DNA of 52,224 bases from a virus: the IMG/VR virus record IMGVR_UViG_3300032242_000862, positions 1-52,224 of that record. The stretch is one strand, 5' to 3'. Of the stretch, positions 1 to 52,224 are shown piece after piece; the stretch's first letter is position 1, and every line of letters starts with the position of its first letter. The translations under genes and the position numbers were made by a program. The notes under the pieces are model-generated. The model searched no databases, was not told where the DNA came from, and saw only the letters and a program-made list of their open reading frames with translations.

Positions 1-123
1 GTACTACGAGCGGATTGCACCGCTGAGTTCAACCAACCAAACCAACTGGCTGACACAAAACGCACCGAACGCCATGTTGTTCGGAACCTTGTTGCAGGCG
101 ATGCCGTTCCTGAAAAATGACCA
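1..123. repeat. terminal direct repeat, left copy
   Basis: These bases are identical to 52102-52224. An open reading frame (the adaptor) continues in frame across the joined ends, so the repeat is the overlap of a circular or circularly permuted genome and not a second gene copy. Whether the virion DNA is headful-packaged or has fixed ends cannot be told from this. Confidence 0.95.
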
Positions 124-226
124 GCGCACCATTTTCCAACAGAAGTACGCCGAGGCGCTCAAATCCTTGAAAGAGGAAGATGTGTCGCGCATTGGTGATC
201 GTCAAGCCGTTGCTGTGGACTCCTAA
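1..226 (+). CDS. head-tail adaptor, SU10-like (3' part)
   Basis: This is the C-terminal part of the protein that begins at 51689. Joined across the repeat it gives 212 residues. The reading frame here starts at base 2 (YYERIAPLSS...) and stops at 224-226. The segment with LSSTNQTNWL, NAPNAMLFGTLLQA and MPFLKND is typical of SU10-type adaptor proteins, which form the ring between portal and tail in podoviruses. The next gene begins 2 bases after the stop, so the two are translated together. It is partial only because the circle was opened inside it. Confidence 0.8.
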   Translation, partial: YYERIAPLSSTNQTNWLTQNAPNAMLFGTLLQAMPFLKNDQRTIFQQKYAEALKSLKEEDVSRIGDRQAVAVDS

Positions 227-228
227 TC

Positions 229-1449
229 ATGACTACATACACCAATCCCTACACGGGTTCCACCATCAGCCCATCGCAAGTGGGCTATGAAAACCTGACC
301 ATCACTGGCGATACCCTCTTGCAGTGGCCGATCAACGGAAACACTGACAGCGTTGTGGCCAACATCATTGAGGTCACGGCAACTGCCAACACCAACTTTA
401 AACTGATCATGCCGCCTGCGACATCCGTGTCCACAGGCCAGAGCGCATTGATTCGCAACATTGGCTCGTACAGGTTCACCGTAGTGGATTACGATGGCCA
501 TACGATTGTTGCAGTTGATTCAGGCATCGCTCAGTACATCTATGTAACCAGCAACGTTACAGTCGATGGAACATGGGGTACGGTCCAGTTTGGAGCAGGT
601 ACATCTGCCGCCAATGCGGCGACACTGGCTGGATACGGCCTGACAGCCTTAAGCACCACGCTCAACACCTCAACAGCGGTCAGCACGTTCTCGTCGACCT
701 ACACGTTCTTGCCTTCTGATCGATCATCCATGTATGTATGGACTGGCGGTGCTGGCACTGTGACGATGCCTTCGGCGGTTGACGTCGGTGCGGGTTGGTT
801 TGTTGTCATCAAGAATGATGGAACAGGCATCCTGAACATTGCCCTGACTGGTACCAACACCATTGACGGCAACGTAAGCGCACAGTTGCAGCTTGCAGAG
901 TCGTTTGTGGTTGTGAGCAACGGCACAAACTACTTCAGCTATGCATACGGTCGGTCTGCAACATTCTTCTTTACCCAACTGGTAAAGAACGTGACTGGCG
1001 GCACAGTGACGCTGACATCGGCTGAAGCATCTGCGACCATCCAAGAGTATCAGGGCACACTGACCTCAAACTGCATTGTGATCTTGCCTCCAACCGTTCA
1101 GTTGTACTCGTTCCAAAACAAGACAACAGGCTCGTTCTCGTTAACCTTTAAAACAAGTTCAGTTGGGGCCTCAACAGTTGTCTTGCCGCAAGGTCAAACC
1201 ATCATTGCAATTTGTGATGGCACAAACGTTTACAACGCCCAGACATCAACATCGTCCACCATCAATGCCCTGACGATTGGCAACGGATCTGCGGCGTCAC
1301 CATCGTTGTCATTTTCGGGTGACGCAACAACGGGCTTGTACTTGGCCGCAAGTCACCAGCTTGGCTTTGCGGTGAACGGGGTCAACGGCGCAACCTTGAC
1401 GCAAACAGGTCTTCTGGTGCCCGTTGGCATCAATGCTGGGGCATTTTGA
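229..1449 (+). CDS. tail fibre-like virion protein
   Basis: A 406-residue protein, rich in Thr, Ser, Gly, Ala and Val with few charged residues, as in beta-structured phage fibres. Residues of about 340-406 (NALTIGNGSAASPSLSFSGD, TTGLYLAASHQLGFAVNG) resemble the bead-like repeats of tail fibres, and the C-terminus NAGAF recalls the GGAF end of the large fibre at 44561-47380. The gene sits between the adaptor and the gp10-like protein, so it is probably a structural component of the tail. No enzymatic motif is seen. The exact role (fibre, head fibre or tail knob) is inferred from composition and place. Confidence 0.55.
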   Translation: MTTYTNPYTGSTISPSQVGYENLTITGDTLLQWPINGNTDSVVANIIEVTATANTNFKLIMPPATSVSTGQSALIRNIGSYRFTVVDYDGHTIVAVDSGIAQYIYVTSNVTVDGTWGTVQFGAGTSAANAATLAGYGLTALSTTLNTSTAVSTFSSTYTFLPSDRSSMYVWTGGAGTVTMPSAVDVGAGWFVVIKNDGTGILNIALTGTNTIDGNVSAQLQLAESFVVVSNGTNYFSYAYGRSATFFFTQLVKNVTGGTVTLTSAEASATIQEYQGTLTSNCIVILPPTVQLYSFQNKTTGSFSLTFKTSSVGASTVVLPQGQTIIAICDGTNVYNAQTSTSSTINALTIGNGSAASPSLSFSGDATTGLYLAASHQLGFAVNGVNGATLTQTGLLVPVGINAGAF

Positions 1450-3467
1450 TGACGGCAAAAGTTATCGCACTACAGGTTGGAGCAGGCATCCAGCGGGATG
1501 GGACTCAGTTCGCATCTGGCACCTATGTAGACGGTAGATGGGTTCGCTTTCAGTATGGCCGTCCACGCAAGATTGGCGGGTACAACGGTGCGTTCTTGAA
1601 TGCTGCAGGCGCAAGTCGCGGCATGATCATGAGCGCACAGGACAACATCAACTACGTGATCTCTGGTTACAGCGATGGTCTCCAGCAGTGGACCACTGAC
1701 AGTGATGATGCAGTCGGTTTTGGACCAACCTCAATTGAGCCAGTTGGCTCTGTGTCGTCCATCACGACGACAGTTCAGGGCTCCGGATACACCAATGGAA
1801 CCTACACCAGCGTGCCGATCAATTCGGCAGCAGGATCTGGTTGCTTGGCCACTGTCATTGTTACGAGCAACCTTGTTTCCAGCGTTGCAATCACTGCTGG
1901 CGGTAGCGGTTACATCCACAATGCGGCAGTGACGATCAGTTCGGCCAGCATCGGTGGAACTGGCTCAGGCTTTGCCGGGTATGTTGCATCCCTGACAACA
2001 TTCAATCCCAACCCCAATACTTTGTGGCAGTTTGACATTGGTTACGACGCTTTGGGAAATGGCCAGAACAACCTGATTGCACACCCCGGCCAAAACCTAA
2101 ACGACATTTCCTCTACGGTTAACACACGGCCTCTGTTTGGCCCCTTTACAGGCCTTTCCTTGAGCCCTGTAGGCGTGTTTACGGCCACTGGTACCACCAC
2201 CAGCGGATCACCCACTGTGACCTTTGCGGCGACCAACGTTGCAATGGGTGCTGGCGTGAGCGTGAGCGGCCCCGGCATCCCAGCCAACACCACGATTGTG
2301 TCGGCTTTGATCGTTGCTGGTGTGTGGACCGTAACCCTGAGCAACAATGCAACAGCATCGGCCACTGTTTCATTGGTCTTTGACAACAACATCTCCGTGT
2401 CTGGCGGTGTTGTGATGCTGTTCCCGTACCTGTTTGTGTACGGCAACAACGGCTTGATTCAGAACTGCTCTGCTGGTGACTTCAGCAACTGGACATCGGC
2501 TGACTCAAACGCCAACAACGTGTCGTCCACCAAGGTGGTGAAGGGCCTGCCAGTTCGTGGCGGAACGACATCGCCTGCTGGCATTTTCTGGACACTGGAC
2601 TCGGTGGTGCGTGTGACGTACTCACCAACCACTGTGGGGAATCAGACCTTCTACTGGAAGTATGACCTGATCTCCCAGCAGTCATCCATCATGTCCAGCC
2701 AGTGCGTCATTGAGTATGACGGTATCTTCTATTGGGTGGGTACGGATCGATTCCTAAGCTACAACGGTGTCGTTCAGGAAGTCCCGAACACTCAGAACAA
2801 CAACTACTTCTTCGACAACTTGAACTATGCCCAGCGTCAAAAGGTCTGGGTGAGTAAGGTGCCACGTTGGGGTGAGATCTGGTGGTTCTTCCCTTCAGGC
2901 GACAGCACTGAGTGCAACGATGCCATCATTTACAACGTGCGTGAAAAGAACTGGTACGACGCAGGCAAGGCAATGGGTGCCCGTCGCTCTGCAGGTGTGT
3001 TCTCTGAAGTGTTCCAACGCCCGATCTGGGGCGGCAATGAGCAGAACACCACGGGAAGCTACACTTTGTGGCAGCATGAGAAGGGCAACAACTCGGTCTA
3101 CACCAACTACGTCAATGCCATTGAGTCCTACTTTGAAACCAACGTGATCGGCAGTCAGGCTGGCTTGATTGGATCAACTCAGCAAAGTGCCCAAAACCTC
3201 TGGACCCGCATCGAACGTATTGAGCCTGACTTCATTCAAAACGGTGACATGCAAGTCGTGATCACGGGCAAGTCCTATGCTGAAGACGTGGACGATCCTT
3301 CAGACCCTTACACGTTTGATGGAACCACACTCAAGATTGACATGAAAGAGCAGCGTCGTGAGATGCGTTTGCGTTTCATCAGCAACACCCAGAACGGTGA
3401 CTACTTCATGGGACGAATCCTGTTGAGTCTTGACACTGGCGACGTTCGCGGGACAGGGAATCCGTAA
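1449..3467 (+). CDS. gp10-like packaged-DNA stabilisation / tail hub protein
   Basis: A 672-residue protein starting at ATG 1449, overlapping the previous stop (ATGA); a TTG two residues earlier is less likely. The N-terminus with DGTQFASGTYVDGRWVRFQY and KIGGY matches the phage stabilisation proteins related to P22 gp10, which plug the portal channel and build the short tail. The C-terminal half has the beta-propeller-like signatures EYDGIFYWVGTDRFLSYNG and VPRWGEIWWFFP. Two low-complexity beta modules are inserted in the first half: one with GSGYTNGTY and GGSGY near residues 110-170, and one with SGSPTVTF and GPGIPANTTI near residues 250-310. Such modules are common as swappable decorations. 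Its neighbour upstream is the adaptor, as expected for a head-closure block. Confidence 0.75.
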   Translation: MTAKVIALQVGAGIQRDGTQFASGTYVDGRWVRFQYGRPRKIGGYNGAFLNAAGASRGMIMSAQDNINYVISGYSDGLQQWTTDSDDAVGFGPTSIEPVGSVSSITTTVQGSGYTNGTYTSVPINSAAGSGCLATVIVTSNLVSSVAITAGGSGYIHNAAVTISSASIGGTGSGFAGYVASLTTFNPNPNTLWQFDIGYDALGNGQNNLIAHPGQNLNDISSTVNTRPLFGPFTGLSLSPVGVFTATGTTTSGSPTVTFAATNVAMGAGVSVSGPGIPANTTIVSALIVAGVWTVTLSNNATASATVSLVFDNNISVSGGVVMLFPYLFVYGNNGLIQNCSAGDFSNWTSADSNANNVSSTKVVKGLPVRGGTTSPAGIFWTLDSVVRVTYSPTTVGNQTFYWKYDLISQQSSIMSSQCVIEYDGIFYWVGTDRFLSYNGVVQEVPNTQNNNYFFDNLNYAQRQKVWVSKVPRWGEIWWFFPSGDSTECNDAIIYNVREKNWYDAGKAMGARRSAGVFSEVFQRPIWGGNEQNTTGSYTLWQHEKGNNSVYTNYVNAIESYFETNVIGSQAGLIGSTQQSAQNLWTRIERIEPDFIQNGDMQVVITGKSYAEDVDDPSDPYTFDGTTLKIDMKEQRREMRLRFISNTQNGDYFMGRILLSLDTGDVRGTGNP

Positions 3468-3700
3468 TGGTCACCTACGATCCGCGCAACATGACTTGGG
3501 ACGAGTACGTCAAGCTGATGGCCGAACTTTTTGCAGGCAATCAGCTTGGGTATGTTCCAGAAGAAAGATGGAGAGACTGGGTGGCTGGCATGAACGGTAT
3601 CGGTTATTTTGTCCAATCAGGTGTGCCTGATCACCGTGGCTTTGACAACTGGCAAGATTGGGCACAGCAATTGACTGGGATCATGTCGCTTGCGACGTAA
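3467..3700 (+). CDS. small conserved phage protein, function unknown
   Basis: A 77-residue protein rich in Trp, Tyr and acidic residues (MTWDEYVKLMAELFAGNQLG, WRDWVAGMNG). The ATG overlaps the stop of the gp10-like gene (TAATG), so the two are translationally coupled. No membrane segment, signal peptide or metal motif is visible. Its place between the tail hub protein and the internal virion proteins suggests a small virion or assembly protein, but I do not recognise its function. Confidence 0.7.
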   Translation: MVTYDPRNMTWDEYVKLMAELFAGNQLGYVPEERWRDWVAGMNGIGYFVQSGVPDHRGFDNWQDWAQQLTGIMSLAT

Positions 3701-3709
3701 GGAATACAT

Positions 3710-6328
3710 ATGCCAATGATACCGGGTCGTTATGAACATGACCAACAAACAAACGAGTCTGTATGGGTGCCTGCTCATTGGGAGCAAGGCAATACTTCGT
3801 ATGGCTCTCAAGAAGAAGAACAAAAAGCCTCGGAAAAATTGAAATCCGAGCAAGAAGCTGCCGCACTGAAAAACTTCAAGCCTGATGAAAGCAGTTGGTC
3901 AAGCAAGTACATTGACCCAAAATCTGTGTACATCAATGGCTATGAGCAGAAAGCCACAGGAACGTATCGCACTGACCAAAACGGTGAGCCAGAGGCTGTA
4001 ACCGAAGACGACTTGAGCCGTCCAATTTATGCGGGTACGTTGAACATCAATGGCCAAAAATTTATTGGTACTTTCAATGCTGATGGCAAATTTGCTGGTG
4101 CCACTGGCGAACGGATCGACAATAATTTTCAACAGTGGCTCACGCCTGAAGGCAATTTAACAGCGTTAAAAATCAGCGATCCGGGCATGAGTATTGGCGA
4201 CTTCGCCAAGATGATTGCACCTTTGGCGATCAACCTTGCGTTCCCCGGCGCTGGCGCTGCAATTGGCGGTGCTTTAGGTGCTGGTGCTACATGGGCACCC
4301 GTTGTGGGCGGTGCTGTGATGGGCGGCGGTTTGGCTGGCCTGACTGGCGGCAACATCCTTCAAGGCGCAGTAATGGGCGGTCTTGGCGGTGCAAACAACG
4401 TTGGGATCGGAAGCACAGGTATCACTGTTGGCGATGCTCTGAAAGGCGTCAGGGCTGCTCAAGCATTGGGCAGTGGAAACATCCTTGGTGCATTGTCTTC
4501 AATTGCCAGTATGTCTGGTGTTGGAAACATCAAGATTGGCGACACTGGCTTCACGATCAATGAAGCGGCAAAAGACATCAACATTGCCAATGCGTTGATC
4601 AAAGGAAACTTGCCTGCCTTTTTGAATACGATGTCTGCGATTGCTAAGGCATCAAACAACACAGCAACATCTGTGTTGAATTCAGACAAGCCATTGAGCA
4701 AAGATGATCTTGAGAGTCTTGACCCTGATCAACGTGCTGCATACGATGCCAAGGGAACTGCTGGCCTGAAGGCGTACAACGAACAACAAAAAGCAAATTC
4801 TTGGGTTGACGAAAATACCAGCCAGAATGAAATAGATCGTCTGATTGCGCTGCACCCAGCACAGCAAACTGAGCAACCAACTGTTGAGCAGCCACCTTCT
4901 GGTGGTTTGCCACCTGTTGAGACGGTGCATGTTGGCTCTAACGTTCCCAACCAAAACGTTGATTTGAGCAATGCAACACCATCACCTACTGGTGGTCTTC
5001 CTACAAGCTCAACACCAGCCATTGAAACGGTGAATGTCACAGCGCCGTCAGACAAACTTGTTGATCTGACTGATCAGACTCCTCCGACACGCAGCCTCAC
5101 TCCTTCTACTCAAACACCACCTTTGGGTACGATCAGAGTGACTGCTCCTAAGTGTGAGCCGGGTTATCATTTTGATGAGGAAGTTGGGGCTTGCGTTCCT
5201 GATGAGGCCGCGCTTCCACCCGTACAAACAACAACACAACCTACACCTACAAACCCCAAAGACCCCGTAGTTCCTGACGAAATTGTCATCACGGCAACAA
5301 AAAACCCGATTGACTTGAGCACCGTCAATGACGCAACAGTCACGACAACGCCATTGACGCCACCAGCTATTACACAAACTCCTGTCGCAACGACAAAAAC
5401 ACCAACGACAAGCAGTTCAAAAAGCTCCAGCGGCTCAGGTTCTTCGTATGCTGACATGAAGCTGAACGAATATGAGAAGTTCTTGAAGGGTATTTACAGC
5501 CCTGAAAAGCTGGCTCACTTGGCATCATTGCATCAGCTATTCAAGTCTTTGACGCCAGACATGCAAGAGGTTTTGGCTGCAAAGAACATTGTTCCACCAT
5601 CGATGCTGGATTCAGGATCATCACCACAAGAAAATTCGACTATGAACGAAAAAGACTATGCGACTGTTTTTTCAGCGTCTGGTGGATCAATTGCCAGTGA
5701 CATGGCCAAAATGATCAACGACATGAACCCAAAGTACGAACGAGCACCCACCATGCTGGCAGCAGCGCCTGTGAATCAGAGCCCATCGCCACTTGGTACG
5801 CTCAAACACATTCGCCAAGGCCCTCTGAAGGGCGCAGGACTGTCTGGAGGGCTGGCCCATGGGGGTCTGCCCCATAAGTACGCTGAAGCGGCTCCAAAGG
5901 GCCATAATCCCGAATTCATCACTGGGGTGACTGGTTACTACGCCCAAGGCGGTGGAACTGGCCAGTCGGACGACATCCCCGCCATGTTGCACGATGGCGA
6001 CTTCGTGATGGATGCCGACACTGTAGCGGCTTTGGGCGACGGCTCCAGCAAGGCAGGTGCTGAGGTGCTCGAGAAGATGCGCACCAGCCTGCCTCACCAC
6101 AACACCCCCGGCACTGGTCACCCCGTGCCTGCCCAGATTGCTGATGGTGAATATGTGTTCCCAGCGGCCTTTGTCACGGCCATCGGTGGTGGCTCAAACA
6201 AGCTGGGGGCCAAGCGCTTGAATGAAATGCGTGAGAAAATCAGGGCACACAAGCGGTCAGCACCCGACTCGAAAATTCCACCCAAGGCTAAGAGCCCCTT
6301 GGATTATCTGAAAATGGCGAAAGGTTAA
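3710..6328 (+). CDS. large internal virion protein with duplicated DG(D/E)(F/Y)V domain
   Basis: An 872-residue protein. Residues 150-240 are a Gly/Ala-rich stretch (GAGAAIGGALGAGATWAPVV and repeats of GG/MGGG) resembling membrane-inserting segments of ejected proteins. Residues about 380-570 are Pro/Thr-rich and likely disordered, with repeats of the type GGLPPVETVHV / GGLPTSSTPAIETVNV. The C-terminal 150 residues hold two related units, DDIPAMLHDGDFVMDADTV and VPAQIADGEYVFPAAFVTAI, each followed by a GS(S/N)K-GA segment. It also carries the glycine-pair signature (YYAQGGGTG, LAHGGLPHK) of several virion proteins here. It heads a run of four internal proteins. Ejection into the host at infection is inferred from composition and position. 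Confidence 0.6.
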   Translation: MPMIPGRYEHDQQTNESVWVPAHWEQGNTSYGSQEEEQKASEKLKSEQEAAALKNFKPDESSWSSKYIDPKSVYINGYEQKATGTYRTDQNGEPEAVTEDDLSRPIYAGTLNINGQKFIGTFNADGKFAGATGERIDNNFQQWLTPEGNLTALKISDPGMSIGDFAKMIAPLAINLAFPGAGAAIGGALGAGATWAPVVGGAVMGGGLAGLTGGNILQGAVMGGLGGANNVGIGSTGITVGDALKGVRAAQALGSGNILGALSSIASMSGVGNIKIGDTGFTINEAAKDINIANALIKGNLPAFLNTMSAIAKASNNTATSVLNSDKPLSKDDLESLDPDQRAAYDAKGTAGLKAYNEQQKANSWVDENTSQNEIDRLIALHPAQQTEQPTVEQPPSGGLPPVETVHVGSNVPNQNVDLSNATPSPTGGLPTSSTPAIETVNVTAPSDKLVDLTDQTPPTRSLTPSTQTPPLGTIRVTAPKCEPGYHFDEEVGACVPDEAALPPVQTTTQPTPTNPKDPVVPDEIVITATKNPIDLSTVNDATVTTTPLTPPAITQTPVATTKTPTTSSSKSSSGSGSSYADMKLNEYEKFLKGIYSPEKLAHLASLHQLFKSLTPDMQEVLAAKNIVPPSMLDSGSSPQENSTMNEKDYATVFSASGGSIASDMAKMINDMNPKYERAPTMLAAAPVNQSPSPLGTLKHIRQGPLKGAGLSGGLAHGGLPHKYAEAAPKGHNPEFITGVTGYYAQGGGTGQSDDIPAMLHDGDFVMDADTVAALGDGSSKAGAEVLEKMRTSLPHHNTPGTGHPVPAQIADGEYVFPAAFVTAIGGGSNKLGAKRLNEMREKIRAHKRSAPDSKIPPKAKSPLDYLKMAKG

Positions 6329-6330
6329 CC

Positions 6331-7629
6331 ATGGCAAACTTGCTTCAGTCATCACAAACGCAAGCCACCACGGCACCGGATTACTACAACAATTACCTGA
6401 GTAATCTGGCGACCGCAGGAACAAAAGCGGCAGAGAACGCCCAGTACGTTGGAGCCCAGCCTCTGCAGCAGCAAGCGTTCGACATGACCAAACAGAATGT
6501 CGGTCAGTTCCAAACGCCTGTTAATCAAGCCATCGGTTTGGCCAATCAAGCAGGGCAAACGAATGTTTTGGGCGCTGCGAACCCATATCTACAAGGTGCT
6601 TCGGCAAGCGGCGGTCTGAATGCGGCTGCACCTTACATTCAAGCTGGCTCTCAGTACAACGCAGCGACTGCAGCACAGCCTTACCTCAACCAAGCGGCAA
6701 CAAGCGGCGGTCTGAGTCAAGCCAACCCATACCTGCAACAGGCCACACAAAGCCCTGCAGAGATGGCGCAGCAGTACATGAACCCGTACATCAAGAATGC
6801 GGCTCAGAGCGTATCGGACATTGCCCAGCGCAACATCCAGCAAAACTTGACGCCAGCGGCCACAGCAGCCGCTGTTGGTTCTGGTCAGTTTGGCTCACAG
6901 CGCGGTGCTCAGGTGCAAGGCCAGATCCAAGCCCAAGCAAACCAAGACCTGAACAATACTTTGTCTCAGATGTTGTCGACTGGTTACGGTCAAGCACTGA
7001 CTGCTGCAGGAAATCAAAACCAGTTGCTGGGTCAATTGGGTAACACTGCAGGCACCTTGGGCCAACAGCAAGCATCGTTGCTTGGCCAACTGGGATCGAC
7101 GGCAGGTCAGATGTCTTCTCAGCAGGCTCAAAACCTCATCAATGCTGGCAACGTCAGCGGCACGCTGGGTCAACAGCAAGCCAACTTGCTCGGCCAATTG
7201 GGATCGACCGCAGGCAACTTGGCCACTCAACAAGGCCAGTTGCAAAACACTGCAGCGCAGAATCTGGGCACGTTGGGTCAGACTGGTCAGAACATGAGCC
7301 TTGCGGACATCAATGCTCTGTCCACCATGGGTGGCCAACAGCAGACGATTGCTCAGAACGCACAAAACTATCCTCTGAGCAACCTGTCAACACTGTCTGG
7401 CCTGATCAGGGGTTACAACATCCCAACATCAACAAAGACAACTGCCGAAGGTTCTCCACTGTCTGCACTGGCTGGCTTGACCACTGGTGCTGCTGGTTTG
7501 TTCACGCCGGGAGCAAATGGTGTTACACCATGGGCAGGCTTGAGCGATGCATTGAGCAATCTGAAAGGCACTGTGTCTAATTGGTTTGCCCCAAACCCTT
7601 CAGATTCAACCAATGATGGCGTCTTCTAA
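6331..7629 (+). CDS. Gln/Ala/Gly-rich internal virion protein
   Basis: A 432-residue protein starting 2 bases after the previous stop. About one fifth of it is Gln. The middle has degenerate repeats: NPYLQ(G/Q) units near residues 85-145, then LLGQLG(S/N)TAG units with GTLGQQQ between residues 230 and 310. The centre (QYMNPYIKNAAQSVSDIAQR, GSGQFGSQRG) resembles internal virion proteins of uncultured podoviruses. The C-terminal 60 residues include a hydrophobic stretch (ALAGLTTGAAGLF). The composition suggests a long helical protein ejected with the DNA. No enzymatic motif is seen. Confidence 0.6.
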   Translation: MANLLQSSQTQATTAPDYYNNYLSNLATAGTKAAENAQYVGAQPLQQQAFDMTKQNVGQFQTPVNQAIGLANQAGQTNVLGAANPYLQGASASGGLNAAAPYIQAGSQYNAATAAQPYLNQAATSGGLSQANPYLQQATQSPAEMAQQYMNPYIKNAAQSVSDIAQRNIQQNLTPAATAAAVGSGQFGSQRGAQVQGQIQAQANQDLNNTLSQMLSTGYGQALTAAGNQNQLLGQLGNTAGTLGQQQASLLGQLGSTAGQMSSQQAQNLINAGNVSGTLGQQQANLLGQLGSTAGNLATQQGQLQNTAAQNLGTLGQTGQNMSLADINALSTMGGQQQTIAQNAQNYPLSNLSTLSGLIRGYNIPTSTKTTAEGSPLSALAGLTTGAAGLFTPGANGVTPWAGLSDALSNLKGTVSNWFAPNPSDSTNDGVF

Positions 7630-7639
7630 GGAATAAATC

Positions 7640-9265
7640 ATGGCAGAACAAACTACAGGTGGCTTGCAGTCAATTCTTGATCCCAAGAACTATCCTATCT
7701 ATGACCGTCCAGAAGGTGGCACACCTACCTATGAGCAAGCTGGTCAGGACATCCTGAAGTCGCTCGAGCAACGCTATGCCCAACCAAACTGGTTTAAGGT
7801 CGCTGCAGGCTTTCTGAAGCCCCAACTTGGCGGTTTTGCTGCGTCCCTTGGATCGGCGTCAGAAGCATTGGCTGAGAACATCGAGCAACAGCGTGCCATG
7901 GCTTTGCCAATCGCAGAGGTACGTGCCAAACTGGCCCAAGGCCAAGCCATCATGGCTCAACACGTCCCTGTGGCTGATGAGATCAAAAAATGGCACACAG
8001 AGCATCCAAATGAGATGCCCACCCCCGGATTGGTTGCACACTGGGCATCCAAGGCACCTGACCTGCCTGCAGTGAAGCAGTTGCTTACCCAGCAAGAACT
8101 GGCTCAAAAGAATCAATCTTTGTTGGCCACACAGCAAGCAACAGAAATGAAGTTGTTGGCCGAACAACGAGCCAATGGTGACATCAGCGCAGAACAATAC
8201 AGAAGTGCCTTGGCAGCATTGCAAAATCGTTTGGGCGGCATGGCGTCTTCGCCAAAAGGTCCAACTCAAACAGAGGCTCAAGTTACTGCACCTGCTGCAC
8301 CCACAACAATGACTGCGCCTGCCATCCAAACGGCATCAGTCGAAAAGTTCGACTTGAGCGGTCCCGGTCGAGTAGATGCGGTCAAACAAGCCATCAACAA
8401 TCTCAAAGATCCAATTCAACGTGACTTGGCTATGAGGGCTTTGGAAGCACAGTTAAATCCCAATAATGTAAAAACTGAAACGGCAAAGCTCCCGGTTGAA
8501 CCAGCACCTGCAAAGAAAGCTGCTGAACCAGTGTTTGATACATCAAAATTTGAGATCAAGCCATCGTTCCATGCCGATCAACTTAACCCACGAGCAGTGA
8601 CTGAAGTAGAGAAGGCCAACAACGCACGTATTCTTGCGGGTGCCGATCTTCTTGAAGGTGTGAAGAAAAAACAATTTGAAAACCTGCAAATCGTTAATGA
8701 ACCAGTTGCGTTCAATACCGCAAAGGATGCAAACACTGCGGTTTTGGATGCGTTGGACAAATACCCAGAAAAAGCAGTGGCTACAACCAACATGCTTCGT
8801 CGAGCAGGTCCATTGGCATCTGCGTTGGCAAAAGGATTCGGTATCAATTTTGGCCCCTACGGTGTCCATGTTCGTGCTGAGGGCTTGGTGCCTGCTTTGT
8901 ATGCCAATCTCAAACCAGATGAGCAAGCATACCAAGATGCATTGTTGAACAACATTGCTCGAAGTGTGTACTACGATTTGAAAAGCCGTGGCATTGATCC
9001 TGAAAAAGAAGGCGCTGAAAAATTTGGTCAGCGCATGATGCAAGAAACTCATATTGAGCAAGGGCCTGCCGCTATTCATCGTGCAATTGCTCAAAACAAC
9101 ATTCGTTTGCAACACAATGCAAAGGTCTTTTCAACTTTGAGTAATTTATATCCAAAAGCAATTGCTGCTGGTTCATTGACTCCATTGCACGACATTCAAA
9201 TGCAACACCCTGAAATCAAGGTTTTGAATGGATTGCTTCAAAAACAGCTAAAAGAAGCCAACTAA
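7640..9265 (+). CDS. internal virion / ejection protein, helical
   Basis: A 541-residue protein preceded by an AAGGAA ribosome site. Its N-terminus (YPIYDRPEGGTPTYEQAGQD) is followed by helical Gln/Ala-rich sequence to about residue 200, a Pro/Ala/Thr linker (about 205-235), and a second helical part. It has no membrane segment and no recognisable catalytic motif. It lies third in the four-gene run after the tail hub, where podoviruses keep their ejected proteins. Function by position only. Confidence 0.55.
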   Translation: MAEQTTGGLQSILDPKNYPIYDRPEGGTPTYEQAGQDILKSLEQRYAQPNWFKVAAGFLKPQLGGFAASLGSASEALAENIEQQRAMALPIAEVRAKLAQGQAIMAQHVPVADEIKKWHTEHPNEMPTPGLVAHWASKAPDLPAVKQLLTQQELAQKNQSLLATQQATEMKLLAEQRANGDISAEQYRSALAALQNRLGGMASSPKGPTQTEAQVTAPAAPTTMTAPAIQTASVEKFDLSGPGRVDAVKQAINNLKDPIQRDLAMRALEAQLNPNNVKTETAKLPVEPAPAKKAAEPVFDTSKFEIKPSFHADQLNPRAVTEVEKANNARILAGADLLEGVKKKQFENLQIVNEPVAFNTAKDANTAVLDALDKYPEKAVATTNMLRRAGPLASALAKGFGINFGPYGVHVRAEGLVPALYANLKPDEQAYQDALLNNIARSVYYDLKSRGIDPEKEGAEKFGQRMMQETHIEQGPAAIHRAIAQNNIRLQHNAKVFSTLSNLYPKAIAAGSLTPLHDIQMQHPEIKVLNGLLQKQLKEAN

Positions 9266-9275
9266 GGAGAATCGC

Positions 9276-10670
9276 ATGAGTGATCCAACAGAAGCCCAAA
9301 TTGAAGCTGAAATCAATCGAAGACTTGCCGAGGAATCAAAGCAAGGTGATGCAGAAGCAATGCCTGCGATAGATTACAAGTCAACTCAGGCAAAGTTACT
9401 TGAAGCTGAAAAAGCATTGCGTGATGCAGAGCAACAAAACAAGTCTGCTATACCCGGTGTAGACATTGCAAAAAGCATTTACAACGATTTGCCTCAAGAT
9501 ATACAGCCATATGCCCTTGGAACTGCTGGTTATCTTGGCGGTAAAGTCTTGCGTTCTGCATTGCCACAAGAAAAAGTGATGGGGACAAATGAATTTATCA
9601 ATGAGCAAAACAAACGGGAAGCATTGCTGCAAAGCAAAGAACCTGCACACCGGGCCTATGTTGAGGCCAACAACACTGCATTTGAAACTCAAGAAAATCA
9701 TCAAGCCAGAGCAAACATGTTGGCTCAACAACATGCATTGGCGCAACAGCAACATGAAGCAGCACTTGAAGAGCTACGACGTGCTCAAATGCAGCATGCC
9801 CATGCTCAGACATTGAGTGTTGACGAAGAAATGGCACGCAGAGCCCCTGCAATGGGCATTACAGGCCCTTCTGCATTACCAGCGCGGCTTACCCCTCAAC
9901 CAATTGGTGGAGAGGGCACAGCCTCGTATGCAATGAAATTTGGTGCCACGCCTGAAGAAGCTGCACGTGTTGCCAGCATGTCCAACATGCAACAGCAGAA
10001 CATCCCCGCGCAGGCTCAGGCATGGCAAAAAATCAATCAGATTGCACCGGGTTTCCAACAAGTGTCTGAGTCACCAATTTTGCTTGGTCCTGAAGGCCAA
10101 AAGTCTGTTGCTGAACGAGTTGGCAACATGACTGCAGAAGAGCGTCACAGGATTGATCTTGAGGCGCAACACAAAAAGCATTTGGCTGAACAATTGGCTA
10201 AACACAAGGCAACAGTTCAATTTGAATTAGACAGAGCACAAAAAGAAGCAAGCGCAAGAGCACAAGCTGCTGCTGATGCATTGAAGGCTCACCACAAGCA
10301 TGTGAACATTCCAGCCGTCACGCCTGAGCAATTGGCCAAGAGAGACACATCGCAACATGAGTACGCTGACATTTTGAAGCGTATTGAACAAACCAACCCA
10401 AGCATGTTGGCAAGACTTGGTCGTGTGGCTGGTCGGTTTGTGCCCGGCGCAGGTGCTGCATTTGCACCGATTGAGGCGTCAGCAGCCAAAAAGGCTTTTG
10501 ATGAGCAACAGTATCTTCGGGCTGCAACTCATGGCCTTGGTGCTTTGGGCGGTGTTTTGCAGTCAACAGCCATCCCACCGCTTGTTGGTGCTGGTGACTT
10601 GATGCAGATCCCGGCTGCTGGCCTGTCAATCTATGACTTGGCTAACGCAAAAAAATCAGGTCAACAATAA
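9276..10670 (+). CDS. internal virion / ejection protein, last gene of the late operon
   Basis: A 464-residue protein with a strong ribosome site (AAGGAGA, 5 bases before ATG). Residues 1-50 and 110-200 are strongly helical and charged, consistent with coiled coils (EAEINRRLAEESKQ, ALEELRRAQMQHAHAQ). The last 90 residues are more hydrophobic and Gly-rich (LARLGRVAGRFVPGAGAAFA, GLGALGGVLQS, IPPLVGAGDLM) and could insert in a membrane. The gene ends the rightward late transcript: a strong rightward terminator lies about 120 bases downstream. Role in DNA ejection is inferred. Confidence 0.55.
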   Translation: MSDPTEAQIEAEINRRLAEESKQGDAEAMPAIDYKSTQAKLLEAEKALRDAEQQNKSAIPGVDIAKSIYNDLPQDIQPYALGTAGYLGGKVLRSALPQEKVMGTNEFINEQNKREALLQSKEPAHRAYVEANNTAFETQENHQARANMLAQQHALAQQQHEAALEELRRAQMQHAHAQTLSVDEEMARRAPAMGITGPSALPARLTPQPIGGEGTASYAMKFGATPEEAARVASMSNMQQQNIPAQAQAWQKINQIAPGFQQVSESPILLGPEGQKSVAERVGNMTAEERHRIDLEAQHKKHLAEQLAKHKATVQFELDRAQKEASARAQAAADALKAHHKHVNIPAVTPEQLAKRDTSQHEYADILKRIEQTNPSMLARLGRVAGRFVPGAGAAFAPIEASAAKKAFDEQQYLRAATHGLGALGGVLQSTAIPPLVGAGDLMQIPAAGLSIYDLANAKKSGQQ

Positions 10671-10731
10671 TTGCGCCAATGAACCAGATCACTATGGACA
10701 TTCCCAATCCGGGGTATTTAAAGTATTTCAT
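10642..10731 (-). CDS. possible 29-residue membrane microprotein
   Basis: ATG at 10731 is preceded by AGGAACACC, a good ribosome site. The product begins MKYFKYPGLGMSIVIWF and has one hydrophobic segment (about residues 11-28). The 3' end overlaps the end of the rightward gene antisense. It could be the last gene of the leftward operon. Three other tiny one-segment membrane proteins occur in the early region, which makes it plausible. It is short enough to be chance. Confidence 0.3.
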   Translation of the reverse strand: MKYFKYPGLGMSIVIWFIGAIIVDLIFLR

Positions 10732-10791
10732 GGTGTTCCTCTGATCACGTCGGCTGTCTCCCCGCCGTGAGGGCTGCAGTTGCCCTTTCAA

Positions 10792-10819
10792 CCCCCACTG
10801 TAACGGTGGGGGTTTTTTT
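10792..10819 (+). terminator. rho-independent terminator of the rightward late operon
   Basis: A 7-bp stem (CCCCCAC / GTGGGGG) with a 7-base loop is followed by seven T. It lies between the end of the late genes and the convergent leftward operon. In the leftward direction there is no U-run after the stem, so it mainly stops rightward transcription. Confidence 0.85.
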
Positions 10820-10820
10820 G

Positions 10821-11039
10821 TTACAGACTGCCTCGTTTCTCCTGCAACTTGTCGGCCACAAGATGGTTCAGGCTACGGACAAAGTCCACGCATTCAGCAC
10901 GCTCTGCCTTGGCGATTTTGGGGGTGGCGGCTGCAATGAAAGCGTTTGCCAGTTTCACCAGATCGTCCTCAAGAAAGTTGTAGTCCTCCTCGAGCATGGT
11001 GTTGATGAATGTGTCTTTGATTTCGGTTTTCGTTAGCAT
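10821..11039 (-). CDS. small acidic helical protein, unknown function
   Basis: A 72-residue protein (MLTKTEIKDTFINTMLEED...). I chose the ATG at 11039 because a GGAG site sits 6 bases upstream and because the longer start at 11051 lies inside the nuclease gene. It is helical and acidic with no motif I recognise. It is co-transcribed after the exonuclease, with one base between stop and start, so it may modulate recombination or the host. Function unknown. Confidence 0.65.
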   Translation of the reverse strand: MLTKTEIKDTFINTMLEEDYNFLEDDLVKLANAFIAAATPKIAKAERAECVDFVRSLNHLVADKLQEKRGSL

Positions 11040-11040
11040 G

Positions 11041-11829
11041 TCAAACTCCAAATGAATTTTTCAGTTTCCAATAGGTCAATAGGCACTGGAACATCTCCCA
11101 GCCCTTGACCAGTTCTTCTTCGGGCCACTCGATGACCTTCACAAGGCCGGGGTGGGTGCGTGAGCAGAACACGTTTGCACAGCGTGCATGGGGCAATCCA
11201 AGCCCATGACGGTACGCTGCCAATTGCAGCAGGTTCTCGTCGTAAGCCTCCACCTTGTCGTCGGGACCGAAGTCCTTTGTCTTGGCGTCCAAAACGATCC
11301 CCACGGGCGCAGCCTCGTCAGCCTCGCAATACAGGTCGACCTTACCGCCGTACCCCATGGGGCTGGCAAAGGACCGCTCTGTGAGCCACGGCTGAAACGG
11401 ATGGGTTTTGAAGTGATCAAAGATTGACTCTTCAAACGCCTGAGCGATGTCTTGGTGCTCCACAGGGCGCACACCAGCAAACCATCCCTCGATGGACTCG
11501 TGGATGCGTGTGCCCTTCTCAGCGGCCTGTTTGCCCGTTTCCTTGGAGTCGGCCACGATCCGTGCGATGTAAGCCTTCTCGGGCTCGTCAGGGGCCTTGG
11601 GAAGGGTCATAGCGGCCAAGAGCATCTGCTCCAGCTTCCACTGCTCTAAACCGGGCTTTGCAGCGACTTTCAGGACGGTGGTGACCGAGGGCACCAGATC
11701 CATCTTTCGTGCGTCCCTGAGCGTTGTAGGGCGGTCTGAGCCGTCCTTTGCAGGCACGGTGTACTGTGGCCCACCGTCCTGACGGTACCAGTGGACGTTC
11801 TCAGCAGATCGGGCAATGATGGTGGTCAT
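11041..11829 (-). CDS. PD-(D/E)XK (RecB/Cas4-like) exonuclease
   Basis: A 262-residue protein. The motifs of the PD-(D/E)XK nuclease fold appear in order: GTRIHE (residues 106-111), GGKVD (161-165, first catalytic Asp), LDAKT (180-184, the D-x-K pair) and ENLLQLAAY (198-206, the QxxxY element). These place it with phage exonucleases related to RecB and Cas4 nuclease domains, which act on double-stranded ends in phage recombination. It shares an operon with a ssDNA-binding protein, as in Red-like or SSB-exonuclease cassettes, although no annealing protein of the Bet, Erf or RecT type is recognised. Its start overlaps the end of the upstream gene by 4 bases. Confidence 0.85.
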   Translation of the reverse strand: MTTIIARSAENVHWYRQDGGPQYTVPAKDGSDRPTTLRDARKMDLVPSVTTVLKVAAKPGLEQWKLEQMLLAAMTLPKAPDEPEKAYIARIVADSKETGKQAAEKGTRIHESIEGWFAGVRPVEHQDIAQAFEESIFDHFKTHPFQPWLTERSFASPMGYGGKVDLYCEADEAAPVGIVLDAKTKDFGPDDKVEAYDENLLQLAAYRHGLGLPHARCANVFCSRTHPGLVKVIEWPEEELVKGWEMFQCLLTYWKLKNSFGV

Positions 11830-12077
11830 GCCTGCACCTTTGCGGCTTCTTTTCGGGCCTTCACTTTTGCCTTGTAGGCTCGGTTGTATTCACGCTGGCG
11901 CTCTTTCTGATGTGCCAACTTCTTGGCCCTGATCTCCAAATCAATTTTGTCTTTTTTGGTCAGTTCGTTTGAAGTTGCTTCCAAAACCCTGAGCCGTTCG
12001 GTCATGCCCTTTACGATCTCTTCCAACAAATGCAAGCGTGCAGAGATTCTGCTTTTTTCCAAATTTGAGATAAACAT
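11826..12077 (-). CDS. basic coiled-coil protein, unknown function
   Basis: An 83-residue protein. The first 45 residues have heptad-like hydrophobic spacing (LEKSRISARLHLLEEIV); the rest is highly basic (KKLAHQKERQREYNRAYKAK). It could bind nucleic acid or tether a partner. It overlaps the exonuclease start by 4 bases and lies downstream of the membrane microprotein, so translation is coupled. Confidence 0.65.
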   Translation of the reverse strand: MFISNLEKSRISARLHLLEEIVKGMTERLRVLEATSNELTKKDKIDLEIRAKKLAHQKERQREYNRAYKAKVKARKEAAKVQA

Positions 12078-12086
12078 ACGAGTCCT

Positions 12087-12254
12087 TTAAAAAATGCCAA
12101 GCCAAATGCCCGTGCCGTGAATCCATGCGATGGGGAAAACAATGGCCCCCGCGATAAGAAAGCCCCATGTGCCTGACTGCAGGCAGACCACGATGTGGGT
12201 CATCCATGCAGACACAATCCAGCCAATGATGATGATGGGAAAAAAATCTTCCAT
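12087..12254 (-). CDS. 55-residue membrane protein
   Basis: ATG at 12254 has a GAGGAG ribosome site. The product starts MEDFFPIIIIGWIVSAWMTH and holds two hydrophobic stretches (about residues 6-24 and 29-44), so it should span the inner membrane once or twice. It lies within the leftward early operon, 10 bases after the SSB gene. A role in superinfection exclusion or host takeover is possible but not shown. Confidence 0.6.
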   Translation of the reverse strand: MEDFFPIIIIGWIVSAWMTHIVVCLQSGTWGFLIAGAIVFPIAWIHGTGIWLGIF

Positions 12255-12264
12255 GATGTGCTCC

Positions 12265-12906
12265 TCAGAAGGGAATGTCGTCGTCTTCAGAGAAAGACGG
12301 GGTTTCCATCACAGCCTTGGGTGTTGGCTTGCTCTGCAGTTTTTCCCACTCGGGTGACGACATGATTTTTTTCTTCAGGTGGTCGCTGAAACCGTTGAAC
12401 ATCTCCATGTCAGGATCTGTCAGATTGAAGATCTCGTTCTTGTTGATCGCGGCAGGCATGCCGTTTTGCTTGATCATTGCAGGCACTGGGGACACGCCAG
12501 CCACGTTTGTGTAGCTCTTGCCGTCTTGACCAGCACGCTCGATGATGTTGAGCATGCAGAACGCACCCAGCACAGTCTTGAGGTCGAATCGGCGCATCTC
12601 CTCTTGGGTGAACGCCTTACCACGCCATGACTGCAGATCGAGCCGCAGGTTGGCTTTTTCGGACCAACTGAGTGTGTAGTTCTTGAAGATGGCAAACGGA
12701 CGGCCATCCTTCATCTTGATCGGCTGGCCTTGATCGTCAACACCGTGGATTTCCCAACCCAACATGATCTTGTGCAGATACTTGACCTGACCCATGTACT
12801 CGGACTTCTGGGTGCCCAGATCAACGATACGGTAGCACCGACCAAGGTGCATACCCTCTGGGCAGCGCTCAAAACTGCCGCCTGTGTCTTCTACAATGAA
12901 ACTCAT
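12265..12906 (-). CDS. phage single-stranded DNA-binding protein
   Basis: A 213-residue protein starting MSFIVEDTGGSF. The start at 12906 has an AGGAGT site; a longer frame up to 12975 would begin inside the promoter and is rejected. The core (LRLDLQSWRGKAF, FDLKTVLGAFCMLNIIE, GKSYTNVAGVSPVP) matches a family of phage ssDNA-binding proteins. The tail is acidic and ends SFSEDDDIPF, the same type of tip that bacterial SSB uses to recruit partner proteins. It is the first gene of the leftward operon with the exonuclease, pointing to recombination-dependent replication. Confidence 0.8.
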   Translation of the reverse strand: MSFIVEDTGGSFERCPEGMHLGRCYRIVDLGTQKSEYMGQVKYLHKIMLGWEIHGVDDQGQPIKMKDGRPFAIFKNYTLSWSEKANLRLDLQSWRGKAFTQEEMRRFDLKTVLGAFCMLNIIERAGQDGKSYTNVAGVSPVPAMIKQNGMPAAINKNEIFNLTDPDMEMFNGFSDHLKKKIMSSPEWEKLQSKPTPKAVMETPSFSEDDDIPF

Positions 12907-12923
12907 AGTTACTCCTGATAAAC

Positions 12924-12956
12924 GTCCAACTGGACACACTCCGGTCAATCCGACCG
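12924..12956 (-). promoter_or_regulatory. two inverted repeats in the leader of the leftward operon
   Basis: GTCCA-AC-TGGAC (12924-12935) and CGGTC-AATCC-GACCG (12942-12956) lie between the leftward -10 and the SSB start. They may be operators or small leader hairpins. No binding protein can be assigned. Confidence 0.4.
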
Positions 12957-12962
12957 TAGGAG

Positions 12963-12992
12963 AACTATAACACAAAATTAGATATGTGGTAA
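12963..12992 (-). promoter_or_regulatory. leftward early promoter with shared operator-like motif
   Basis: On the minus strand the order is TTACCA (12992-12987), 17 bases, TATAGT (12969-12964), with TG one base upstream of the -10 (extended -10). The spacer and -10 form TCTAATTTTGTGTTATAGTTC, nearly the same as sequences before 16945, 19272 and 21206. It faces the SSB-exonuclease operon. Confidence 0.6.
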
Positions 12993-13016
12993 CATCACAA
13001 TCGGAAAGGAGAAAAG

Positions 13017-13217
13017 ATGGACCTAAAACAATATTTCAAAGATGAACCGTATGGTGCAAAAAAGGAGATGGCAGACTACTTGGGGATCACCCAAACATGG
13101 CTTGGACTGTTGATGCGAAAAGCCAAGAGGCCGTCACCCGAACTGGCCAAGAAAATTGAGAAGGCCACGCAAGGCCTCGTGACTGCAAAAGAACTGCGAC
13201 CCGATATTTTTAACTGA
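13017..13217 (+). CDS. small HTH (Cro/YdaS-like) DNA-binding protein
   Basis: A 66-residue protein with AAGGAG upstream. The sequence KKEMADYLGITQTWLGLLMR (about residues 15-34) reads as a helix-turn-helix, followed by SPELAKKIEKATQG, the usual remainder of Cro/YdaS-like folds. It is divergent from the leftward operon and leads the rightward replication operon. It is therefore the best candidate for the regulator that binds the repeated promoter motif. No CI-like partner is present. Confidence 0.75.
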   Translation: MDLKQYFKDEPYGAKKEMADYLGITQTWLGLLMRKAKRPSPELAKKIEKATQGLVTAKELRPDIFN

Positions 13218-13246
13218 CCCGATTTTGGGTTTTTATAGGAGATGAA

Positions 13247-14062
13247 ATGAGAAATGTAAAACTGAACGACATCAGGATCGACGGCGGCACCCAATGCCGT
13301 GTTGAGATCGACCAAGCGCTGATCTATCACTACGTAGATTGCATGAAAAAAGGAGACGTGTTTCCATTGATGGAGACTACATTTGATGGATCAACATATT
13401 GGTTAAACGAAGGCTTTCACCGTTATCACGCTTACAAATTGTTGGGTCTCAAAACCGTTGAAATTTTTTACAAGCCGGGCACCCTACAAGATGCAATCCT
13501 TGCGGCTTTGAAAGCAAACAGCAAGCACGGCAAAAACTTGACCATCGCTGACAAAGAAAACAAGGTCAAGATGGCTTTGGCCATCGAGGGCTACGACCAA
13601 AAGTCGGACTACGAAATTGCCAAGATCTGTGACTTGTCGCAGTCATTCGTGGCTGGTGTTCGCAGCCCTGAAAAGAAGGAAAAACAGCGTCAAGCCAAAG
13701 AGAAAAACATCCAGAAACAGGCCGAAAAGCTCAAGGCCGAGAAGCAGGCAAATACTAGTCAGACTAGTAGTGAAAATACAACACCAAGGGAAAACACTGA
13801 TAAAAATGTAGGTTTTGAGCCGTCCAAAGAAGAGTTGGCAGCGAACGAACTGGCCATGCAGGCTGACATGGAGATGCTTTACAAACTGCTGGAAACCGAC
13901 GAGCCACTGAAGTTGGCGCATGAAGAGATAACTCGTTTGAATCTGCGTGTGGCGCAACTTGAGACACGGTTGTCTTCATTGATGACTGAGAAAAACGAAG
14001 CAGTCAAAGATGCCAAACGTGCGCAAGCACAACTGGACAAAATCAAGAAAGCCAAAAAATGA
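13247..14062 (+). CDS. ParB-like DNA-binding protein, orphan
   Basis: A 271-residue protein. The N-terminal domain starts at the first residues (KLNDIRIDGG) and has EGFHRYHAYKLLG near residues 54-66, where ParB proteins carry their conserved Arg-rich nucleotide-binding box. A helix-turn-helix follows (SDYEIAKICDLSQSFVAGVR, about 120-139). Then comes a basic Lys/Gln/Glu helix, a Ser/Thr linker (encoded by the 17-base palindrome), and a C-terminal coiled coil (about 215-271) that could dimerise. No ParA ATPase is found anywhere in the window. Phage ParB-like proteins act as regulators, partition proteins or nucleases; which applies here is open. It overlaps the helicase start by 4 bases. Confidence 0.75.
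   Translation: MRNVKLNDIRIDGGTQCRVEIDQALIYHYVDCMKKGDVFPLMETTFDGSTYWLNEGFHRYHAYKLLGLKTVEIFYKPGTLQDAILAALKANSKHGKNLTIADKENKVKMALAIEGYDQKSDYEIAKICDLSQSFVAGVRSPEKKEKQRQAKEKNIQKQAEKLKAEKQANTSQTSSENTTPRENTDKNVGFEPSKEELAANELAMQADMEMLYKLLETDEPLKLAHEEITRLNLRVAQLETRLSSLMTEKNEAVKDAKRAQAQLDKIKKAKK
13753..13769 (+). repeat. 17-base palindrome, copy 1 (inside the ParB-like gene)
   Basis: TACTAGTCAGACTAGTA: two 8-base arms around one central base. Exact copies (allowing the central A/T by strand) lie at 26557-26573 and 34177-34193. Here it encodes NTSQTS in the linker after the HTH region. It is a candidate binding site for the protein it lies within. Confidence 0.9.
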
Positions 14063-15582
14063 ACAAAGACCTAGCGCCAAGTGAGCGTGATGATGGATTC
14101 CCTGCCCCACGACCTTTTCAAATTACCGCTCACAATTCCCTTCGCCAAGGGTTTCGTGACGGCCACAAGAACCAACTGATCATGGCCCCCACGGGGGCTG
14201 GGAAGACTTACCTTGGCCTGCGCATCTGCCGCGAGGCCATGCAAAAGGGCAAGCGTGCGGTGTTTCTGTGTGACCGCACCACTTTGATCAACCAGACCTC
14301 TGAAGCTGCCGACGGTTATGGCTTGAACAATCATGGTGTGATCCAAGCCAATCATCAGCGACGCAGGCCAGATGAGTTGCTGCAGATTGCATCGGCCCAA
14401 ACCATAGCCAAACGTGGCTACTGGCCCAAGCTCGACGTTCTTGTGGTCGACGAAGCCCACACACAGATGAAGGTATGGACTGAATACGCAATGAACAGTG
14501 GTGCGGCTGTAATTGGTTTATCAGCTACGCCATTCAGCGTTGGCCTTGGCAAGATCTTCAGCAACCTGATCAACGCCACCACCATGCACGATTTGACTCA
14601 GTCAGGCGTGTTGGTGCCCATGCGGATCTTTTCTTGTACCAAGCCCGACATGCGCGGAGCCGCTACCTCTGGTGGTGAGTGGACAGAAAAGGCCGCAGAA
14701 GAGCGTGGCTTGGAAATCATTGGTGACGTTGTCAATGAGTGGTTGAAATTCGGCGACAACCGCAAAACCATTGTCTTCGGAGCCACCATCAAGCATTGCG
14801 AGGAAATCGCCAAGCAGTTCATCAATCAAGGCGTGATGGCCGCTGTGTTTACCTCCGAAACCACTCCCAAAGAACGTCAGAACCTATTGGACGAGTACCG
14901 CAAACCCAATGGATACTTGAAGGTCCTGATCAGTGTCGAGGCCCTTGCCAAGGGCTTTGATGTGCCTGACGTGGGCTGTATCTGCGATGCACGGCCACTG
15001 CGCAAGTCATTGAGCACGGCCATCCAGATGTGGGGGCGTGGCCTACGGTCGTCGCCTGACACGGGTAAAAAAGATTGTTACCTGCTGGACTTCAGCGGCA
15101 ACATCGTTCGGTTTGCAGAGGACTTCACTGAGGTGTTTTTCAACGGCCTTGACTCGCTGGATGCGGGGGACAAGCTGGACAAAAACATTCGCAAGGATGA
15201 AGACTACGAAGTGCGTGGATGCCCTAAATGTGGGTTCAAGCCATTTGTGAAGCGATGCATGGCTTGTGGTCACGAAAAGATGGCTGCGCCCCGTGTTGAG
15301 GCATTGCCCGGCCACATGCAGGAGATCTTTATTGGTGAGGGCAAAAATAAGAAGAAGCTGGCCGACAACTCTGAGCACCTGTGGCATCAGTTGGTCACCT
15401 ACGCTCGGATTCACTCCAAGCCTGAGACCCAGCAGGGCCGGGCGTATCACCTGTTCAAGAAGATCACGGGCCAAGACCCAATGTGGCGATTCACCACCGC
15501 ACCCACTGTTGAGATTAACCGCGCAGTTTTGGGCAAAATCACACAGATGAACATGGCTTGGAAGAAGGGGACACAGCGATGA
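14059..15582 (+). CDS. superfamily 2 DEAH-type helicase with zinc finger
   Basis: A 507-residue protein. Motif I APTGAGKT lies near residues 42-49, motif II DEAH near 130, motif III SAT near 155, and motif VI QMWGRGLRS near 322. A four-cysteine cluster (CPKCGF...CMACGH) follows near residues 388-403, a likely zinc finger for DNA binding. Such helicases are common in phages and may remodel forks or recombination intermediates. It lies between the ParB-like protein and the primase, overlapping both by a few bases, so the three form a replication unit. No hexameric replicative helicase is present. Confidence 0.9.
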   Translation: MNKDLAPSERDDGFPAPRPFQITAHNSLRQGFRDGHKNQLIMAPTGAGKTYLGLRICREAMQKGKRAVFLCDRTTLINQTSEAADGYGLNNHGVIQANHQRRRPDELLQIASAQTIAKRGYWPKLDVLVVDEAHTQMKVWTEYAMNSGAAVIGLSATPFSVGLGKIFSNLINATTMHDLTQSGVLVPMRIFSCTKPDMRGAATSGGEWTEKAAEERGLEIIGDVVNEWLKFGDNRKTIVFGATIKHCEEIAKQFINQGVMAAVFTSETTPKERQNLLDEYRKPNGYLKVLISVEALAKGFDVPDVGCICDARPLRKSLSTAIQMWGRGLRSSPDTGKKDCYLLDFSGNIVRFAEDFTEVFFNGLDSLDAGDKLDKNIRKDEDYEVRGCPKCGFKPFVKRCMACGHEKMAAPRVEALPGHMQEIFIGEGKNKKKLADNSEHLWHQLVTYARIHSKPETQQGRAYHLFKKITGQDPMWRFTTAPTVEINRAVLGKITQMNMAWKKGTQR

Positions 15583-16454
15583 ACTTCATTGACTTTGCAA
15601 GGGTCCATGGTGTGGCCATCGATCCCAACCGCCTGTATGCGTCTGAACGGATCAAGCGGTGCGGTACGGTCGAGAAGCCAAACTCAGGCAACGGGGCCTA
15701 CTTCTGGGACGGTTCCCGTGGCTGGGTCATGGATTGGTCAGGAGAGGCCAGAGTCATCTGGTTTGAAGATCCCCATGCAAAACCATGGACTGACGAAGAA
15801 AAGCGTTTGTGGGCCGCAAAAAGGGCTTCTGCGGCCACTGAACAGCAACGCCAGTACGAACAGGCAGCACTGCAGGCCGACATCACCCTGCGGTCGGCAA
15901 CGCTGGACAACCATGCCTACCTCGAGATCAAAGGGTTTCCCGAGACCCGTGGGCTGGTGCTGGAGGACAAATTGTTGATCCCCATGCGCAACGTGGTGAG
16001 CAACAAGCTGCAGGGCTACCAGTTGATCTGGTGGAACATGCCAGAGCGCAAGTACGAGAAGAAAATGCTGCACGGCATGCGTGCCAAAAATGCAGTGTTG
16101 TTTTTAGGCTCTAGGGATTTACCCGAATGCTGGCTTGTGGAGGGTTTTGCAACGGGTTTGTCGGTGCGTGACGCCCTGCGCAGTGTGGGTTTGCCTGCAT
16201 CTGTGGTGGTGTGTTTCTCGGCGTCGAACCTTGCGGCAGTGGCCGATCAGATCAAAGGCAAACGGTACATTTTTGCGGACAACGACGAGTCGAAGACGGG
16301 AGAAAAGACTGCGATGCAAACTGGTTTGCCTTGGACGATGGCCGACACTGTGGGCTGGGATGCGAACGACCTGCACCTGAAGGACAGTTTATTTGCAGTG
16401 GTTGAAAAGATCATGCAATTGCGCAAGCGAGAGTTAATTTACACAGAAACTTAG
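15579..16454 (+). CDS. Toprim-domain DNA primase-like protein
   Basis: A 291-residue protein from ATG 15579, which overlaps the helicase stop (ATGA). The N-terminal part (IKRCGTVEKPNSGNGAYFWD, GWVMDWSGEA) matches phage and plasmid primase-like proteins. The Toprim core shows the catalytic Glu in WLVEGFATGLS (about 185-195) and the acidic DND motif in IFADNDES (about 232-239). It lacks a clear CHC2 zinc finger at the N-terminus and has no fused helicase. It probably primes DNA synthesis for the host polymerase, since no phage polymerase gene is seen. Confidence 0.8.
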   Translation: MNFIDFARVHGVAIDPNRLYASERIKRCGTVEKPNSGNGAYFWDGSRGWVMDWSGEARVIWFEDPHAKPWTDEEKRLWAAKRASAATEQQRQYEQAALQADITLRSATLDNHAYLEIKGFPETRGLVLEDKLLIPMRNVVSNKLQGYQLIWWNMPERKYEKKMLHGMRAKNAVLFLGSRDLPECWLVEGFATGLSVRDALRSVGLPASVVVCFSASNLAAVADQIKGKRYIFADNDESKTGEKTAMQTGLPWTMADTVGWDANDLHLKDSLFAVVEKIMQLRKRELIYTET

Positions 16455-16459
16455 GGGTA

Positions 16460-16489
16460 TTGACGCCCCTTGATATGTCTTGATAAAAT
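16460..16489 (+). promoter_or_regulatory. sigma-70 promoter of the structured RNA
   Basis: TTGACG (16460-16465), 18 bases, TAAAAT (16484-16489). Each box matches the consensus at 5 of 6 bases. The expected start is near 16496, exactly before the first hairpin. The -35 starts 5 bases after the primase stop. Confidence 0.65.
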
Positions 16490-16495
16490 TTGCGC

Positions 16496-16882
16496 AACAC
16501 CGGGCTTGGAACATCCGGTGGTAAAGCTGTTAAGTCAGACCCTGACCCCGCATGGGGTAGTCACCCTTTTTGGGTGGTGTTCCACGGGGTCTGTCTTAAC
16601 AGCTTTTTTGCTTTCTGTTCCCGTACTCCGCACGATAGCAAGCACCCCAGTCGTGGTGGCGCGGAAGGAAAGCGTAGCTGGTATGACTTCGGTCTAGGGG
16701 GCAGTTCCCGAATAATCCAGTCGGCTGGTCGAATCATCAAGCCGAGGGGTAGAACGTAAAACCGTTCACATGATGATCCCGTTCGCGGGGGTGAAGCACC
16801 TTCCCTCTCTACCTCTTCAGTGGGGTAGGGGGGTCTTTGGGTGAAAATTATTAAGAGGGGGAAAGGCCCCCCAACTTTTTTT
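16496..16882 (+). ncRNA. candidate ~385-nt structured non-coding RNA, unknown class
   Basis: This is the longest stretch without a convincing gene (16455-16944), and it has a promoter before it and a terminator at its end. Visible helices: 16498-16503/16515-16520 (6 bp), whose 11-base loop contains TGGAACA, complementary to TGTTCCA at 16578-16584; 16523-16542/16587-16606 (19 of 20 positions paired), enclosing 5-bp hairpins at 16545-16558 and 16562-16576; 16721-16726/16740-16745 (6 bp), whose loop ATCATCA is complementary to TGATGAT at 16771-16777; 16752-16756/16763-16767; a UUCG-loop hairpin at 16778-16789; and a 12-bp helix 16804-16815/16822-16833. Two loop-to-strand pairings suggest pseudoknots and a compact fold. 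It is not tmRNA, RNase P RNA, 6S or a tRNA by sequence. GOLLD or ROOL are the phage RNA classes I would compare first, without claiming a match. Confidence 0.7.
16857..16882 (+). terminator. rho-independent terminator of the structured RNA
   Basis: GGGGG (16857-16861), a short loop, CCCCC(C) (16867-16872), AAC and seven T (16876-16882). It ends the structured RNA and separates it from the next promoter. Confidence 0.75.
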
Positions 16883-16909
16883 GCTCAGACTCTAATTTCG
16901 TGTTATAGT
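16881..16909 (+). promoter_or_regulatory. early promoter with shared operator-like motif (second copy)
   Basis: TCTAATTTCGTGTTATAGTG at 16891-16910 contains a TATAGT -10 (16904-16909) with TG one base upstream. The -35 (TTGCTC, 16881-16886, 17-base spacer) is weak. It overlaps the U-run of the terminator and drives the gene at 16945 and those after it. Confidence 0.6.
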
Positions 16910-16944
16910 GTCTCCACCACAATGAGTGGGTTACAGGAGAAACG

Positions 16945-17328
16945 ATGACCACGTACACACATTGGGATGTGATGTTGGCAAGCCCGACAGATCCCCTGCC
17001 TGAGAAGAAACGCCAGTACCAAATGAACCTGATGCGCAATGCATTGGAGAACTGCAAGACCAAGCCTGAAGTGATGGACATTGCAGCCTTGGCGACCGCT
17101 GTCGACCTGATGGACACTCTGCGCGAGATGGGGCATCTGGAAGACGCTGACAACGCCTTGGAGGACGCAATGACCGCCTTGATGCATGACACCTTCAACG
17201 ACCTCGAGATACGCCTGTTTGAGGGCATCCTCGAGGACTATGAGATGGCTATGAACAACATCCCAGCACGGATCATGATCATGGCCCACCGAGCCACCGA
17301 AAAACGCATTGAAAGGATAGCAGCATGA
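16945..17328 (+). CDS. helical acidic protein, unknown function
   Basis: A 127-residue protein with an AGGAG site, first gene after the second copy of the shared promoter. It is mostly helical and acidic (MDIAALATAVDLMDTLREMG, LEDADNALEDAMTALM). No motif is recognised. It overlaps the next gene by 4 bases. As the first gene of an early operon it may be highly expressed. Confidence 0.7.
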   Translation: MTTYTHWDVMLASPTDPLPEKKRQYQMNLMRNALENCKTKPEVMDIAALATAVDLMDTLREMGHLEDADNALEDAMTALMHDTFNDLEIRLFEGILEDYEMAMNNIPARIMIMAHRATEKRIERIAA

Positions 17329-17546
17329 AACAAGAACCTAGAGCATTCCCAAGCAAATATAACGACCCAATTGATGGCGATGAAGTTGTTCATTACGGCA
17401 TGACCTTGCGCGATTACTTTGCGGCTAGAGCAATGTCTCTGTATTTTCAGGGTCCTGACGCAAATGAAATAGTTGGTCATCCCGATGCAATCGCAGAATG
17501 GTGCTACATCATGGCTGACTCTATGCTGAAAGCGAGGAATCGATGA
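17325..17546 (+). CDS. small conserved phage protein (GMTLRDYFAA family)
   Basis: A 73-residue protein with GMTLRDYFAARAM and a helical end AIAEWCYIMADSMLKAR. This pattern is one I recognise from many phages of Proteobacteria as a conserved protein of unknown function. It overlaps the genes on both sides by 4 bases. Confidence 0.75.
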   Translation: MKQEPRAFPSKYNDPIDGDEVVHYGMTLRDYFAARAMSLYFQGPDANEIVGHPDAIAEWCYIMADSMLKARNR

Positions 17547-17881
17547 CCGAAGAACAATTGGAGAAAGCAATTGCCACGCATGCACGCAGGCGCAAGGTGT
17601 TCATGGACAACGGACTGAACGAAAGCGACGCATGGGACTTAGCCGAGCGGATGTTTACGCGAGACAAAGAGAAGCTAGACGACCGCCGAGTGTGCTTTGA
17701 ATGCGTACACCTCAAAGGCCGCGAATGCCATGGCATCACAGACCGATTCGGCAAACCCACTACACAGATGCGATTCATCCTGCAGCGGTGCCCATCATTC
17801 AAGTTGAAGGGCAAGCCATTGACAGACGAAGAGCGCAACCAAATCGATGCATCACTACAACATCAGGAGCGAGACCAATGA
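17543..17881 (+). CDS. cysteine-cluster protein, probable zinc-binding
   Basis: A 112-residue protein with CFECVHLKGRECHG followed by FILQRCPSFK. The spacing (CxxC, C, later C) suggests a single zinc site in the middle, after a helical N-terminus. It is a small accessory protein of the early operon; the target is unknown. Confidence 0.7.
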   Translation: MTEEQLEKAIATHARRRKVFMDNGLNESDAWDLAERMFTRDKEKLDDRRVCFECVHLKGRECHGITDRFGKPTTQMRFILQRCPSFKLKGKPLTDEERNQIDASLQHQERDQ

Positions 17882-18099
17882 AAGTCAAAGAATTGATCGA
17901 GCAGTTGCAAGCCCTTGACCCAGACATGGAAACCATGCGCCATGGGTATGAGGGCGGGGTTGAAAACGTCTCCTCGCTGAACATTGAAAAAGTCGCGCTG
18001 AAAGTCCACCCAGAGTGGTATTACGGGTCGCACGAGACGATTGACGAAGACAACGAGTATCCCGGACATGAACATATCACCGCAGTAATCATCTCGTAA
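17878..18099 (+). CDS. small conserved protein (KELIEQLQALDPDMET type)
   Basis: A 73-residue protein; the start at 17878 overlaps the previous stop. Its N-terminus KVKELIEQLQALDPDM resembles a short domain seen in many phage and bacterial proteins in which a helix is followed by a beta hairpin. Function is unknown. Confidence 0.7.
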   Translation: MKVKELIEQLQALDPDMETMRHGYEGGVENVSSLNIEKVALKVHPEWYYGSHETIDEDNEYPGHEHITAVIIS

Positions 18100-18108
18100 G
18101 GAGCACCC

Positions 18109-18564
18109 ATGAGAACACTTGGAATTGACCCCGGCGCAACAGGCGCAATTGTTTTGCTGGAAGACGGCCAACCCATCGAGTGGACGGCCATGCCTACGCT
18201 CAAGGTCGGCACGGCCACAAGAGTCAATGCACCAGCCCTTGCTGACTGGATCGCATCAACATGCTGCACGCAGGTCTATGTTGAACAGGTTCACGCCATG
18301 CCCGGCCAAGGCGTGACATCGATGTTCAACTTCGGCCACTCATGCGGTACGGTGATCGGTGTTCTAGGTGCAATGAACATCCCCTACGCACTGGTGACGC
18401 CGCAAGCATGGAAGAAGGCTGCAGGCCTGATCGGCACTGACAAAGACGCCGCACGCTCACGAGCCATTCAGATGTGGCCCAAGTGGCGTGACCTCGACAA
18501 GAAGGGCAAAGGCCAAGCACTGGCAGACGCCGCACTGATCGCGGCATATGGAGAACAGACATGA
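18109..18564 (+). CDS. RuvC-like Holliday junction resolvase
   Basis: A 151-residue protein. GIDPG at residues 5-9 gives the first catalytic Asp, VEQVHAMPGQG (58-68) the Glu, and ADAALIA (139-145) the last Asp, in the RuvC order. It is about the normal length of phage RuvC-like proteins. It would cleave recombination junctions and branched concatemers before packaging, fitting the exonuclease and SSB of the other operon. Confidence 0.88.
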   Translation: MRTLGIDPGATGAIVLLEDGQPIEWTAMPTLKVGTATRVNAPALADWIASTCCTQVYVEQVHAMPGQGVTSMFNFGHSCGTVIGVLGAMNIPYALVTPQAWKKAAGLIGTDKDAARSRAIQMWPKWRDLDKKGKGQALADAALIAAYGEQT

Positions 18565-18902
18565 ACCAGAAGGACATCAACGACGCCGTGGACTATCTGT
18601 ACACCCATGGCCGCAAGTACGCAGAAGCCAAGGCCCACCGCACGTACCTTGAGGAATACCGCAAAAGCCAGAAGGCAATCCTGATGAAGAAGGCATTGTC
18701 TGATGGCCGCGCCAAATCGGCTGCAGTGGCCGAAATCGAGGCATATGCAGACCCAACCTACATCGAGGTGCTCAAAGGGCTGGAAGAGGCCGTAGAGGCC
18801 GAAGAAACGCTTCGGTGGGGGTTGGTATCGGCTCAGGCTCGAATCGACTGCTGGCGATCAACTGAGGCCTCCAACAGGGTCATGGACAGAGCAGTATCAT
18901 GA
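18561..18902 (+). CDS. conserved helical phage protein
   Basis: A 113-residue helical protein (YAEAKAHRTYLEEYRKSQKA, SAAVAEIEAYADPTYIEVLK) recognisable as a common phage protein of unknown function, often next to recombination nucleases. It overlaps RuvC-like and HNH-like genes by 4 bases each, so it may assist one of them. Confidence 0.7.
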   Translation: MNQKDINDAVDYLYTHGRKYAEAKAHRTYLEEYRKSQKAILMKKALSDGRAKSAAVAEIEAYADPTYIEVLKGLEEAVEAEETLRWGLVSAQARIDCWRSTEASNRVMDRAVS

Positions 18903-19171
18903 ACAGCAGCTTCACCAAGGCCGAACGCGAATGGGTGGGGCTTGTCAAGGAGCAACCCTGCTCAGTCTGCGAAGCGCCCGGCCCCTCTGCAGCCCACCAC
19001 ATCAAGCAGGGGAGCCACTACACCTGCGTGGCCCTGTGCTACTCATGCCACCAAGGCTCGACCATGGGCTGGCACGGGCAGAAGCGTGCATGGGCCATTG
19101 CAAAGATGGACGAGCACGACGCCCTGAACGTCACCATCCGCAATATCTACAAGCAACTCACAAAGATGTAA
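18899..19171 (+). CDS. HNH / Ref-like nuclease
   Basis: A 90-residue protein with CSVCEAPGPSAAHHIKQGSH, then CVALCYSCHQG and a further His. Two CxxC pairs and the HH motif build the zinc-bound core of Ref-type HNH proteins (P1 Ref, a RecA-dependent nuclease). Being small and last in the recombination group, it could nick or cut recombination intermediates. A short P1-like N-terminal extension is lacking. Confidence 0.75.
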   Translation: MNSSFTKAEREWVGLVKEQPCSVCEAPGPSAAHHIKQGSHYTCVALCYSCHQGSTMGWHGQKRAWAIAKMDEHDALNVTIRNIYKQLTKM

Positions 19172-19209
19172 CAATTTGTAACAGACAGCAAAATAATGTT
19201 CCACAACAC

Positions 19210-19229
19210 TTCTAACTGTGTGTTAGAAT
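19210..19229 (+). promoter_or_regulatory. early promoter with perfect 19-base operator palindrome
   Basis: TTCTAACTGTGTGTTAGAA (7-base arms, 5-base centre) overlaps a TAGAAT -10 (19224-19229) with TG one base upstream. There is no good -35. It is the most symmetrical of the four shared copies, so it shows best that the motif is a dimer-binding site. It precedes the gene at 19272. Confidence 0.6.
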
Positions 19230-19271
19230 TCTTCTACCGCAACGTTAGCGGGTTTAACTAAGGAAATCATC

Positions 19272-19589
19272 ATGACAGCAGTCGCTACCCTGATCCAGAC
19301 CGAAGCTCTGATCTCCACCATCACTTCCGACATCGACGCACTGTATGTGCTCGACCAACAAGCCAAGGCCCTCGAGGCCAAAATCAAAGCCATGAAGGCT
19401 GACCTCGCCAACAAGTACGGCGAAGGCGAGTTCCGTGGCGAACTGCACAGCGTGACCATCAAGCTGGTGCAAGTCAAGGGCACCGTTGATTACGGCAAGC
19501 TGTGCGTCGAGTACGGCATCACAGACGATGTGCTCGACACATTCCGCAAAGCAAACCGTGGCGACATTCGCGTCACTCCAGTCAAGTAA
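19272..19589 (+). CDS. small coiled-coil protein, unknown function
   Basis: A 105-residue protein with a helical first half (SDIDALYVLDQQAKALEAKI) and a compact second half that includes GEGEFRGELHSVTI. Phages often carry such proteins early. The helix-rich start slightly recalls nuclease inhibitors but the match is too weak to name. It follows the palindromic promoter directly, with AAGGAA as ribosome site. Confidence 0.7.
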   Translation: MTAVATLIQTEALISTITSDIDALYVLDQQAKALEAKIKAMKADLANKYGEGEFRGELHSVTIKLVQVKGTVDYGKLCVEYGITDDVLDTFRKANRGDIRVTPVK

Positions 19590-19596
19590 ACCAAAC

Positions 19597-19610
19597 GGGG
19601 CTTCGGCCCC
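19597..19610 (+). promoter_or_regulatory. intercistronic UUCG hairpin
   Basis: GGGGC-TTCG-GCCCC, a very stable C(UUCG)G hairpin between two genes and 4 bases upstream of the next ribosome site. No U-run follows, so it is more likely an mRNA processing or stabilising element than a terminator. Confidence 0.6.
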
Positions 19611-19624
19611 ATCAGGAGAACACC

Positions 19625-20002
19625 ATGACACCCATGACACAACGCGAAAAAGAACTGACAGCCAAGAACGTATTGGCCGCTTGCAAGGACATCAACAAGC
19701 TGAACAAGCGTGGCTACGACTTCTTGTACTTGGCAAGTGGCTTTATTGCTCACTACAGCATCAACGGCTTCAAGGCCTACTACTCTGAGCACAACCTGCA
19801 AGCTGACATCGAGCGCAACGCCAAAGCAAACCAGTGGCACAACTTCCGCAAGGGCGAACGCGATGCCGACTACTACCATGCCAAGCGTGACTGCTACAAC
19901 ATGATCCTTGGTGGCTTTGTGGCCCAACAAGCATTCGACGAGAAATTTGACAACCCAATTCAGTTTCTGCGCGATCACTTCACCATCATTCACATCGGCT
20001 AA
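19625..20002 (+). CDS. conserved small phage protein, unknown function
   Basis: A 125-residue protein starting at 19625 (AGGAG, 6 bases before). It has YDFLYLASGFIAHYSINGFK and a Tyr/Asp/His-rich middle (ADYYHAKRDCYNMI). I do not recognise a fold. It lies after the UUCG hairpin, so its expression may be set separately from the gene before it. Confidence 0.65.
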   Translation: MTPMTQREKELTAKNVLAACKDINKLNKRGYDFLYLASGFIAHYSINGFKAYYSEHNLQADIERNAKANQWHNFRKGERDADYYHAKRDCYNMILGGFVAQQAFDEKFDNPIQFLRDHFTIIHIG

Positions 20003-20012
20003 GGAGAACGCC

Positions 20013-20198
20013 ATGACAGACATCGAAACAATCATCCACTGCCAAGAAGGCGTTCGCGTATCAGTCTCTGACTTTGACGAAGGCGTATGGCTGCACCTGA
20101 GCATGCGCCACGGCACTTCCCACGCTGTGCTCACCCGCGAAGAAGCAGAGCGCTTGCTGGAGGGCTTGCAGGCCATCTTGGAGAAAGAAACAGCATGA
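20013..20198 (+). CDS. small protein, unknown function
   Basis: A 61-residue protein with AAGGAGA before ATG. Sequence VRVSVSDFDEGVWLHLSMRH followed by a helix LTREEAERLLEGLQAI suggests a beta hairpin and helix. Overlaps the next ATG by 4 bases. Confidence 0.65.
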   Translation: MTDIETIIHCQEGVRVSVSDFDEGVWLHLSMRHGTSHAVLTREEAERLLEGLQAILEKETA

Positions 20199-20272
20199 AC
20201 CTGCACCCCACAATCAAATTCTGGGGCATCATCATTCTGGTGTGCCTCGCCTATTACCTCGTAAAGGATTGA
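20195..20272 (+). CDS. 25-residue membrane microprotein
   Basis: MNLHPTIKFWGIIILVCLAY then YLVKD: one membrane span flanked by charged ends. The ATG overlaps the stop before it and the stop is followed at once by the next ATG, so it sits tightly inside the operon, which supports translation despite its size. Confidence 0.5.
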   Translation: MNLHPTIKFWGIIILVCLAYYLVKD

Positions 20273-20273
20273 C

Positions 20274-20501
20274 ATGAATCCTATTACACCAATGGAAGCC
20301 TACGCAACCACAGATGGTCAACTGCACATGGACAAGTTGGAAGCACAGGCCCACCAGCACGGCATCGACATCACCCCAGAGGTCGAAGCCTTTTTGGGAA
20401 ACTACCGTGGCTTTATTGATGGCGTCACAAGAAAACACGCGATCATCAATTGGGAAGTGTCAAAGAAACTCAAAGAACTGAAAGGACAAAACAATGGCTA
20501 A
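20274..20501 (+). CDS. small helical protein, unknown function
   Basis: A 75-residue protein (AYATTDGQLHMDKLEAQAHQ ...). It overlaps the next gene by 8 bases. Charged and soluble; no motif found. Confidence 0.6.
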   Translation: MNPITPMEAYATTDGQLHMDKLEAQAHQHGIDITPEVEAFLGNYRGFIDGVTRKHAIINWEVSKKLKELKGQNNG

Positions 20502-20718
20502 ATTACCGTACACATGGACAATCTGTCCAGATCAAGAAGCACCAACAAATTTCACTGCAAGCTGTGCTGAGATGGGTCGCTTGTTGAAGGATAGTCCTGA
20601 TGGCAATTTGACCATCAATCAAAAACGACTTGGTATGTGGGATTCATGGAGTGGTGGTGGAGTGGGTATTCCCATCGAAGATATGTTGCAAGCAATGACC
20701 AAACTGGAGCGAACATGA
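20494..20718 (+). CDS. small protein, unknown function
   Basis: A 74-residue protein with two Cys (TICPDQEAP, TASCAEMG) and MWDSWSGGGVGIPIED. ATG has AAAGGAC upstream. Overlaps the next ATG by 4 bases. Not recognised. Confidence 0.6.
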   Translation: MAKLPYTWTICPDQEAPTNFTASCAEMGRLLKDSPDGNLTINQKRLGMWDSWSGGGVGIPIEDMLQAMTKLERT

Positions 20719-20999
20719 CTGAAAAAAAAGAAATGAGCCAACTGGCTCGACAACTGATGGGCAACGCTGGCGTGACATTTTTTACCCAAGCTGAGTTCGA
20801 CGAGGCCTTGGCACTTGCAAAGGGCGAGATCATGGCCGTGGCCATCGAAGCCAGCAGGCACGCCGTCATGATGGAGCGCCAAGCCTGCGCAAAGATGGTC
20901 CACGACCTTGCGACACAGGAAGATGAGGGAACGGTCTCTACGGCCCTTCAGAACGCCGCACAGGCCATCCTGCACCGCATACCGAGCCAGATGCAATGA
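20715..20999 (+). CDS. helical phage protein, unknown function
   Basis: A 94-residue protein starting MTEKKEMSQLARQLMG. The middle (AFDEALALAKGEIMAVAIEA style; FDEALALAKGEIMAVAIEAS) and VMMERQACAKMVHDLA form long helices. I chose 20715 over an upstream ATG that would run inside the preceding gene. Confidence 0.65.
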   Translation: MTEKKEMSQLARQLMGNAGVTFFTQAEFDEALALAKGEIMAVAIEASRHAVMMERQACAKMVHDLATQEDEGTVSTALQNAAQAILHRIPSQMQ

Positions 21000-21121
21000 A
21001 GCACGATCCATTCGACATCACCGCAGTGGACATGACACCCGGCCAACGGATCTGGCGGGTGTTGTTTTTGCTGTCAATCATCGGCACTGTTCTGATGGAC
21101 ATGATCTACTGGCGACCATAG
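20996..21121 (+). CDS. 41-residue membrane protein
   Basis: MKHDPFDITAVDMTPGQRIW followed by VLFLLSIIGTVLMDMIYW: a soluble start and one membrane span. The ATG overlaps the previous stop. It is the last gene before the fourth copy of the shared promoter. Confidence 0.55.
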   Translation: MKHDPFDITAVDMTPGQRIWRVLFLLSIIGTVLMDMIYWRP

Positions 21122-21134
21122 GGAAAACACCTAG

Positions 21135-21165
21135 TTGTCATGAGACTCTAATTTTGTGTTATAAT
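21135..21165 (+). promoter_or_regulatory. strong early promoter with shared operator-like motif
   Basis: TTGTCA (21135-21140), 19 bases, and a perfect extended -10, TGTTATAAT (21157-21165). The motif TCTAATTTTGTGTTATAATTC spans 21147-21167. It drives the gene at 21206. This copy has the best -10 of the four. Confidence 0.7.
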
Positions 21166-21205
21166 TCTTTCACTGCAACAGAGCAGGTTTATTTAGGAGA
21201 TCGAC

Positions 21206-21844
21206 ATGACAGCTACTACTCAAAACCGCACGTTCCGCTCAAACCCAATCGAGCACCCAGATGCATACGCTGCGGCCACCAAGCGCCACATCATCGCCAA
21301 CGCACGCAAGACTTGGCTTGCGAACACACCTCGTGCTCACGAGATCCTTGACGCCGCTGATGCTGGCCGTGAGTACGACAACCATGGCCGTGAGTCTTAT
21401 AAAGATGGTTTCATGGGCTCCATGGCTTATGCGTTGGACACCTTCGGCAAGCTCTCACCTAAGCAGTGCGAAGCCATCCTCAAGGGTGTTGACGCCCGTG
21501 CTGCAAAGAAGGCTGAGTGGGCCAATGAACGTGCTGCTTTGGACGCCAAGCGCCAGCACGTGGGCACTGTGAACCAGAAGATCACCCTCACCCTCACCAT
21601 TTGCCACATCGTCGTTCTGGACGGCATGTATGGCACCAACTACATCTACATCATGGAAGACGCCGACAAAAACGTGGTGATCTACAAAGGCACCTCAGAT
21701 GCCGTGGCATGGACACCAGAAGGCACTGTGCGCGTTAAGGGCGACACCCTCACCATCACCGCCACAGTCAAAGAGCACGGCGTGCGCGATGGTGTCAAGC
21801 AAACAATCATTCAGCGTCCAAAAGCTGTTGTTACTACAATTTAA
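21206..21844 (+). CDS. early protein with C-terminal OB-like domain
   Basis: A 212-residue protein directly behind the best early promoter, with AGGAG before ATG. Residues 1-120 are helical (RTFRSNPIEHPDAYAAATKR). The C-terminal 90 residues are beta-rich ([40 protein letters not shown]) and end in a TVK-H...GVKQT-R-K pattern that I know from many phage and plasmid proteins, where it looks like an OB-type nucleic-acid-binding fold. Likely abundant early; role unknown. Confidence 0.65.
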   Translation: MTATTQNRTFRSNPIEHPDAYAAATKRHIIANARKTWLANTPRAHEILDAADAGREYDNHGRESYKDGFMGSMAYALDTFGKLSPKQCEAILKGVDARAAKKAEWANERAALDAKRQHVGTVNQKITLTLTICHIVVLDGMYGTNYIYIMEDADKNVVIYKGTSDAVAWTPEGTVRVKGDTLTITATVKEHGVRDGVKQTIIQRPKAVVTTI

Positions 21845-21854
21845 GGAGTTCAAA

Positions 21855-22106
21855 ATGAAACGCAACTACCGCAACGCATTCAACGCGCTCAAGAAGCTGG
21901 GCGTGCCTGTGTATGAGCGCGACGACATGAATGGTCGTTTCCAGATCAGCGCAGAAGATCCTGAATCGTACAAGTGGTGCGATTACTACAGCAGCCCTTC
22001 AAGCTGGATCTTCGGCGTCAATCCCAAACTCGACAGCACGCTGTCAAAGTACAAGTTGTTTCCCGAGTGGATCAACCCCGGCGAACTTGGCGTCTACGAA
22101 CTTTAA
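21855..22106 (+). CDS. small basic/aromatic protein, unknown function
   Basis: An 83-residue protein starting MKRNYRNAFNALKKLGVPVY with a strong AAGGAG site. It has many aromatic residues (SYKWCDYYSSPSSWIFGVNP). Not recognised. Confidence 0.65.
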   Translation: MKRNYRNAFNALKKLGVPVYERDDMNGRFQISAEDPESYKWCDYYSSPSSWIFGVNPKLDSTLSKYKLFPEWINPGELGVYEL

Positions 22107-22114
22107 GGACTAAC

Positions 22115-22336
22115 ATGAACGATTTCAAACCTATGCTCAAGATGGCTACAGAGGCCATCAAAGAAGCGCAAACGCTGAGTGTGTACTGTGACTACATCGC
22201 AGAGACAATCAAATTCTCCCTGCCCACCACTGGCGTCAAGACCAGCCTTGTGCAGTCAGATCTGTTGAGCACCACCAAGACCATTCAAGCAGAGTATCTG
22301 GGCAGGTTCTACAAGATCACCGTGGAGGAAGCATGA
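22115..22336 (+). CDS. small protein, unknown function
   Basis: A 73-residue protein (FKPMLKMATEAIKEAQTLSV...). AAGGAC precedes it at the right distance. Overlaps the next gene by 4 bases. Not recognised. Confidence 0.6.
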   Translation: MNDFKPMLKMATEAIKEAQTLSVYCDYIAETIKFSLPTTGVKTSLVQSDLLSTTKTIQAEYLGRFYKITVEEA

Positions 22337-22566
22337 CTGGATGGCGTAAACGACTCATAGTTGAGATGGCGCGGGAAGCTGGGTTTGAACAAGTGGGTCA
22401 CGATTCTTTCCAAGAATTGACCGCCCGTATGGAAGCCTTTGCCAAGCTGGTGCGTGAAGATGAGCGTAAGGCATTGTGCAAATTGATGGAAGACCAAAAC
22501 ACATGGGACTTTTATGACCCTAACCGTACCGCAATTGAAATTATCCGAGCAAGGGGACAAGCATGA
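22333..22566 (+). CDS. small conserved helical phage protein
   Basis: A 77-residue protein with EMAREAGFEQVG and AFAKLVREDERKALCKLMED. The combination of MAREAGF and F..LVR.DER is common in small phage proteins of Burkholderiales, often as the start of longer variable proteins that carry the QPAPVQEP motif. Here that motif is in the next gene. Function unknown. Confidence 0.65.
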   Translation: MTGWRKRLIVEMAREAGFEQVGHDSFQELTARMEAFAKLVREDERKALCKLMEDQNTWDFYDPNRTAIEIIRARGQA

Positions 22567-23030
22567 TTCCAGCAAAAGAAATTGATGGCGAATTGTGGAT
22601 AAAAGCCTCAGACCATCATCAAGCTATCAAAGAAGCCTTGGCACAGCCAGCACCTGTGCAGGAGCCTGTGGCGTGGAATGTGATTGACCCTTTTGGGAAT
22701 ATTGTCGCCACCGAAAAAAATGCAATTCGCGGTTGGGCGCGTGTAGAAGGATACAAACCAACAGTGGAGGGGTTACTTGGTTTTCATGAGAAAGGTTGGC
22801 GTGTTTTACCCGCAGCACAGCCAGCACCTGTGCAGGGGCCTGACTGGAAAGAAGAATACCAAAAGGCTGTAGATTTGCACTGCTTAACACTTGACGAACT
22901 GCGTGAGGCTAACGTGGAAATTAAGCGATTAAAAGCAATGGTTGAGTCGCAAGATATGGTGCTTGTTCGCAGTGCCGAGCGAATTGTTGACTTGCAGACA
23001 CACATTGAAAACCTTGAGGGGGAAACATGA
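22563..23030 (+). CDS. modular protein with two QPAPVQ(E/G)P linkers
   Basis: A 155-residue protein made of short modules: an N-terminal unit (IDGELWIKASDHHQAIKEAL), a first AQPAPVQEPVAW linker, a 50-residue module (GFHEKGWRVLP), a second AQPAPVQGPDW linker, and a C-terminal coiled coil (DELREANVEIKRLKAMVESQ). The linkers are nearly identical in DNA (22641-22668 and 22815-22842). The pattern suggests domain shuffling by recombination at the linker. Function unknown. Confidence 0.65.
   Translation: MIPAKEIDGELWIKASDHHQAIKEALAQPAPVQEPVAWNVIDPFGNIVATEKNAIRGWARVEGYKPTVEGLLGFHEKGWRVLPAAQPAPVQGPDWKEEYQKAVDLHCLTLDELREANVEIKRLKAMVESQDMVLVRSAERIVDLQTHIENLEGET
22641..22668 (+). repeat. 28-base in-frame repeat with inverted arms, copy 1
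   Basis: Encodes AQPAPVQEP. It contains GCACAG-CCAGCAC-CTGTGC, an inverted repeat with 6-base arms. The second copy at 22815-22842 differs at one base. Confidence 0.85.
22815..22842 (+). repeat. 28-base in-frame repeat with inverted arms, copy 2
   Basis: Same as 22641-22668 except one A-to-G change; encodes AQPAPVQGP. It has the same reading frame and the same inverted arms. Confidence 0.85.
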
Positions 23031-23245
23031 CAATCAGAATTTCGTTTTCCAATACAACGGTGAGGGTTGCGGTTGAAGTCAACGGCGCGATTGAATCAAA
23101 AGTAGTTGAACTGCCACAGCGCACATGGGTAGGGCTGACGGATGATGAAAAACAAAAATTCCTAGGCGGTGATGCTTACGGCGCAACTTTGCATGACATA
23201 AACGCCATAGAAGCCAAACTCAAGGATAAGAACAATGCCGCTTAA
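23027..23245 (+). CDS. small protein with LPQRTWVGLTD C-terminal module
   Basis: A 72-residue protein. The N-terminal 28 residues are beta-like (IRISFSNTTVRVAVEVNG). The rest is a module beginning LPQRTWVGLTDDE and ending with a helix IEAKLKDKN. The same module is in the next gene. It overlaps its neighbours by 4 and 11 bases. Confidence 0.6.
   Translation: MTIRISFSNTTVRVAVEVNGAIESKVVELPQRTWVGLTDDEKQKFLGGDAYGATLHDINAIEAKLKDKNNAA
23111..23142 (+). repeat. 32-base direct repeat encoding LPQRTWVGLTD, copy 1
   Basis: The first 23 bases are identical to 23298-23320 and the next 9 differ at two positions. It marks the start of a duplicated C-terminal module. Confidence 0.85.
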
Positions 23246-23420
23246 ACCACACCCAACAGACCCAGACAAGATGGTCTACTACAGCCGCCAGTACGACCTG
23301 CCACAGCGCACATGGGTAGGTCTGACAGACAAAGAACTGGAAGAATTTTCAGAGGCAAAACTTGGATCGTATGACTTGTGTCTCGAAGTCGAAGTCAGAT
23401 TAAAGGAACGCAACACATGA
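23235..23420 (+). CDS. small protein with LPQRTWVGLTD C-terminal module
   Basis: A 61-residue protein with an N-terminus (HPTDPDKMVYYSRQYD) different from its neighbour and then the same module, LPQRTWVGLTDKELEEF ... VRLKERN. The two genes are thus related only in their C-terminal part. Function unknown. Confidence 0.6.
   Translation: MPLKPHPTDPDKMVYYSRQYDLPQRTWVGLTDKELEEFSEAKLGSYDLCLEVEVRLKERNT
23298..23329 (+). repeat. 32-base direct repeat encoding LPQRTWVGLTD, copy 2
   Basis: Second copy, 187 bases after the first, in the adjacent gene and in the same frame relative to the peptide. Confidence 0.85.
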
Positions 23421-23572
23421 AGCAAGTCAAACTTTTTGTTGGCGTTGATGACTACGAAGTTGGTTTGGTGTTTACATGGAATGAATCTGAAAGCGCATGG
23501 GTTTGCAAGATGGATGATGACTTTATGCAAGAAATTGGCGCATTGCCATTTGATGAGGAGAAGAACGCATGA
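23417..23572 (+). CDS. 51-residue acidic protein, unknown function
   Basis: MKQVKLFVGVDDYEVGLVFT then a Trp- and Asp-rich end (CKMDDDFMQEIGALPFDEEK). It overlaps genes on both sides by 4 bases, which supports translation. Not recognised. Confidence 0.55.
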   Translation: MKQVKLFVGVDDYEVGLVFTWNESESAWVCKMDDDFMQEIGALPFDEEKNA

Positions 23573-23751
23573 CAGACCCGTTGTCCCCATTCCTATGGGC
23601 CAAGCGCAAAGAGCCCAGCATCTTTGCCAAGGACAGAGCATTCACTGGACGCTACACAATCCCACAAAATCCAGTGTCGATCACAATCAGGAAAATCACC
23701 GCAAACCAGCCGCTCCCGGCATATTCGAAAGCACATCATGGCAACAGCTAA
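23569..23751 (+). CDS. 60-residue protein, unknown function
   Basis: MTDPLSPFLWAKRKEPSIFA ... It is proline-rich and basic, without a motif. The next gene begins inside its last 14 bases. Confidence 0.5.
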   Translation: MTDPLSPFLWAKRKEPSIFAKDRAFTGRYTIPQNPVSITIRKITANQPLPAYSKAHHGNS

Positions 23752-24004
23752 AAAAGTCCCCGCAAAGAAGACACCAGCCAAGACGGCCACAAAGCGTGTC
23801 TTGGTCAGTCAACGCACATTGGCAAGCGCAAAGGCAGATGAAATGTTTGCAATGCCCCAAGAGGTCAAAGAATGGATTGACAGGGCATCGAGCACGATGA
23901 AGCACCAAGCCAACACCATTGCAGAACTCAAGACAGAGGTCGCACAACTGAAGGCGTACAAGAAGTTCGCCGCGCAAAAGATACAGGGCATGAGTTATGA
24001 GTGA
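23738..24004 (+). CDS. Lys/Ala-rich (histone H1-like) N-terminus plus coiled coil
   Basis: An 88-residue protein starting MATAKKVPAKKTPAKTATKR. The first 20 residues repeat (K)KxPAK, as in H1-like DNA-binding tails; residues 40-80 form a coiled coil (STMKHQANTIAELKTEVAQL). It may bind DNA or RNA. Overlaps the next gene by 8 bases. Confidence 0.6.
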   Translation: MATAKKVPAKKTPAKTATKRVLVSQRTLASAKADEMFAMPQEVKEWIDRASSTMKHQANTIAELKTEVAQLKAYKKFAAQKIQGMSYE

Positions 24005-24299
24005 GCCCGATTACAAGATCAATTGGAGTGACGTCGTAGTCCCCAACAAACTGCTGTCAGTTGGAACCATAAAGCCCAACTACAACATGATGTTCCATAA
24101 CGCTGATGGCGAACAGGTGGGCACACTAGACTTCAACGGCTCAGGCTTGGCCTTTGAGGGCAACGCAGAACTGAGCGCCATCGTATTTATTGACTGGCTG
24201 GCAAAAATGTTTGACCAACGCCTGAAGGACGAATACGACAAAGGATTCGCCGCAGGAAAACAATCCACAGGAGAAACAAACCATGATGAAACCAATTGA
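23997..24299 (+). CDS. small protein, unknown function
   Basis: A 100-residue protein (DYKINWSDVVVPNKLLSVGT; LSAIVFIDWLAKMFDQRLKD). The beta-rich first half and helical second half suggest a compact domain. Not recognised. Overlaps the next gene by 17 bases. Confidence 0.6.
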   Translation: MSEPDYKINWSDVVVPNKLLSVGTIKPNYNMMFHNADGEQVGTLDFNGSGLAFEGNAELSAIVFIDWLAKMFDQRLKDEYDKGFAAGKQSTGETNHDETN

Positions 24300-24624
24300 A
24301 TTCGTAGTAGAAGAAATACCAACAACCGAATCAGTCAATGACCAAGGCGAATATGTCTTTGGCATTTACACAAGTGATGGATGCGATGAAGAACTGGAAG
24401 AAACGATAGCAACAATCGCAGAACTGTGGAAAACAGAGTCCATCACATCAGAAATCACTTTGACGATCAATGTGCGTCTCCGCAGTGTGTACGAGAATCT
24501 GTACGACATGTACAACGCGCAAGGAAAAATCGACGCCGACGACAAACCTCTGTTCGATGCCCTACGCAATGACTGCCAATGGATCGTAGACCAGATCAAC
24601 AATCTAAAAGTTGCATCGTATTGA
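24283..24624 (+). CDS. acidic protein, last gene of the rightward early region
   Basis: A 113-residue acidic protein (EEIPTTESVNDQGEYVFGIY; GCDEELEETIATIAELWKTE). Two adjacent ATG codons follow an AGGAG site; either may be used. It ends the early genes, just before a nested hairpin and the packaging operon. Not recognised. Confidence 0.6.
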   Translation: MMKPIEFVVEEIPTTESVNDQGEYVFGIYTSDGCDEELEETIATIAELWKTESITSEITLTINVRLRSVYENLYDMYNAQGKIDADDKPLFDALRNDCQWIVDQINNLKVASY

Positions 24625-24639
24625 GATTACAAAGTAAAC

Positions 24640-24680
24640 TTCAGTCCTCAATGCGCTGAGATAAGCGCGAAAGGACTGAA
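24640..24680 (+). promoter_or_regulatory. nested hairpin at the early/late boundary
   Basis: TTCAGTCCT (24640-24648) pairs perfectly with AGGACTGAA (24672-24680), and inside it GCGCT (24653-24657) pairs with AGCGC (24664-24668). There is no U-run. It may be an RNase processing site, an antiterminator or attenuator element, or part of a packaging site. Confidence 0.6.
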
Positions 24681-24682
24681 AT

Positions 24683-24766
24683 ATGACCGACAAGACAATG
24701 TTAGTGACTGCTCACATAGAAAATAAACAATTCAAATTTATTGGAGGTGAGTATGGCAACAGGTAA
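24683..24766 (+). CDS. possible 27-residue leader peptide
   Basis: MTDKTMLVTAHIENKQFKFI... starts 3 bases after the nested hairpin, using the AGGA of the hairpin's 3' arm as ribosome site, and overlaps the terminase start by 14 bases. It could couple hairpin folding to terminase translation. It is short and may be chance. Confidence 0.3.
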   Translation: MTDKTMLVTAHIENKQFKFIGGEYGNR

Positions 24767-25118
24767 TAAGGGGGCAGGAAGGCCTGCAGGAAGCCCAAAT
24801 AAGGCCACAACAGAGGCAAGGCAGGCCATAGCCTCATTTGTCAATGGAAACGCTCACAGGCTCACTGAGTGGCTCGATCAGGTAGCAGGTGGTGTGAAGG
24901 CCATCGATGAGGAGACGGGCGAAGAGCGGTACGTGGTCCCACCGAACCCAGCCAAGGCCTTTGACATGTTCCAGTCGGTGGTGGAGTACCACGTGCCCAA
25001 GCTGGCACGCATGGAGCACACGGGCAGTGACAACCAACCGTTGGTGATCGAGCATAACGTCAATGTGTTCGGGGAACTGCTCAAGAACATCAAGATGAAG
25101 CGGCAGACAGAGGGATGA
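24753..25118 (+). CDS. terminase small subunit
   Basis: A 121-residue protein from ATG 24753, with a perfect GGAGGTG site 3 bases upstream; a TTG at 24741 lies inside that site and is rejected. MATGNKGAGRPAGSPNKATT is the basic start typical of one family of small terminases, followed by a helical body and the end FGELLKNIKMKRQ. It would recognise the packaging site and load the large subunit, whose gene overlaps it by 4 bases. Confidence 0.75.
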   Translation: MATGNKGAGRPAGSPNKATTEARQAIASFVNGNAHRLTEWLDQVAGGVKAIDEETGEERYVVPPNPAKAFDMFQSVVEYHVPKLARMEHTGSDNQPLVIEHNVNVFGELLKNIKMKRQTEG

Positions 25119-26551
25119 GCGTAGCAGCGGCCATCCTCGAGGACGATGAACTCCTGCAGGCCGAGTTTGCCAAGCTGTCTCCCGTCGATCAGGCTGTCAC
25201 CAACTGGCAATTGAGTTGGCTGCAGATACAGGCCCATAAGCACCAGATTGAGCCGCCGGGCAACTGGTGGAACATTTGGCTCATGCTGGCTGGCCGTGGA
25301 GCAGGCAAGACTCGAGCGGCATCTGAGACGCTGGCCGCATGGGCATGGGAGCAGCCGGGCACCAGATGGCTCGTCAGCGCCCCAACGAGCGGTGACTTGA
25401 AAGGCACATGCTTTGAGGGTGACTCAGGGCTGCTAAAGGTCATTCCGTCCATCCTGATCGAGAAGTACAACTCGAGCCTGCATGAGATACACCTGATCAA
25501 TGGCTCATTCATCAAGGGCATCCCCGCCAGTGAGCCTGAGCGGTTCCGGGGGCCACAGTTCCACGGTGGGTGGCTGGATGAGTTGGCCGCATGGGAATAC
25601 CTGCGCGACTCGTGGGACATGATTCAGTTCGGCATCCGTCTTGGCCAACGGACCAAGCTGATCTGCTCGACGACACCCAAGCCCAAAGAAGTGATCATGG
25701 AGTTGATCGAGCGTGAGGGGGACGACGTGGCCATCACCCGCGCCAGCACGTACTCCAACATCAAAAACTTGGCCCCATCGTTCCAAAAGCAGATCCTGCA
25801 GTACGAGGGCACCAACCTTGGCCGTCAGGAGATCCATGCGGAGATCATTGACCCAGAAGAGGGCGGCATCGTCAAGCGCGACTGGTTCAGGCTCTGGCCC
25901 GACGGCAAGGCATTCCCTAAGCTGGAGTACATCATCCAGTCCTACGACTGCGCCACCAGCGACAAGACCGTCAACGACCCCACAGGATGCATCACGCTGG
26001 GCGTGTTCAAGCCTATGGACGGCGGCATGTGCGTCATGGTGCTGGACTGCTGGCAGGAGCACCTGCAGTACCCTGACTTGCGCCCCAAGGTGATCGACGA
26101 GTTCGAGACGGTCTACGGTGAGGGCCGGGCCAAGAAGCTGGTGGACCTGATCCTCGTGGAGGACAAGAGCGCAGGCATATCCCTCATTCAGGACTTGCAA
26201 CGTGCCCACCTGCCCGTGCATGCGTACAACCCCGGCAGGGCCGACAAGATCCAACGCCTGTCCATCGTGGCCAACATCATCAAGGCTGGCCGGGTGTGGG
26301 TGCCTGAGAGCAGCAAGCGCAAAGGCTTTGTACGTGATTGGGCCGAGGGCATGGTCAGCCAGATCTGCTCATTCCCTGAAGGGACCGCACACGATGAGTT
26401 TGTCGACTGCATCAGTCAGGGCCTGCGGTATCTGCGTGATGCAGGCTGGATCAGCATCGATGCCCCACCAAGGGACGACATCGAGCCCGAAGACATCAGC
26501 GACGCTGAGATCTTCAACATGAAGCACCGTGTCAATCCATATGGAGCATAA
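25115..26551 (+). CDS. terL: terminase large subunit
   Basis: A 478-residue protein of normal length. The ATPase has Walker A GRGAGKT (about residues 60-66) and Walker B GGWLDELAAW (about 150-160), and a coupling motif CSTTPKP. The RNase H-like nuclease has its acidic residues in SYDCATSDK (near 277), LVEDKSAG (near 347) and HDEFVD (near 426). It translocates DNA into the prohead and cuts it. The palindrome copy 2 begins 6 bases after its stop. Confidence 0.95.
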   Translation: MSVAAAILEDDELLQAEFAKLSPVDQAVTNWQLSWLQIQAHKHQIEPPGNWWNIWLMLAGRGAGKTRAASETLAAWAWEQPGTRWLVSAPTSGDLKGTCFEGDSGLLKVIPSILIEKYNSSLHEIHLINGSFIKGIPASEPERFRGPQFHGGWLDELAAWEYLRDSWDMIQFGIRLGQRTKLICSTTPKPKEVIMELIEREGDDVAITRASTYSNIKNLAPSFQKQILQYEGTNLGRQEIHAEIIDPEEGGIVKRDWFRLWPDGKAFPKLEYIIQSYDCATSDKTVNDPTGCITLGVFKPMDGGMCVMVLDCWQEHLQYPDLRPKVIDEFETVYGEGRAKKLVDLILVEDKSAGISLIQDLQRAHLPVHAYNPGRADKIQRLSIVANIIKAGRVWVPESSKRKGFVRDWAEGMVSQICSFPEGTAHDEFVDCISQGLRYLRDAGWISIDAPPRDDIEPEDISDAEIFNMKHRVNPYGA

Positions 26552-26556
26552 AGGAT

Positions 26557-26573
26557 TACTAGTCTGACTAGTA
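26557..26573 (+). repeat. 17-base palindrome, copy 2 (between terL and the next gene)
   Basis: TACTAGTCTGACTAGTA, the reverse complement of the other two copies (central T instead of A). It is non-coding, which shows that conservation is at the DNA level. Confidence 0.9.
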
Positions 26574-26602
26574 AGTAGAAACCCTAACATGAAGGAAATG
26601 AG

Positions 26603-26797
26603 ATGAAGCATGATGACTATCTTGAGATCCAAACTGGCGAGAACTACCGCAAAGTTGTTCACATGGCTGGAGTCCGCACGACGATCTGTGCGAATCGGTT
26701 TGAGATACTCACCGACCCCAACAACGAAATCAACGAGCAGCAGGCCGTTCAATCGCTTCGAGAATGGATACAAAAGCGCCGGGAAGAGAACGTGTGA
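26603..26797 (+). CDS. 64-residue protein, unknown function
   Basis: MKHDDYLEIQTGENYRKVVH ... REWIQKRREENV. A GGAAATGAG region provides a weak ribosome site. Charged, soluble, not recognised. It lies between terminase and the giant modular protein. Confidence 0.6.
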   Translation: MKHDDYLEIQTGENYRKVVHMAGVRTTICANRFEILTDPNNEINEQQAVQSLREWIQKRREENV

Positions 26798-26850
26798 CGC
26801 CCTTGGGGTGTGTCAGACATATGGAGACTGCCCTGATTGCCCAAGGCGTC
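26796..26850 (+). promoter_or_regulatory. long-stem hairpin upstream of the giant modular gene
   Basis: GACGCC-c-TTGGG (26796-26807) pairs with CCCAAGGCGTC (26840-26850): 11 bp with one bulged C, around a 32-base loop. It fills most of the 90-base gap before 26888. No U-run follows, so it may tune readthrough or mRNA stability. Confidence 0.5.
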
Positions 26851-26887
26851 GACCGAAGGCATAATTGGGCATTCACTGAGGGCAACC

Positions 26888-29800
26888 ATGGCAAAGAAAC
26901 CTTACCGCGACCCCACGACCACAAAGATCGAAGACTGGAAATGGCGCGACCTGCCTGAAGTGCAAAAGGCTGTGCCACTGAAAGCAGTTCCAGACTACAT
27001 TCAAAAGGGTTACGGCGAGTTCATGAACCAACAATTGGCACGTGCCAATGCTGGAGCACTGACGCCACGGGATCTGCTCAAGGCTTACACCATCACCCAG
27101 TCAAGCATTGGCCGTGGTGGTCTACCGCATTCAACGGCCACCAAGACTGGCATGCGACTGCCCAACACGGGCGGCGAGGTCAGGCCTGAAGGCGCATTTG
27201 CTGAGTGGCTGGGATCGCGTGAAGGCCAGATGTACCTTGACGCAGCCGAGCGCGGTGAGTTGCACCATGGCGCACTGAAGGACATCCAAGAGAAATTCGC
27301 CCCGTTCGGCAAGCAGAATCAATTGGCCGAGCAAATGATGTATGCGGCCAACACTGTGCCGGGCATGGCCAAGTCATTGAACAAAGCGATTGCAGGCCCG
27401 ACCGAGAATTACCGCAACTGGGCAGAGCAACTGAAGGGCATTGCAGGGGCCAAATCGGGCTTTATAGGCTCTATGCTGGGCAGGGGTGACCTACCTACCT
27501 TGGACGCCCGGCAATTGAACCTGCATGCCTTGCCTGCCAACGTAGGCGTATCTTCGATCATGAACCGTGGCAAGGGCAAAGGTGCCCGTGAAGCAGTTGA
27601 CCGCCTGATTGCCCGTCAGCGTGCCATGGGGCTTGAAGTTGACCCATCGATGCAGCCACACTACCAGCACCTGACCCATCATGCAGTGTGGGATGCAGTG
27701 GGCAAAAATCAGACAACCCATGACGACATCATCAAGGCCATGCGTGGTTATGAGGATGGCGGCTCGATCAATATGGCCCAAGGAGGCAACGTGAATCCAA
27801 AATATCCGTCCATTCAAGAGATGATTCAGAAACTGCAGGCGGCAGGCCGCACTCCTATCATCCCCATGCCCAACCGTTGGTTTGCTGACCCAGTGAAACA
27901 TCCCCATCAGCAAAAGATGATTGAGCGCGTGCTGGCAAAGACTGGATACGGACGCGAAGGTTTCCCATCAGGGGCATACATCAATCCGCAGACTGGTGAG
28001 CCCATGGACTTTGACATCATGCACGACTTGGGTGTGGCCATTGATCCAGTCACTGGTCGGCCCATGATGTCGGGCATCAAGTCTGGCCTGACTGAAATAG
28101 ATCCAAAATATGGATCGATCACAAAAAGCAATCTGGTGCGCAAAGGATTGTTCAAGCATGAAGGCGGCGACGAACTGCTCAAGAATCTTGCATTCCTTGC
28201 AACCATCGAGAAAAGCGGCAAGGGCCATCATTACGGCTTGGCAACGCAGTACGAATCTCCTGCCGAGCTTGTCAACACAATGACTGGTCAAAACCCAACG
28301 CTCAGGCCACACAGCCGTGGTGACATCTTCGGTGTTGGCGATGAAGTTGGTCGCATATCCATTCAGGGCAAGCACCATCCGGTCTACGAAAAGCTGGTGG
28401 TTGCGCCTGCTGGCTCTGACGTACAGGGCAAGAAGCTACATAAAGCCCAAGGAGGCGACGTGAAACCATTTGACTATGAGAATCCAGAGCATGTGCATGG
28501 CGTCGCGCACCACATGGCCAAGCACAAGGACTTCAGTCCGATCCCCAATGCGGCCAAGCATTTGGGTGAAATGCTGTCCGAGGGCAGCTACAAGCACATT
28601 GAAGACCCACGGTTCCAGCAAGCCATCCGCAAGATGGGTCATGGTGCATATTTCCTGCGTGGCAAAGAAGGCAAGACCCTGCATCACATGAAGTCAGGCG
28701 GCACACCGTCACTGGCTCAGATGAAGGTTCATTTGGCTGAAGGTGGCCAACCTGACTACAGCGAAGAACAACTCAAAAGCATTGCAACGTACTTGGCCAC
28801 CAACCCATCGGCTGAAGATCTGGCAAGTGCTCAACAACAATTTGGTGTGAGCAATGAAGGCTTGCAAGAAGCCAAGGATTACGCAGCAGCACATCAAGCA
28901 GCCGCTGAAACATCGCCTACTGCCAAAGCGCAAAGCGCAAGCCCCACTGGAAATGTGACCACTGGCCCCGGCAATGACAACTTTGTCCCTGCTGGTGGAA
29001 GCACGAAGGAAGGTTACTCACGAGATTACAGCGCGGCAGAACTTGCGGCCATTCGAAGCAGTTTTGACCAATATCAGACCGACCCCAAGAAATTGGTTGA
29101 ATTGATGAACCAATATGGCGTCAATGAAAAAGATTTGGCATTAGCAAGAACTGGAAACGCTAGAAACGAAACCTTGATGGGTTACGACAACTTGTTGCTG
29201 CAAGGCGGCGCAAAGGCTGGTTTTGGTGGCATGACACAAGCGTCTGACATGACCGCGCAAGACAAGGCATACCTTGACTGGATGCTGACTCAACCCAGCA
29301 TTGCTGGTGGCGGCACAAGGGCAGACGATTACAAAAAGCAAGGCATTGATCCATACACCGATCCGCGCATCCTCAACATGGCCAAAGCGCAAAATGCTCG
29401 CGTGGTAGACCGTGCAACTTTGTTGGACAACACTGCCAGAGATGCGGCAGCAAAGGCTGGAACTCCTTTTACCAGCACAAAACTGTACGACAACTCAGGC
29501 CAGCCCAATGATCAGATTGCCCCATGGCTGAACCCCAACGCGATTGCCAATGAAAAGGCATTCAAGGATGCAATTGCTGCCCGAAATGCAGCAGCCACAG
29601 CCGCAAGCCCAAAGGTGGTGATTGGTGGTGGCAACGCAACCCCAGCAGGCACAACAGGCACCACAACGCCTACAACAGATCCAGCGGTTCAAGAGGCTCG
29701 CAGTGCGCTTGATGCAATCAACAAAATGACTGGCAGCTATACCCAGATCAATGCAGCACGTGACAACTTTTACAACACAACAAAGTACACGCCAGAACAA

Positions 29801-31609
29801 ATATCTGCAGCCATGAATGGTGTTTTGTCGCCTGCGTACATCAAACAATTGATGGCCAAAAACCCACAGTTTGCAACAGGTCACGCTCAAGGCGGCATGG
29901 TTGGATATGCAGGTGGTGGCAATGTCAAGCCCAGCATTGCCCAAATGCGTCTGGCATTGAATTCAAAGAACCCAGTGGACTTCCAAGGCATTGGGATTGA
30001 AGAAGCACCCAACATGTCGCCCAAGGTGTACATGCCACCGTCCAAAGACGAGTCTGGACTTCCAGCCGTTGGCGGCGTGGACTTAAATCCACAACAACCC
30101 GGCCTGCAATTGACATCGCCTCCACCACAGCCTCCACAAGGCGCTCAACCACCACAGGGTGGCCAACCCCCTCAAGGCGGTCCAATGGGCGCTCCTATGG
30201 CCCCTCCTGCTGGTCCTACGCCACCCATGGGCAACATGCTGTCGTTGACACCACAAGGCCAAGCCATGCAGGCCATGCAACCACAACAGCAAAAACCACC
30301 GGGCATGAAAAGCGGTGGTGACGTGCAAGGAATGAGTGATGGCGAACAGCCAAAATTAACCAAAGAACAACGCAAAGAAGTTGCCAAAAAATGGGCTGGT
30401 CAACTGCATTACGAACCAGCACCTGCAATGTCAAAACGTGATATTGAACAACATGCTGAAAGAATGACATCTCAAATGATGGGCATTGACAACCCACATA
30501 AAAAAACAAAGCAACAACTTGACAGAGAAAAAAACCTCATGGCTGACATTCGGTACAAACGAATGAAAAACATCCCTAACGTTGACTATGCACAACTGAA
30601 AAATGCTTTTATGGTTGGCATTCCGGGCGACCCTACGCTTGGTGGTGTGATTCCAGTCTCCAAAATGAAAAAGCGTTATGGATTGCAAATGCCAACAGCA
30701 GGGGCTACGTTGCGCTCCATTGACAACAAGCCATTGGAAAGTTCGGTTCCACTATATGGCGGCACCAGATATGGAGCCTATGGTAGCCCCAATGCTTGGG
30801 CAAGCGATCTGGGAGCAAGTAGAGGGTTGTTCAACGTTGTCCAGAAACTGCACGAAGAAGATCCTTCGCGTGAAATCTATGGCAACACCCACCGCATGTC
30901 GAACGAATCAATCAACCATGCGATACACATGTTGGATGCGGCAATTTCGCATATGCGTCCGCATGCACAACCAAAAGAACACATTGATTATCTGAACAAT
31001 TTGATTCGCAATGTGCAGACGTCCACCAATGACATTGGGGACGTAAAGCCCCATTTTGCTGGTTTTGAAAACCCCGAAGATTTGATGTTGCAAGGGTCGT
31101 TGGATGCCAAGCTGCGCAAGAAAATCTTGGGTGTTTTGGCAACCAACAAGCATTTTCCCGGCGGCAAGCAAATGATTGACGACATCTATTTTGCAATCAG
31201 TCACCCTGAATTGCGCAATTTAGAAGTTGGCACTGCTGGACACGGTGTTCTGAAGTTTGATCCCACCCGAAAACTGGAAGATGAAATTTCACAGCATCCA
31301 ACCTATGGTCATGACATCCCTTCAACGCTTATTGGCAAGTCGCGTTACCCGATCCCACTGGCAATTGCAGCCCCAAGATCGATGCAACGAACCATGAGAA
31401 AGGCAAAGGAGATGGGTTTGACACCTGCTCAACCATTCAACGATATGTCTCGCAGCATTATTCGTGAGCCAATAGATGAGCAGTACATCAACCAATTGGG
31501 TGAATACGAAATGGCAATGCGCAAGCGCCTTGGGTACAAAAAGGGCGGTAAGGTTAAACTCAAACCCAATCAAGACACCATGCGTCTTGAACTGTCAAGG
31601 AAGAAATAA
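26888..31609 (+). CDS. giant modular protein with glycine-pair linkers (1573 aa)
   Basis: It starts MAKKPYRDPTTTKIEDWKWR at ATG 26888 with GAGGG upstream; an earlier in-frame ATG at 26837 overlaps the hairpin and has no ribosome site. Short linkers divide it: DGGSINMAQGGNV (about 295-302), KAQGGDVKP (519), MKSGGTPSLAQMK (602), HAQGGMVGYAGGGNVKPSIA (1000-1015), MKSGGDVQG (1139) and YKKGGKVKLKP (1550). Between them are different domains: an N-terminal helical domain, a region with PMPNRWFADP and GYGREGFPSG, a low-complexity region with many Pro/Gln (about 1070-1135), and a long C-terminal domain. I recognise no catalytic motif. Size, position before the portal and the shared linkers suggest a virion protein ejected into the host, like polyvalent phage proteins; this is inference. 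Confidence 0.65.
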   Translation: MAKKPYRDPTTTKIEDWKWRDLPEVQKAVPLKAVPDYIQKGYGEFMNQQLARANAGALTPRDLLKAYTITQSSIGRGGLPHSTATKTGMRLPNTGGEVRPEGAFAEWLGSREGQMYLDAAERGELHHGALKDIQEKFAPFGKQNQLAEQMMYAANTVPGMAKSLNKAIAGPTENYRNWAEQLKGIAGAKSGFIGSMLGRGDLPTLDARQLNLHALPANVGVSSIMNRGKGKGAREAVDRLIARQRAMGLEVDPSMQPHYQHLTHHAVWDAVGKNQTTHDDIIKAMRGYEDGGSINMAQGGNVNPKYPSIQEMIQKLQAAGRTPIIPMPNRWFADPVKHPHQQKMIERVLAKTGYGREGFPSGAYINPQTGEPMDFDIMHDLGVAIDPVTGRPMMSGIKSGLTEIDPKYGSITKSNLVRKGLFKHEGGDELLKNLAFLATIEKSGKGHHYGLATQYESPAELVNTMTGQNPTLRPHSRGDIFGVGDEVGRISIQGKHHPVYEKLVVAPAGSDVQGKKLHKAQGGDVKPFDYENPEHVHGVAHHMAKHKDFSPIPNAAKHLGEMLSEGSYKHIEDPRFQQAIRKMGHGAYFLRGKEGKTLHHMKSGGTPSLAQMKVHLAEGGQPDYSEEQLKSIATYLATNPSAEDLASAQQQFGVSNEGLQEAKDYAAAHQAAAETSPTAKAQSASPTGNVTTGPGNDNFVPAGGSTKEGYSRDYSAAELAAIRSSFDQYQTDPKKLVELMNQYGVNEKDLALARTGNARNETLMGYDNLLLQGGAKAGFGGMTQASDMTAQDKAYLDWMLTQPSIAGGGTRADDYKKQGIDPYTDPRILNMAKAQNARVVDRATLLDNTARDAAAKAGTPFTSTKLYDNSGQPNDQIAPWLNPNAIANEKAFKDAIAARNAAATAASPKVVIGGGNATPAGTTGTTTPTTDPAVQEARSALDAINKMTGSYTQINAARDNFYNTTKYTPEQISAAMNGVLSPAYIKQLMAKNPQFATGHAQGGMVGYAGGGNVKPSIAQMRLALNSKNPVDFQGIGIEEAPNMSPKVYMPPSKDESGLPAVGGVDLNPQQPGLQLTSPPPQPPQGAQPPQGGQPPQGGPMGAPMAPPAGPTPPMGNMLSLTPQGQAMQAMQPQQQKPPGMKSGGDVQGMSDGEQPKLTKEQRKEVAKKWAGQLHYEPAPAMSKRDIEQHAERMTSQMMGIDNPHKKTKQQLDREKNLMADIRYKRMKNIPNVDYAQLKNAFMVGIPGDPTLGGVIPVSKMKKRYGLQMPTAGATLRSIDNKPLESSVPLYGGTRYGAYGSPNAWASDLGASRGLFNVVQKLHEEDPSREIYGNTHRMSNESINHAIHMLDAAISHMRPHAQPKEHIDYLNNLIRNVQTSTNDIGDVKPHFAGFENPEDLMLQGSLDAKLRKKILGVLATNKHFPGGKQMIDDIYFAISHPELRNLEVGTAGHGVLKFDPTRKLEDEISQHPTYGHDIPSTLIGKSRYPIPLAIAAPRSMQRTMRKAKEMGLTPAQPFNDMSRSIIREPIDEQYINQLGEYEMAMRKRLGYKKGGKVKLKPNQDTMRLELSRKK

Positions 31610-34086
31610 TGGCTGAACAAGACGATTTTCCGATTGAAGAGCAGGACGACGGCAGTGCTGTCGTTGATCTGCCAGACATGACGACTGAAGAACAGCCAGA
31701 CGGCTCTGCCATCATTGAACTTGATGATGGGCCTGAGTTCAACCCAGAGTTTTACGACAACCTGTGCGATTCTGTTGAATTCAGCACGTTAGGTTCGTTG
31801 GCCATGCGCTACCTTGACTTGCTCGAGACTGACAAGCAAGCCCGTGAAATGCGGGACAAGCAGTACGAAGAAGGCATCAAGCGTACTGGTATGGGCAACG
31901 ATGCCCCCGGTGGTGCCACTTTCATGGGTGCCAGCAAAGTTGTTCACCCTGCCATGGCCGAAGGTTGCGTGGACTTTGCGGCCCGTGCAATCAAAGAACT
32001 GTATCCACCAGATGGCCCCGTCAAGACCAAGATCATTGGCAAGATGGACGACATGAAGTCCGAAAAGTCAGAGCGCAAGCGTGACTTTTTGAATTGGCAG
32101 ATCACTGAGCAGATCGAAGAATTCCGCGACGAGCAAGAGCAGTTGCTGACCCAGTTGCCATTGGGCGGCTCACAGTACTTCAAACTGTGGTTTGACGAGC
32201 AAAAAAAGCGTCCCGTTGTGGAGTTTCTGCCAATTGACCGTGTGATCTTGCCGTTTGCGGCCACCAACTTCTATACCGCAGAGCGTGCGGCAGAAGTCCA
32301 CGAGATCACCGAGTTTGAGTTTGATCGCCGCATCCGCACTGGCATGTACCGCGACATCAATGCCAGCTTTGCTTCTGGCACTTTGGATCAAAACAAAGTC
32401 GAGCAGGCCAACAACAAGGTTGAAGGCAAACAGTTCCAAGAAAACAAGGACGGTATCCGCAAGGTTTACCACATCTACACGTATCTTGAACTGGACGAAG
32501 ACAAGAAGACCAAAGGCGAATACGCTCCGTACATCTTGATGATCGATGAGTTGAGCAACTCCGTTGTTGGTTTGTATCGCAACTGGGAAGAGAACGATCA
32601 AACCATGACCAAGCTGGACTGGGTCGTGGAGTTCAAATTCATTCCGTGGAGGGGCGCATACGCCATCGGGCTACCCCAACTCATCGGAGGCCTTTCAGCA
32701 GCCTTGACGGGCGCTCTGAGGGCCTTGCTGGACACCGCACACATCAACAACTCGGCCACCATGCTGAAGTTGAAAGGTGCCAAAATCAGCGGCCAGTCAC
32801 AGCAGGTTGACGTGACCCAGATTGTGGAGATCGAAGGCGCACCGGGCGTGCAAGACATCCGTCAGATTGCCATGCCCATGCCGTTCAACCCGCCAAGCGA
32901 CGTGTTGTTCAAGTTGTTGGGCTGGCTCGATACCGCAGCCAAAGGCGTGGTTACCACCAGCGAAGAGAAAATTGCTGACGTCAATGCTCAGGCACCAGTT
33001 GGCACAACTCAAGCCCTGATCGAACAAGGTGCGGCTGTGTTCTCGGCCATCCATGCACGTTTGCATGACTCGCAAGCCCGTGTGCTCAAAGTGCTGTGCC
33101 GTCTGAACCGCTGGCATTTTGATGAGATGAAGAAAAGTGATGTCGTCACTGACTTGGACATCACCCGCGAAGACTTCAACAAGAACACCGACGTGGTGCC
33201 CGTCTCCGACCCGCACATCTTCTCTGAGACCCAGCGTATGGCTCAGAGTCAGGCTGTGTTGGCATTGGCTGACAAGCACCCTCAGCAGTTCAACATCAAT
33301 GCTGTTCTTGGCCGTGTCCTGAAGCAGATGAAGGTGCCCAACATCAATGAACTGTTGCGGGACACACCAGCCCCAGAACAGCGCACATCGGCAGACGAAA
33401 ATGCGGCAATGCTCATTGGCCAACCAGCTTATGCGTACTTGCAACAGGATCACATCGCGCACATTCAGGACCACCTGCAGTTTGCAATGAACCCATTCTT
33501 GGGCCAGTCGCCATTTGCAGATCCAAACTACCTGAATCACGTGACAGAGCACATCAAGCAGCACATGACGCTGTGGTATTTGAACCGCTCAAATGGCTAC
33601 GTGGAAAAGTCCATGGGCAAGCCTGTGGACGACTACGACGATCCACGACTTACATCGACAATCGACAAGGTCTACACGACCGTTGGTGCGCACGTCATGC
33701 TCGACACGCAAGAAGTATTTGGCCAGTTCCAACAGGCGCTGCAAATGCTTATGCAAATGGTCCAGCAGAAGAAAAGCGCACCACCACCATTGCCGCCAGA
33801 TGCGCAAGTGGTCAAGGACACCAGCATGGCCGAGACCCAACGCAAGACACAAGCGGATCAGGCTGGCATCCAGTTGGACATGCAACGTCTGCAGGCCGAC
33901 ATCCAGAAGCACCAGATGGACAATCAAACAAAGATTGCCATCGAAAATGCAAAATTGACGCACGAGACAATCCAAGGAATGGCTCAGGCTCAACCACCCG
34001 TGGCACCACCAGCACCACCTGCTGCGCCTGCCGCACCTACAATGCCACAACCACCTCAAGGAGTTCCAAATGGCAACCTCGGATAA
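31609..34086 (+). CDS. portal protein, P22-type
   Basis: An 825-residue protein. The body (TGMGNDAPGGATFMGASKVV, LPLGGSQYFKLWFDEQKKRP, TAKGVVTTSEEKIADVN-type helices) matches large podovirus portals. The C-terminus is helical and then Pro/Ala-rich (ending PPQGVPNGNLG), as for portals with a barrel. The N-terminus carries two copies of an acidic motif, DGSAVVDLPD and DGSAIIELDD, one of which recurs in the scaffold. It shares one base with the end of the giant protein gene (stop TAATG overlap). It forms the 12-fold ring for packaging and tail attachment. Confidence 0.85.
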   Translation: MAEQDDFPIEEQDDGSAVVDLPDMTTEEQPDGSAIIELDDGPEFNPEFYDNLCDSVEFSTLGSLAMRYLDLLETDKQAREMRDKQYEEGIKRTGMGNDAPGGATFMGASKVVHPAMAEGCVDFAARAIKELYPPDGPVKTKIIGKMDDMKSEKSERKRDFLNWQITEQIEEFRDEQEQLLTQLPLGGSQYFKLWFDEQKKRPVVEFLPIDRVILPFAATNFYTAERAAEVHEITEFEFDRRIRTGMYRDINASFASGTLDQNKVEQANNKVEGKQFQENKDGIRKVYHIYTYLELDEDKKTKGEYAPYILMIDELSNSVVGLYRNWEENDQTMTKLDWVVEFKFIPWRGAYAIGLPQLIGGLSAALTGALRALLDTAHINNSATMLKLKGAKISGQSQQVDVTQIVEIEGAPGVQDIRQIAMPMPFNPPSDVLFKLLGWLDTAAKGVVTTSEEKIADVNAQAPVGTTQALIEQGAAVFSAIHARLHDSQARVLKVLCRLNRWHFDEMKKSDVVTDLDITREDFNKNTDVVPVSDPHIFSETQRMAQSQAVLALADKHPQQFNINAVLGRVLKQMKVPNINELLRDTPAPEQRTSADENAAMLIGQPAYAYLQQDHIAHIQDHLQFAMNPFLGQSPFADPNYLNHVTEHIKQHMTLWYLNRSNGYVEKSMGKPVDDYDDPRLTSTIDKVYTTVGAHVMLDTQEVFGQFQQALQMLMQMVQQKKSAPPPLPPDAQVVKDTSMAETQRKTQADQAGIQLDMQRLQADIQKHQMDNQTKIAIENAKLTHETIQGMAQAQPPVAPPAPPAAPAAPTMPQPPQGVPNGNLG

Positions 34087-34237
34087 AGAACAAATGGGCG
34101 TAAACGTGCGCCAACACAAACGCATGGCCATGGGCGAAAAGCTGACAGGCCAAACCCTCCAACCCAAAGGCGGGAATACTAGTCAGACTAGTAAAACTAA
34201 AGGTGGCCTTTCTGGAATGAAGAAGCGCAATGATTGA
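34070..34237 (+). CDS. 55-residue basic protein after the portal gene
   Basis: MATSDKEQMGVNVRQHKRMA ... ends GLSGMKKRND. It overlaps the portal stop by 17 bases, with AAGGAG at the right distance, and the next gene by 8. It is basic (12 Lys/Arg). The 17-base palindrome copy 3 encodes its NTSQTS segment. Probably a small head-assembly or virion protein; function unknown. Confidence 0.55.
   Translation: MATSDKEQMGVNVRQHKRMAMGEKLTGQTLQPKGGNTSQTSKTKGGLSGMKKRND
34177..34193 (+). repeat. 17-base palindrome, copy 3 (after the portal gene)
   Basis: TACTAGTCAGACTAGTA, identical to copy 1, also read as NTSQTS in the small gene it lies in. Confidence 0.9.
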
Positions 34238-34409
34238 GCAACTGATCCACAGGATCAAGGTACGTCAAGCCGAATTGCAGGTGTCTCTCGCCCACGGGAA
34301 CGCACCCAATTGGGAGACGTACCAACGCATAGTTGGGACATACCAAGGGTTGCAAGACACCATGGACATGATCGACAACATGCTGGATGAAGAAAAAAAT
34401 CAAGATTGA
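34230..34409 (+). CDS. 59-residue helical protein
   Basis: MIEQLIHRIKVRQAELQVSL ... DMIDNMLDEEKNQD. A helical hairpin with WETYQRIVGTYQGLQDT; small proteins of this type often follow portal genes. No further clue. Confidence 0.6.
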   Translation: MIEQLIHRIKVRQAELQVSLAHGNAPNWETYQRIVGTYQGLQDTMDMIDNMLDEEKNQD

Positions 34410-34412
34410 TAG

Positions 34413-34446
34413 CCCCACTCCGGGGTGAGACCGCGCTGCAAAGCGC
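34413..34446 (+). promoter_or_regulatory. two hairpins in the leader of the GroES-like gene
   Basis: CCCC-ACTCC-GGGG (34413-34425) and GCGCT-GCAA-AGCGC (34433-34446, with a GNRA tetraloop) lie 40-70 bases before a GTG start. No U-run. They may set translation or mRNA stability. Confidence 0.45.
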
Positions 34447-34485
34447 ATAACGATGTACCTGAGATATGGTGTCTAGGAGAGAGCA

Positions 34486-34941
34486 GTGAGTGAGAAGCAG
34501 AAAATCGTGGCCTTTGAGGCCTCTGATGACGTGCCAGACCCGCAAGAGTTGGCGTGGGCGTTCCCTGATGCAAATCCGGGAATGAGACCGTTTGGTGGCC
34601 GAGTAATCGTGCAACTGCGACGGATCAAAAAGAAAACTGGACGCATTGTTCTGGTCGAAGAGACCAAAGAGAACGAAAAGTGGAACAACATGATCGGTAA
34701 GGTCGTGGCTGTGGGCCCACTGGCGTACAAAAACCGAGACACTATGCAAGCGTGGCCCGAAGGCTCGTGGGCAGGTGTTGGCGATTTCGTTCGAGTCCCC
34801 AAATGGGGCGGTGATCGCTGGGAAATCAAAGTCTTAAGTGATGATCCGGACGATGATCCAGTGTTGTTTATGACTTTGAACGATCACGAACTGATCGCGG
34901 CGGTCACAGGCAACCCACTTTCTTTCAAAGCCTACGTTTAA
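34486..34941 (+). CDS. GroES-like co-chaperonin
   Basis: A 151-residue protein starting at GTG 34486 (AGGAGAG 6 bases upstream). The central part (ANPGMRPFGGRVIVQLRRI, KKTGRIVLVEETKENEKWN, GKVVAVGPLAYKN, VGDFVRVPKWGGDRW) follows the GroES pattern: PxGxRVxV, G-(I)-x-L-P/V, GxVxAVGPG, GDxVxxxKYGG. Phages use such proteins (T4 gp31 is the known case) to let GroEL fold their capsid protein. It lies between portal and scaffold, as expected. The mobile loop (about 55-65) is short and polar. It has an extra acidic C-terminal part (DDPDDDPVLF). Confidence 0.7.
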   Translation: MSEKQKIVAFEASDDVPDPQELAWAFPDANPGMRPFGGRVIVQLRRIKKKTGRIVLVEETKENEKWNNMIGKVVAVGPLAYKNRDTMQAWPEGSWAGVGDFVRVPKWGGDRWEIKVLSDDPDDDPVLFMTLNDHELIAAVTGNPLSFKAYV

Positions 34942-34950
34942 GGGGTAAAA

Positions 34951-35943
34951 ATGGCTGATTCAAAGGACAAACAGGACGAAATCGCTGTGTCGGAGTCGCA
35001 AGACGGCTCTGCAGTGGTTGATTTGCCTGAAAACATGTTGCAAGGCATGGAAGGGGACGACAATGACGCCCCCAAAGACGAAAAATCTGATGGTGGAAGC
35101 GTCAATGACGAGGACAATGACCATCCAGATGACGACGAAGAACTGCGTGCAGCAAAACGCAACCGTCGCCGGGCCAAAAAGGACCTGATTCGCAAGACCA
35201 ATCAGGAAAAAGACGCTCGTTTGACCCAATTGCAACGTGAAAACGAGCAATTCAAGCAGCGTTTGAACCAGTTGGAGCGCAATACCAAGTCTGAGCAGTT
35301 GGTGCGCATCGACAAGCATCTGGAAGACACCCAAGTACGCTTGGAATACGCCAAGATGAAGCTGGCAGAAGCCACACAAACTGGTGACGGCCAAGCCATG
35401 GTCGAAGCCCAGACAATGTGGCAACAAGCGCAAGAAGAGGCACGCAATTTATCCATCATGCGCCAGCGTGCAGACCAAGAATTGCAGCAGCCAAACCAAC
35501 AGGTCAACGTGCCAGATCCAGAGGTGCAGCGCCTTGCCGCCCAATGGATGCGCAAAAACAGTTGGTACAACCCAGACGCAACAGATGTGGACAGTCGGAT
35601 CGCTAAAAAGATCGACGAGGTGATGTCAACTCAAGGCTGGAACCCCACCGATCCCGATTATTGGGAGGAACTGGACAGCCGTTTGCAAAGAGAGTTGCCT
35701 CACCGTTACAATGTTTCCAATGACGACGATTCTCGTAGTGTCAGACGACCAAGGAATGTTGTGGGAAGTGCAGGACGCGAGGCTTCAGCCGCTTATGGTG
35801 GTTCCAATCGCACCCAATTTGTTTTGTCACCTGACCGAGTCAAGGCGATGAAAGAAGTGGGTGCTTGGGACAATCCTGAGCGCAAGGCTCGAATGGTCAA
35901 GCAGTTTATTGAATTCGACCGTCAAAACGGTCGCCGCAACTAA
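34951..35943 (+). CDS. scaffolding protein
   Basis: A 330-residue, highly charged helical protein. The acidic first 60 residues carry DGSAVVDLPEN, the motif also in the portal. Residues 65-190 are a coiled coil (LTQLQRENEQFKQRLNQLER), and the basic C-terminus (KAMKEVGAWDNPERKARMVK) could bind the capsid protein. Position before the decoration and capsid genes fits an internal scaffold. No protease motif is seen. Confidence 0.7.
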   Translation: MADSKDKQDEIAVSESQDGSAVVDLPENMLQGMEGDDNDAPKDEKSDGGSVNDEDNDHPDDDEELRAAKRNRRRAKKDLIRKTNQEKDARLTQLQRENEQFKQRLNQLERNTKSEQLVRIDKHLEDTQVRLEYAKMKLAEATQTGDGQAMVEAQTMWQQAQEEARNLSIMRQRADQELQQPNQQVNVPDPEVQRLAAQWMRKNSWYNPDATDVDSRIAKKIDEVMSTQGWNPTDPDYWEELDSRLQRELPHRYNVSNDDDSRSVRRPRNVVGSAGREASAAYGGSNRTQFVLSPDRVKAMKEVGAWDNPERKARMVKQFIEFDRQNGRRN

Positions 35944-35960
35944 TTTCTGGGGAATACATC

Positions 35961-36509
35961 ATGTCTGAATCTCGTCTTAAAAAATCTCTGAGTGCTGGTG
36001 GCCGCAATGATCGCGCAAGCGAGGACGCAAGCCGTCGAGCACCCGAAGAAAAGTTCATTTCAAATCAGGAACGTCGCAAGATGTGGAGTGAGGAATGGAC
36101 GCAATCAGCATTGCCAAAACTGCCCGAAATTGACGGGTGGCACCTTTGCTGGCTTTCAACAACCAACAGCTATGACAGCATCGATAAGCGGATTCGCTTA
36201 GGGTACGTTCCAGTTAAGTCTGAAGAGATACCCGGCTATGAAGATTACCGAGTGAAGTCAGGTGAACATGTTGGACATATTTCGTGCAACGAGATGTTGT
36301 TGTTCAAACTGCCAATGGACATTTATCAAGAGATCATGATTTATCAGCACCACGAGAAACCTCGTGAAGAGGCTGAGAAGATCCGTGTTCAAGTGGAAAA
36401 TCTCCAAGGTCAGCGTGACAGCAATGGTCGGTCGCTCGTAAATGTTGAAGGCGAAGGTATTGGCTCTATTGAACAGCAACCAAATCGCAACCCCGTTTTT
36501 GCGGGATAA
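35961..36509 (+). CDS. conserved head-region protein, unknown function
   Basis: A 182-residue protein with WTQSALPKLPEIDGWHLCWL and YVPVKSEEIPGYEDYRVKSG, a pattern known from uncultured podovirus genomes next to the scaffold. The C-terminal 60 residues are a coiled coil. It may be a scaffold partner or head maturation factor. Confidence 0.65.
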   Translation: MSESRLKKSLSAGGRNDRASEDASRRAPEEKFISNQERRKMWSEEWTQSALPKLPEIDGWHLCWLSTTNSYDSIDKRIRLGYVPVKSEEIPGYEDYRVKSGEHVGHISCNEMLLFKLPMDIYQEIMIYQHHEKPREEAEKIRVQVENLQGQRDSNGRSLVNVEGEGIGSIEQQPNRNPVFAG

Positions 36510-36526
36510 CATAAAGGAGCTTGACT

Positions 36527-37117
36527 ATGTCAGCAACAAATGCTCCGTTTGGCTTGCGCCCTGCGTTCCATCCTTCTGGTTTGGACCGCGCTCAGGCGCT
36601 GGCTGGCGGTATCACTTCGGGCTACAGCACCCAAATTCTCAAGGGTCAACCTGTAGCTTATTCACCATCTAACGGCGTCATCGTCGCTATCACCGCAAAC
36701 AGCACCAACGCCGCATGGTCTGGCGCTTTCGCTGGTGTTCAGTGGACTGACACCACAGGTCGTGCCCGTGTGTCCAACTATTGGCCTGCAAGCACTGCGT
36801 ACACCGCAGGCACTTGCGTTGCTTACTTCTACAACGACCAAAACATCGTTTATGAAATCCAAGCTGACGGCGCAATGGCTCAGACTACCATTGGCAACGA
36901 GTACCTGTTTACCAACGTGACTGCTGGTTCCAGCACCACTGGTTTGTCGCAAGCCACCTTGGGTGCTTCGACTGCTGTTGGTAATGCAACACAAGGTCAA
37001 ATGCGTGTCGTGGACTTGGCTCCATATGTTGACAACGCTTGGGGCGATTCGTACACCATCGTACGTGTCGTGAACGCTAACTCGCAATTCTTCGGTGCTG
37101 TCACCGCGATTGCTTAA
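36527..37117 (+). CDS. probable capsid decoration protein
   Basis: A 196-residue protein starting MSATNAPFGLRPAFHPSG at ATG 36527 (AAGGAG 7 bases upstream; the TTG 6 bases earlier is less likely). It is beta-rich, with GYSTQILKGQPVAYSPSNGV and a C-terminal VVDLAPYVDNAWGDSYTIVR. Proteins with this start directly precede the capsid gene in many uncultured phages and are taken as capsid-stabilising or decoration proteins. This role is by family and place. Confidence 0.6.
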   Translation: MSATNAPFGLRPAFHPSGLDRAQALAGGITSGYSTQILKGQPVAYSPSNGVIVAITANSTNAAWSGAFAGVQWTDTTGRARVSNYWPASTAYTAGTCVAYFYNDQNIVYEIQADGAMAQTTIGNEYLFTNVTAGSSTTGLSQATLGASTAVGNATQGQMRVVDLAPYVDNAWGDSYTIVRVVNANSQFFGAVTAIA

Positions 37118-37136
37118 TTTAAAGGGAGCATAGATT

Positions 37137-38051
37137 ATGGCCGCCCCAATGCGCAGTACGGACTTCCGTTCGATTGTTGAACCCATTCTGAATGAGTGCT
37201 TCGACGGAGTCTATGACCAACGTGCCGACGAGTGGAGCCGTGTGTTCCGTGAAGAAGACGGCATCCCACGTAACTACCACGAAGAGCCCGTGTTGTACGG
37301 TTTCGGCGCTGCCCCGCAGTTGCCTGACGGTACACCAGTGACCTACCAACAAGGTGGTGTCCTCTTCTTGAAACGCTACCTGTACAAAGTGTACGGTCTG
37401 GCTTTTGCCTTGACTAAGGTCTTGGTGGAAGACGGCGACCACATCCGTATCGGTCAAGTGTATGCACGCCATCTGGCTCAGTCTCTGGTGGAAACCAAAG
37501 AACTGTTGGCCGCAAACGTGTTGAACACTGCTTTCAACAGCGCCTATCCCGGCGGCGACGGTGTGTCTTTGACCAACACCGCTCACCCCATCGTGAACGG
37601 CACTTTCAGCAACCAACTGGCTACCGCCGCCAACCTGTCCCAGACTTCTCTGGAGCAGATGTTGATTCAAGTGCGTCAAGCAGTTGACAACAATGGCAAG
37701 AAGATCCGTTTGGTGCCCCGTCAATTGATCGTGGCTCCCGGCAACATCTTCCAAGCTGAAGTTCTGTTGAAGAGCGTTCTGCGTGCTGGTAACGCAAACA
37801 ACGACATCAACCCAGTTAAGTCTATTGGCTTGCTGGACGAAGGTGCCGCTGTGATCTCTCGTTTGACTTCCCCAACCGCTTGGTGGGTCCAGACCGATGC
37901 TCCAGAGGGCTTCAAGCTCTTGATGCGTCGTCGTTTGGAGAAGACCATGGAAGGTGACTTCGAGACTGACACAATGCGCTACAAGGCGACCGAGCGTTAT
38001 GACCTCGGATTCACCGATCCACGTTGCGCTTACGGTACTCCCGGCGTCTAA
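37137..38051 (+). CDS. major capsid protein (HK97 fold, Mu gpT-like)
   Basis: A 304-residue protein. The N-terminus MAAPMRSTDFRSIVEPILNE, the middle EPVLYGFGAAPQLPDGTPV with FLKRYLYKVYGLAFALTKVL, and the end FKLLMRRRLEKTMEGDFETD with YDLGFTDPR resemble Mu gpT-like coat proteins with the HK97 fold. A strong terminator follows its stop, as for the most expressed late gene. The gene next upstream is the decoration protein, and the GroES-like protein is three genes before that. Confidence 0.85.
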   Translation: MAAPMRSTDFRSIVEPILNECFDGVYDQRADEWSRVFREEDGIPRNYHEEPVLYGFGAAPQLPDGTPVTYQQGGVLFLKRYLYKVYGLAFALTKVLVEDGDHIRIGQVYARHLAQSLVETKELLAANVLNTAFNSAYPGGDGVSLTNTAHPIVNGTFSNQLATAANLSQTSLEQMLIQVRQAVDNNGKKIRLVPRQLIVAPGNIFQAEVLLKSVLRAGNANNDINPVKSIGLLDEGAAVISRLTSPTAWWVQTDAPEGFKLLMRRRLEKTMEGDFETDTMRYKATERYDLGFTDPRCAYGTPGV

Positions 38052-38058
38052 AGTGACA

Positions 38059-38088
38059 GGGGCTGGCGTAAAAACCCAGCCCTTTTTT
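38059..38088 (+). terminator. rho-independent terminator after the capsid gene
   Basis: GGGCTGG (38060-38066) pairs with CCAGCCC (38076-38082); six T follow. It lets the capsid mRNA end separately from the downstream genes, which must be reached by readthrough or their own promoter. Confidence 0.85.
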
Positions 38089-38122
38089 CAAACCTGATCA
38101 TGCTTTTCAAGGAGAAGATCAA

Positions 38123-39115
38123 ATGCCTCAATTTTCCGACGACCTCTTTTTAGGCCCAGCCCAAACGTACATGGGCACTGGCCCTACTAACGTAGAAGCC
38201 GTGTTCGCAGGTTCCGTTTCTGGAACCACTTTGACAATTACTGCACAACTTTCTGGCGATGCTTTGGTTTTGGGCCAATACATCGGCGGTACTGGCGTGA
38301 CTGCTGGTTCATACGTGACCGCATTCGTGACTGGTAGTGGTGCTGCTGGTACATACACTTTGAGCGCTTCTTCAAGCGCCACTGGTGCAATCAACGTGTT
38401 TGCTTCTGGCAACGCACTGTTGGGTGATCCAGCCCCTATGGATCTGGGTGTTGGCCCTATGGGTCGTACATTCATGTGGGATGTGGTACCTCAAGCTCTG
38501 AACACGAGCAACATTGCTGCTTCTCAAACTCCAGCCGCTTCAGGTAATCTGACATTGACTGCTGGTACTTCGGTGAAGTCTGTTACCAATGCTTCTGGTT
38601 CAACCGTGTTGCAACTGGATTGCGCTCGTGCAGTTCAATTGACTACCGCTTCTGGCACAATCTCTACCAGCCGCACTATTACTGTATCTGGTTACGACTA
38701 CTACGGTCAGCCAATGAGTGAAGCCATTGCAACTGGTACAACTTCTTCTGCTGTGGCTAACGTTGCTGGCAAAAAAGCGTTCTATCAGATCACCAGTATT
38801 GCAATCAGCGGCGCATTGCCTGTGGCAATTACTGTTGGTACAACTGACGTTCTGGGCATCCCAGTTCGCGTGGTTGACGCTGGCTACATCGTGAGTGTGA
38901 ACTGGGCCAACACATTGGCTCGTGATGCAGGCACTTTTGTGCAAGCAGACGCTGCAACCGCAACCACTACCACTGGTGACGTTCGTGGAACCTATGTTCC
39001 TTCAACCTCCGCAACCAACGGCATCCGTCGTTTGGTTATGACAATTGGTTGTAACGCAATCATGGTCGGCCCCAACGCAACTCGCGTGGGTGCTCTCGGT
39101 GTGACCCAAGCCTAA
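38123..39115 (+). CDS. beta-rich virion protein, possible head fibre or decoration
   Basis: A 330-residue protein with AAGGAG upstream. Residues 30-90 form a module ([38 protein letters not shown]) also present in the gp10-like protein of the same genome in variant form. The rest has few charges and reads as beta sandwiches, ending [20 protein letters not shown]. Location after the capsid gene suggests a capsid-surface protein. Confidence 0.55.
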
Positions 39116-39126
39116 AGGAGACTTAA

Positions 39127-40467
39127 ATGTCCAGCTTTAAACCAATGGTCAAAATGATGACCGATGAGCCTTCAGTCATTCTGAAGCTCAAAAAAGGCGG
39201 TCAAGTACACCACAAAATGCATCATGAGATGCGTGATGAGCATGGCCACAAGCCAATGCATCATGAGGCTTTTGAGGCAGAAGAAGGTCATTCTCCTAAG
39301 AAGCCTTCCATGGCCGAACGCCGTCGCTCCATGAACCCCACCATGATGAAAAAGGGTGGCAAGGCCAAGCACGAAGACGCTGCACAAGATCGTGCAATGA
39401 TCAAGAAAGCATTGGCTGGCAAGAAGTTCGCTTCTGGCGGTGCAATTGATCGTGATGAGACCCGCACAACCATTGAGTCTGGTGCAAACAAATTTGCCAA
39501 GACCAAAGTTGTTGATGGTAGTCGTCATGACAAACACCACGGCACTGGCGGCATCCGTGAAGGCGTGCCTGCTGGCTACAAGCATGGCGGCAAGGTTCAC
39601 CGTGTTTCTGGCCATCCAGAGGGCTCCCATGAGCATCACAAGCACATGGCCAAACACCATGCCAAGATGCACAAAGAAGGCGGTTCTGCTCACCACAAAA
39701 AAATGGCCGAGCACCACAAAGCCATGTGCGGCGGCGGCATGATGCACAAAGCCACTGGCGGCGCAATCCCTGCCGACACCAATGAGAAGCTCAACAAGGG
39801 CCGTATCGTGATGGGCGGCACCATTGAGGGCAACGAACGCGACTACGTGAACACTCAGATGCACCAAGCCAAGCGTGATCGCGCTCATGGCACTGGTGGC
39901 ATCAAAGAGCAGAACGCAGGCGGCTTCAAACGTGGTGGCAAGGTTCCCGGCATCGGTCGTGCAATCGAGCATGATGGTGACTGGGAAAACCGTCCCGCTG
40001 ACACCGCCCACAAAGGCGAAGTGAACGGCACCACTGGTGGCGTTCGCATGGCCAACGCTGGCGGCTACAAGCATGGGGGTCATGCCTCAAAAAAGCACTA
40101 CGCCACGGGCGGTAACGTCGTAGATGATGGCAAGGCAGTCAAGATGCCCCATCACTTCGTCAGCCGTCCCGTGGCCAACAGCTTGCAATCTGGTACCTTT
40201 AAAAAAGGTGGCAAGGTAAAGCACTTTGAAGGAGGCGGCGACGCATCCAAGGGTGCTTACGACCGATCCATCGGCCCAAGCGAAGAAGACATGGACATGG
40301 CTCGATCAATTCGCAGCATTCCAAGTCGCTTGTTTGAAGGCGCAAAATCAATGATGGGCATGGGCAGAGAAGCTGGTGCAGGTCGTGGTTTTGTGAATCC
40401 AAAGAGCGTTACCAAGACTGAGAAATCAGTCACGGTAGAACCACGCAAGCGTGGCGGCAGAGCGTAA
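39127..40467 (+). CDS. His/Lys/Gly-rich repeat protein with glycine-pair motifs
   Basis: A 446-residue, very basic protein with many His (HHKMHHEMRDEHGHKPMHHE). Three repeats of about 55 residues share (T)GG(I/V)(R/K)...AGG(Y/F)K(H/R)GG(K/H): HGTGGIREGVPAGYKHGGKV, HGTGGIKEQNAGGFKRGGKV and TTGGVRMANAGGYKHGGH. More than ten GG(K/A/S/N/Q) points occur, and it ends RKRGGRA. It lies among head genes. It may bind DNA or metal inside the capsid or be processed at the GG points. Both ideas are inference. Confidence 0.6.
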   Translation: MSSFKPMVKMMTDEPSVILKLKKGGQVHHKMHHEMRDEHGHKPMHHEAFEAEEGHSPKKPSMAERRRSMNPTMMKKGGKAKHEDAAQDRAMIKKALAGKKFASGGAIDRDETRTTIESGANKFAKTKVVDGSRHDKHHGTGGIREGVPAGYKHGGKVHRVSGHPEGSHEHHKHMAKHHAKMHKEGGSAHHKKMAEHHKAMCGGGMMHKATGGAIPADTNEKLNKGRIVMGGTIEGNERDYVNTQMHQAKRDRAHGTGGIKEQNAGGFKRGGKVPGIGRAIEHDGDWENRPADTAHKGEVNGTTGGVRMANAGGYKHGGHASKKHYATGGNVVDDGKAVKMPHHFVSRPVANSLQSGTFKKGGKVKHFEGGGDASKGAYDRSIGPSEEDMDMARSIRSIPSRLFEGAKSMMGMGREAGAGRGFVNPKSVTKTEKSVTVEPRKRGGRA

Positions 40468-40473
40468 ATAAGG

Positions 40474-40490
40474 TAGGGGCTACGGCCCCT
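40474..40490 (+). terminator. weak terminator-like hairpin
   Basis: AGGGGC-TAC-GGCCCCT-type hairpin followed by GCTTTT. The U-run is short, so partial termination or mRNA stabilisation is more likely. Confidence 0.4.
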
Positions 40491-40510
40491 GCTTTTAATT
40501 GGAGAAAATT

Positions 40511-41263
40511 ATGGGAACTTACTCTTCTGCAACCCGACAGGGCGCATACGAGCCGTTTGAATTACAAGTATCGCGTGGCCAAGTTGATGGGCACACGTCG
40601 ATCAACATTTTTGGGTTCAGCACTACTGTTGGCTCAACTGCACTTGGCCCTGTTTGGGAAGGCTTAACGCTTTCTGGTGGTGCATATGCATATCCATCTT
40701 CTGCCGCACCTTTGGTTCTGGTAAGTGATTCAGCATCAGACACATCTGCACTGAGCGTACAGATTCAAGGTTTAGACGCAAATTACGCACCATTGGTTGA
40801 AACCATTGCAATGAATGGCACAACCAACGTAACCACAACCAATTCGTTTTTGCGCATCAACTTGATGACAACAACCAATGGTTTGAACGTTGGCAACATC
40901 ACCGCCAAGATTAGTTCAACCACTTACGCAAAGATTGGCGCAGGCATTGGTCAAACACAGATGTCAATCTACACCGTGCCAAAGGGATACACCTTTTATT
41001 TGTCTTACATTCAAGCAGATGCAAGTATTGGATTCACATCCAGCAACTACATGAAGTACGCTGAATACAACAAAGACAACACGACTGGTGAAATCAATGT
41101 GTTGAACCAAACAACGTTTGTTCAAACCTTGAACATTCCATATACCTGCCCGATTTCTCACACTGAAAAAACTGACATTCAGTTTCAGATTGTTGCCAAC
41201 ACTGGAAGCCCATTCAGTTGCAACATCTATGCTGGCGGCATTTTGATCAAGAACCCCGATTAA
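40511..41263 (+). CDS. beta-rich virion protein, unknown role
   Basis: A 250-residue protein starting MGTYSSATRQGAYEPFELQV (GGAGA upstream). Stretches such as QVDGHTSINIFGFSTTVGS and YTVPKGYTFYLSYIQADAS suggest a capsid or tail surface protein. Few Cys, no enzymatic motif. Confidence 0.55.
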   Translation: MGTYSSATRQGAYEPFELQVSRGQVDGHTSINIFGFSTTVGSTALGPVWEGLTLSGGAYAYPSSAAPLVLVSDSASDTSALSVQIQGLDANYAPLVETIAMNGTTNVTTTNSFLRINLMTTTNGLNVGNITAKISSTTYAKIGAGIGQTQMSIYTVPKGYTFYLSYIQADASIGFTSSNYMKYAEYNKDNTTGEINVLNQTTFVQTLNIPYTCPISHTEKTDIQFQIVANTGSPFSCNIYAGGILIKNPD

Positions 41264-41272
41264 GGATTCACC

Positions 41273-41977
41273 ATGCCATTGGTCAAATCAAAATCTGACA
41301 AGGCTTTTTCAAAGAACGTGAAAGCTGAGATTGCTGCAGGCAAGCCCCAAAAGCAAGCCGTGGCAATCGCCTACAGCGTCAAGCGTGCGGCCAAAAAAGC
41401 CCATGGTGGCTCAATGAACCCCCACGATTACGACAGCGACTGGGACTATCAACGCGCCACTGGTCAATTGGGTAGTGATGAGAACGAGCCAGATTACCAG
41501 CCTCGTCGCTCTGTGATGGCCGAACAGAAGCGCAAAGAAACCGAAAAACGGAAAAACCGTGCTGGCAACGAAGCTGGTGAAATGTACCGTGCATCGGACA
41601 GAGAAGAGTCATTGCGTCAGTTTGGCAGGGTCAATCGTCGCAGTGAATCAGGCAGGCTCATGGAGGCTGCAAAGCGATTGAGCAAGAGTGATTCACCCAC
41701 AGGTGGCTTGATCGCAAACAAGTTGCGCAAAGACTGGTCTGAAAAAATTGGTGGCGGCAAGCCTGCCCCATTCAAATCTGGTGGTGATGTTCACCCCGGC
41801 CTGTATGCAAATATCAATGCAAAGAAGGAAAGGATCAAACATGAAAAAGCTGCTGGATTACCTGTTGAGCGCATGCGCAAAGTTGGTAGCAAAGGTGCGC
41901 CCACCGCAGACGCCTTCAGACAATCAGCCAAAACCGCCAAATTGAAAACTGGTGGCCCTTCACGTTCATGCTGGTAA
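41273..41977 (+). CDS. basic protein, KAFSKN...GKPQKQAVAIAYSVKR family, ends SCW
   Basis: A 234-residue protein. The first 45 residues (SDKAFSKNVKAEIAAGKPQK, QAVAIAYSVKRAAKK) form a small domain common in uncultured phages. The centre is charged, with the glycine-pair points KAHGGSMNP and FKSGGDVHPG. It ends PSRSCW, like its three following neighbours that end in Trp after Cys or Asn. Function unknown; virion component by place. Confidence 0.6.
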   Translation: MPLVKSKSDKAFSKNVKAEIAAGKPQKQAVAIAYSVKRAAKKAHGGSMNPHDYDSDWDYQRATGQLGSDENEPDYQPRRSVMAEQKRKETEKRKNRAGNEAGEMYRASDREESLRQFGRVNRRSESGRLMEAAKRLSKSDSPTGGLIANKLRKDWSEKIGGGKPAPFKSGGDVHPGLYANINAKKERIKHEKAAGLPVERMRKVGSKGAPTADAFRQSAKTAKLKTGGPSRSCW

Positions 41978-41980
41978 ATC

Positions 41981-42232
41981 ATGGCAAAAAATCCATCATT
42001 GGCTGTTGGTCGCGGTGAAAAACTACCGACCAACAAGGGGGCTGGCCTTACAGCAAAAGGTCGGGCAAAATACAATCGAGAAACAGGATCGCACTTGAAA
42101 GCACCTCAGCCTGAAGGCGGTGCAAGAAAAGATGCTTTCTGTGCTCGAATGTCGGGAGTGGTCGAGCACTCAAAAGGCGATGCTGAAAGAGCAAAGGCAT
42201 CATTAAAACGGTGGAAATGTCCTAATTGGTAA
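41981..42232 (+). CDS. DUF6321-like basic protein, ends CPNW
   Basis: An 83-residue protein with GAGLTAKGRAKYNRETGSHL and KAPQPEGGARKDAFCARMSG, a domain I know as DUF6321-like in phages and some large viruses. SLKRWKCPNW closes it. Four bases separate it from the previous gene. Confidence 0.7.
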   Translation: MAKNPSLAVGRGEKLPTNKGAGLTAKGRAKYNRETGSHLKAPQPEGGARKDAFCARMSGVVEHSKGDAERAKASLKRWKCPNW

Positions 42233-42243
42233 AGGAAAAAATC

Positions 42244-42804
42244 ATGGCAAAAGTTCGTAAAATGGCAAATGGTGGATTCATGCCACCGTACTATGGTAAT
42301 GATGACCAGAGCGCAACAGGCGGCTTGGGTAGGGTCAACGCAGGCGCGGGAACCATTGGTACTGCTCTTAAAACAGCAAAGTCTGCAATTGGTGGAGACA
42401 ATGGTAGCAATGTTATGTATCCCATCGACTTACCACAACAACCAGAAGTTGATTATGTAACTGGGCCATCCCGAAAAAAAGGTGGCTCAATCAAGAAAAC
42501 TAAACACATGGCTGGTGGCGGTGGTATGACTATTCGCGCTCCTGATTATCCATCTGACTATGGTGACAACAGTGCTTTTGGTGGCTTGAAGCAAGTCAAC
42601 AGTGGTGCAGGAACAGTTGGAACTGCATTGAAAACTGCATCTGGTGCTATTGGTAGTGATGGTAGCGATCAAGGGTTTCCAAACGGACCTATTGAGTACA
42701 AAAAAGGTGGATCTGCCAAGAAAGCTGATTCAGGCCGCATCCATATTGGTACCAGCAAAATTTCCACTGCCCAGAAAAACAAAAAGCATTCCAATTGCTG
42801 GTAA
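42244..42804 (+). CDS. repeat protein with two GGL-VN(A/S)GAGT units, ends SNCW
   Basis: A 186-residue protein from ATG 42244 (AAGGA upstream). Two copies of a roughly 60-residue unit each contain a glycine pair (MANGGFMPP; MAGGGGMTIRAP), an aspartate/tyrosine patch and GLGRVNAGAGTIGTALKTAK or GLKQVNSGAGTVGTALKTAS. It ends KKHSNCW. The next gene encodes a third copy. Probably a small structural protein. Confidence 0.6.
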   Translation: MAKVRKMANGGFMPPYYGNDDQSATGGLGRVNAGAGTIGTALKTAKSAIGGDNGSNVMYPIDLPQQPEVDYVTGPSRKKGGSIKKTKHMAGGGGMTIRAPDYPSDYGDNSAFGGLKQVNSGAGTVGTALKTASGAIGSDGSDQGFPNGPIEYKKGGSAKKADSGRIHIGTSKISTAQKNKKHSNCW

Positions 42805-42813
42805 GGGTGCATC

Positions 42814-43134
42814 ATGCCTAAAGTCAAACGGATGGCCAGTGGTGGTATCACCAGCATTGGCGGCTTGATTTATGACGGCACTGGTGACGGTGGAGGCAAT
42901 GACGCCACCAGCGGTCTAAGGCAGGTAAATTCTGGCGCAGACACCATTGGTTCGGCATTGAAGATGGCTGCAAGTGCAATCGGTGGTGGGGACACTGGGA
43001 ATAGCATTCCCGGCACCCCCATTCCCGAGACATCTAGTCCCCTTTTATCAAAGAAAAAAGGTGGATCGGTTAAGCATGCCTATGCAGCCAAAATCAGAAC
43101 TGCTCAGAAAAACATTAAGCACCCAAATTGGTGA
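42814..43134 (+). CDS. repeat protein with one GLRQVNSGADTIG unit, ends HPNW
   Basis: A 106-residue paralogue of the preceding gene, with MASGGITSIGGLIYDGT, GLRQVNSGADTIGSALKMAA and the C-terminal tail KKKGGSVKHAYAAKIRTAQK then HPNW. The tail is related to that of the previous protein (KISTAQKNKKHSNCW). It arose by duplication of a repeat unit plus tail. Confidence 0.6.
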   Translation: MPKVKRMASGGITSIGGLIYDGTGDGGGNDATSGLRQVNSGADTIGSALKMAASAIGGGDTGNSIPGTPIPETSSPLLSKKKGGSVKHAYAAKIRTAQKNIKHPNW

Positions 43135-43142
43135 GGTAACGC

Positions 43143-44213
43143 ATGGCTTACAGCGGAACGAGCGGAACTACAGTTGTCACGACTCAAAAATTCATTGACC
43201 AAGGTGCCCGTATGTCGGGTAAATTGGCCGAAGAATTGACCGTGGAGCAAGTGCAGTCTGCAAAACAGTCGCTGTTTTTCATTCTGTCCAATCTGATCAA
43301 TCAGGGCATCAACTACTGGGCCATCGAGAAGAAGGTCTACGGCCTCAATGCTGACCAGTACGAGTATTTGCTGCCCGTAGGTGGTAATGACGTTTTAAAC
43401 GCCTTGTATCGCCGTTTAAACCGTCCTACACCTGCTGCTGGTGGTGCTTACTTCTCCTCAAGTGGCGTGACCGGATTGGCGTTCGACAACAACGTCTTAA
43501 CCTCTGATGCTCAAACGGCCCCCAACGGCTACATCGGCATCAACTATGGTACGAACAATCCGATTTACGCTGGTTCAATCGGTATCTTGCCTGCCACTTC
43601 GGGCTCATTTCACATTTTGCTGGAATGGTCTCAAGATGGAACAACATGGACCACGCTCCAAGATACTGGTGTGACCACATGGGTGAGTGGCCAATGGCTC
43701 TGGTACGACATCGACCCCGGTGTCACTGCGCAGTATTACCGCATGCGCGAGACTGGTGGCAACACATTGAATGTGGCCGAATTTTATGTGGGCAACAATT
43801 CCACCGAAGTCACCATGGCTCGTTTGAACCGTGACGACTACACCAACCTGCCCAACAAAAACTTTACCGCCAATCAGCCGTACCAGTATTGGCTCAACCG
43901 CACAATCCCACAAGCCAAGATCACACTGTGGCCAGCACCATCTGATCCATTCGTTCAGATGACGATCTGGTACTCACGTCAGATCATGGATGTGGGCGAT
44001 CTGTCTGGTGAATTGGAAATTCCTCAGTACGCCTATCAAGCGATCCAATGCATGCTGGCTCACCAGATGAGCCTGATCTTGCCGGGTGTTGACTTGGCCA
44101 GAGTTGAGTACCTTGAGAAACAAGCTGACAAGTACTTCATCATGATGGAGAACGAAAACCGGGACAAGTCCCCGATTTACTTCGCACCAAACATCAGCGT
44201 ATATACGAGGTAA
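43143..44213 (+). CDS. adaptor/tail-type protein with discoidin-like insertion
   Basis: A 356-residue protein. The N-terminal (ELTVEQVQSAKQSLFFILSN) and C-terminal parts (YQYWLNRTIPQAKITLWPAP, MTIWYSRQIMDVGDLSGELE) match a family of tail-adaptor-like proteins in uncultured podoviruses. Between them (about residues 100-225) is a beta domain with LLEWSQDGTTWTTLQDTG and AQYYRMRETGG, the pattern of discoidin (F5/8 type C) carbohydrate-binding domains. It may bind glycans on the cell or decorate the tail. Confidence 0.55.
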   Translation: MAYSGTSGTTVVTTQKFIDQGARMSGKLAEELTVEQVQSAKQSLFFILSNLINQGINYWAIEKKVYGLNADQYEYLLPVGGNDVLNALYRRLNRPTPAAGGAYFSSSGVTGLAFDNNVLTSDAQTAPNGYIGINYGTNNPIYAGSIGILPATSGSFHILLEWSQDGTTWTTLQDTGVTTWVSGQWLWYDIDPGVTAQYYRMRETGGNTLNVAEFYVGNNSTEVTMARLNRDDYTNLPNKNFTANQPYQYWLNRTIPQAKITLWPAPSDPFVQMTIWYSRQIMDVGDLSGELEIPQYAYQAIQCMLAHQMSLILPGVDLARVEYLEKQADKYFIMMENENRDKSPIYFAPNISVYTR

Positions 44214-44215
44214 TC

Positions 44216-44560
44216 ATGCCAAGATTCCTCGATACACTGGGCAACGCATCGATTGCAATCTTTATTTGCGACCGTTGTCGCATGAAGCGTGCAATCGTTG
44301 AAGCGATGCCTGACCCCAACTTTCCCGGACTCAAGGTGTGCCAACAAGGTTGTGCAGATCAAAAAGACCCGTACAGGTTGCCTGCACGCAAGACAGAACG
44401 CATCAACTTGCAGTACCCTCGACCAGATGTCAGTGTGGCCGTTGAACCTTACGATATTGTCACTCAGCCTTATGGCGGTGAGATCTTGAGTACGACGCAG
44501 GATTCAGACTCAACAAGTAACGGCAACATCAGCATCATCAAAACACAGCCGAGTCCTTGA
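44216..44560 (+). CDS. small zinc-finger-like virion protein
   Basis: A 114-residue protein with ICDRCRMKRAIVEA, PDPNFPGLKVCQQGCADQKD and PYRLPARKTERINLQYPRPD. The CxxC/CxxxC pairs suggest one zinc site. Proteins of this type lie near adaptor or fibre genes in many phages. The next ATG follows its stop without a gap. Confidence 0.65.
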   Translation: MPRFLDTLGNASIAIFICDRCRMKRAIVEAMPDPNFPGLKVCQQGCADQKDPYRLPARKTERINLQYPRPDVSVAVEPYDIVTQPYGGEILSTTQDSDSTSNGNISIIKTQPSP

Positions 44561-47380
44561 ATGTCATCACAAGTATCGATCACGCAACTTCCAAATGCCC
44601 TGCCACTGACAGGCTCTGAGGCTGTACCGATTGTCCAAAATGGGGTGACGGTCCAGACCACCACGGGCGCAATGGCTGGTGCTGGGGCATTGAACTACCC
44701 ATTTTTGATGGTAGGCACGACTGCGGGATTGACTCAGGCTCGTTATTTGTCCACTGGAACTGGTCTTTCATTGACAGATGGCGGCGTCGGTAACCAGTTG
44801 CGCATCAATTTAACGGCTGCGGCTCAGTCATTGAATTCAAGTCCAGTTGGCTTGCAGGTCAAAACCGACGCAAATACCCTCACAGGGCGCTCTTTAGAGG
44901 TCAGCAGTGGTCTGGGTATCAACAACCCCGACGGAGTGGCTGGAAACCCCCTTATATCGCTTGGAACCAACCTTGCCAACCTTGCTGCCTTGAGCGGTAC
45001 TGGTTTGGTGACCACAAATTCAGGCAATTTTTCGCAAGTGACATTGGCCGGGGTGTCTGGCCAAATTATTGTGACCAATGGAAACGGCCAGTCTGGCGCA
45101 CCAACATTCGGTTTGGCGACCACTGCGGTGACCGCAGGCACGTATTCATCAGCAACTTTTACCGTGGACGCCTACGGTCGATTGACTGCGGCATCCAGCG
45201 GTACAGCAGGCGGCGTGACCTTCTTCAGTGGCGGCACAACAGGCTTTACCCCGAACACACCGACTGCAGGATCAATCACATTGGGCGGCATTTTGGTGCC
45301 TGCCAATGGTGGTACTGGTGTTGCAACGGCCACAGCCAACTACGTTTTTGCAGGACCATCGTCTGGATCTGCTGCAGCACCATCCTTCAGGGCTTTGGTT
45401 GCTGGCGACATCCCCGCACTACCTTATGGCACTGGCACTGTGACTTCGGTGAGTGGCACAGGCACAGTCAACGGATTGACCTTGACTGGCACTGTGACGA
45501 CCTCTGGCAGTTTGACATTGGGCGGCACACTGAGTGGGATTGCCAACAGTGCTTTGACGAATTCTTCAATCACGATCAACGGATCGTCAGTGAGTTTGGG
45601 TGGCTCGATTACCGTCACAGCCACGGCCTCCAATGCCTTGACCATAGGCACTGGCCTGACGGGCACGAGCTACAACGGTTCTGCCCCTGTCACCATTGCA
45701 ATCGACTCAACTGTGGCCACATTGACGGGCTCACAAACGCTGACCAACAAGACCATCAGCGGGTCCAGCAACACCCTGAGCAACATTGGCAATTCATCGC
45801 TGACCAATAGCACGATCTCTGGCGTTTCTTTGGGATCAAACCTCTTTGCCTTGACTATCGGTACAGGGTTGTCAGGTACGTCATACAACGGATCTGGCGC
45901 AATCACTGTTGCAATTGACTCAACTGTTGCAACGCTGACAGGGTCTCAGACACTGACAAACAAGTCAATGTCAGGGTCAAGCAACACGTTCACCAACATC
46001 CCAAATTCTGCGCTGACCAACAGTTCATTGACCATTGGTTCAACCGCAATATCGTTGGGCGGCACGTCAACCACTTTGGCTGGCCTGACTTCAGTCACGC
46101 TGACGCAAGATCCTGTAGCAGCTTTGCAGGCGGCAACCAAGCAGTACGTGGATGCCGTAGCTTCAGGCATCAACTTTCACAATGCTTGCTACTATGCCAC
46201 GACCGCCGATCTTGGGTCGGTGACGTACAACAACGGTGCTTCTGGTGTTGGCGCTACGATAACGAACGCTGGCACTCAGGCTACTTTGGTGATTGACGGC
46301 CACACATTCACATCCACAGATGCAACAAATGCAGTGCGGATTTTGGTCAAGAATGAATCCAACGGTGCATACAATGGCATCTACACACTGACCAACCAAG
46401 GCTCGGTGTCCACAAACTGGGTTTTGACTCGCGCCACCGACTACGATTCGACAGGTTCTGGGACCAATGAAATTGACGCTGGTGACTTGGTTTTGGTGCT
46501 TTATGGCACGGCCAACGCCAATACATCATGGGTTCAGCAGACACCGCTGCCCATCGTTATTGGCACCACAGCGATTGTTTTTGTCCAGTTCGCCGCACCG
46601 ATTACATATACCGCAGGCACTGGCCTGACCCTGACAGGCACGACCTTCAGCATCACCAACACAGCAGTGACTGCAGGTGCTTACGGTTCGGCCACTCAGG
46701 TGGGCACCTTCACAGTCAATGCACAGGGTCAATTGACCTTGGCAGGCAACACCACCGTGACTCCTGCGGTCGGTTCAATCACAGGTCTTGGCACTGGTGT
46801 GGCCACTGCTCTGGCCGTTGGTGTTGGCACTGCAGGCGCTTTTGTCGTCAACGGTGGCGCTCTGGGAACTCCATCTTCGGGAACCTTGACCAACGCAACA
46901 GGCCTTCCCGTCTCAACTGGTATCAGTGGACTGGGGACAGGTGTTGCAACGGCTTTGGCGGTCTCTGTGGGCTCTGCAGGGGCTTTCGTGGTCAACGGTG
47001 GGGCATTGGGTACACCGTCTTCTGGAACGCTGACAAACGCCACAGGGCTCCCATTGACCACTGGCGTGACAGGAACCTTGGGTGTCAGCAACGGTGGCAC
47101 TGGGGTAGCAACGCTGACAGGCTTGGCCTACGGTAACGGCACCAGCGCATTCACAGCGGCCACGGCGGCGCAAGTGGTTTCGGTGATCGGCTCGACTGCG
47201 GTCACAAATGCAACAAACGCAACGAACACGGCCATTTCTGCTGCGTCATCTGGGGCAACAAATTACCTGACGTTTGTGACGGCGACTTCCGGAAATCTTC
47301 CACAATTGGTAAACTCATCAATAACCGCAAACGCAGCAAACGGCACCATCACAAATGGTATTGCTGGAGGCGCATTCTAA
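44561..47380 (+). CDS. large tail fibre with internal repeats
   Basis: A 939-residue protein beginning MSSQVSITQLPNALPLTGSE, a common fibre start (attachment region). Repeats: two of about 75 residues with GTGL(T/S)GTSYNGS and DSTVATLTGSQTLTNK (near 365-500), and two with VVNGGALGTPSSGTLTNATG (near 760-830). Between them, near 530-680, is a separate domain (KQYVDAVASGINFHNACYYA). It ends GTITNGIAGGAF. Repeats differ at many silent positions, so they are old. It is expected to bind the host surface; no depolymerase motif is evident. Confidence 0.8.
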   Translation: MSSQVSITQLPNALPLTGSEAVPIVQNGVTVQTTTGAMAGAGALNYPFLMVGTTAGLTQARYLSTGTGLSLTDGGVGNQLRINLTAAAQSLNSSPVGLQVKTDANTLTGRSLEVSSGLGINNPDGVAGNPLISLGTNLANLAALSGTGLVTTNSGNFSQVTLAGVSGQIIVTNGNGQSGAPTFGLATTAVTAGTYSSATFTVDAYGRLTAASSGTAGGVTFFSGGTTGFTPNTPTAGSITLGGILVPANGGTGVATATANYVFAGPSSGSAAAPSFRALVAGDIPALPYGTGTVTSVSGTGTVNGLTLTGTVTTSGSLTLGGTLSGIANSALTNSSITINGSSVSLGGSITVTATASNALTIGTGLTGTSYNGSAPVTIAIDSTVATLTGSQTLTNKTISGSSNTLSNIGNSSLTNSTISGVSLGSNLFALTIGTGLSGTSYNGSGAITVAIDSTVATLTGSQTLTNKSMSGSSNTFTNIPNSALTNSSLTIGSTAISLGGTSTTLAGLTSVTLTQDPVAALQAATKQYVDAVASGINFHNACYYATTADLGSVTYNNGASGVGATITNAGTQATLVIDGHTFTSTDATNAVRILVKNESNGAYNGIYTLTNQGSVSTNWVLTRATDYDSTGSGTNEIDAGDLVLVLYGTANANTSWVQQTPLPIVIGTTAIVFVQFAAPITYTAGTGLTLTGTTFSITNTAVTAGAYGSATQVGTFTVNAQGQLTLAGNTTVTPAVGSITGLGTGVATALAVGVGTAGAFVVNGGALGTPSSGTLTNATGLPVSTGISGLGTGVATALAVSVGSAGAFVVNGGALGTPSSGTLTNATGLPLTTGVTGTLGVSNGGTGVATLTGLAYGNGTSAFTAATAAQVVSVIGSTAVTNATNATNTAISAASSGATNYLTFVTATSGNLPQLVNSSITANAANGTITNGIAGGAF

Positions 47381-47389
47381 GGAAACGAC

Positions 47390-49033
47390 ATGGCACAAAG
47401 TGGATATACCCCGATCCTGATCTACGCAAGCGGTACGGCGTCAAACGTGCCATTGGCAGCAAACCTGACCAGCAGTGCTTTGGGTGCTGAACTGGCGCTG
47501 AACTACGCTGATGGCAAGCTGTTTTATAAGGACGGCAGCGGTAATGTGCAGGTGCTTGCATCCAAAGCAGGTAACGTCAACGTTTCATCTTTCAGTGCAG
47601 GTACAACTGGACTTACGCCAAACACCGCAACCACTGGCGCAGTCACATTGGCAGGCACATTAAACGTAGCCAATGGAGGAACGGGTGTTACAACTTCAAC
47701 AGGCTCTGGCAACAACGTGTTGTCCACATCGCCCACGTTGGTCACACCTATTTTGGGAACACCCACATCGGTGACTTTGACCAATGCGACGGGTCTTCCT
47801 TTGTCCACAGGTGTGACGGGTACGCTGCCAACAACCAACGGTGGAACGGGTCTAACATCCTTCACCGCTAACGGTGTGGTCTACGCAAGCTCCACAAGTG
47901 CATTGGCTACTGGGTCTGCTTTTGTATTTGATGGCACTAACGTAGGTATTGGGACAAGTTCGCCTTCTCAGAAATTGGATGTGTATTCCGCATCGGCCGC
48001 AAACGTAGCTTTGTTTAGGGCTGGTTCTGGTCAAAACTCATTTCTTTCCGTTATTGGTAATGGTAATTCTTTCTTGTCAACATCGTTTGACATGATTCAA
48101 GATACGTTAAATCAAGCGCAATTGGTTCAACGTGCTAATGCCCCAATGTTGTTTTTTACAAACAACACAGAACGGATGCGTATTTCTGCCGCTGGCAACG
48201 TAGGAATTGGAACAAGTTCACCAAGCGGCCCGTTAGAAGTATCTGCTGCAAACAGCATTGTATATTCAACTGGTACGGCTGGATATGGCGCATATTATGC
48301 GCGGGGAAGCGGAACAAATAACTCATATATTTTTATGGGTAATGCCACCAGTGGAGAGCAAGGCCGCATTACTGTTGAAAATGGCGGGGGAATGGCGTTT
48401 AGTAATACTTCATCTGCTACTGAACGGATGCGTCTTGACTCCAGTGGAAATTTGCTGGTGGGGACTACAAGTGCCGGTGCAAAATTTGTTGCATCACGAT
48501 CAGACAACGATGTAACTCATCGTATTTGGAACACTTTATCAAGTGGGACAACATCTGACGTTTCCCAAGTTCTTAGCGCTCAAGCTACAAGCACTTTGTT
48601 TTATTTACATCGTGGGTATACTAGTTCTGGCTCTACTGCTGTTTATGGATTTCGGGCTGATGGTCTTATTTATTCAGCTTACATTCTAGGCGGTGCAACT
48701 ACATTATCTACTGACGCATTTGGAAATATTATTCGCACCCCTTCAGATGCTGCGTTAAAAACCAACGTCCAACCAATTCAATATGGTTTAGATACGGTAA
48801 TGAAACTTAAACCCATTAAACACGATTGGGTTAAACACATCAATATGGGCGATTCGTCTATCGGTTTTATTGCTCAAGACATGGAATTGGAAGTTCCTGA
48901 AATTGTAACTGGTGCGGAATACAAGAGTATTGATTACCCTAAATTAACCGCTGTTTTAACCAAAGCCATTCAAGAACAACAAGCCCTTATTGAATCACTC
49001 ACAACCCGCCTCACGGCACTGGAGCAAAAATGA
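47390..49033 (+). CDS. tail fibre with C-terminal S74 chaperone domain
   Basis: A 547-residue protein. The N-terminal part (LYKDGSGNVQVLA-type; ELALNYADGKLFYKDGSGNV) and GTPTSVTLTNATGLPLSTGV share modules with the fibre before it. The last 100 residues are a Peptidase_S74 intramolecular chaperone: SDAALKTNVQPIQYGLDTVM (catalytic Ser-Lys region), then IGFIAQDMELEVPEIV and a terminal coiled coil. Such domains fold the trimer and cut themselves off. Codon use becomes AT-richer after about 47990, which hints that the receptor-binding part was acquired separately. Confidence 0.85.
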   Translation: MAQSGYTPILIYASGTASNVPLAANLTSSALGAELALNYADGKLFYKDGSGNVQVLASKAGNVNVSSFSAGTTGLTPNTATTGAVTLAGTLNVANGGTGVTTSTGSGNNVLSTSPTLVTPILGTPTSVTLTNATGLPLSTGVTGTLPTTNGGTGLTSFTANGVVYASSTSALATGSAFVFDGTNVGIGTSSPSQKLDVYSASAANVALFRAGSGQNSFLSVIGNGNSFLSTSFDMIQDTLNQAQLVQRANAPMLFFTNNTERMRISAAGNVGIGTSSPSGPLEVSAANSIVYSTGTAGYGAYYARGSGTNNSYIFMGNATSGEQGRITVENGGGMAFSNTSSATERMRLDSSGNLLVGTTSAGAKFVASRSDNDVTHRIWNTLSSGTTSDVSQVLSAQATSTLFYLHRGYTSSGSTAVYGFRADGLIYSAYILGGATTLSTDAFGNIIRTPSDAALKTNVQPIQYGLDTVMKLKPIKHDWVKHINMGDSSIGFIAQDMELEVPEIVTGAEYKSIDYPKLTAVLTKAIQEQQALIESLTTRLTALEQK

Positions 49034-49359
49034 CCACTATCACTTGGATCATTGAATGGATGAACGCATCCACTACGGAAATCAACGGGCACACTGAAGT
49101 TGTGTTGACCGCTGGTTGGCGCTGCAACGGCACAGATGGAACATATAGCGGGACTGCTTACGGTTCATGCTCATTCCCTCAACCCGAGACTGGCGGGTCA
49201 TTTACGCCCTACGCCCAACTTACGCAAGACCAAGTCCTTGGCTGGTGCTGGAGTAACGGCGTTGACAAAACAGCAACTGAAGAAAACGTTGACGCCCAGA
49301 TTCAAAACCAGATCAATCCCCCGGTTATTCAACCGCCACTGCCTTGGACCACGGCATAA
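49030..49359 (+). CDS. small conserved phage protein (GWRCNGTDG type)
   Basis: A 109-residue protein with EVVLTAGWRCNGTDGTYSGT, AYGSCSFPQPETGGSF and QVLGWCWSNGVDK. This is a widespread phage protein downstream of fibres, of unknown function (DUF7936-like in my recollection). It overlaps the fibre stop by 4 bases. Confidence 0.7.
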   Translation: MTTITWIIEWMNASTTEINGHTEVVLTAGWRCNGTDGTYSGTAYGSCSFPQPETGGSFTPYAQLTQDQVLGWCWSNGVDKTATEENVDAQIQNQINPPVIQPPLPWTTA

Positions 49360-49370
49360 TAGAAAAGGGA

Positions 49371-49394
49371 TGCCGCCACCCTACTTTGGCGGCA
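49371..49394 (+). terminator. 7-bp hairpin between fibre and lysis region
   Basis: TGCCGCC-N10-GGCGGCA followed by AATTTC. The stem is perfect but the U-run poor; it may be a partial terminator before the lysis genes. Confidence 0.45.
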
Positions 49395-49413
49395 AATTTC
49401 ATGGAGATGAAAA

Positions 49414-49575
49414 ATGGATGAAATCAAACTGAGCACAAACTTGATCAACGGTATTCTGCAGTACCTCGGTGGACGGCCATTCGTGGAAGTCACTGGCCTG
49501 ATCAGTGAGATTCAAAAACAAGCCTCAGAGCAGGGCGCACAAGCTGCCCCAGCACCAGAACCAGCGGCTGAGTAA
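49414..49575 (+). CDS. 53-residue protein, unknown function
   Basis: MDEIKLSTNLINGILQYLGG ... ends with a Gln/Ala/Pro-rich tail (APAPEPAAE). A GGAGA site precedes the ATG. The core resembles short phage proteins found before holin genes. Function unknown. Confidence 0.65.
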   Translation: MDEIKLSTNLINGILQYLGGRPFVEVTGLISEIQKQASEQGAQAAPAPEPAAE

Positions 49576-49599
49576 GCCCAGTTGAGCGGAGATTGACCG

Positions 49600-49815
49600 A
49601 TGGAAGCCATTCACGAACTTGCAAACGAAACCGACAAGCGGTTGAGTGTTCACGAGGCAATCTGCGCTCAACGGTATGAAAGCATTCAAAGCCGTTTTGA
49701 TGATGGCTCCAAGCGCATGACCAAGATCGAGTACCTTCTGTACGTGGTGATTGCGGCTGTGTTGCTTGGCCCCGGCGTGGCCGCTGAGTTTGTCAAGAAA
49801 ATGATCGGCATATGA
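49600..49815 (+). CDS. XhlA-like membrane protein, probable lysis helper
   Basis: A 71-residue protein. The helical start (ELANETDKRLSVHEAICAQR) ends in a membrane span (YLLYVVIAAVLLGPGVAAEF, about 46-65). This is the arrangement of XhlA-like lysis proteins, which assist holins. It opens the lysis cassette; its stop overlaps the pseudoknot below. Confidence 0.65.
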   Translation: MEAIHELANETDKRLSVHEAICAQRYESIQSRFDDGSKRMTKIEYLLYVVIAAVLLGPGVAAEFVKKMIGI

Positions 49816-49877
49816 CCTGAGCGCCCCAGCGTGAAAAGGCGGTGCTGGCAGACCATCGTATCAGGTCAACGTCTGCC
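49813..49877 (+). promoter_or_regulatory. candidate H-type pseudoknot in the leader of the next gene
   Basis: TGACCTGA (49813-49820) pairs with TCAGGTCA (49861-49868). GGCAGAC (49847-49853), inside that loop, pairs with GTCTGCC (49871-49877), outside it. The two perfect stems (8 and 7 bp) interleave as a pseudoknot. It ends 25 bases before the ATG at 49903, just ahead of the GGGAGGAG site, so it could control translation of that membrane protein. Confidence 0.5.
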
Positions 49878-49902
49878 ATGAATAACTGCGAGGGAGGAGA
49901 AA

Positions 49903-50379
49903 ATGATTGATCCATCAGAAGCACTTGACGCGATTAACTCAGCAGTTAACCTTGTCAAAAAGGCGGCAAACACCGCCCAAAACGTAGAAAGCCTCGGCCC
50001 ATTTTTGGGCCGTTACTTCGACGCCAAGGTCAACGGTCTTCAAGTTGTGCTTGATGCCAAGAATGGCAACTTCAAGGGTTCGGCCATGGGAAAAGCGTTT
50101 GAGATCGAGATGGCGATTGAGCGCAATCGTCAGTTCGAGGAAGACGTAAAAAATAAATTATTTTTTCCTAACCACATGGACTTGTGGAACAGGATCAAAG
50201 CCAGAGCAAATGCGATGGAGGCCGAGTTTGCAAAGGCGGCAAAGAAAGAAAAAGATGCCGCCGCCAGAAAAAAGAAGGAAGCACAGGAGGCTCTTGAGAT
50301 TGTGCTTGGGTCACTTGCTGGCGTATTATTGATCGGCATGGTGGGCTATGGAATCTACCAGTTGAGGAATCATGGATGA
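49903..50379 (+). CDS. helical protein with C-terminal membrane span
   Basis: A 158-residue protein with IEMAIERNRQFEEDVKNKLF and NRIKARANAMEAEFAKAAKK, a long basic helix, and one membrane span near the end (VLGSLAGVLLIGMVGYGIYQ). It is common in lysis cassettes of uncultured phages. A lysis or membrane-anchoring role is inferred. Confidence 0.6.
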   Translation: MIDPSEALDAINSAVNLVKKAANTAQNVESLGPFLGRYFDAKVNGLQVVLDAKNGNFKGSAMGKAFEIEMAIERNRQFEEDVKNKLFFPNHMDLWNRIKARANAMEAEFAKAAKKEKDAAARKKKEAQEALEIVLGSLAGVLLIGMVGYGIYQLRNHG

Positions 50380-50521
50380 GATCGTCGAGGGCTTTAAAAA
50401 ATGGTTTCGGCTATTTTGCAAAGTCGCTTGCGTTTGGTGGTTTTTGGATTTTGTCTACGTTTTGCCTGAGCCACTTGCCCAAAGGGCGATGGATAAGGCT
50501 TTGAGTTTTTTACCATTTTGA
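50372..50521 (+). CDS. 49-residue membrane-associated protein
   Basis: MDEIVEGFKKWFRLFCKVAC then VWWFLDFVYVLPEP: an amphipathic start and one hydrophobic stretch. The ATG overlaps the end of the previous gene. It lies in the lysis cassette; holin-like function is possible. Confidence 0.55.
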   Translation: MDEIVEGFKKWFRLFCKVACVWWFLDFVYVLPEPLAQRAMDKALSFLPF

Positions 50522-50529
50522 GGTGCAGT

Positions 50530-50742
50530 ATGAATTTAAAAGGTATCGTCACAGTGATTGCCGCCTTGTCTTTGATGGGCGTGGTCAGTTGCATGATTTA
50601 CATGTTCCTGTTGGCCATTTATGACCCAACTGTGGACGACAAAATTGTCTTTGACATTGTTGGCCCAGCCTTCCAAACAATCGTGGGTGGCTTCATTGGT
50701 CTGATCACGGGCATCCATATCTCAGACAAGAAGGACGAGTAA
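50530..50742 (+). CDS. holin-like protein
   Basis: A 70-residue protein with two membrane spans (IVTVIAALSLMGVVSCMIYM and FQTIVGGFIGLITGIHI) joined by a short acidic loop (DPTVDDKIVF). Size, topology and position directly before the spanin genes fit a class II holin, which would open the inner membrane at lysis. It overlaps the Rz-like start by one base. Confidence 0.65.
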   Translation: MNLKGIVTVIAALSLMGVVSCMIYMFLLAIYDPTVDDKIVFDIVGPAFQTIVGGFIGLITGIHISDKKDE

Positions 50743-51209
50743 TGTCCATCTTCAACCCATACGTCATTTTAGGTTTTGTGCTGGCGCTCATTGGTGCGTT
50801 CTTCACAGGCCACCACAAGGGCTACGCCGAGGCTGAAGCAGAACAGCAAGCCGAGATTGCGCGACTCAATGCTGAGGCCCGTGAGGTCGAGCATGTTATG
50901 ACGTCCAAGGTAAATGACTTATCAAACAAACTACAGAAGGCCAACAATGATGCAAAAGTTGAAATTGTTAAGCGCAACATGTCTATCGCTGATGGCACTC
51001 TGCGCTTGTCAATCCCCACCAAAAGCCCCCTATGTGCCGCCACAGGCTCCACCCCTGCCAGCGGAGATAACGAAACAAGAGCCGAACTTGAGCCAGCGTT
51101 TGCTCAAGCTCTTGTCGCCATCACAGACGATGGAGACGCCGCCATCAGAAAGCTCAATGCCTGCATCGACGCCTACAACACCATCCAAACCATGAAAGTT
51201 GAACAATGA
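50742..51209 (+). CDS. Rz-like inner-membrane spanin
   Basis: A 155-residue protein with an N-terminal membrane anchor (IFNPYVILGFVLALIGAFFT) followed by a long periplasmic coiled coil (AEQQAEIARLNAEAREVEHV; LSNKLQKANNDAKVEIVKRN). A second lipoprotein gene is nested in it in another frame, the classic Rz/Rz1 arrangement. It would disrupt the outer membrane with its partner. Confidence 0.85.
   Translation: MSIFNPYVILGFVLALIGAFFTGHHKGYAEAEAEQQAEIARLNAEAREVEHVMTSKVNDLSNKLQKANNDAKVEIVKRNMSIADGTLRLSIPTKSPLCAATGSTPASGDNETRAELEPAFAQALVAITDDGDAAIRKLNACIDAYNTIQTMKVEQ
50950..51195 (+). CDS. Rz1-like outer-membrane spanin lipoprotein, nested
   Basis: An 81-residue protein wholly inside the Rz-like gene in a different frame. 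It begins MQKLKLLSATCLSLMALCAC, a signal peptide with a lipobox-like end (Cys 18 or 20), followed by the Pro-rich PPKAPYVPPQAPPLPAE. ATG at 50947 is an alternative. It should be lipid-anchored in the outer membrane and pair with the Rz-like protein. Confidence 0.8.
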   Translation: MQKLKLLSATCLSLMALCACQSPPKAPYVPPQAPPLPAEITKQEPNLSQRLLKLLSPSQTMETPPSESSMPASTPTTPSKP

Positions 51210-51634
51210 ACCTTTCTGAACACTTCACATTGGAAGAACTGACCCATACCGACCACAGGGAGTTCGACAACACCCCAAACGAGGCCGAGAAGGCCAATTT
51301 AGAGCGTTTGGCAGCGTTTTTGGAGAAGGTCAAGGGGGTACTAGGGGGTAAGCCCGTAATGATCAACAGCGCCTTCCGTTGCAAACAAGTCAATGACGCC
51401 GTGGGTTCCAAGGACACCAGCCAGCACCGGATCGGTTGCGCGGCTGATCTGCGCATTCCCGGCATGACCCCTGATGAGGTGGTCCGGGCTGTGATTGCAT
51501 CGGATCTGCAGTTTGACCAGATCATTCGTGAGTTTGACCGATGGACACACATCAGCGTGCCCAACACGCCAGATGCCAAACCCCGTCGTCAGGCGCTCAT
51601 CATTGACAAGGCTGGCACCCGTCTGTTTGCCTGA
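51206..51634 (+). CDS. endolysin, M15-family zinc peptidase
   Basis: A 142-residue protein. MINSAFRCKQVN, SQHRIGCAADLRI (His and Asp zinc ligands, about residues 74-81) and RWTHISVP (His, about 114) are the zinc and catalytic motifs of M15 (VanY/L-Ala-D-Glu) peptidases used by phages as endolysins. It has no signal peptide and thus depends on the holin. It ends the lysis cassette. Confidence 0.85.
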   Translation: MNLSEHFTLEELTHTDHREFDNTPNEAEKANLERLAAFLEKVKGVLGGKPVMINSAFRCKQVNDAVGSKDTSQHRIGCAADLRIPGMTPDEVVRAVIASDLQFDQIIREFDRWTHISVPNTPDAKPRRQALIIDKAGTRLFA

Positions 51635-51688
51635 CGCCTTGCCTGAATACTGACTCAATGGGAAAATACAACAAAATGAAGGACTGAC

Positions 51689-52224
51689 ATGGCAAACATC
51701 CCATCATGGGTAATGACGTATGACGACTTGACCTCCACAGTGCTTCAATACTTGGAGCGCAAGGACGCTGCTGTCGTCAATGCCATCCCAACATTTATTT
51801 CCCTTGCTGAGTTTGAAATTGCCCAAGAGATCAAAACCTTGGGTCAGTTGCAGATCGTTGAGTCGACCATGACATCGGCAAACCCAGTCCTGCAAAAACC
51901 TGCCCGGTGGCGCAAGACAGTTTCCATGAACGTCTCGATCAACGGTGTGCGCCAGCCTGTTCTGTTGCGTAAGTACGAATATCTCAAAAACTATTGGCCA
52001 GACAGCAGCAAGACTGACATCCCACTGTTCTACGCTGACACCGATTGGGAGCACTGGTATCTGGCACCAACTCCAGCGACCAATTACTCGTTTGAGGTTC
52101 TGTACTACGAGCGGATTGCACCGCTGAGTTCAACCAACCAAACCAACTGGCTGACACAAAACGCACCGAACGCCATGTTGTTCGGAACCTTGTTGCAGGC
52201 GATGCCGTTCCTGAAAAATGACCA
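51689..52224 (+). CDS. head-tail adaptor, SU10-like (5' part)
   Basis: MANIPSWVMTYDDLTSTVLQ is the start, with AAGGAC upstream. The gene runs to the window end and continues at base 2 (212 residues in total). The sequence KYEYLKNYWPDSSKTDIPLF and TDWEHWYLAPTPATNYSFEV belongs to adaptor proteins that sit between portal and tail. Following the lysis genes and preceding the gp10-like protein, it opens the tail-assembly block. Confidence 0.8.
   Translation, partial: MANIPSWVMTYDDLTSTVLQYLERKDAAVVNAIPTFISLAEFEIAQEIKTLGQLQIVESTMTSANPVLQKPARWRKTVSMNVSINGVRQPVLLRKYEYLKNYWPDSSKTDIPLFYADTDWEHWYLAPTPATNYSFEVLYYERIAPLSSTNQTNWLTQNAPNAMLFGTLLQAMPFLKND
52102..52224. repeat. terminal direct repeat, right copy
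   Basis: Identical to bases 1-123; marks the circular overlap. Confidence 0.95.

Follow-up and report, generated by a model that had tools for sequence, protein, structure and literature searches.

Structured RNAs of large size for which no role is known are uncommon, and they tend to point to biology that matters. The HK022 put RNA and the EAR-type antitermination elements are promoter-proximal structured phage RNAs, beside which the 5' module (the leader) of the RNA described here can be set by position alone; the leader differs from them in ending in a terminator-like U-run and in preceding an RNA rather than an operon. ROOL is longer than the present RNA and is a different family, to which the latter gives no Rfam match. 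GOLLD resembles it in being a large RNA of phages and prophages, but many GOLLD members exceed 800 nt and are distinct in sequence, whereas the RNA described here has no Rfam match and only a weak link to tRNA islands. ROOL has been described as a phage-borne RNA with multiple pseudoknots and no known protein partner that is often found near tRNA islands, and GOLLD as possessing a variable linker that sometimes holds tRNAs (PMC12286853). RF02932 is a structured RNA without an assigned role that shares with our RNA the slot after a phage primase; its Rfam model covers only 120 nt of a block that continues downstream, and includes no leader. In the open-access literature searched, we found no description of the RNA presented here, which we term class A, or of the leader it shares with other RNAs.

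The window, that is the whole stretch of 52,224 nt analysed here (IMG/VR record IMGVR_UViG_3300032242_000862), is a 52 kb virus whose genes include those for the terminase large subunit (25115-26551), portal and spanin. A DEAD-type helicase gene (14059-15582) is followed by a TOPRIM primase-like gene (15558-16454), and directly 3' of the latter is what, judged from its sequence, is the gene for a structured non-coding phage RNA of about 387-390 nt (16496-16882; plus strand, as are its promoter, terminator, helices and pseudoknots given below). We regard it as nearly certain that this is a new structured RNA family built as a leader followed by a core; the full explanation, namely a structured, non-coding phage RNA of this build that most likely acts in trans, appears highly probable. 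Covariance-model searches of the region against Rfam, GOLLD and ROOL included, recovered no match at the gathering threshold and only chance matches up to E=10, and ARAGORN detected neither a tRNA nor a tmRNA in it. This agrees with the original prediction that the RNA is not a tmRNA, RNase P RNA, 6S RNA or tRNA, and is consistent with a class outside the catalogue. The layouts of group I introns, tmRNA and RNase P, compared by eye, did not fit; HEARO and the IscB omega RNA had no Rfam match in the window; and RF02932 gave 0 matches at the gathering score and none at E<=10 for the window core.

The gene is flanked by the two signals that had been read at its ends: a sigma-70-like promoter (TTGACG-18-TAAAAT, 16460-16489) with a TG before the -10 element, from which a start is expected near 16496, and an intrinsic terminator (GGGGG-AAAGG-CCCCC followed by T7, 16857-16880), where the transcript is expected to end at about 16880. 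The predicted fold of 16496-16884 has a minimum free energy of -164 kcal/mol (z = -4.0), and 0/100 dinucleotide shuffles were as low. Among homologues, a strict version of the promoter (TTGAC-17..19-TANNNT, sought in the 110 nt before the long leader hairpin P0b) lies 29-55 nt 5' of that hairpin in 41/103 leaders, as against 0.6% of shuffles. A clear T-run within 140 nt 3' of the core is seen in only 27/103 homologous cores, so that the RNA may belong to longer transcripts in other lineages. That it is an independent gene is therefore well supported for the window, which has its own promoter and terminator, and for its lineage, but not for every homologue.

The leader (16498-16609) comprises a small hairpin, a pseudoknot and a long hairpin with a U6 end. 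The small hairpin, P0a (16498-16520; stem 16498-16503/16515-16520), shows covariation in aligned leaders, and seven of its loop bases (16507-16513, UGGAACA) form the 5' strand of the pseudoknot PK0, whose 3' strand (16578-16584, UGUUCCA) belongs to the long hairpin, P0b (16523-16609), in whose apical region it occupies the 3' side. The P0b stem, 16523-16542/16587-16606, is the 20-position helix noted originally and is 95% complementary; the U6 end occupies 16604-16609, and in nearly all leaders the stem is followed at once by 5-8 T. PK0, which had been proposed as a 7-base loop-to-strand pairing, is present and covaries: the longest complementarity averages 7.5 nt in 103 distinct leaders, compared with 5.1 nt in swapped pairs whose loop and strand were drawn from different loci. 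In an alignment of 40 leaders that share the window's type, PK0 and the outer P0b helix together have 96.7% of their cells paired and 11/16 pairs covarying, with a covariation of 0.371 versus 0.159 in shuffled and at most 0.094 in slid controls; taken separately, the outer 9 pairs of P0b are 99.2% paired and PK0 is 93.5% paired. Given the leader's own terminator-like U6 end, two products are possible, one of ~115 nt and another of ~387 nt formed by read-through, and the core would need either such read-through or an undetected promoter. Host polymerase would start at about 16496, with part of it stopping at the U6 and the remainder reading through to the terminator at 16880.

A search of IMG/VR with the primase recovered 48 loci, of which more than 20 have DNA alignable to the RNA just 3' of the primase, while a scan for exact copies of GGGGGTCTTTGGGTGA, a string taken near the end of the RNA, recovered at least 119 IMG/VR stretches. 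A covariance model built from 38 sequences (R1) matches all the pattern hits that were tested, nearly all with E < 1e-20, as well as further loci found by other means; in the window it matches 16614-16852 with 266.5 bits, a segment that contains the class A core (16621-16844).

This core has ten helices and two pseudoknots (PK1 and PK2) and ends in the single-stranded UCUUUGGGUGA. The helices and pseudoknots were named from the sequences and then counted on alignments. P1 (16627-16631/16661-16665) and P2 (16643-16646/16655-16658) have 5/5 and 4/4 pairs covarying, respectively, in 90 distinct sequences, and PK1 joins the loop of P2 (16652-16654) to 16672-16674 (3/3 pairs covary, 98.4% paired); PK1 is a third pseudoknot, in addition to the two claimed originally. 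Within P3 (16677-16681/16717-16721; 4/5 pairs covary, 99.6% paired) are P4 (16682-16696), a UUCG hairpin (16685-16694), and P5 (16697-16699/16707-16709), which is part of the named-structure count on the 90 distinct sequences. P6 (16722-16726/16740-16744) corresponds to the helix originally given as 16721-16726/16740-16745, and shows covariation at 3/5 pairs with 99.8% pairing. Its loop (16733-16739) pairs with 16771-16777 to form PK2 (98.9% paired), the second of the predicted 7-base loop pairings, and the P7 hairpin (16750-16768; 6/6 pairs covary) sits between the two PK2 strands. PK2 covaries, with both-sided changes in 42/90 sequences at one pair and in 24 at the next; at one of its pairs the sequences have AU in 47 cases, UA in 21, GC in 19 and CG in a single one. 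P8 (16778-16781/16786-16789; 4/4 pairs covary) carries a UUCG loop, so that the predicted UUCG hairpins are found in P4 and P8 (16778-16789). P9 (16790-16792/16798-16800) varies on one side only, and P10, in which a pyrimidine strand (16804-16813) pairs with a purine strand (16824-16833), is 96.3% paired with mostly one-sided changes. It is followed by the near-invariant unpaired 3' motif UCUUUGGGUGA (16834-16844). Since loci were scanned with an exact 16-nt string from this motif, its invariance among them is partly due to the way in which they were chosen; members of the primase lineage, found independently of the string scan, also share it. The sole antisense target found for this motif in the phage genome was the RNA's own site.

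Over the 38 sequences, 96.6% of the cells in the named core helices and pseudoknots are paired, with a covariation of 0.353 against 0.156 in shuffled and at most 0.083 in slid controls. On 92 model-aligned sequences (90 distinct) the pairing is 96.5% and 42/60 named pairs show changes on both sides; the covariation in the 90 distinct sequences is 0.445, compared with 0.160 after shuffling and no more than 0.077 after sliding. The 92-sequence alignment was fitted to the nested helices by a model that lacks PK1 and PK2, and hence the pseudoknots constitute the fairer test: jointly they are 98.8% paired, and their covariation is 0.451, with 0.125 in shuffled and no more than 0.048 in slid controls. 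With insert-bearing sequences left in the alignment, RNAalifold gave a poor structure, and the named structure was used instead. Both helices and both loop pairings for which covariation in homologues had been proposed as the check passed it, which, together with the lack of an Rfam match, supports the prediction of a structured RNA gene of a class outside Rfam. Two frames of 75 and 89 codons (16470-16697 and 16490-16759) are open in the window and might point to a short coding sequence, the folding then being due to chance. Neither frame is conserved among 37 aligned homologues, which have in-frame stops in 16/37 cases and, for the longer frame, a net length change that is not a multiple of 3 in 24/37; codon-pattern conservation, sought as a refutation of the non-coding assignment, was absent. 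With covariation standing far above the shuffled and slid controls as well, we give practically no credence to there being no functional RNA here.

About 18 homologues have, in place of the small P4 hairpin, a helix of up to ~20 bp that bears a 70-160 nt domain (insert loci: L006, L034, L035, L053, L057, L060, L061, L062, L064, L065, L083, L096, L108, L127, L130, L145, L146, L183 and L229). A canonical tRNA T-arm sequence occurs in the insert of L060, L064 and L083, and a D-arm-like UAGCUCA in two of these; ARAGORN calls none of the P4 inserts a tRNA. A kissing contact between D-loop and T-loop (CUGA/UCAG) looked convincing by eye, but at 4.67 versus 4.55 it was no better than in swapped controls and hence is not claimed. 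An optional insert that is tRNA-like in a few homologues is reminiscent of the tRNAs in GOLLD linkers (PMC12286853), and the class A RNA is likewise phage-borne, large and rich in pseudoknots, with no protein partner nearby, all of which would suit assembly into an RNA-only multimer in the manner of GOLLD and ROOL. The absence of an Rfam match to either, the much shorter length and the presence of tRNA genes within 2.5 kb 5' in only 2/59 unique loci, with which an association of class A with tRNA islands was dropped, make such assembly rather unlikely. The window RNA may nevertheless work like GOLLD and ROOL, while being by the Rfam test a member of neither.

The homologues are nearly all metagenomic. 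An exact two-motif pattern, which divergent copies could escape, was absent from 84,980 bacterial and archaeal species genomes; BLAST recovered none from plasmids; and comparison with cultured phages by DNA similarity gave only a 53-nt match in MW202753, scoring 28.5 bits with R1, and a leader match in MW202545, both entries being metagenome-derived. The family accordingly looks viral, so far as the exact pattern used on the genomes can tell, and if its carriers are virulent phages, or phages that seldom integrate, its absence from prokaryote genomes would be accounted for. In both MW202753 (L002:2972-3403) and MW202545 (L170:2928-3155 and 3149-3385) the sequence of the leader and core RNA is overlain by annotated 'hypothetical proteins', which are probably spurious.

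A primase gene lies 5' of the class A RNA in 55/115 loci with enough sequence. Elsewhere the RNA is found beside and after the terminase large subunit (L117, L080 and L070) or near a different primase/helicase (L107), and the genes downstream vary in kind and direction. Sequence comparison indicates that the class A core passes among phages that are unrelated, and from one gene neighbourhood to another. Its occurrence in at least three gene contexts suggests that it most likely acts in trans, a reading that we consider probable. Were it instead a cis element controlling the downstream gene, such as an attenuator, a riboswitch or a processive antitermination element, the likeness of its promoter-proximal pseudoknot and terminator-like hairpin to an attenuator would be accounted for, as would the many homologues without a clear terminator after the core. 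However, in the window a terminator separates the RNA from the next gene (at 16945), the downstream genes differ by lineage with some lying on the other strand, and the core is far larger than needed, so we view cis control as unlikely. Still less likely is a replication element, i.e. a transcript serving as primer or regulator of phage DNA replication in the manner of ColE1 RNA II: the RNA directly follows the helicase and TOPRIM primase genes in the window lineage and its G-rich 3' end could favour an R-loop, but in other lineages its neighbour is the terminase, the G-run is not kept by the alternative cores found in its slot, and the conserved features are RNA pairs rather than DNA signals.

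In the primase-lineage loci that lack a class A core, its place behind the shared promoter and leader is taken by different RNA-like blocks. Scanning with two leader strings yielded 57 unique loci with enough sequence, whose cores, in a rough sorting by regular expressions, are 24 class A, 10 RF02932-type, 2 class C and 21 unsorted (20 readable); the unsorted loci hold at least three further recurring blocks. Weak matches to R1 (18-30 bits) in some of the other cores indicate that part of the core diversity is distant homology. The leader, on this evidence, is a shared platform to which different phages attach cores of different kinds, and the gene layout is a modular one, in a family of predicted pseudoknotted phage RNAs. 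The single RNA gene of the original prediction is borne out as a structured RNA, but one with two modules, leader and core, that recombine independently. This bears on whether there are in fact two RNAs, namely a self-sufficient leader of ~115 nt that has a promoter and a terminator of its own, and a core made by read-through or processing; so do loci L012 and L008, in which no recognisable core follows the leader, in support of the leader being a separate unit. The T-run directly behind the P0b stem is also in line with this. On the other hand, no promoter is seen between the U-run and the core, the gap there being just 11 nt in the window, and the position of the leader directly 5' of most cores suggests joint working; we therefore treat two RNAs as a serious possibility but not the favoured one.

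The RF02932 (Betaproteobacteria-1) core sits in the class A slot, preceded by the same types of promoter and leader, in L004, L022, L030, L170 and L191, and slot-sharing sister loci score 93-103 bits against RF02932. One of these loci, L170 (MW202545), has five tRNAs 5' of the leader and carries this core rather than class A. In the cultured Acidovorax phage AP1, RF02932 follows a homologous primase without the leader; being borne by a cultured phage, it makes the question of function testable at the bench. In the homologues of RF02932 the conserved block extends ~80-100 nt past the Rfam model, which is therefore probably truncated. Taken with close relatives, RF02932 was observed in the same slot of phages in L004, L005, L010, L011, L014, L021, L022, L028, L029, L041, L030, L170, L171 and L191.

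That entire cores are exchanged behind a single leader suggests a slot for effectors on which diversifying selection acts, and this swapping, along with a fold that is large and probably rigid and that exposes invariant loops, points to an effector RNA. For the trans-acting class A RNA, the core would fold into one compact knotted body on which the invariant loops CUGGUCGAAUCAUCA and GGGGCAGUU and the 3' UCUUUGGGUGA would form a binding surface, and the RNA, neither coding nor antisense, would occupy a host or phage macromolecule in host takeover or counter-defence. That it occupies a host machine or a defence factor is a tentative proposal, which we rate as possible but somewhat doubtful. On a slightly firmer, though still speculative, footing we propose that the locus might be an RNA cassette slot, in which a fixed promoter and pseudoknotted leader are followed by at least half a dozen RNA classes (class A, RF02932-type, and four or more without an Rfam match) swapped like anti-defence genes, class A being one effector of an RNA-based arsenal for host takeover or counter-defence in phages that are probably those of freshwater Betaproteobacteria. 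The class A RNA, with 42 covarying core pairs and three covarying pseudoknots including that of the leader, is common in uncultured viruses and has a size that cryo-EM can handle, and the shared leader links several orphan RNA classes, the Rfam orphan RF02932 among them.

Further recurring and apparently structured blocks without a match in Rfam were seen behind the same leader, namely class C (L003, L026, L047, L172), class D (L043, L044, L179), class E (L050, L185, L220, L230), class F (L025, L190, L194, L204), class G (L187, L193, L202, L206, L207, L217, L219, L237) and class H (L200, L209), each of them a potential new RNA family. Hairpins with the pattern GCCAACACGCATGGGGATTG...CCCCAGCCGTGTTGG are repeated between the primase and the leader in L003, L008, L012, L014, L017, L022, L028, L030, L039 and L170; the primase-leader gap of these loci also has an element GGGTTAGCGCC...CACTGCTTTATGTGAGC, which is found between leader and core as well in L056, L088, L089 and L143. 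These hairpins and this element are perhaps yet another small RNA family. Finally, CTCTAATTTCGTGTTATAGT, at 16890-16909 of the window, recurs as NATCTAATTNNATGTTAGACT 5' of the next gene in many relatives, and is probably a conserved phage or host promoter type that the sigma-70 scan missed.
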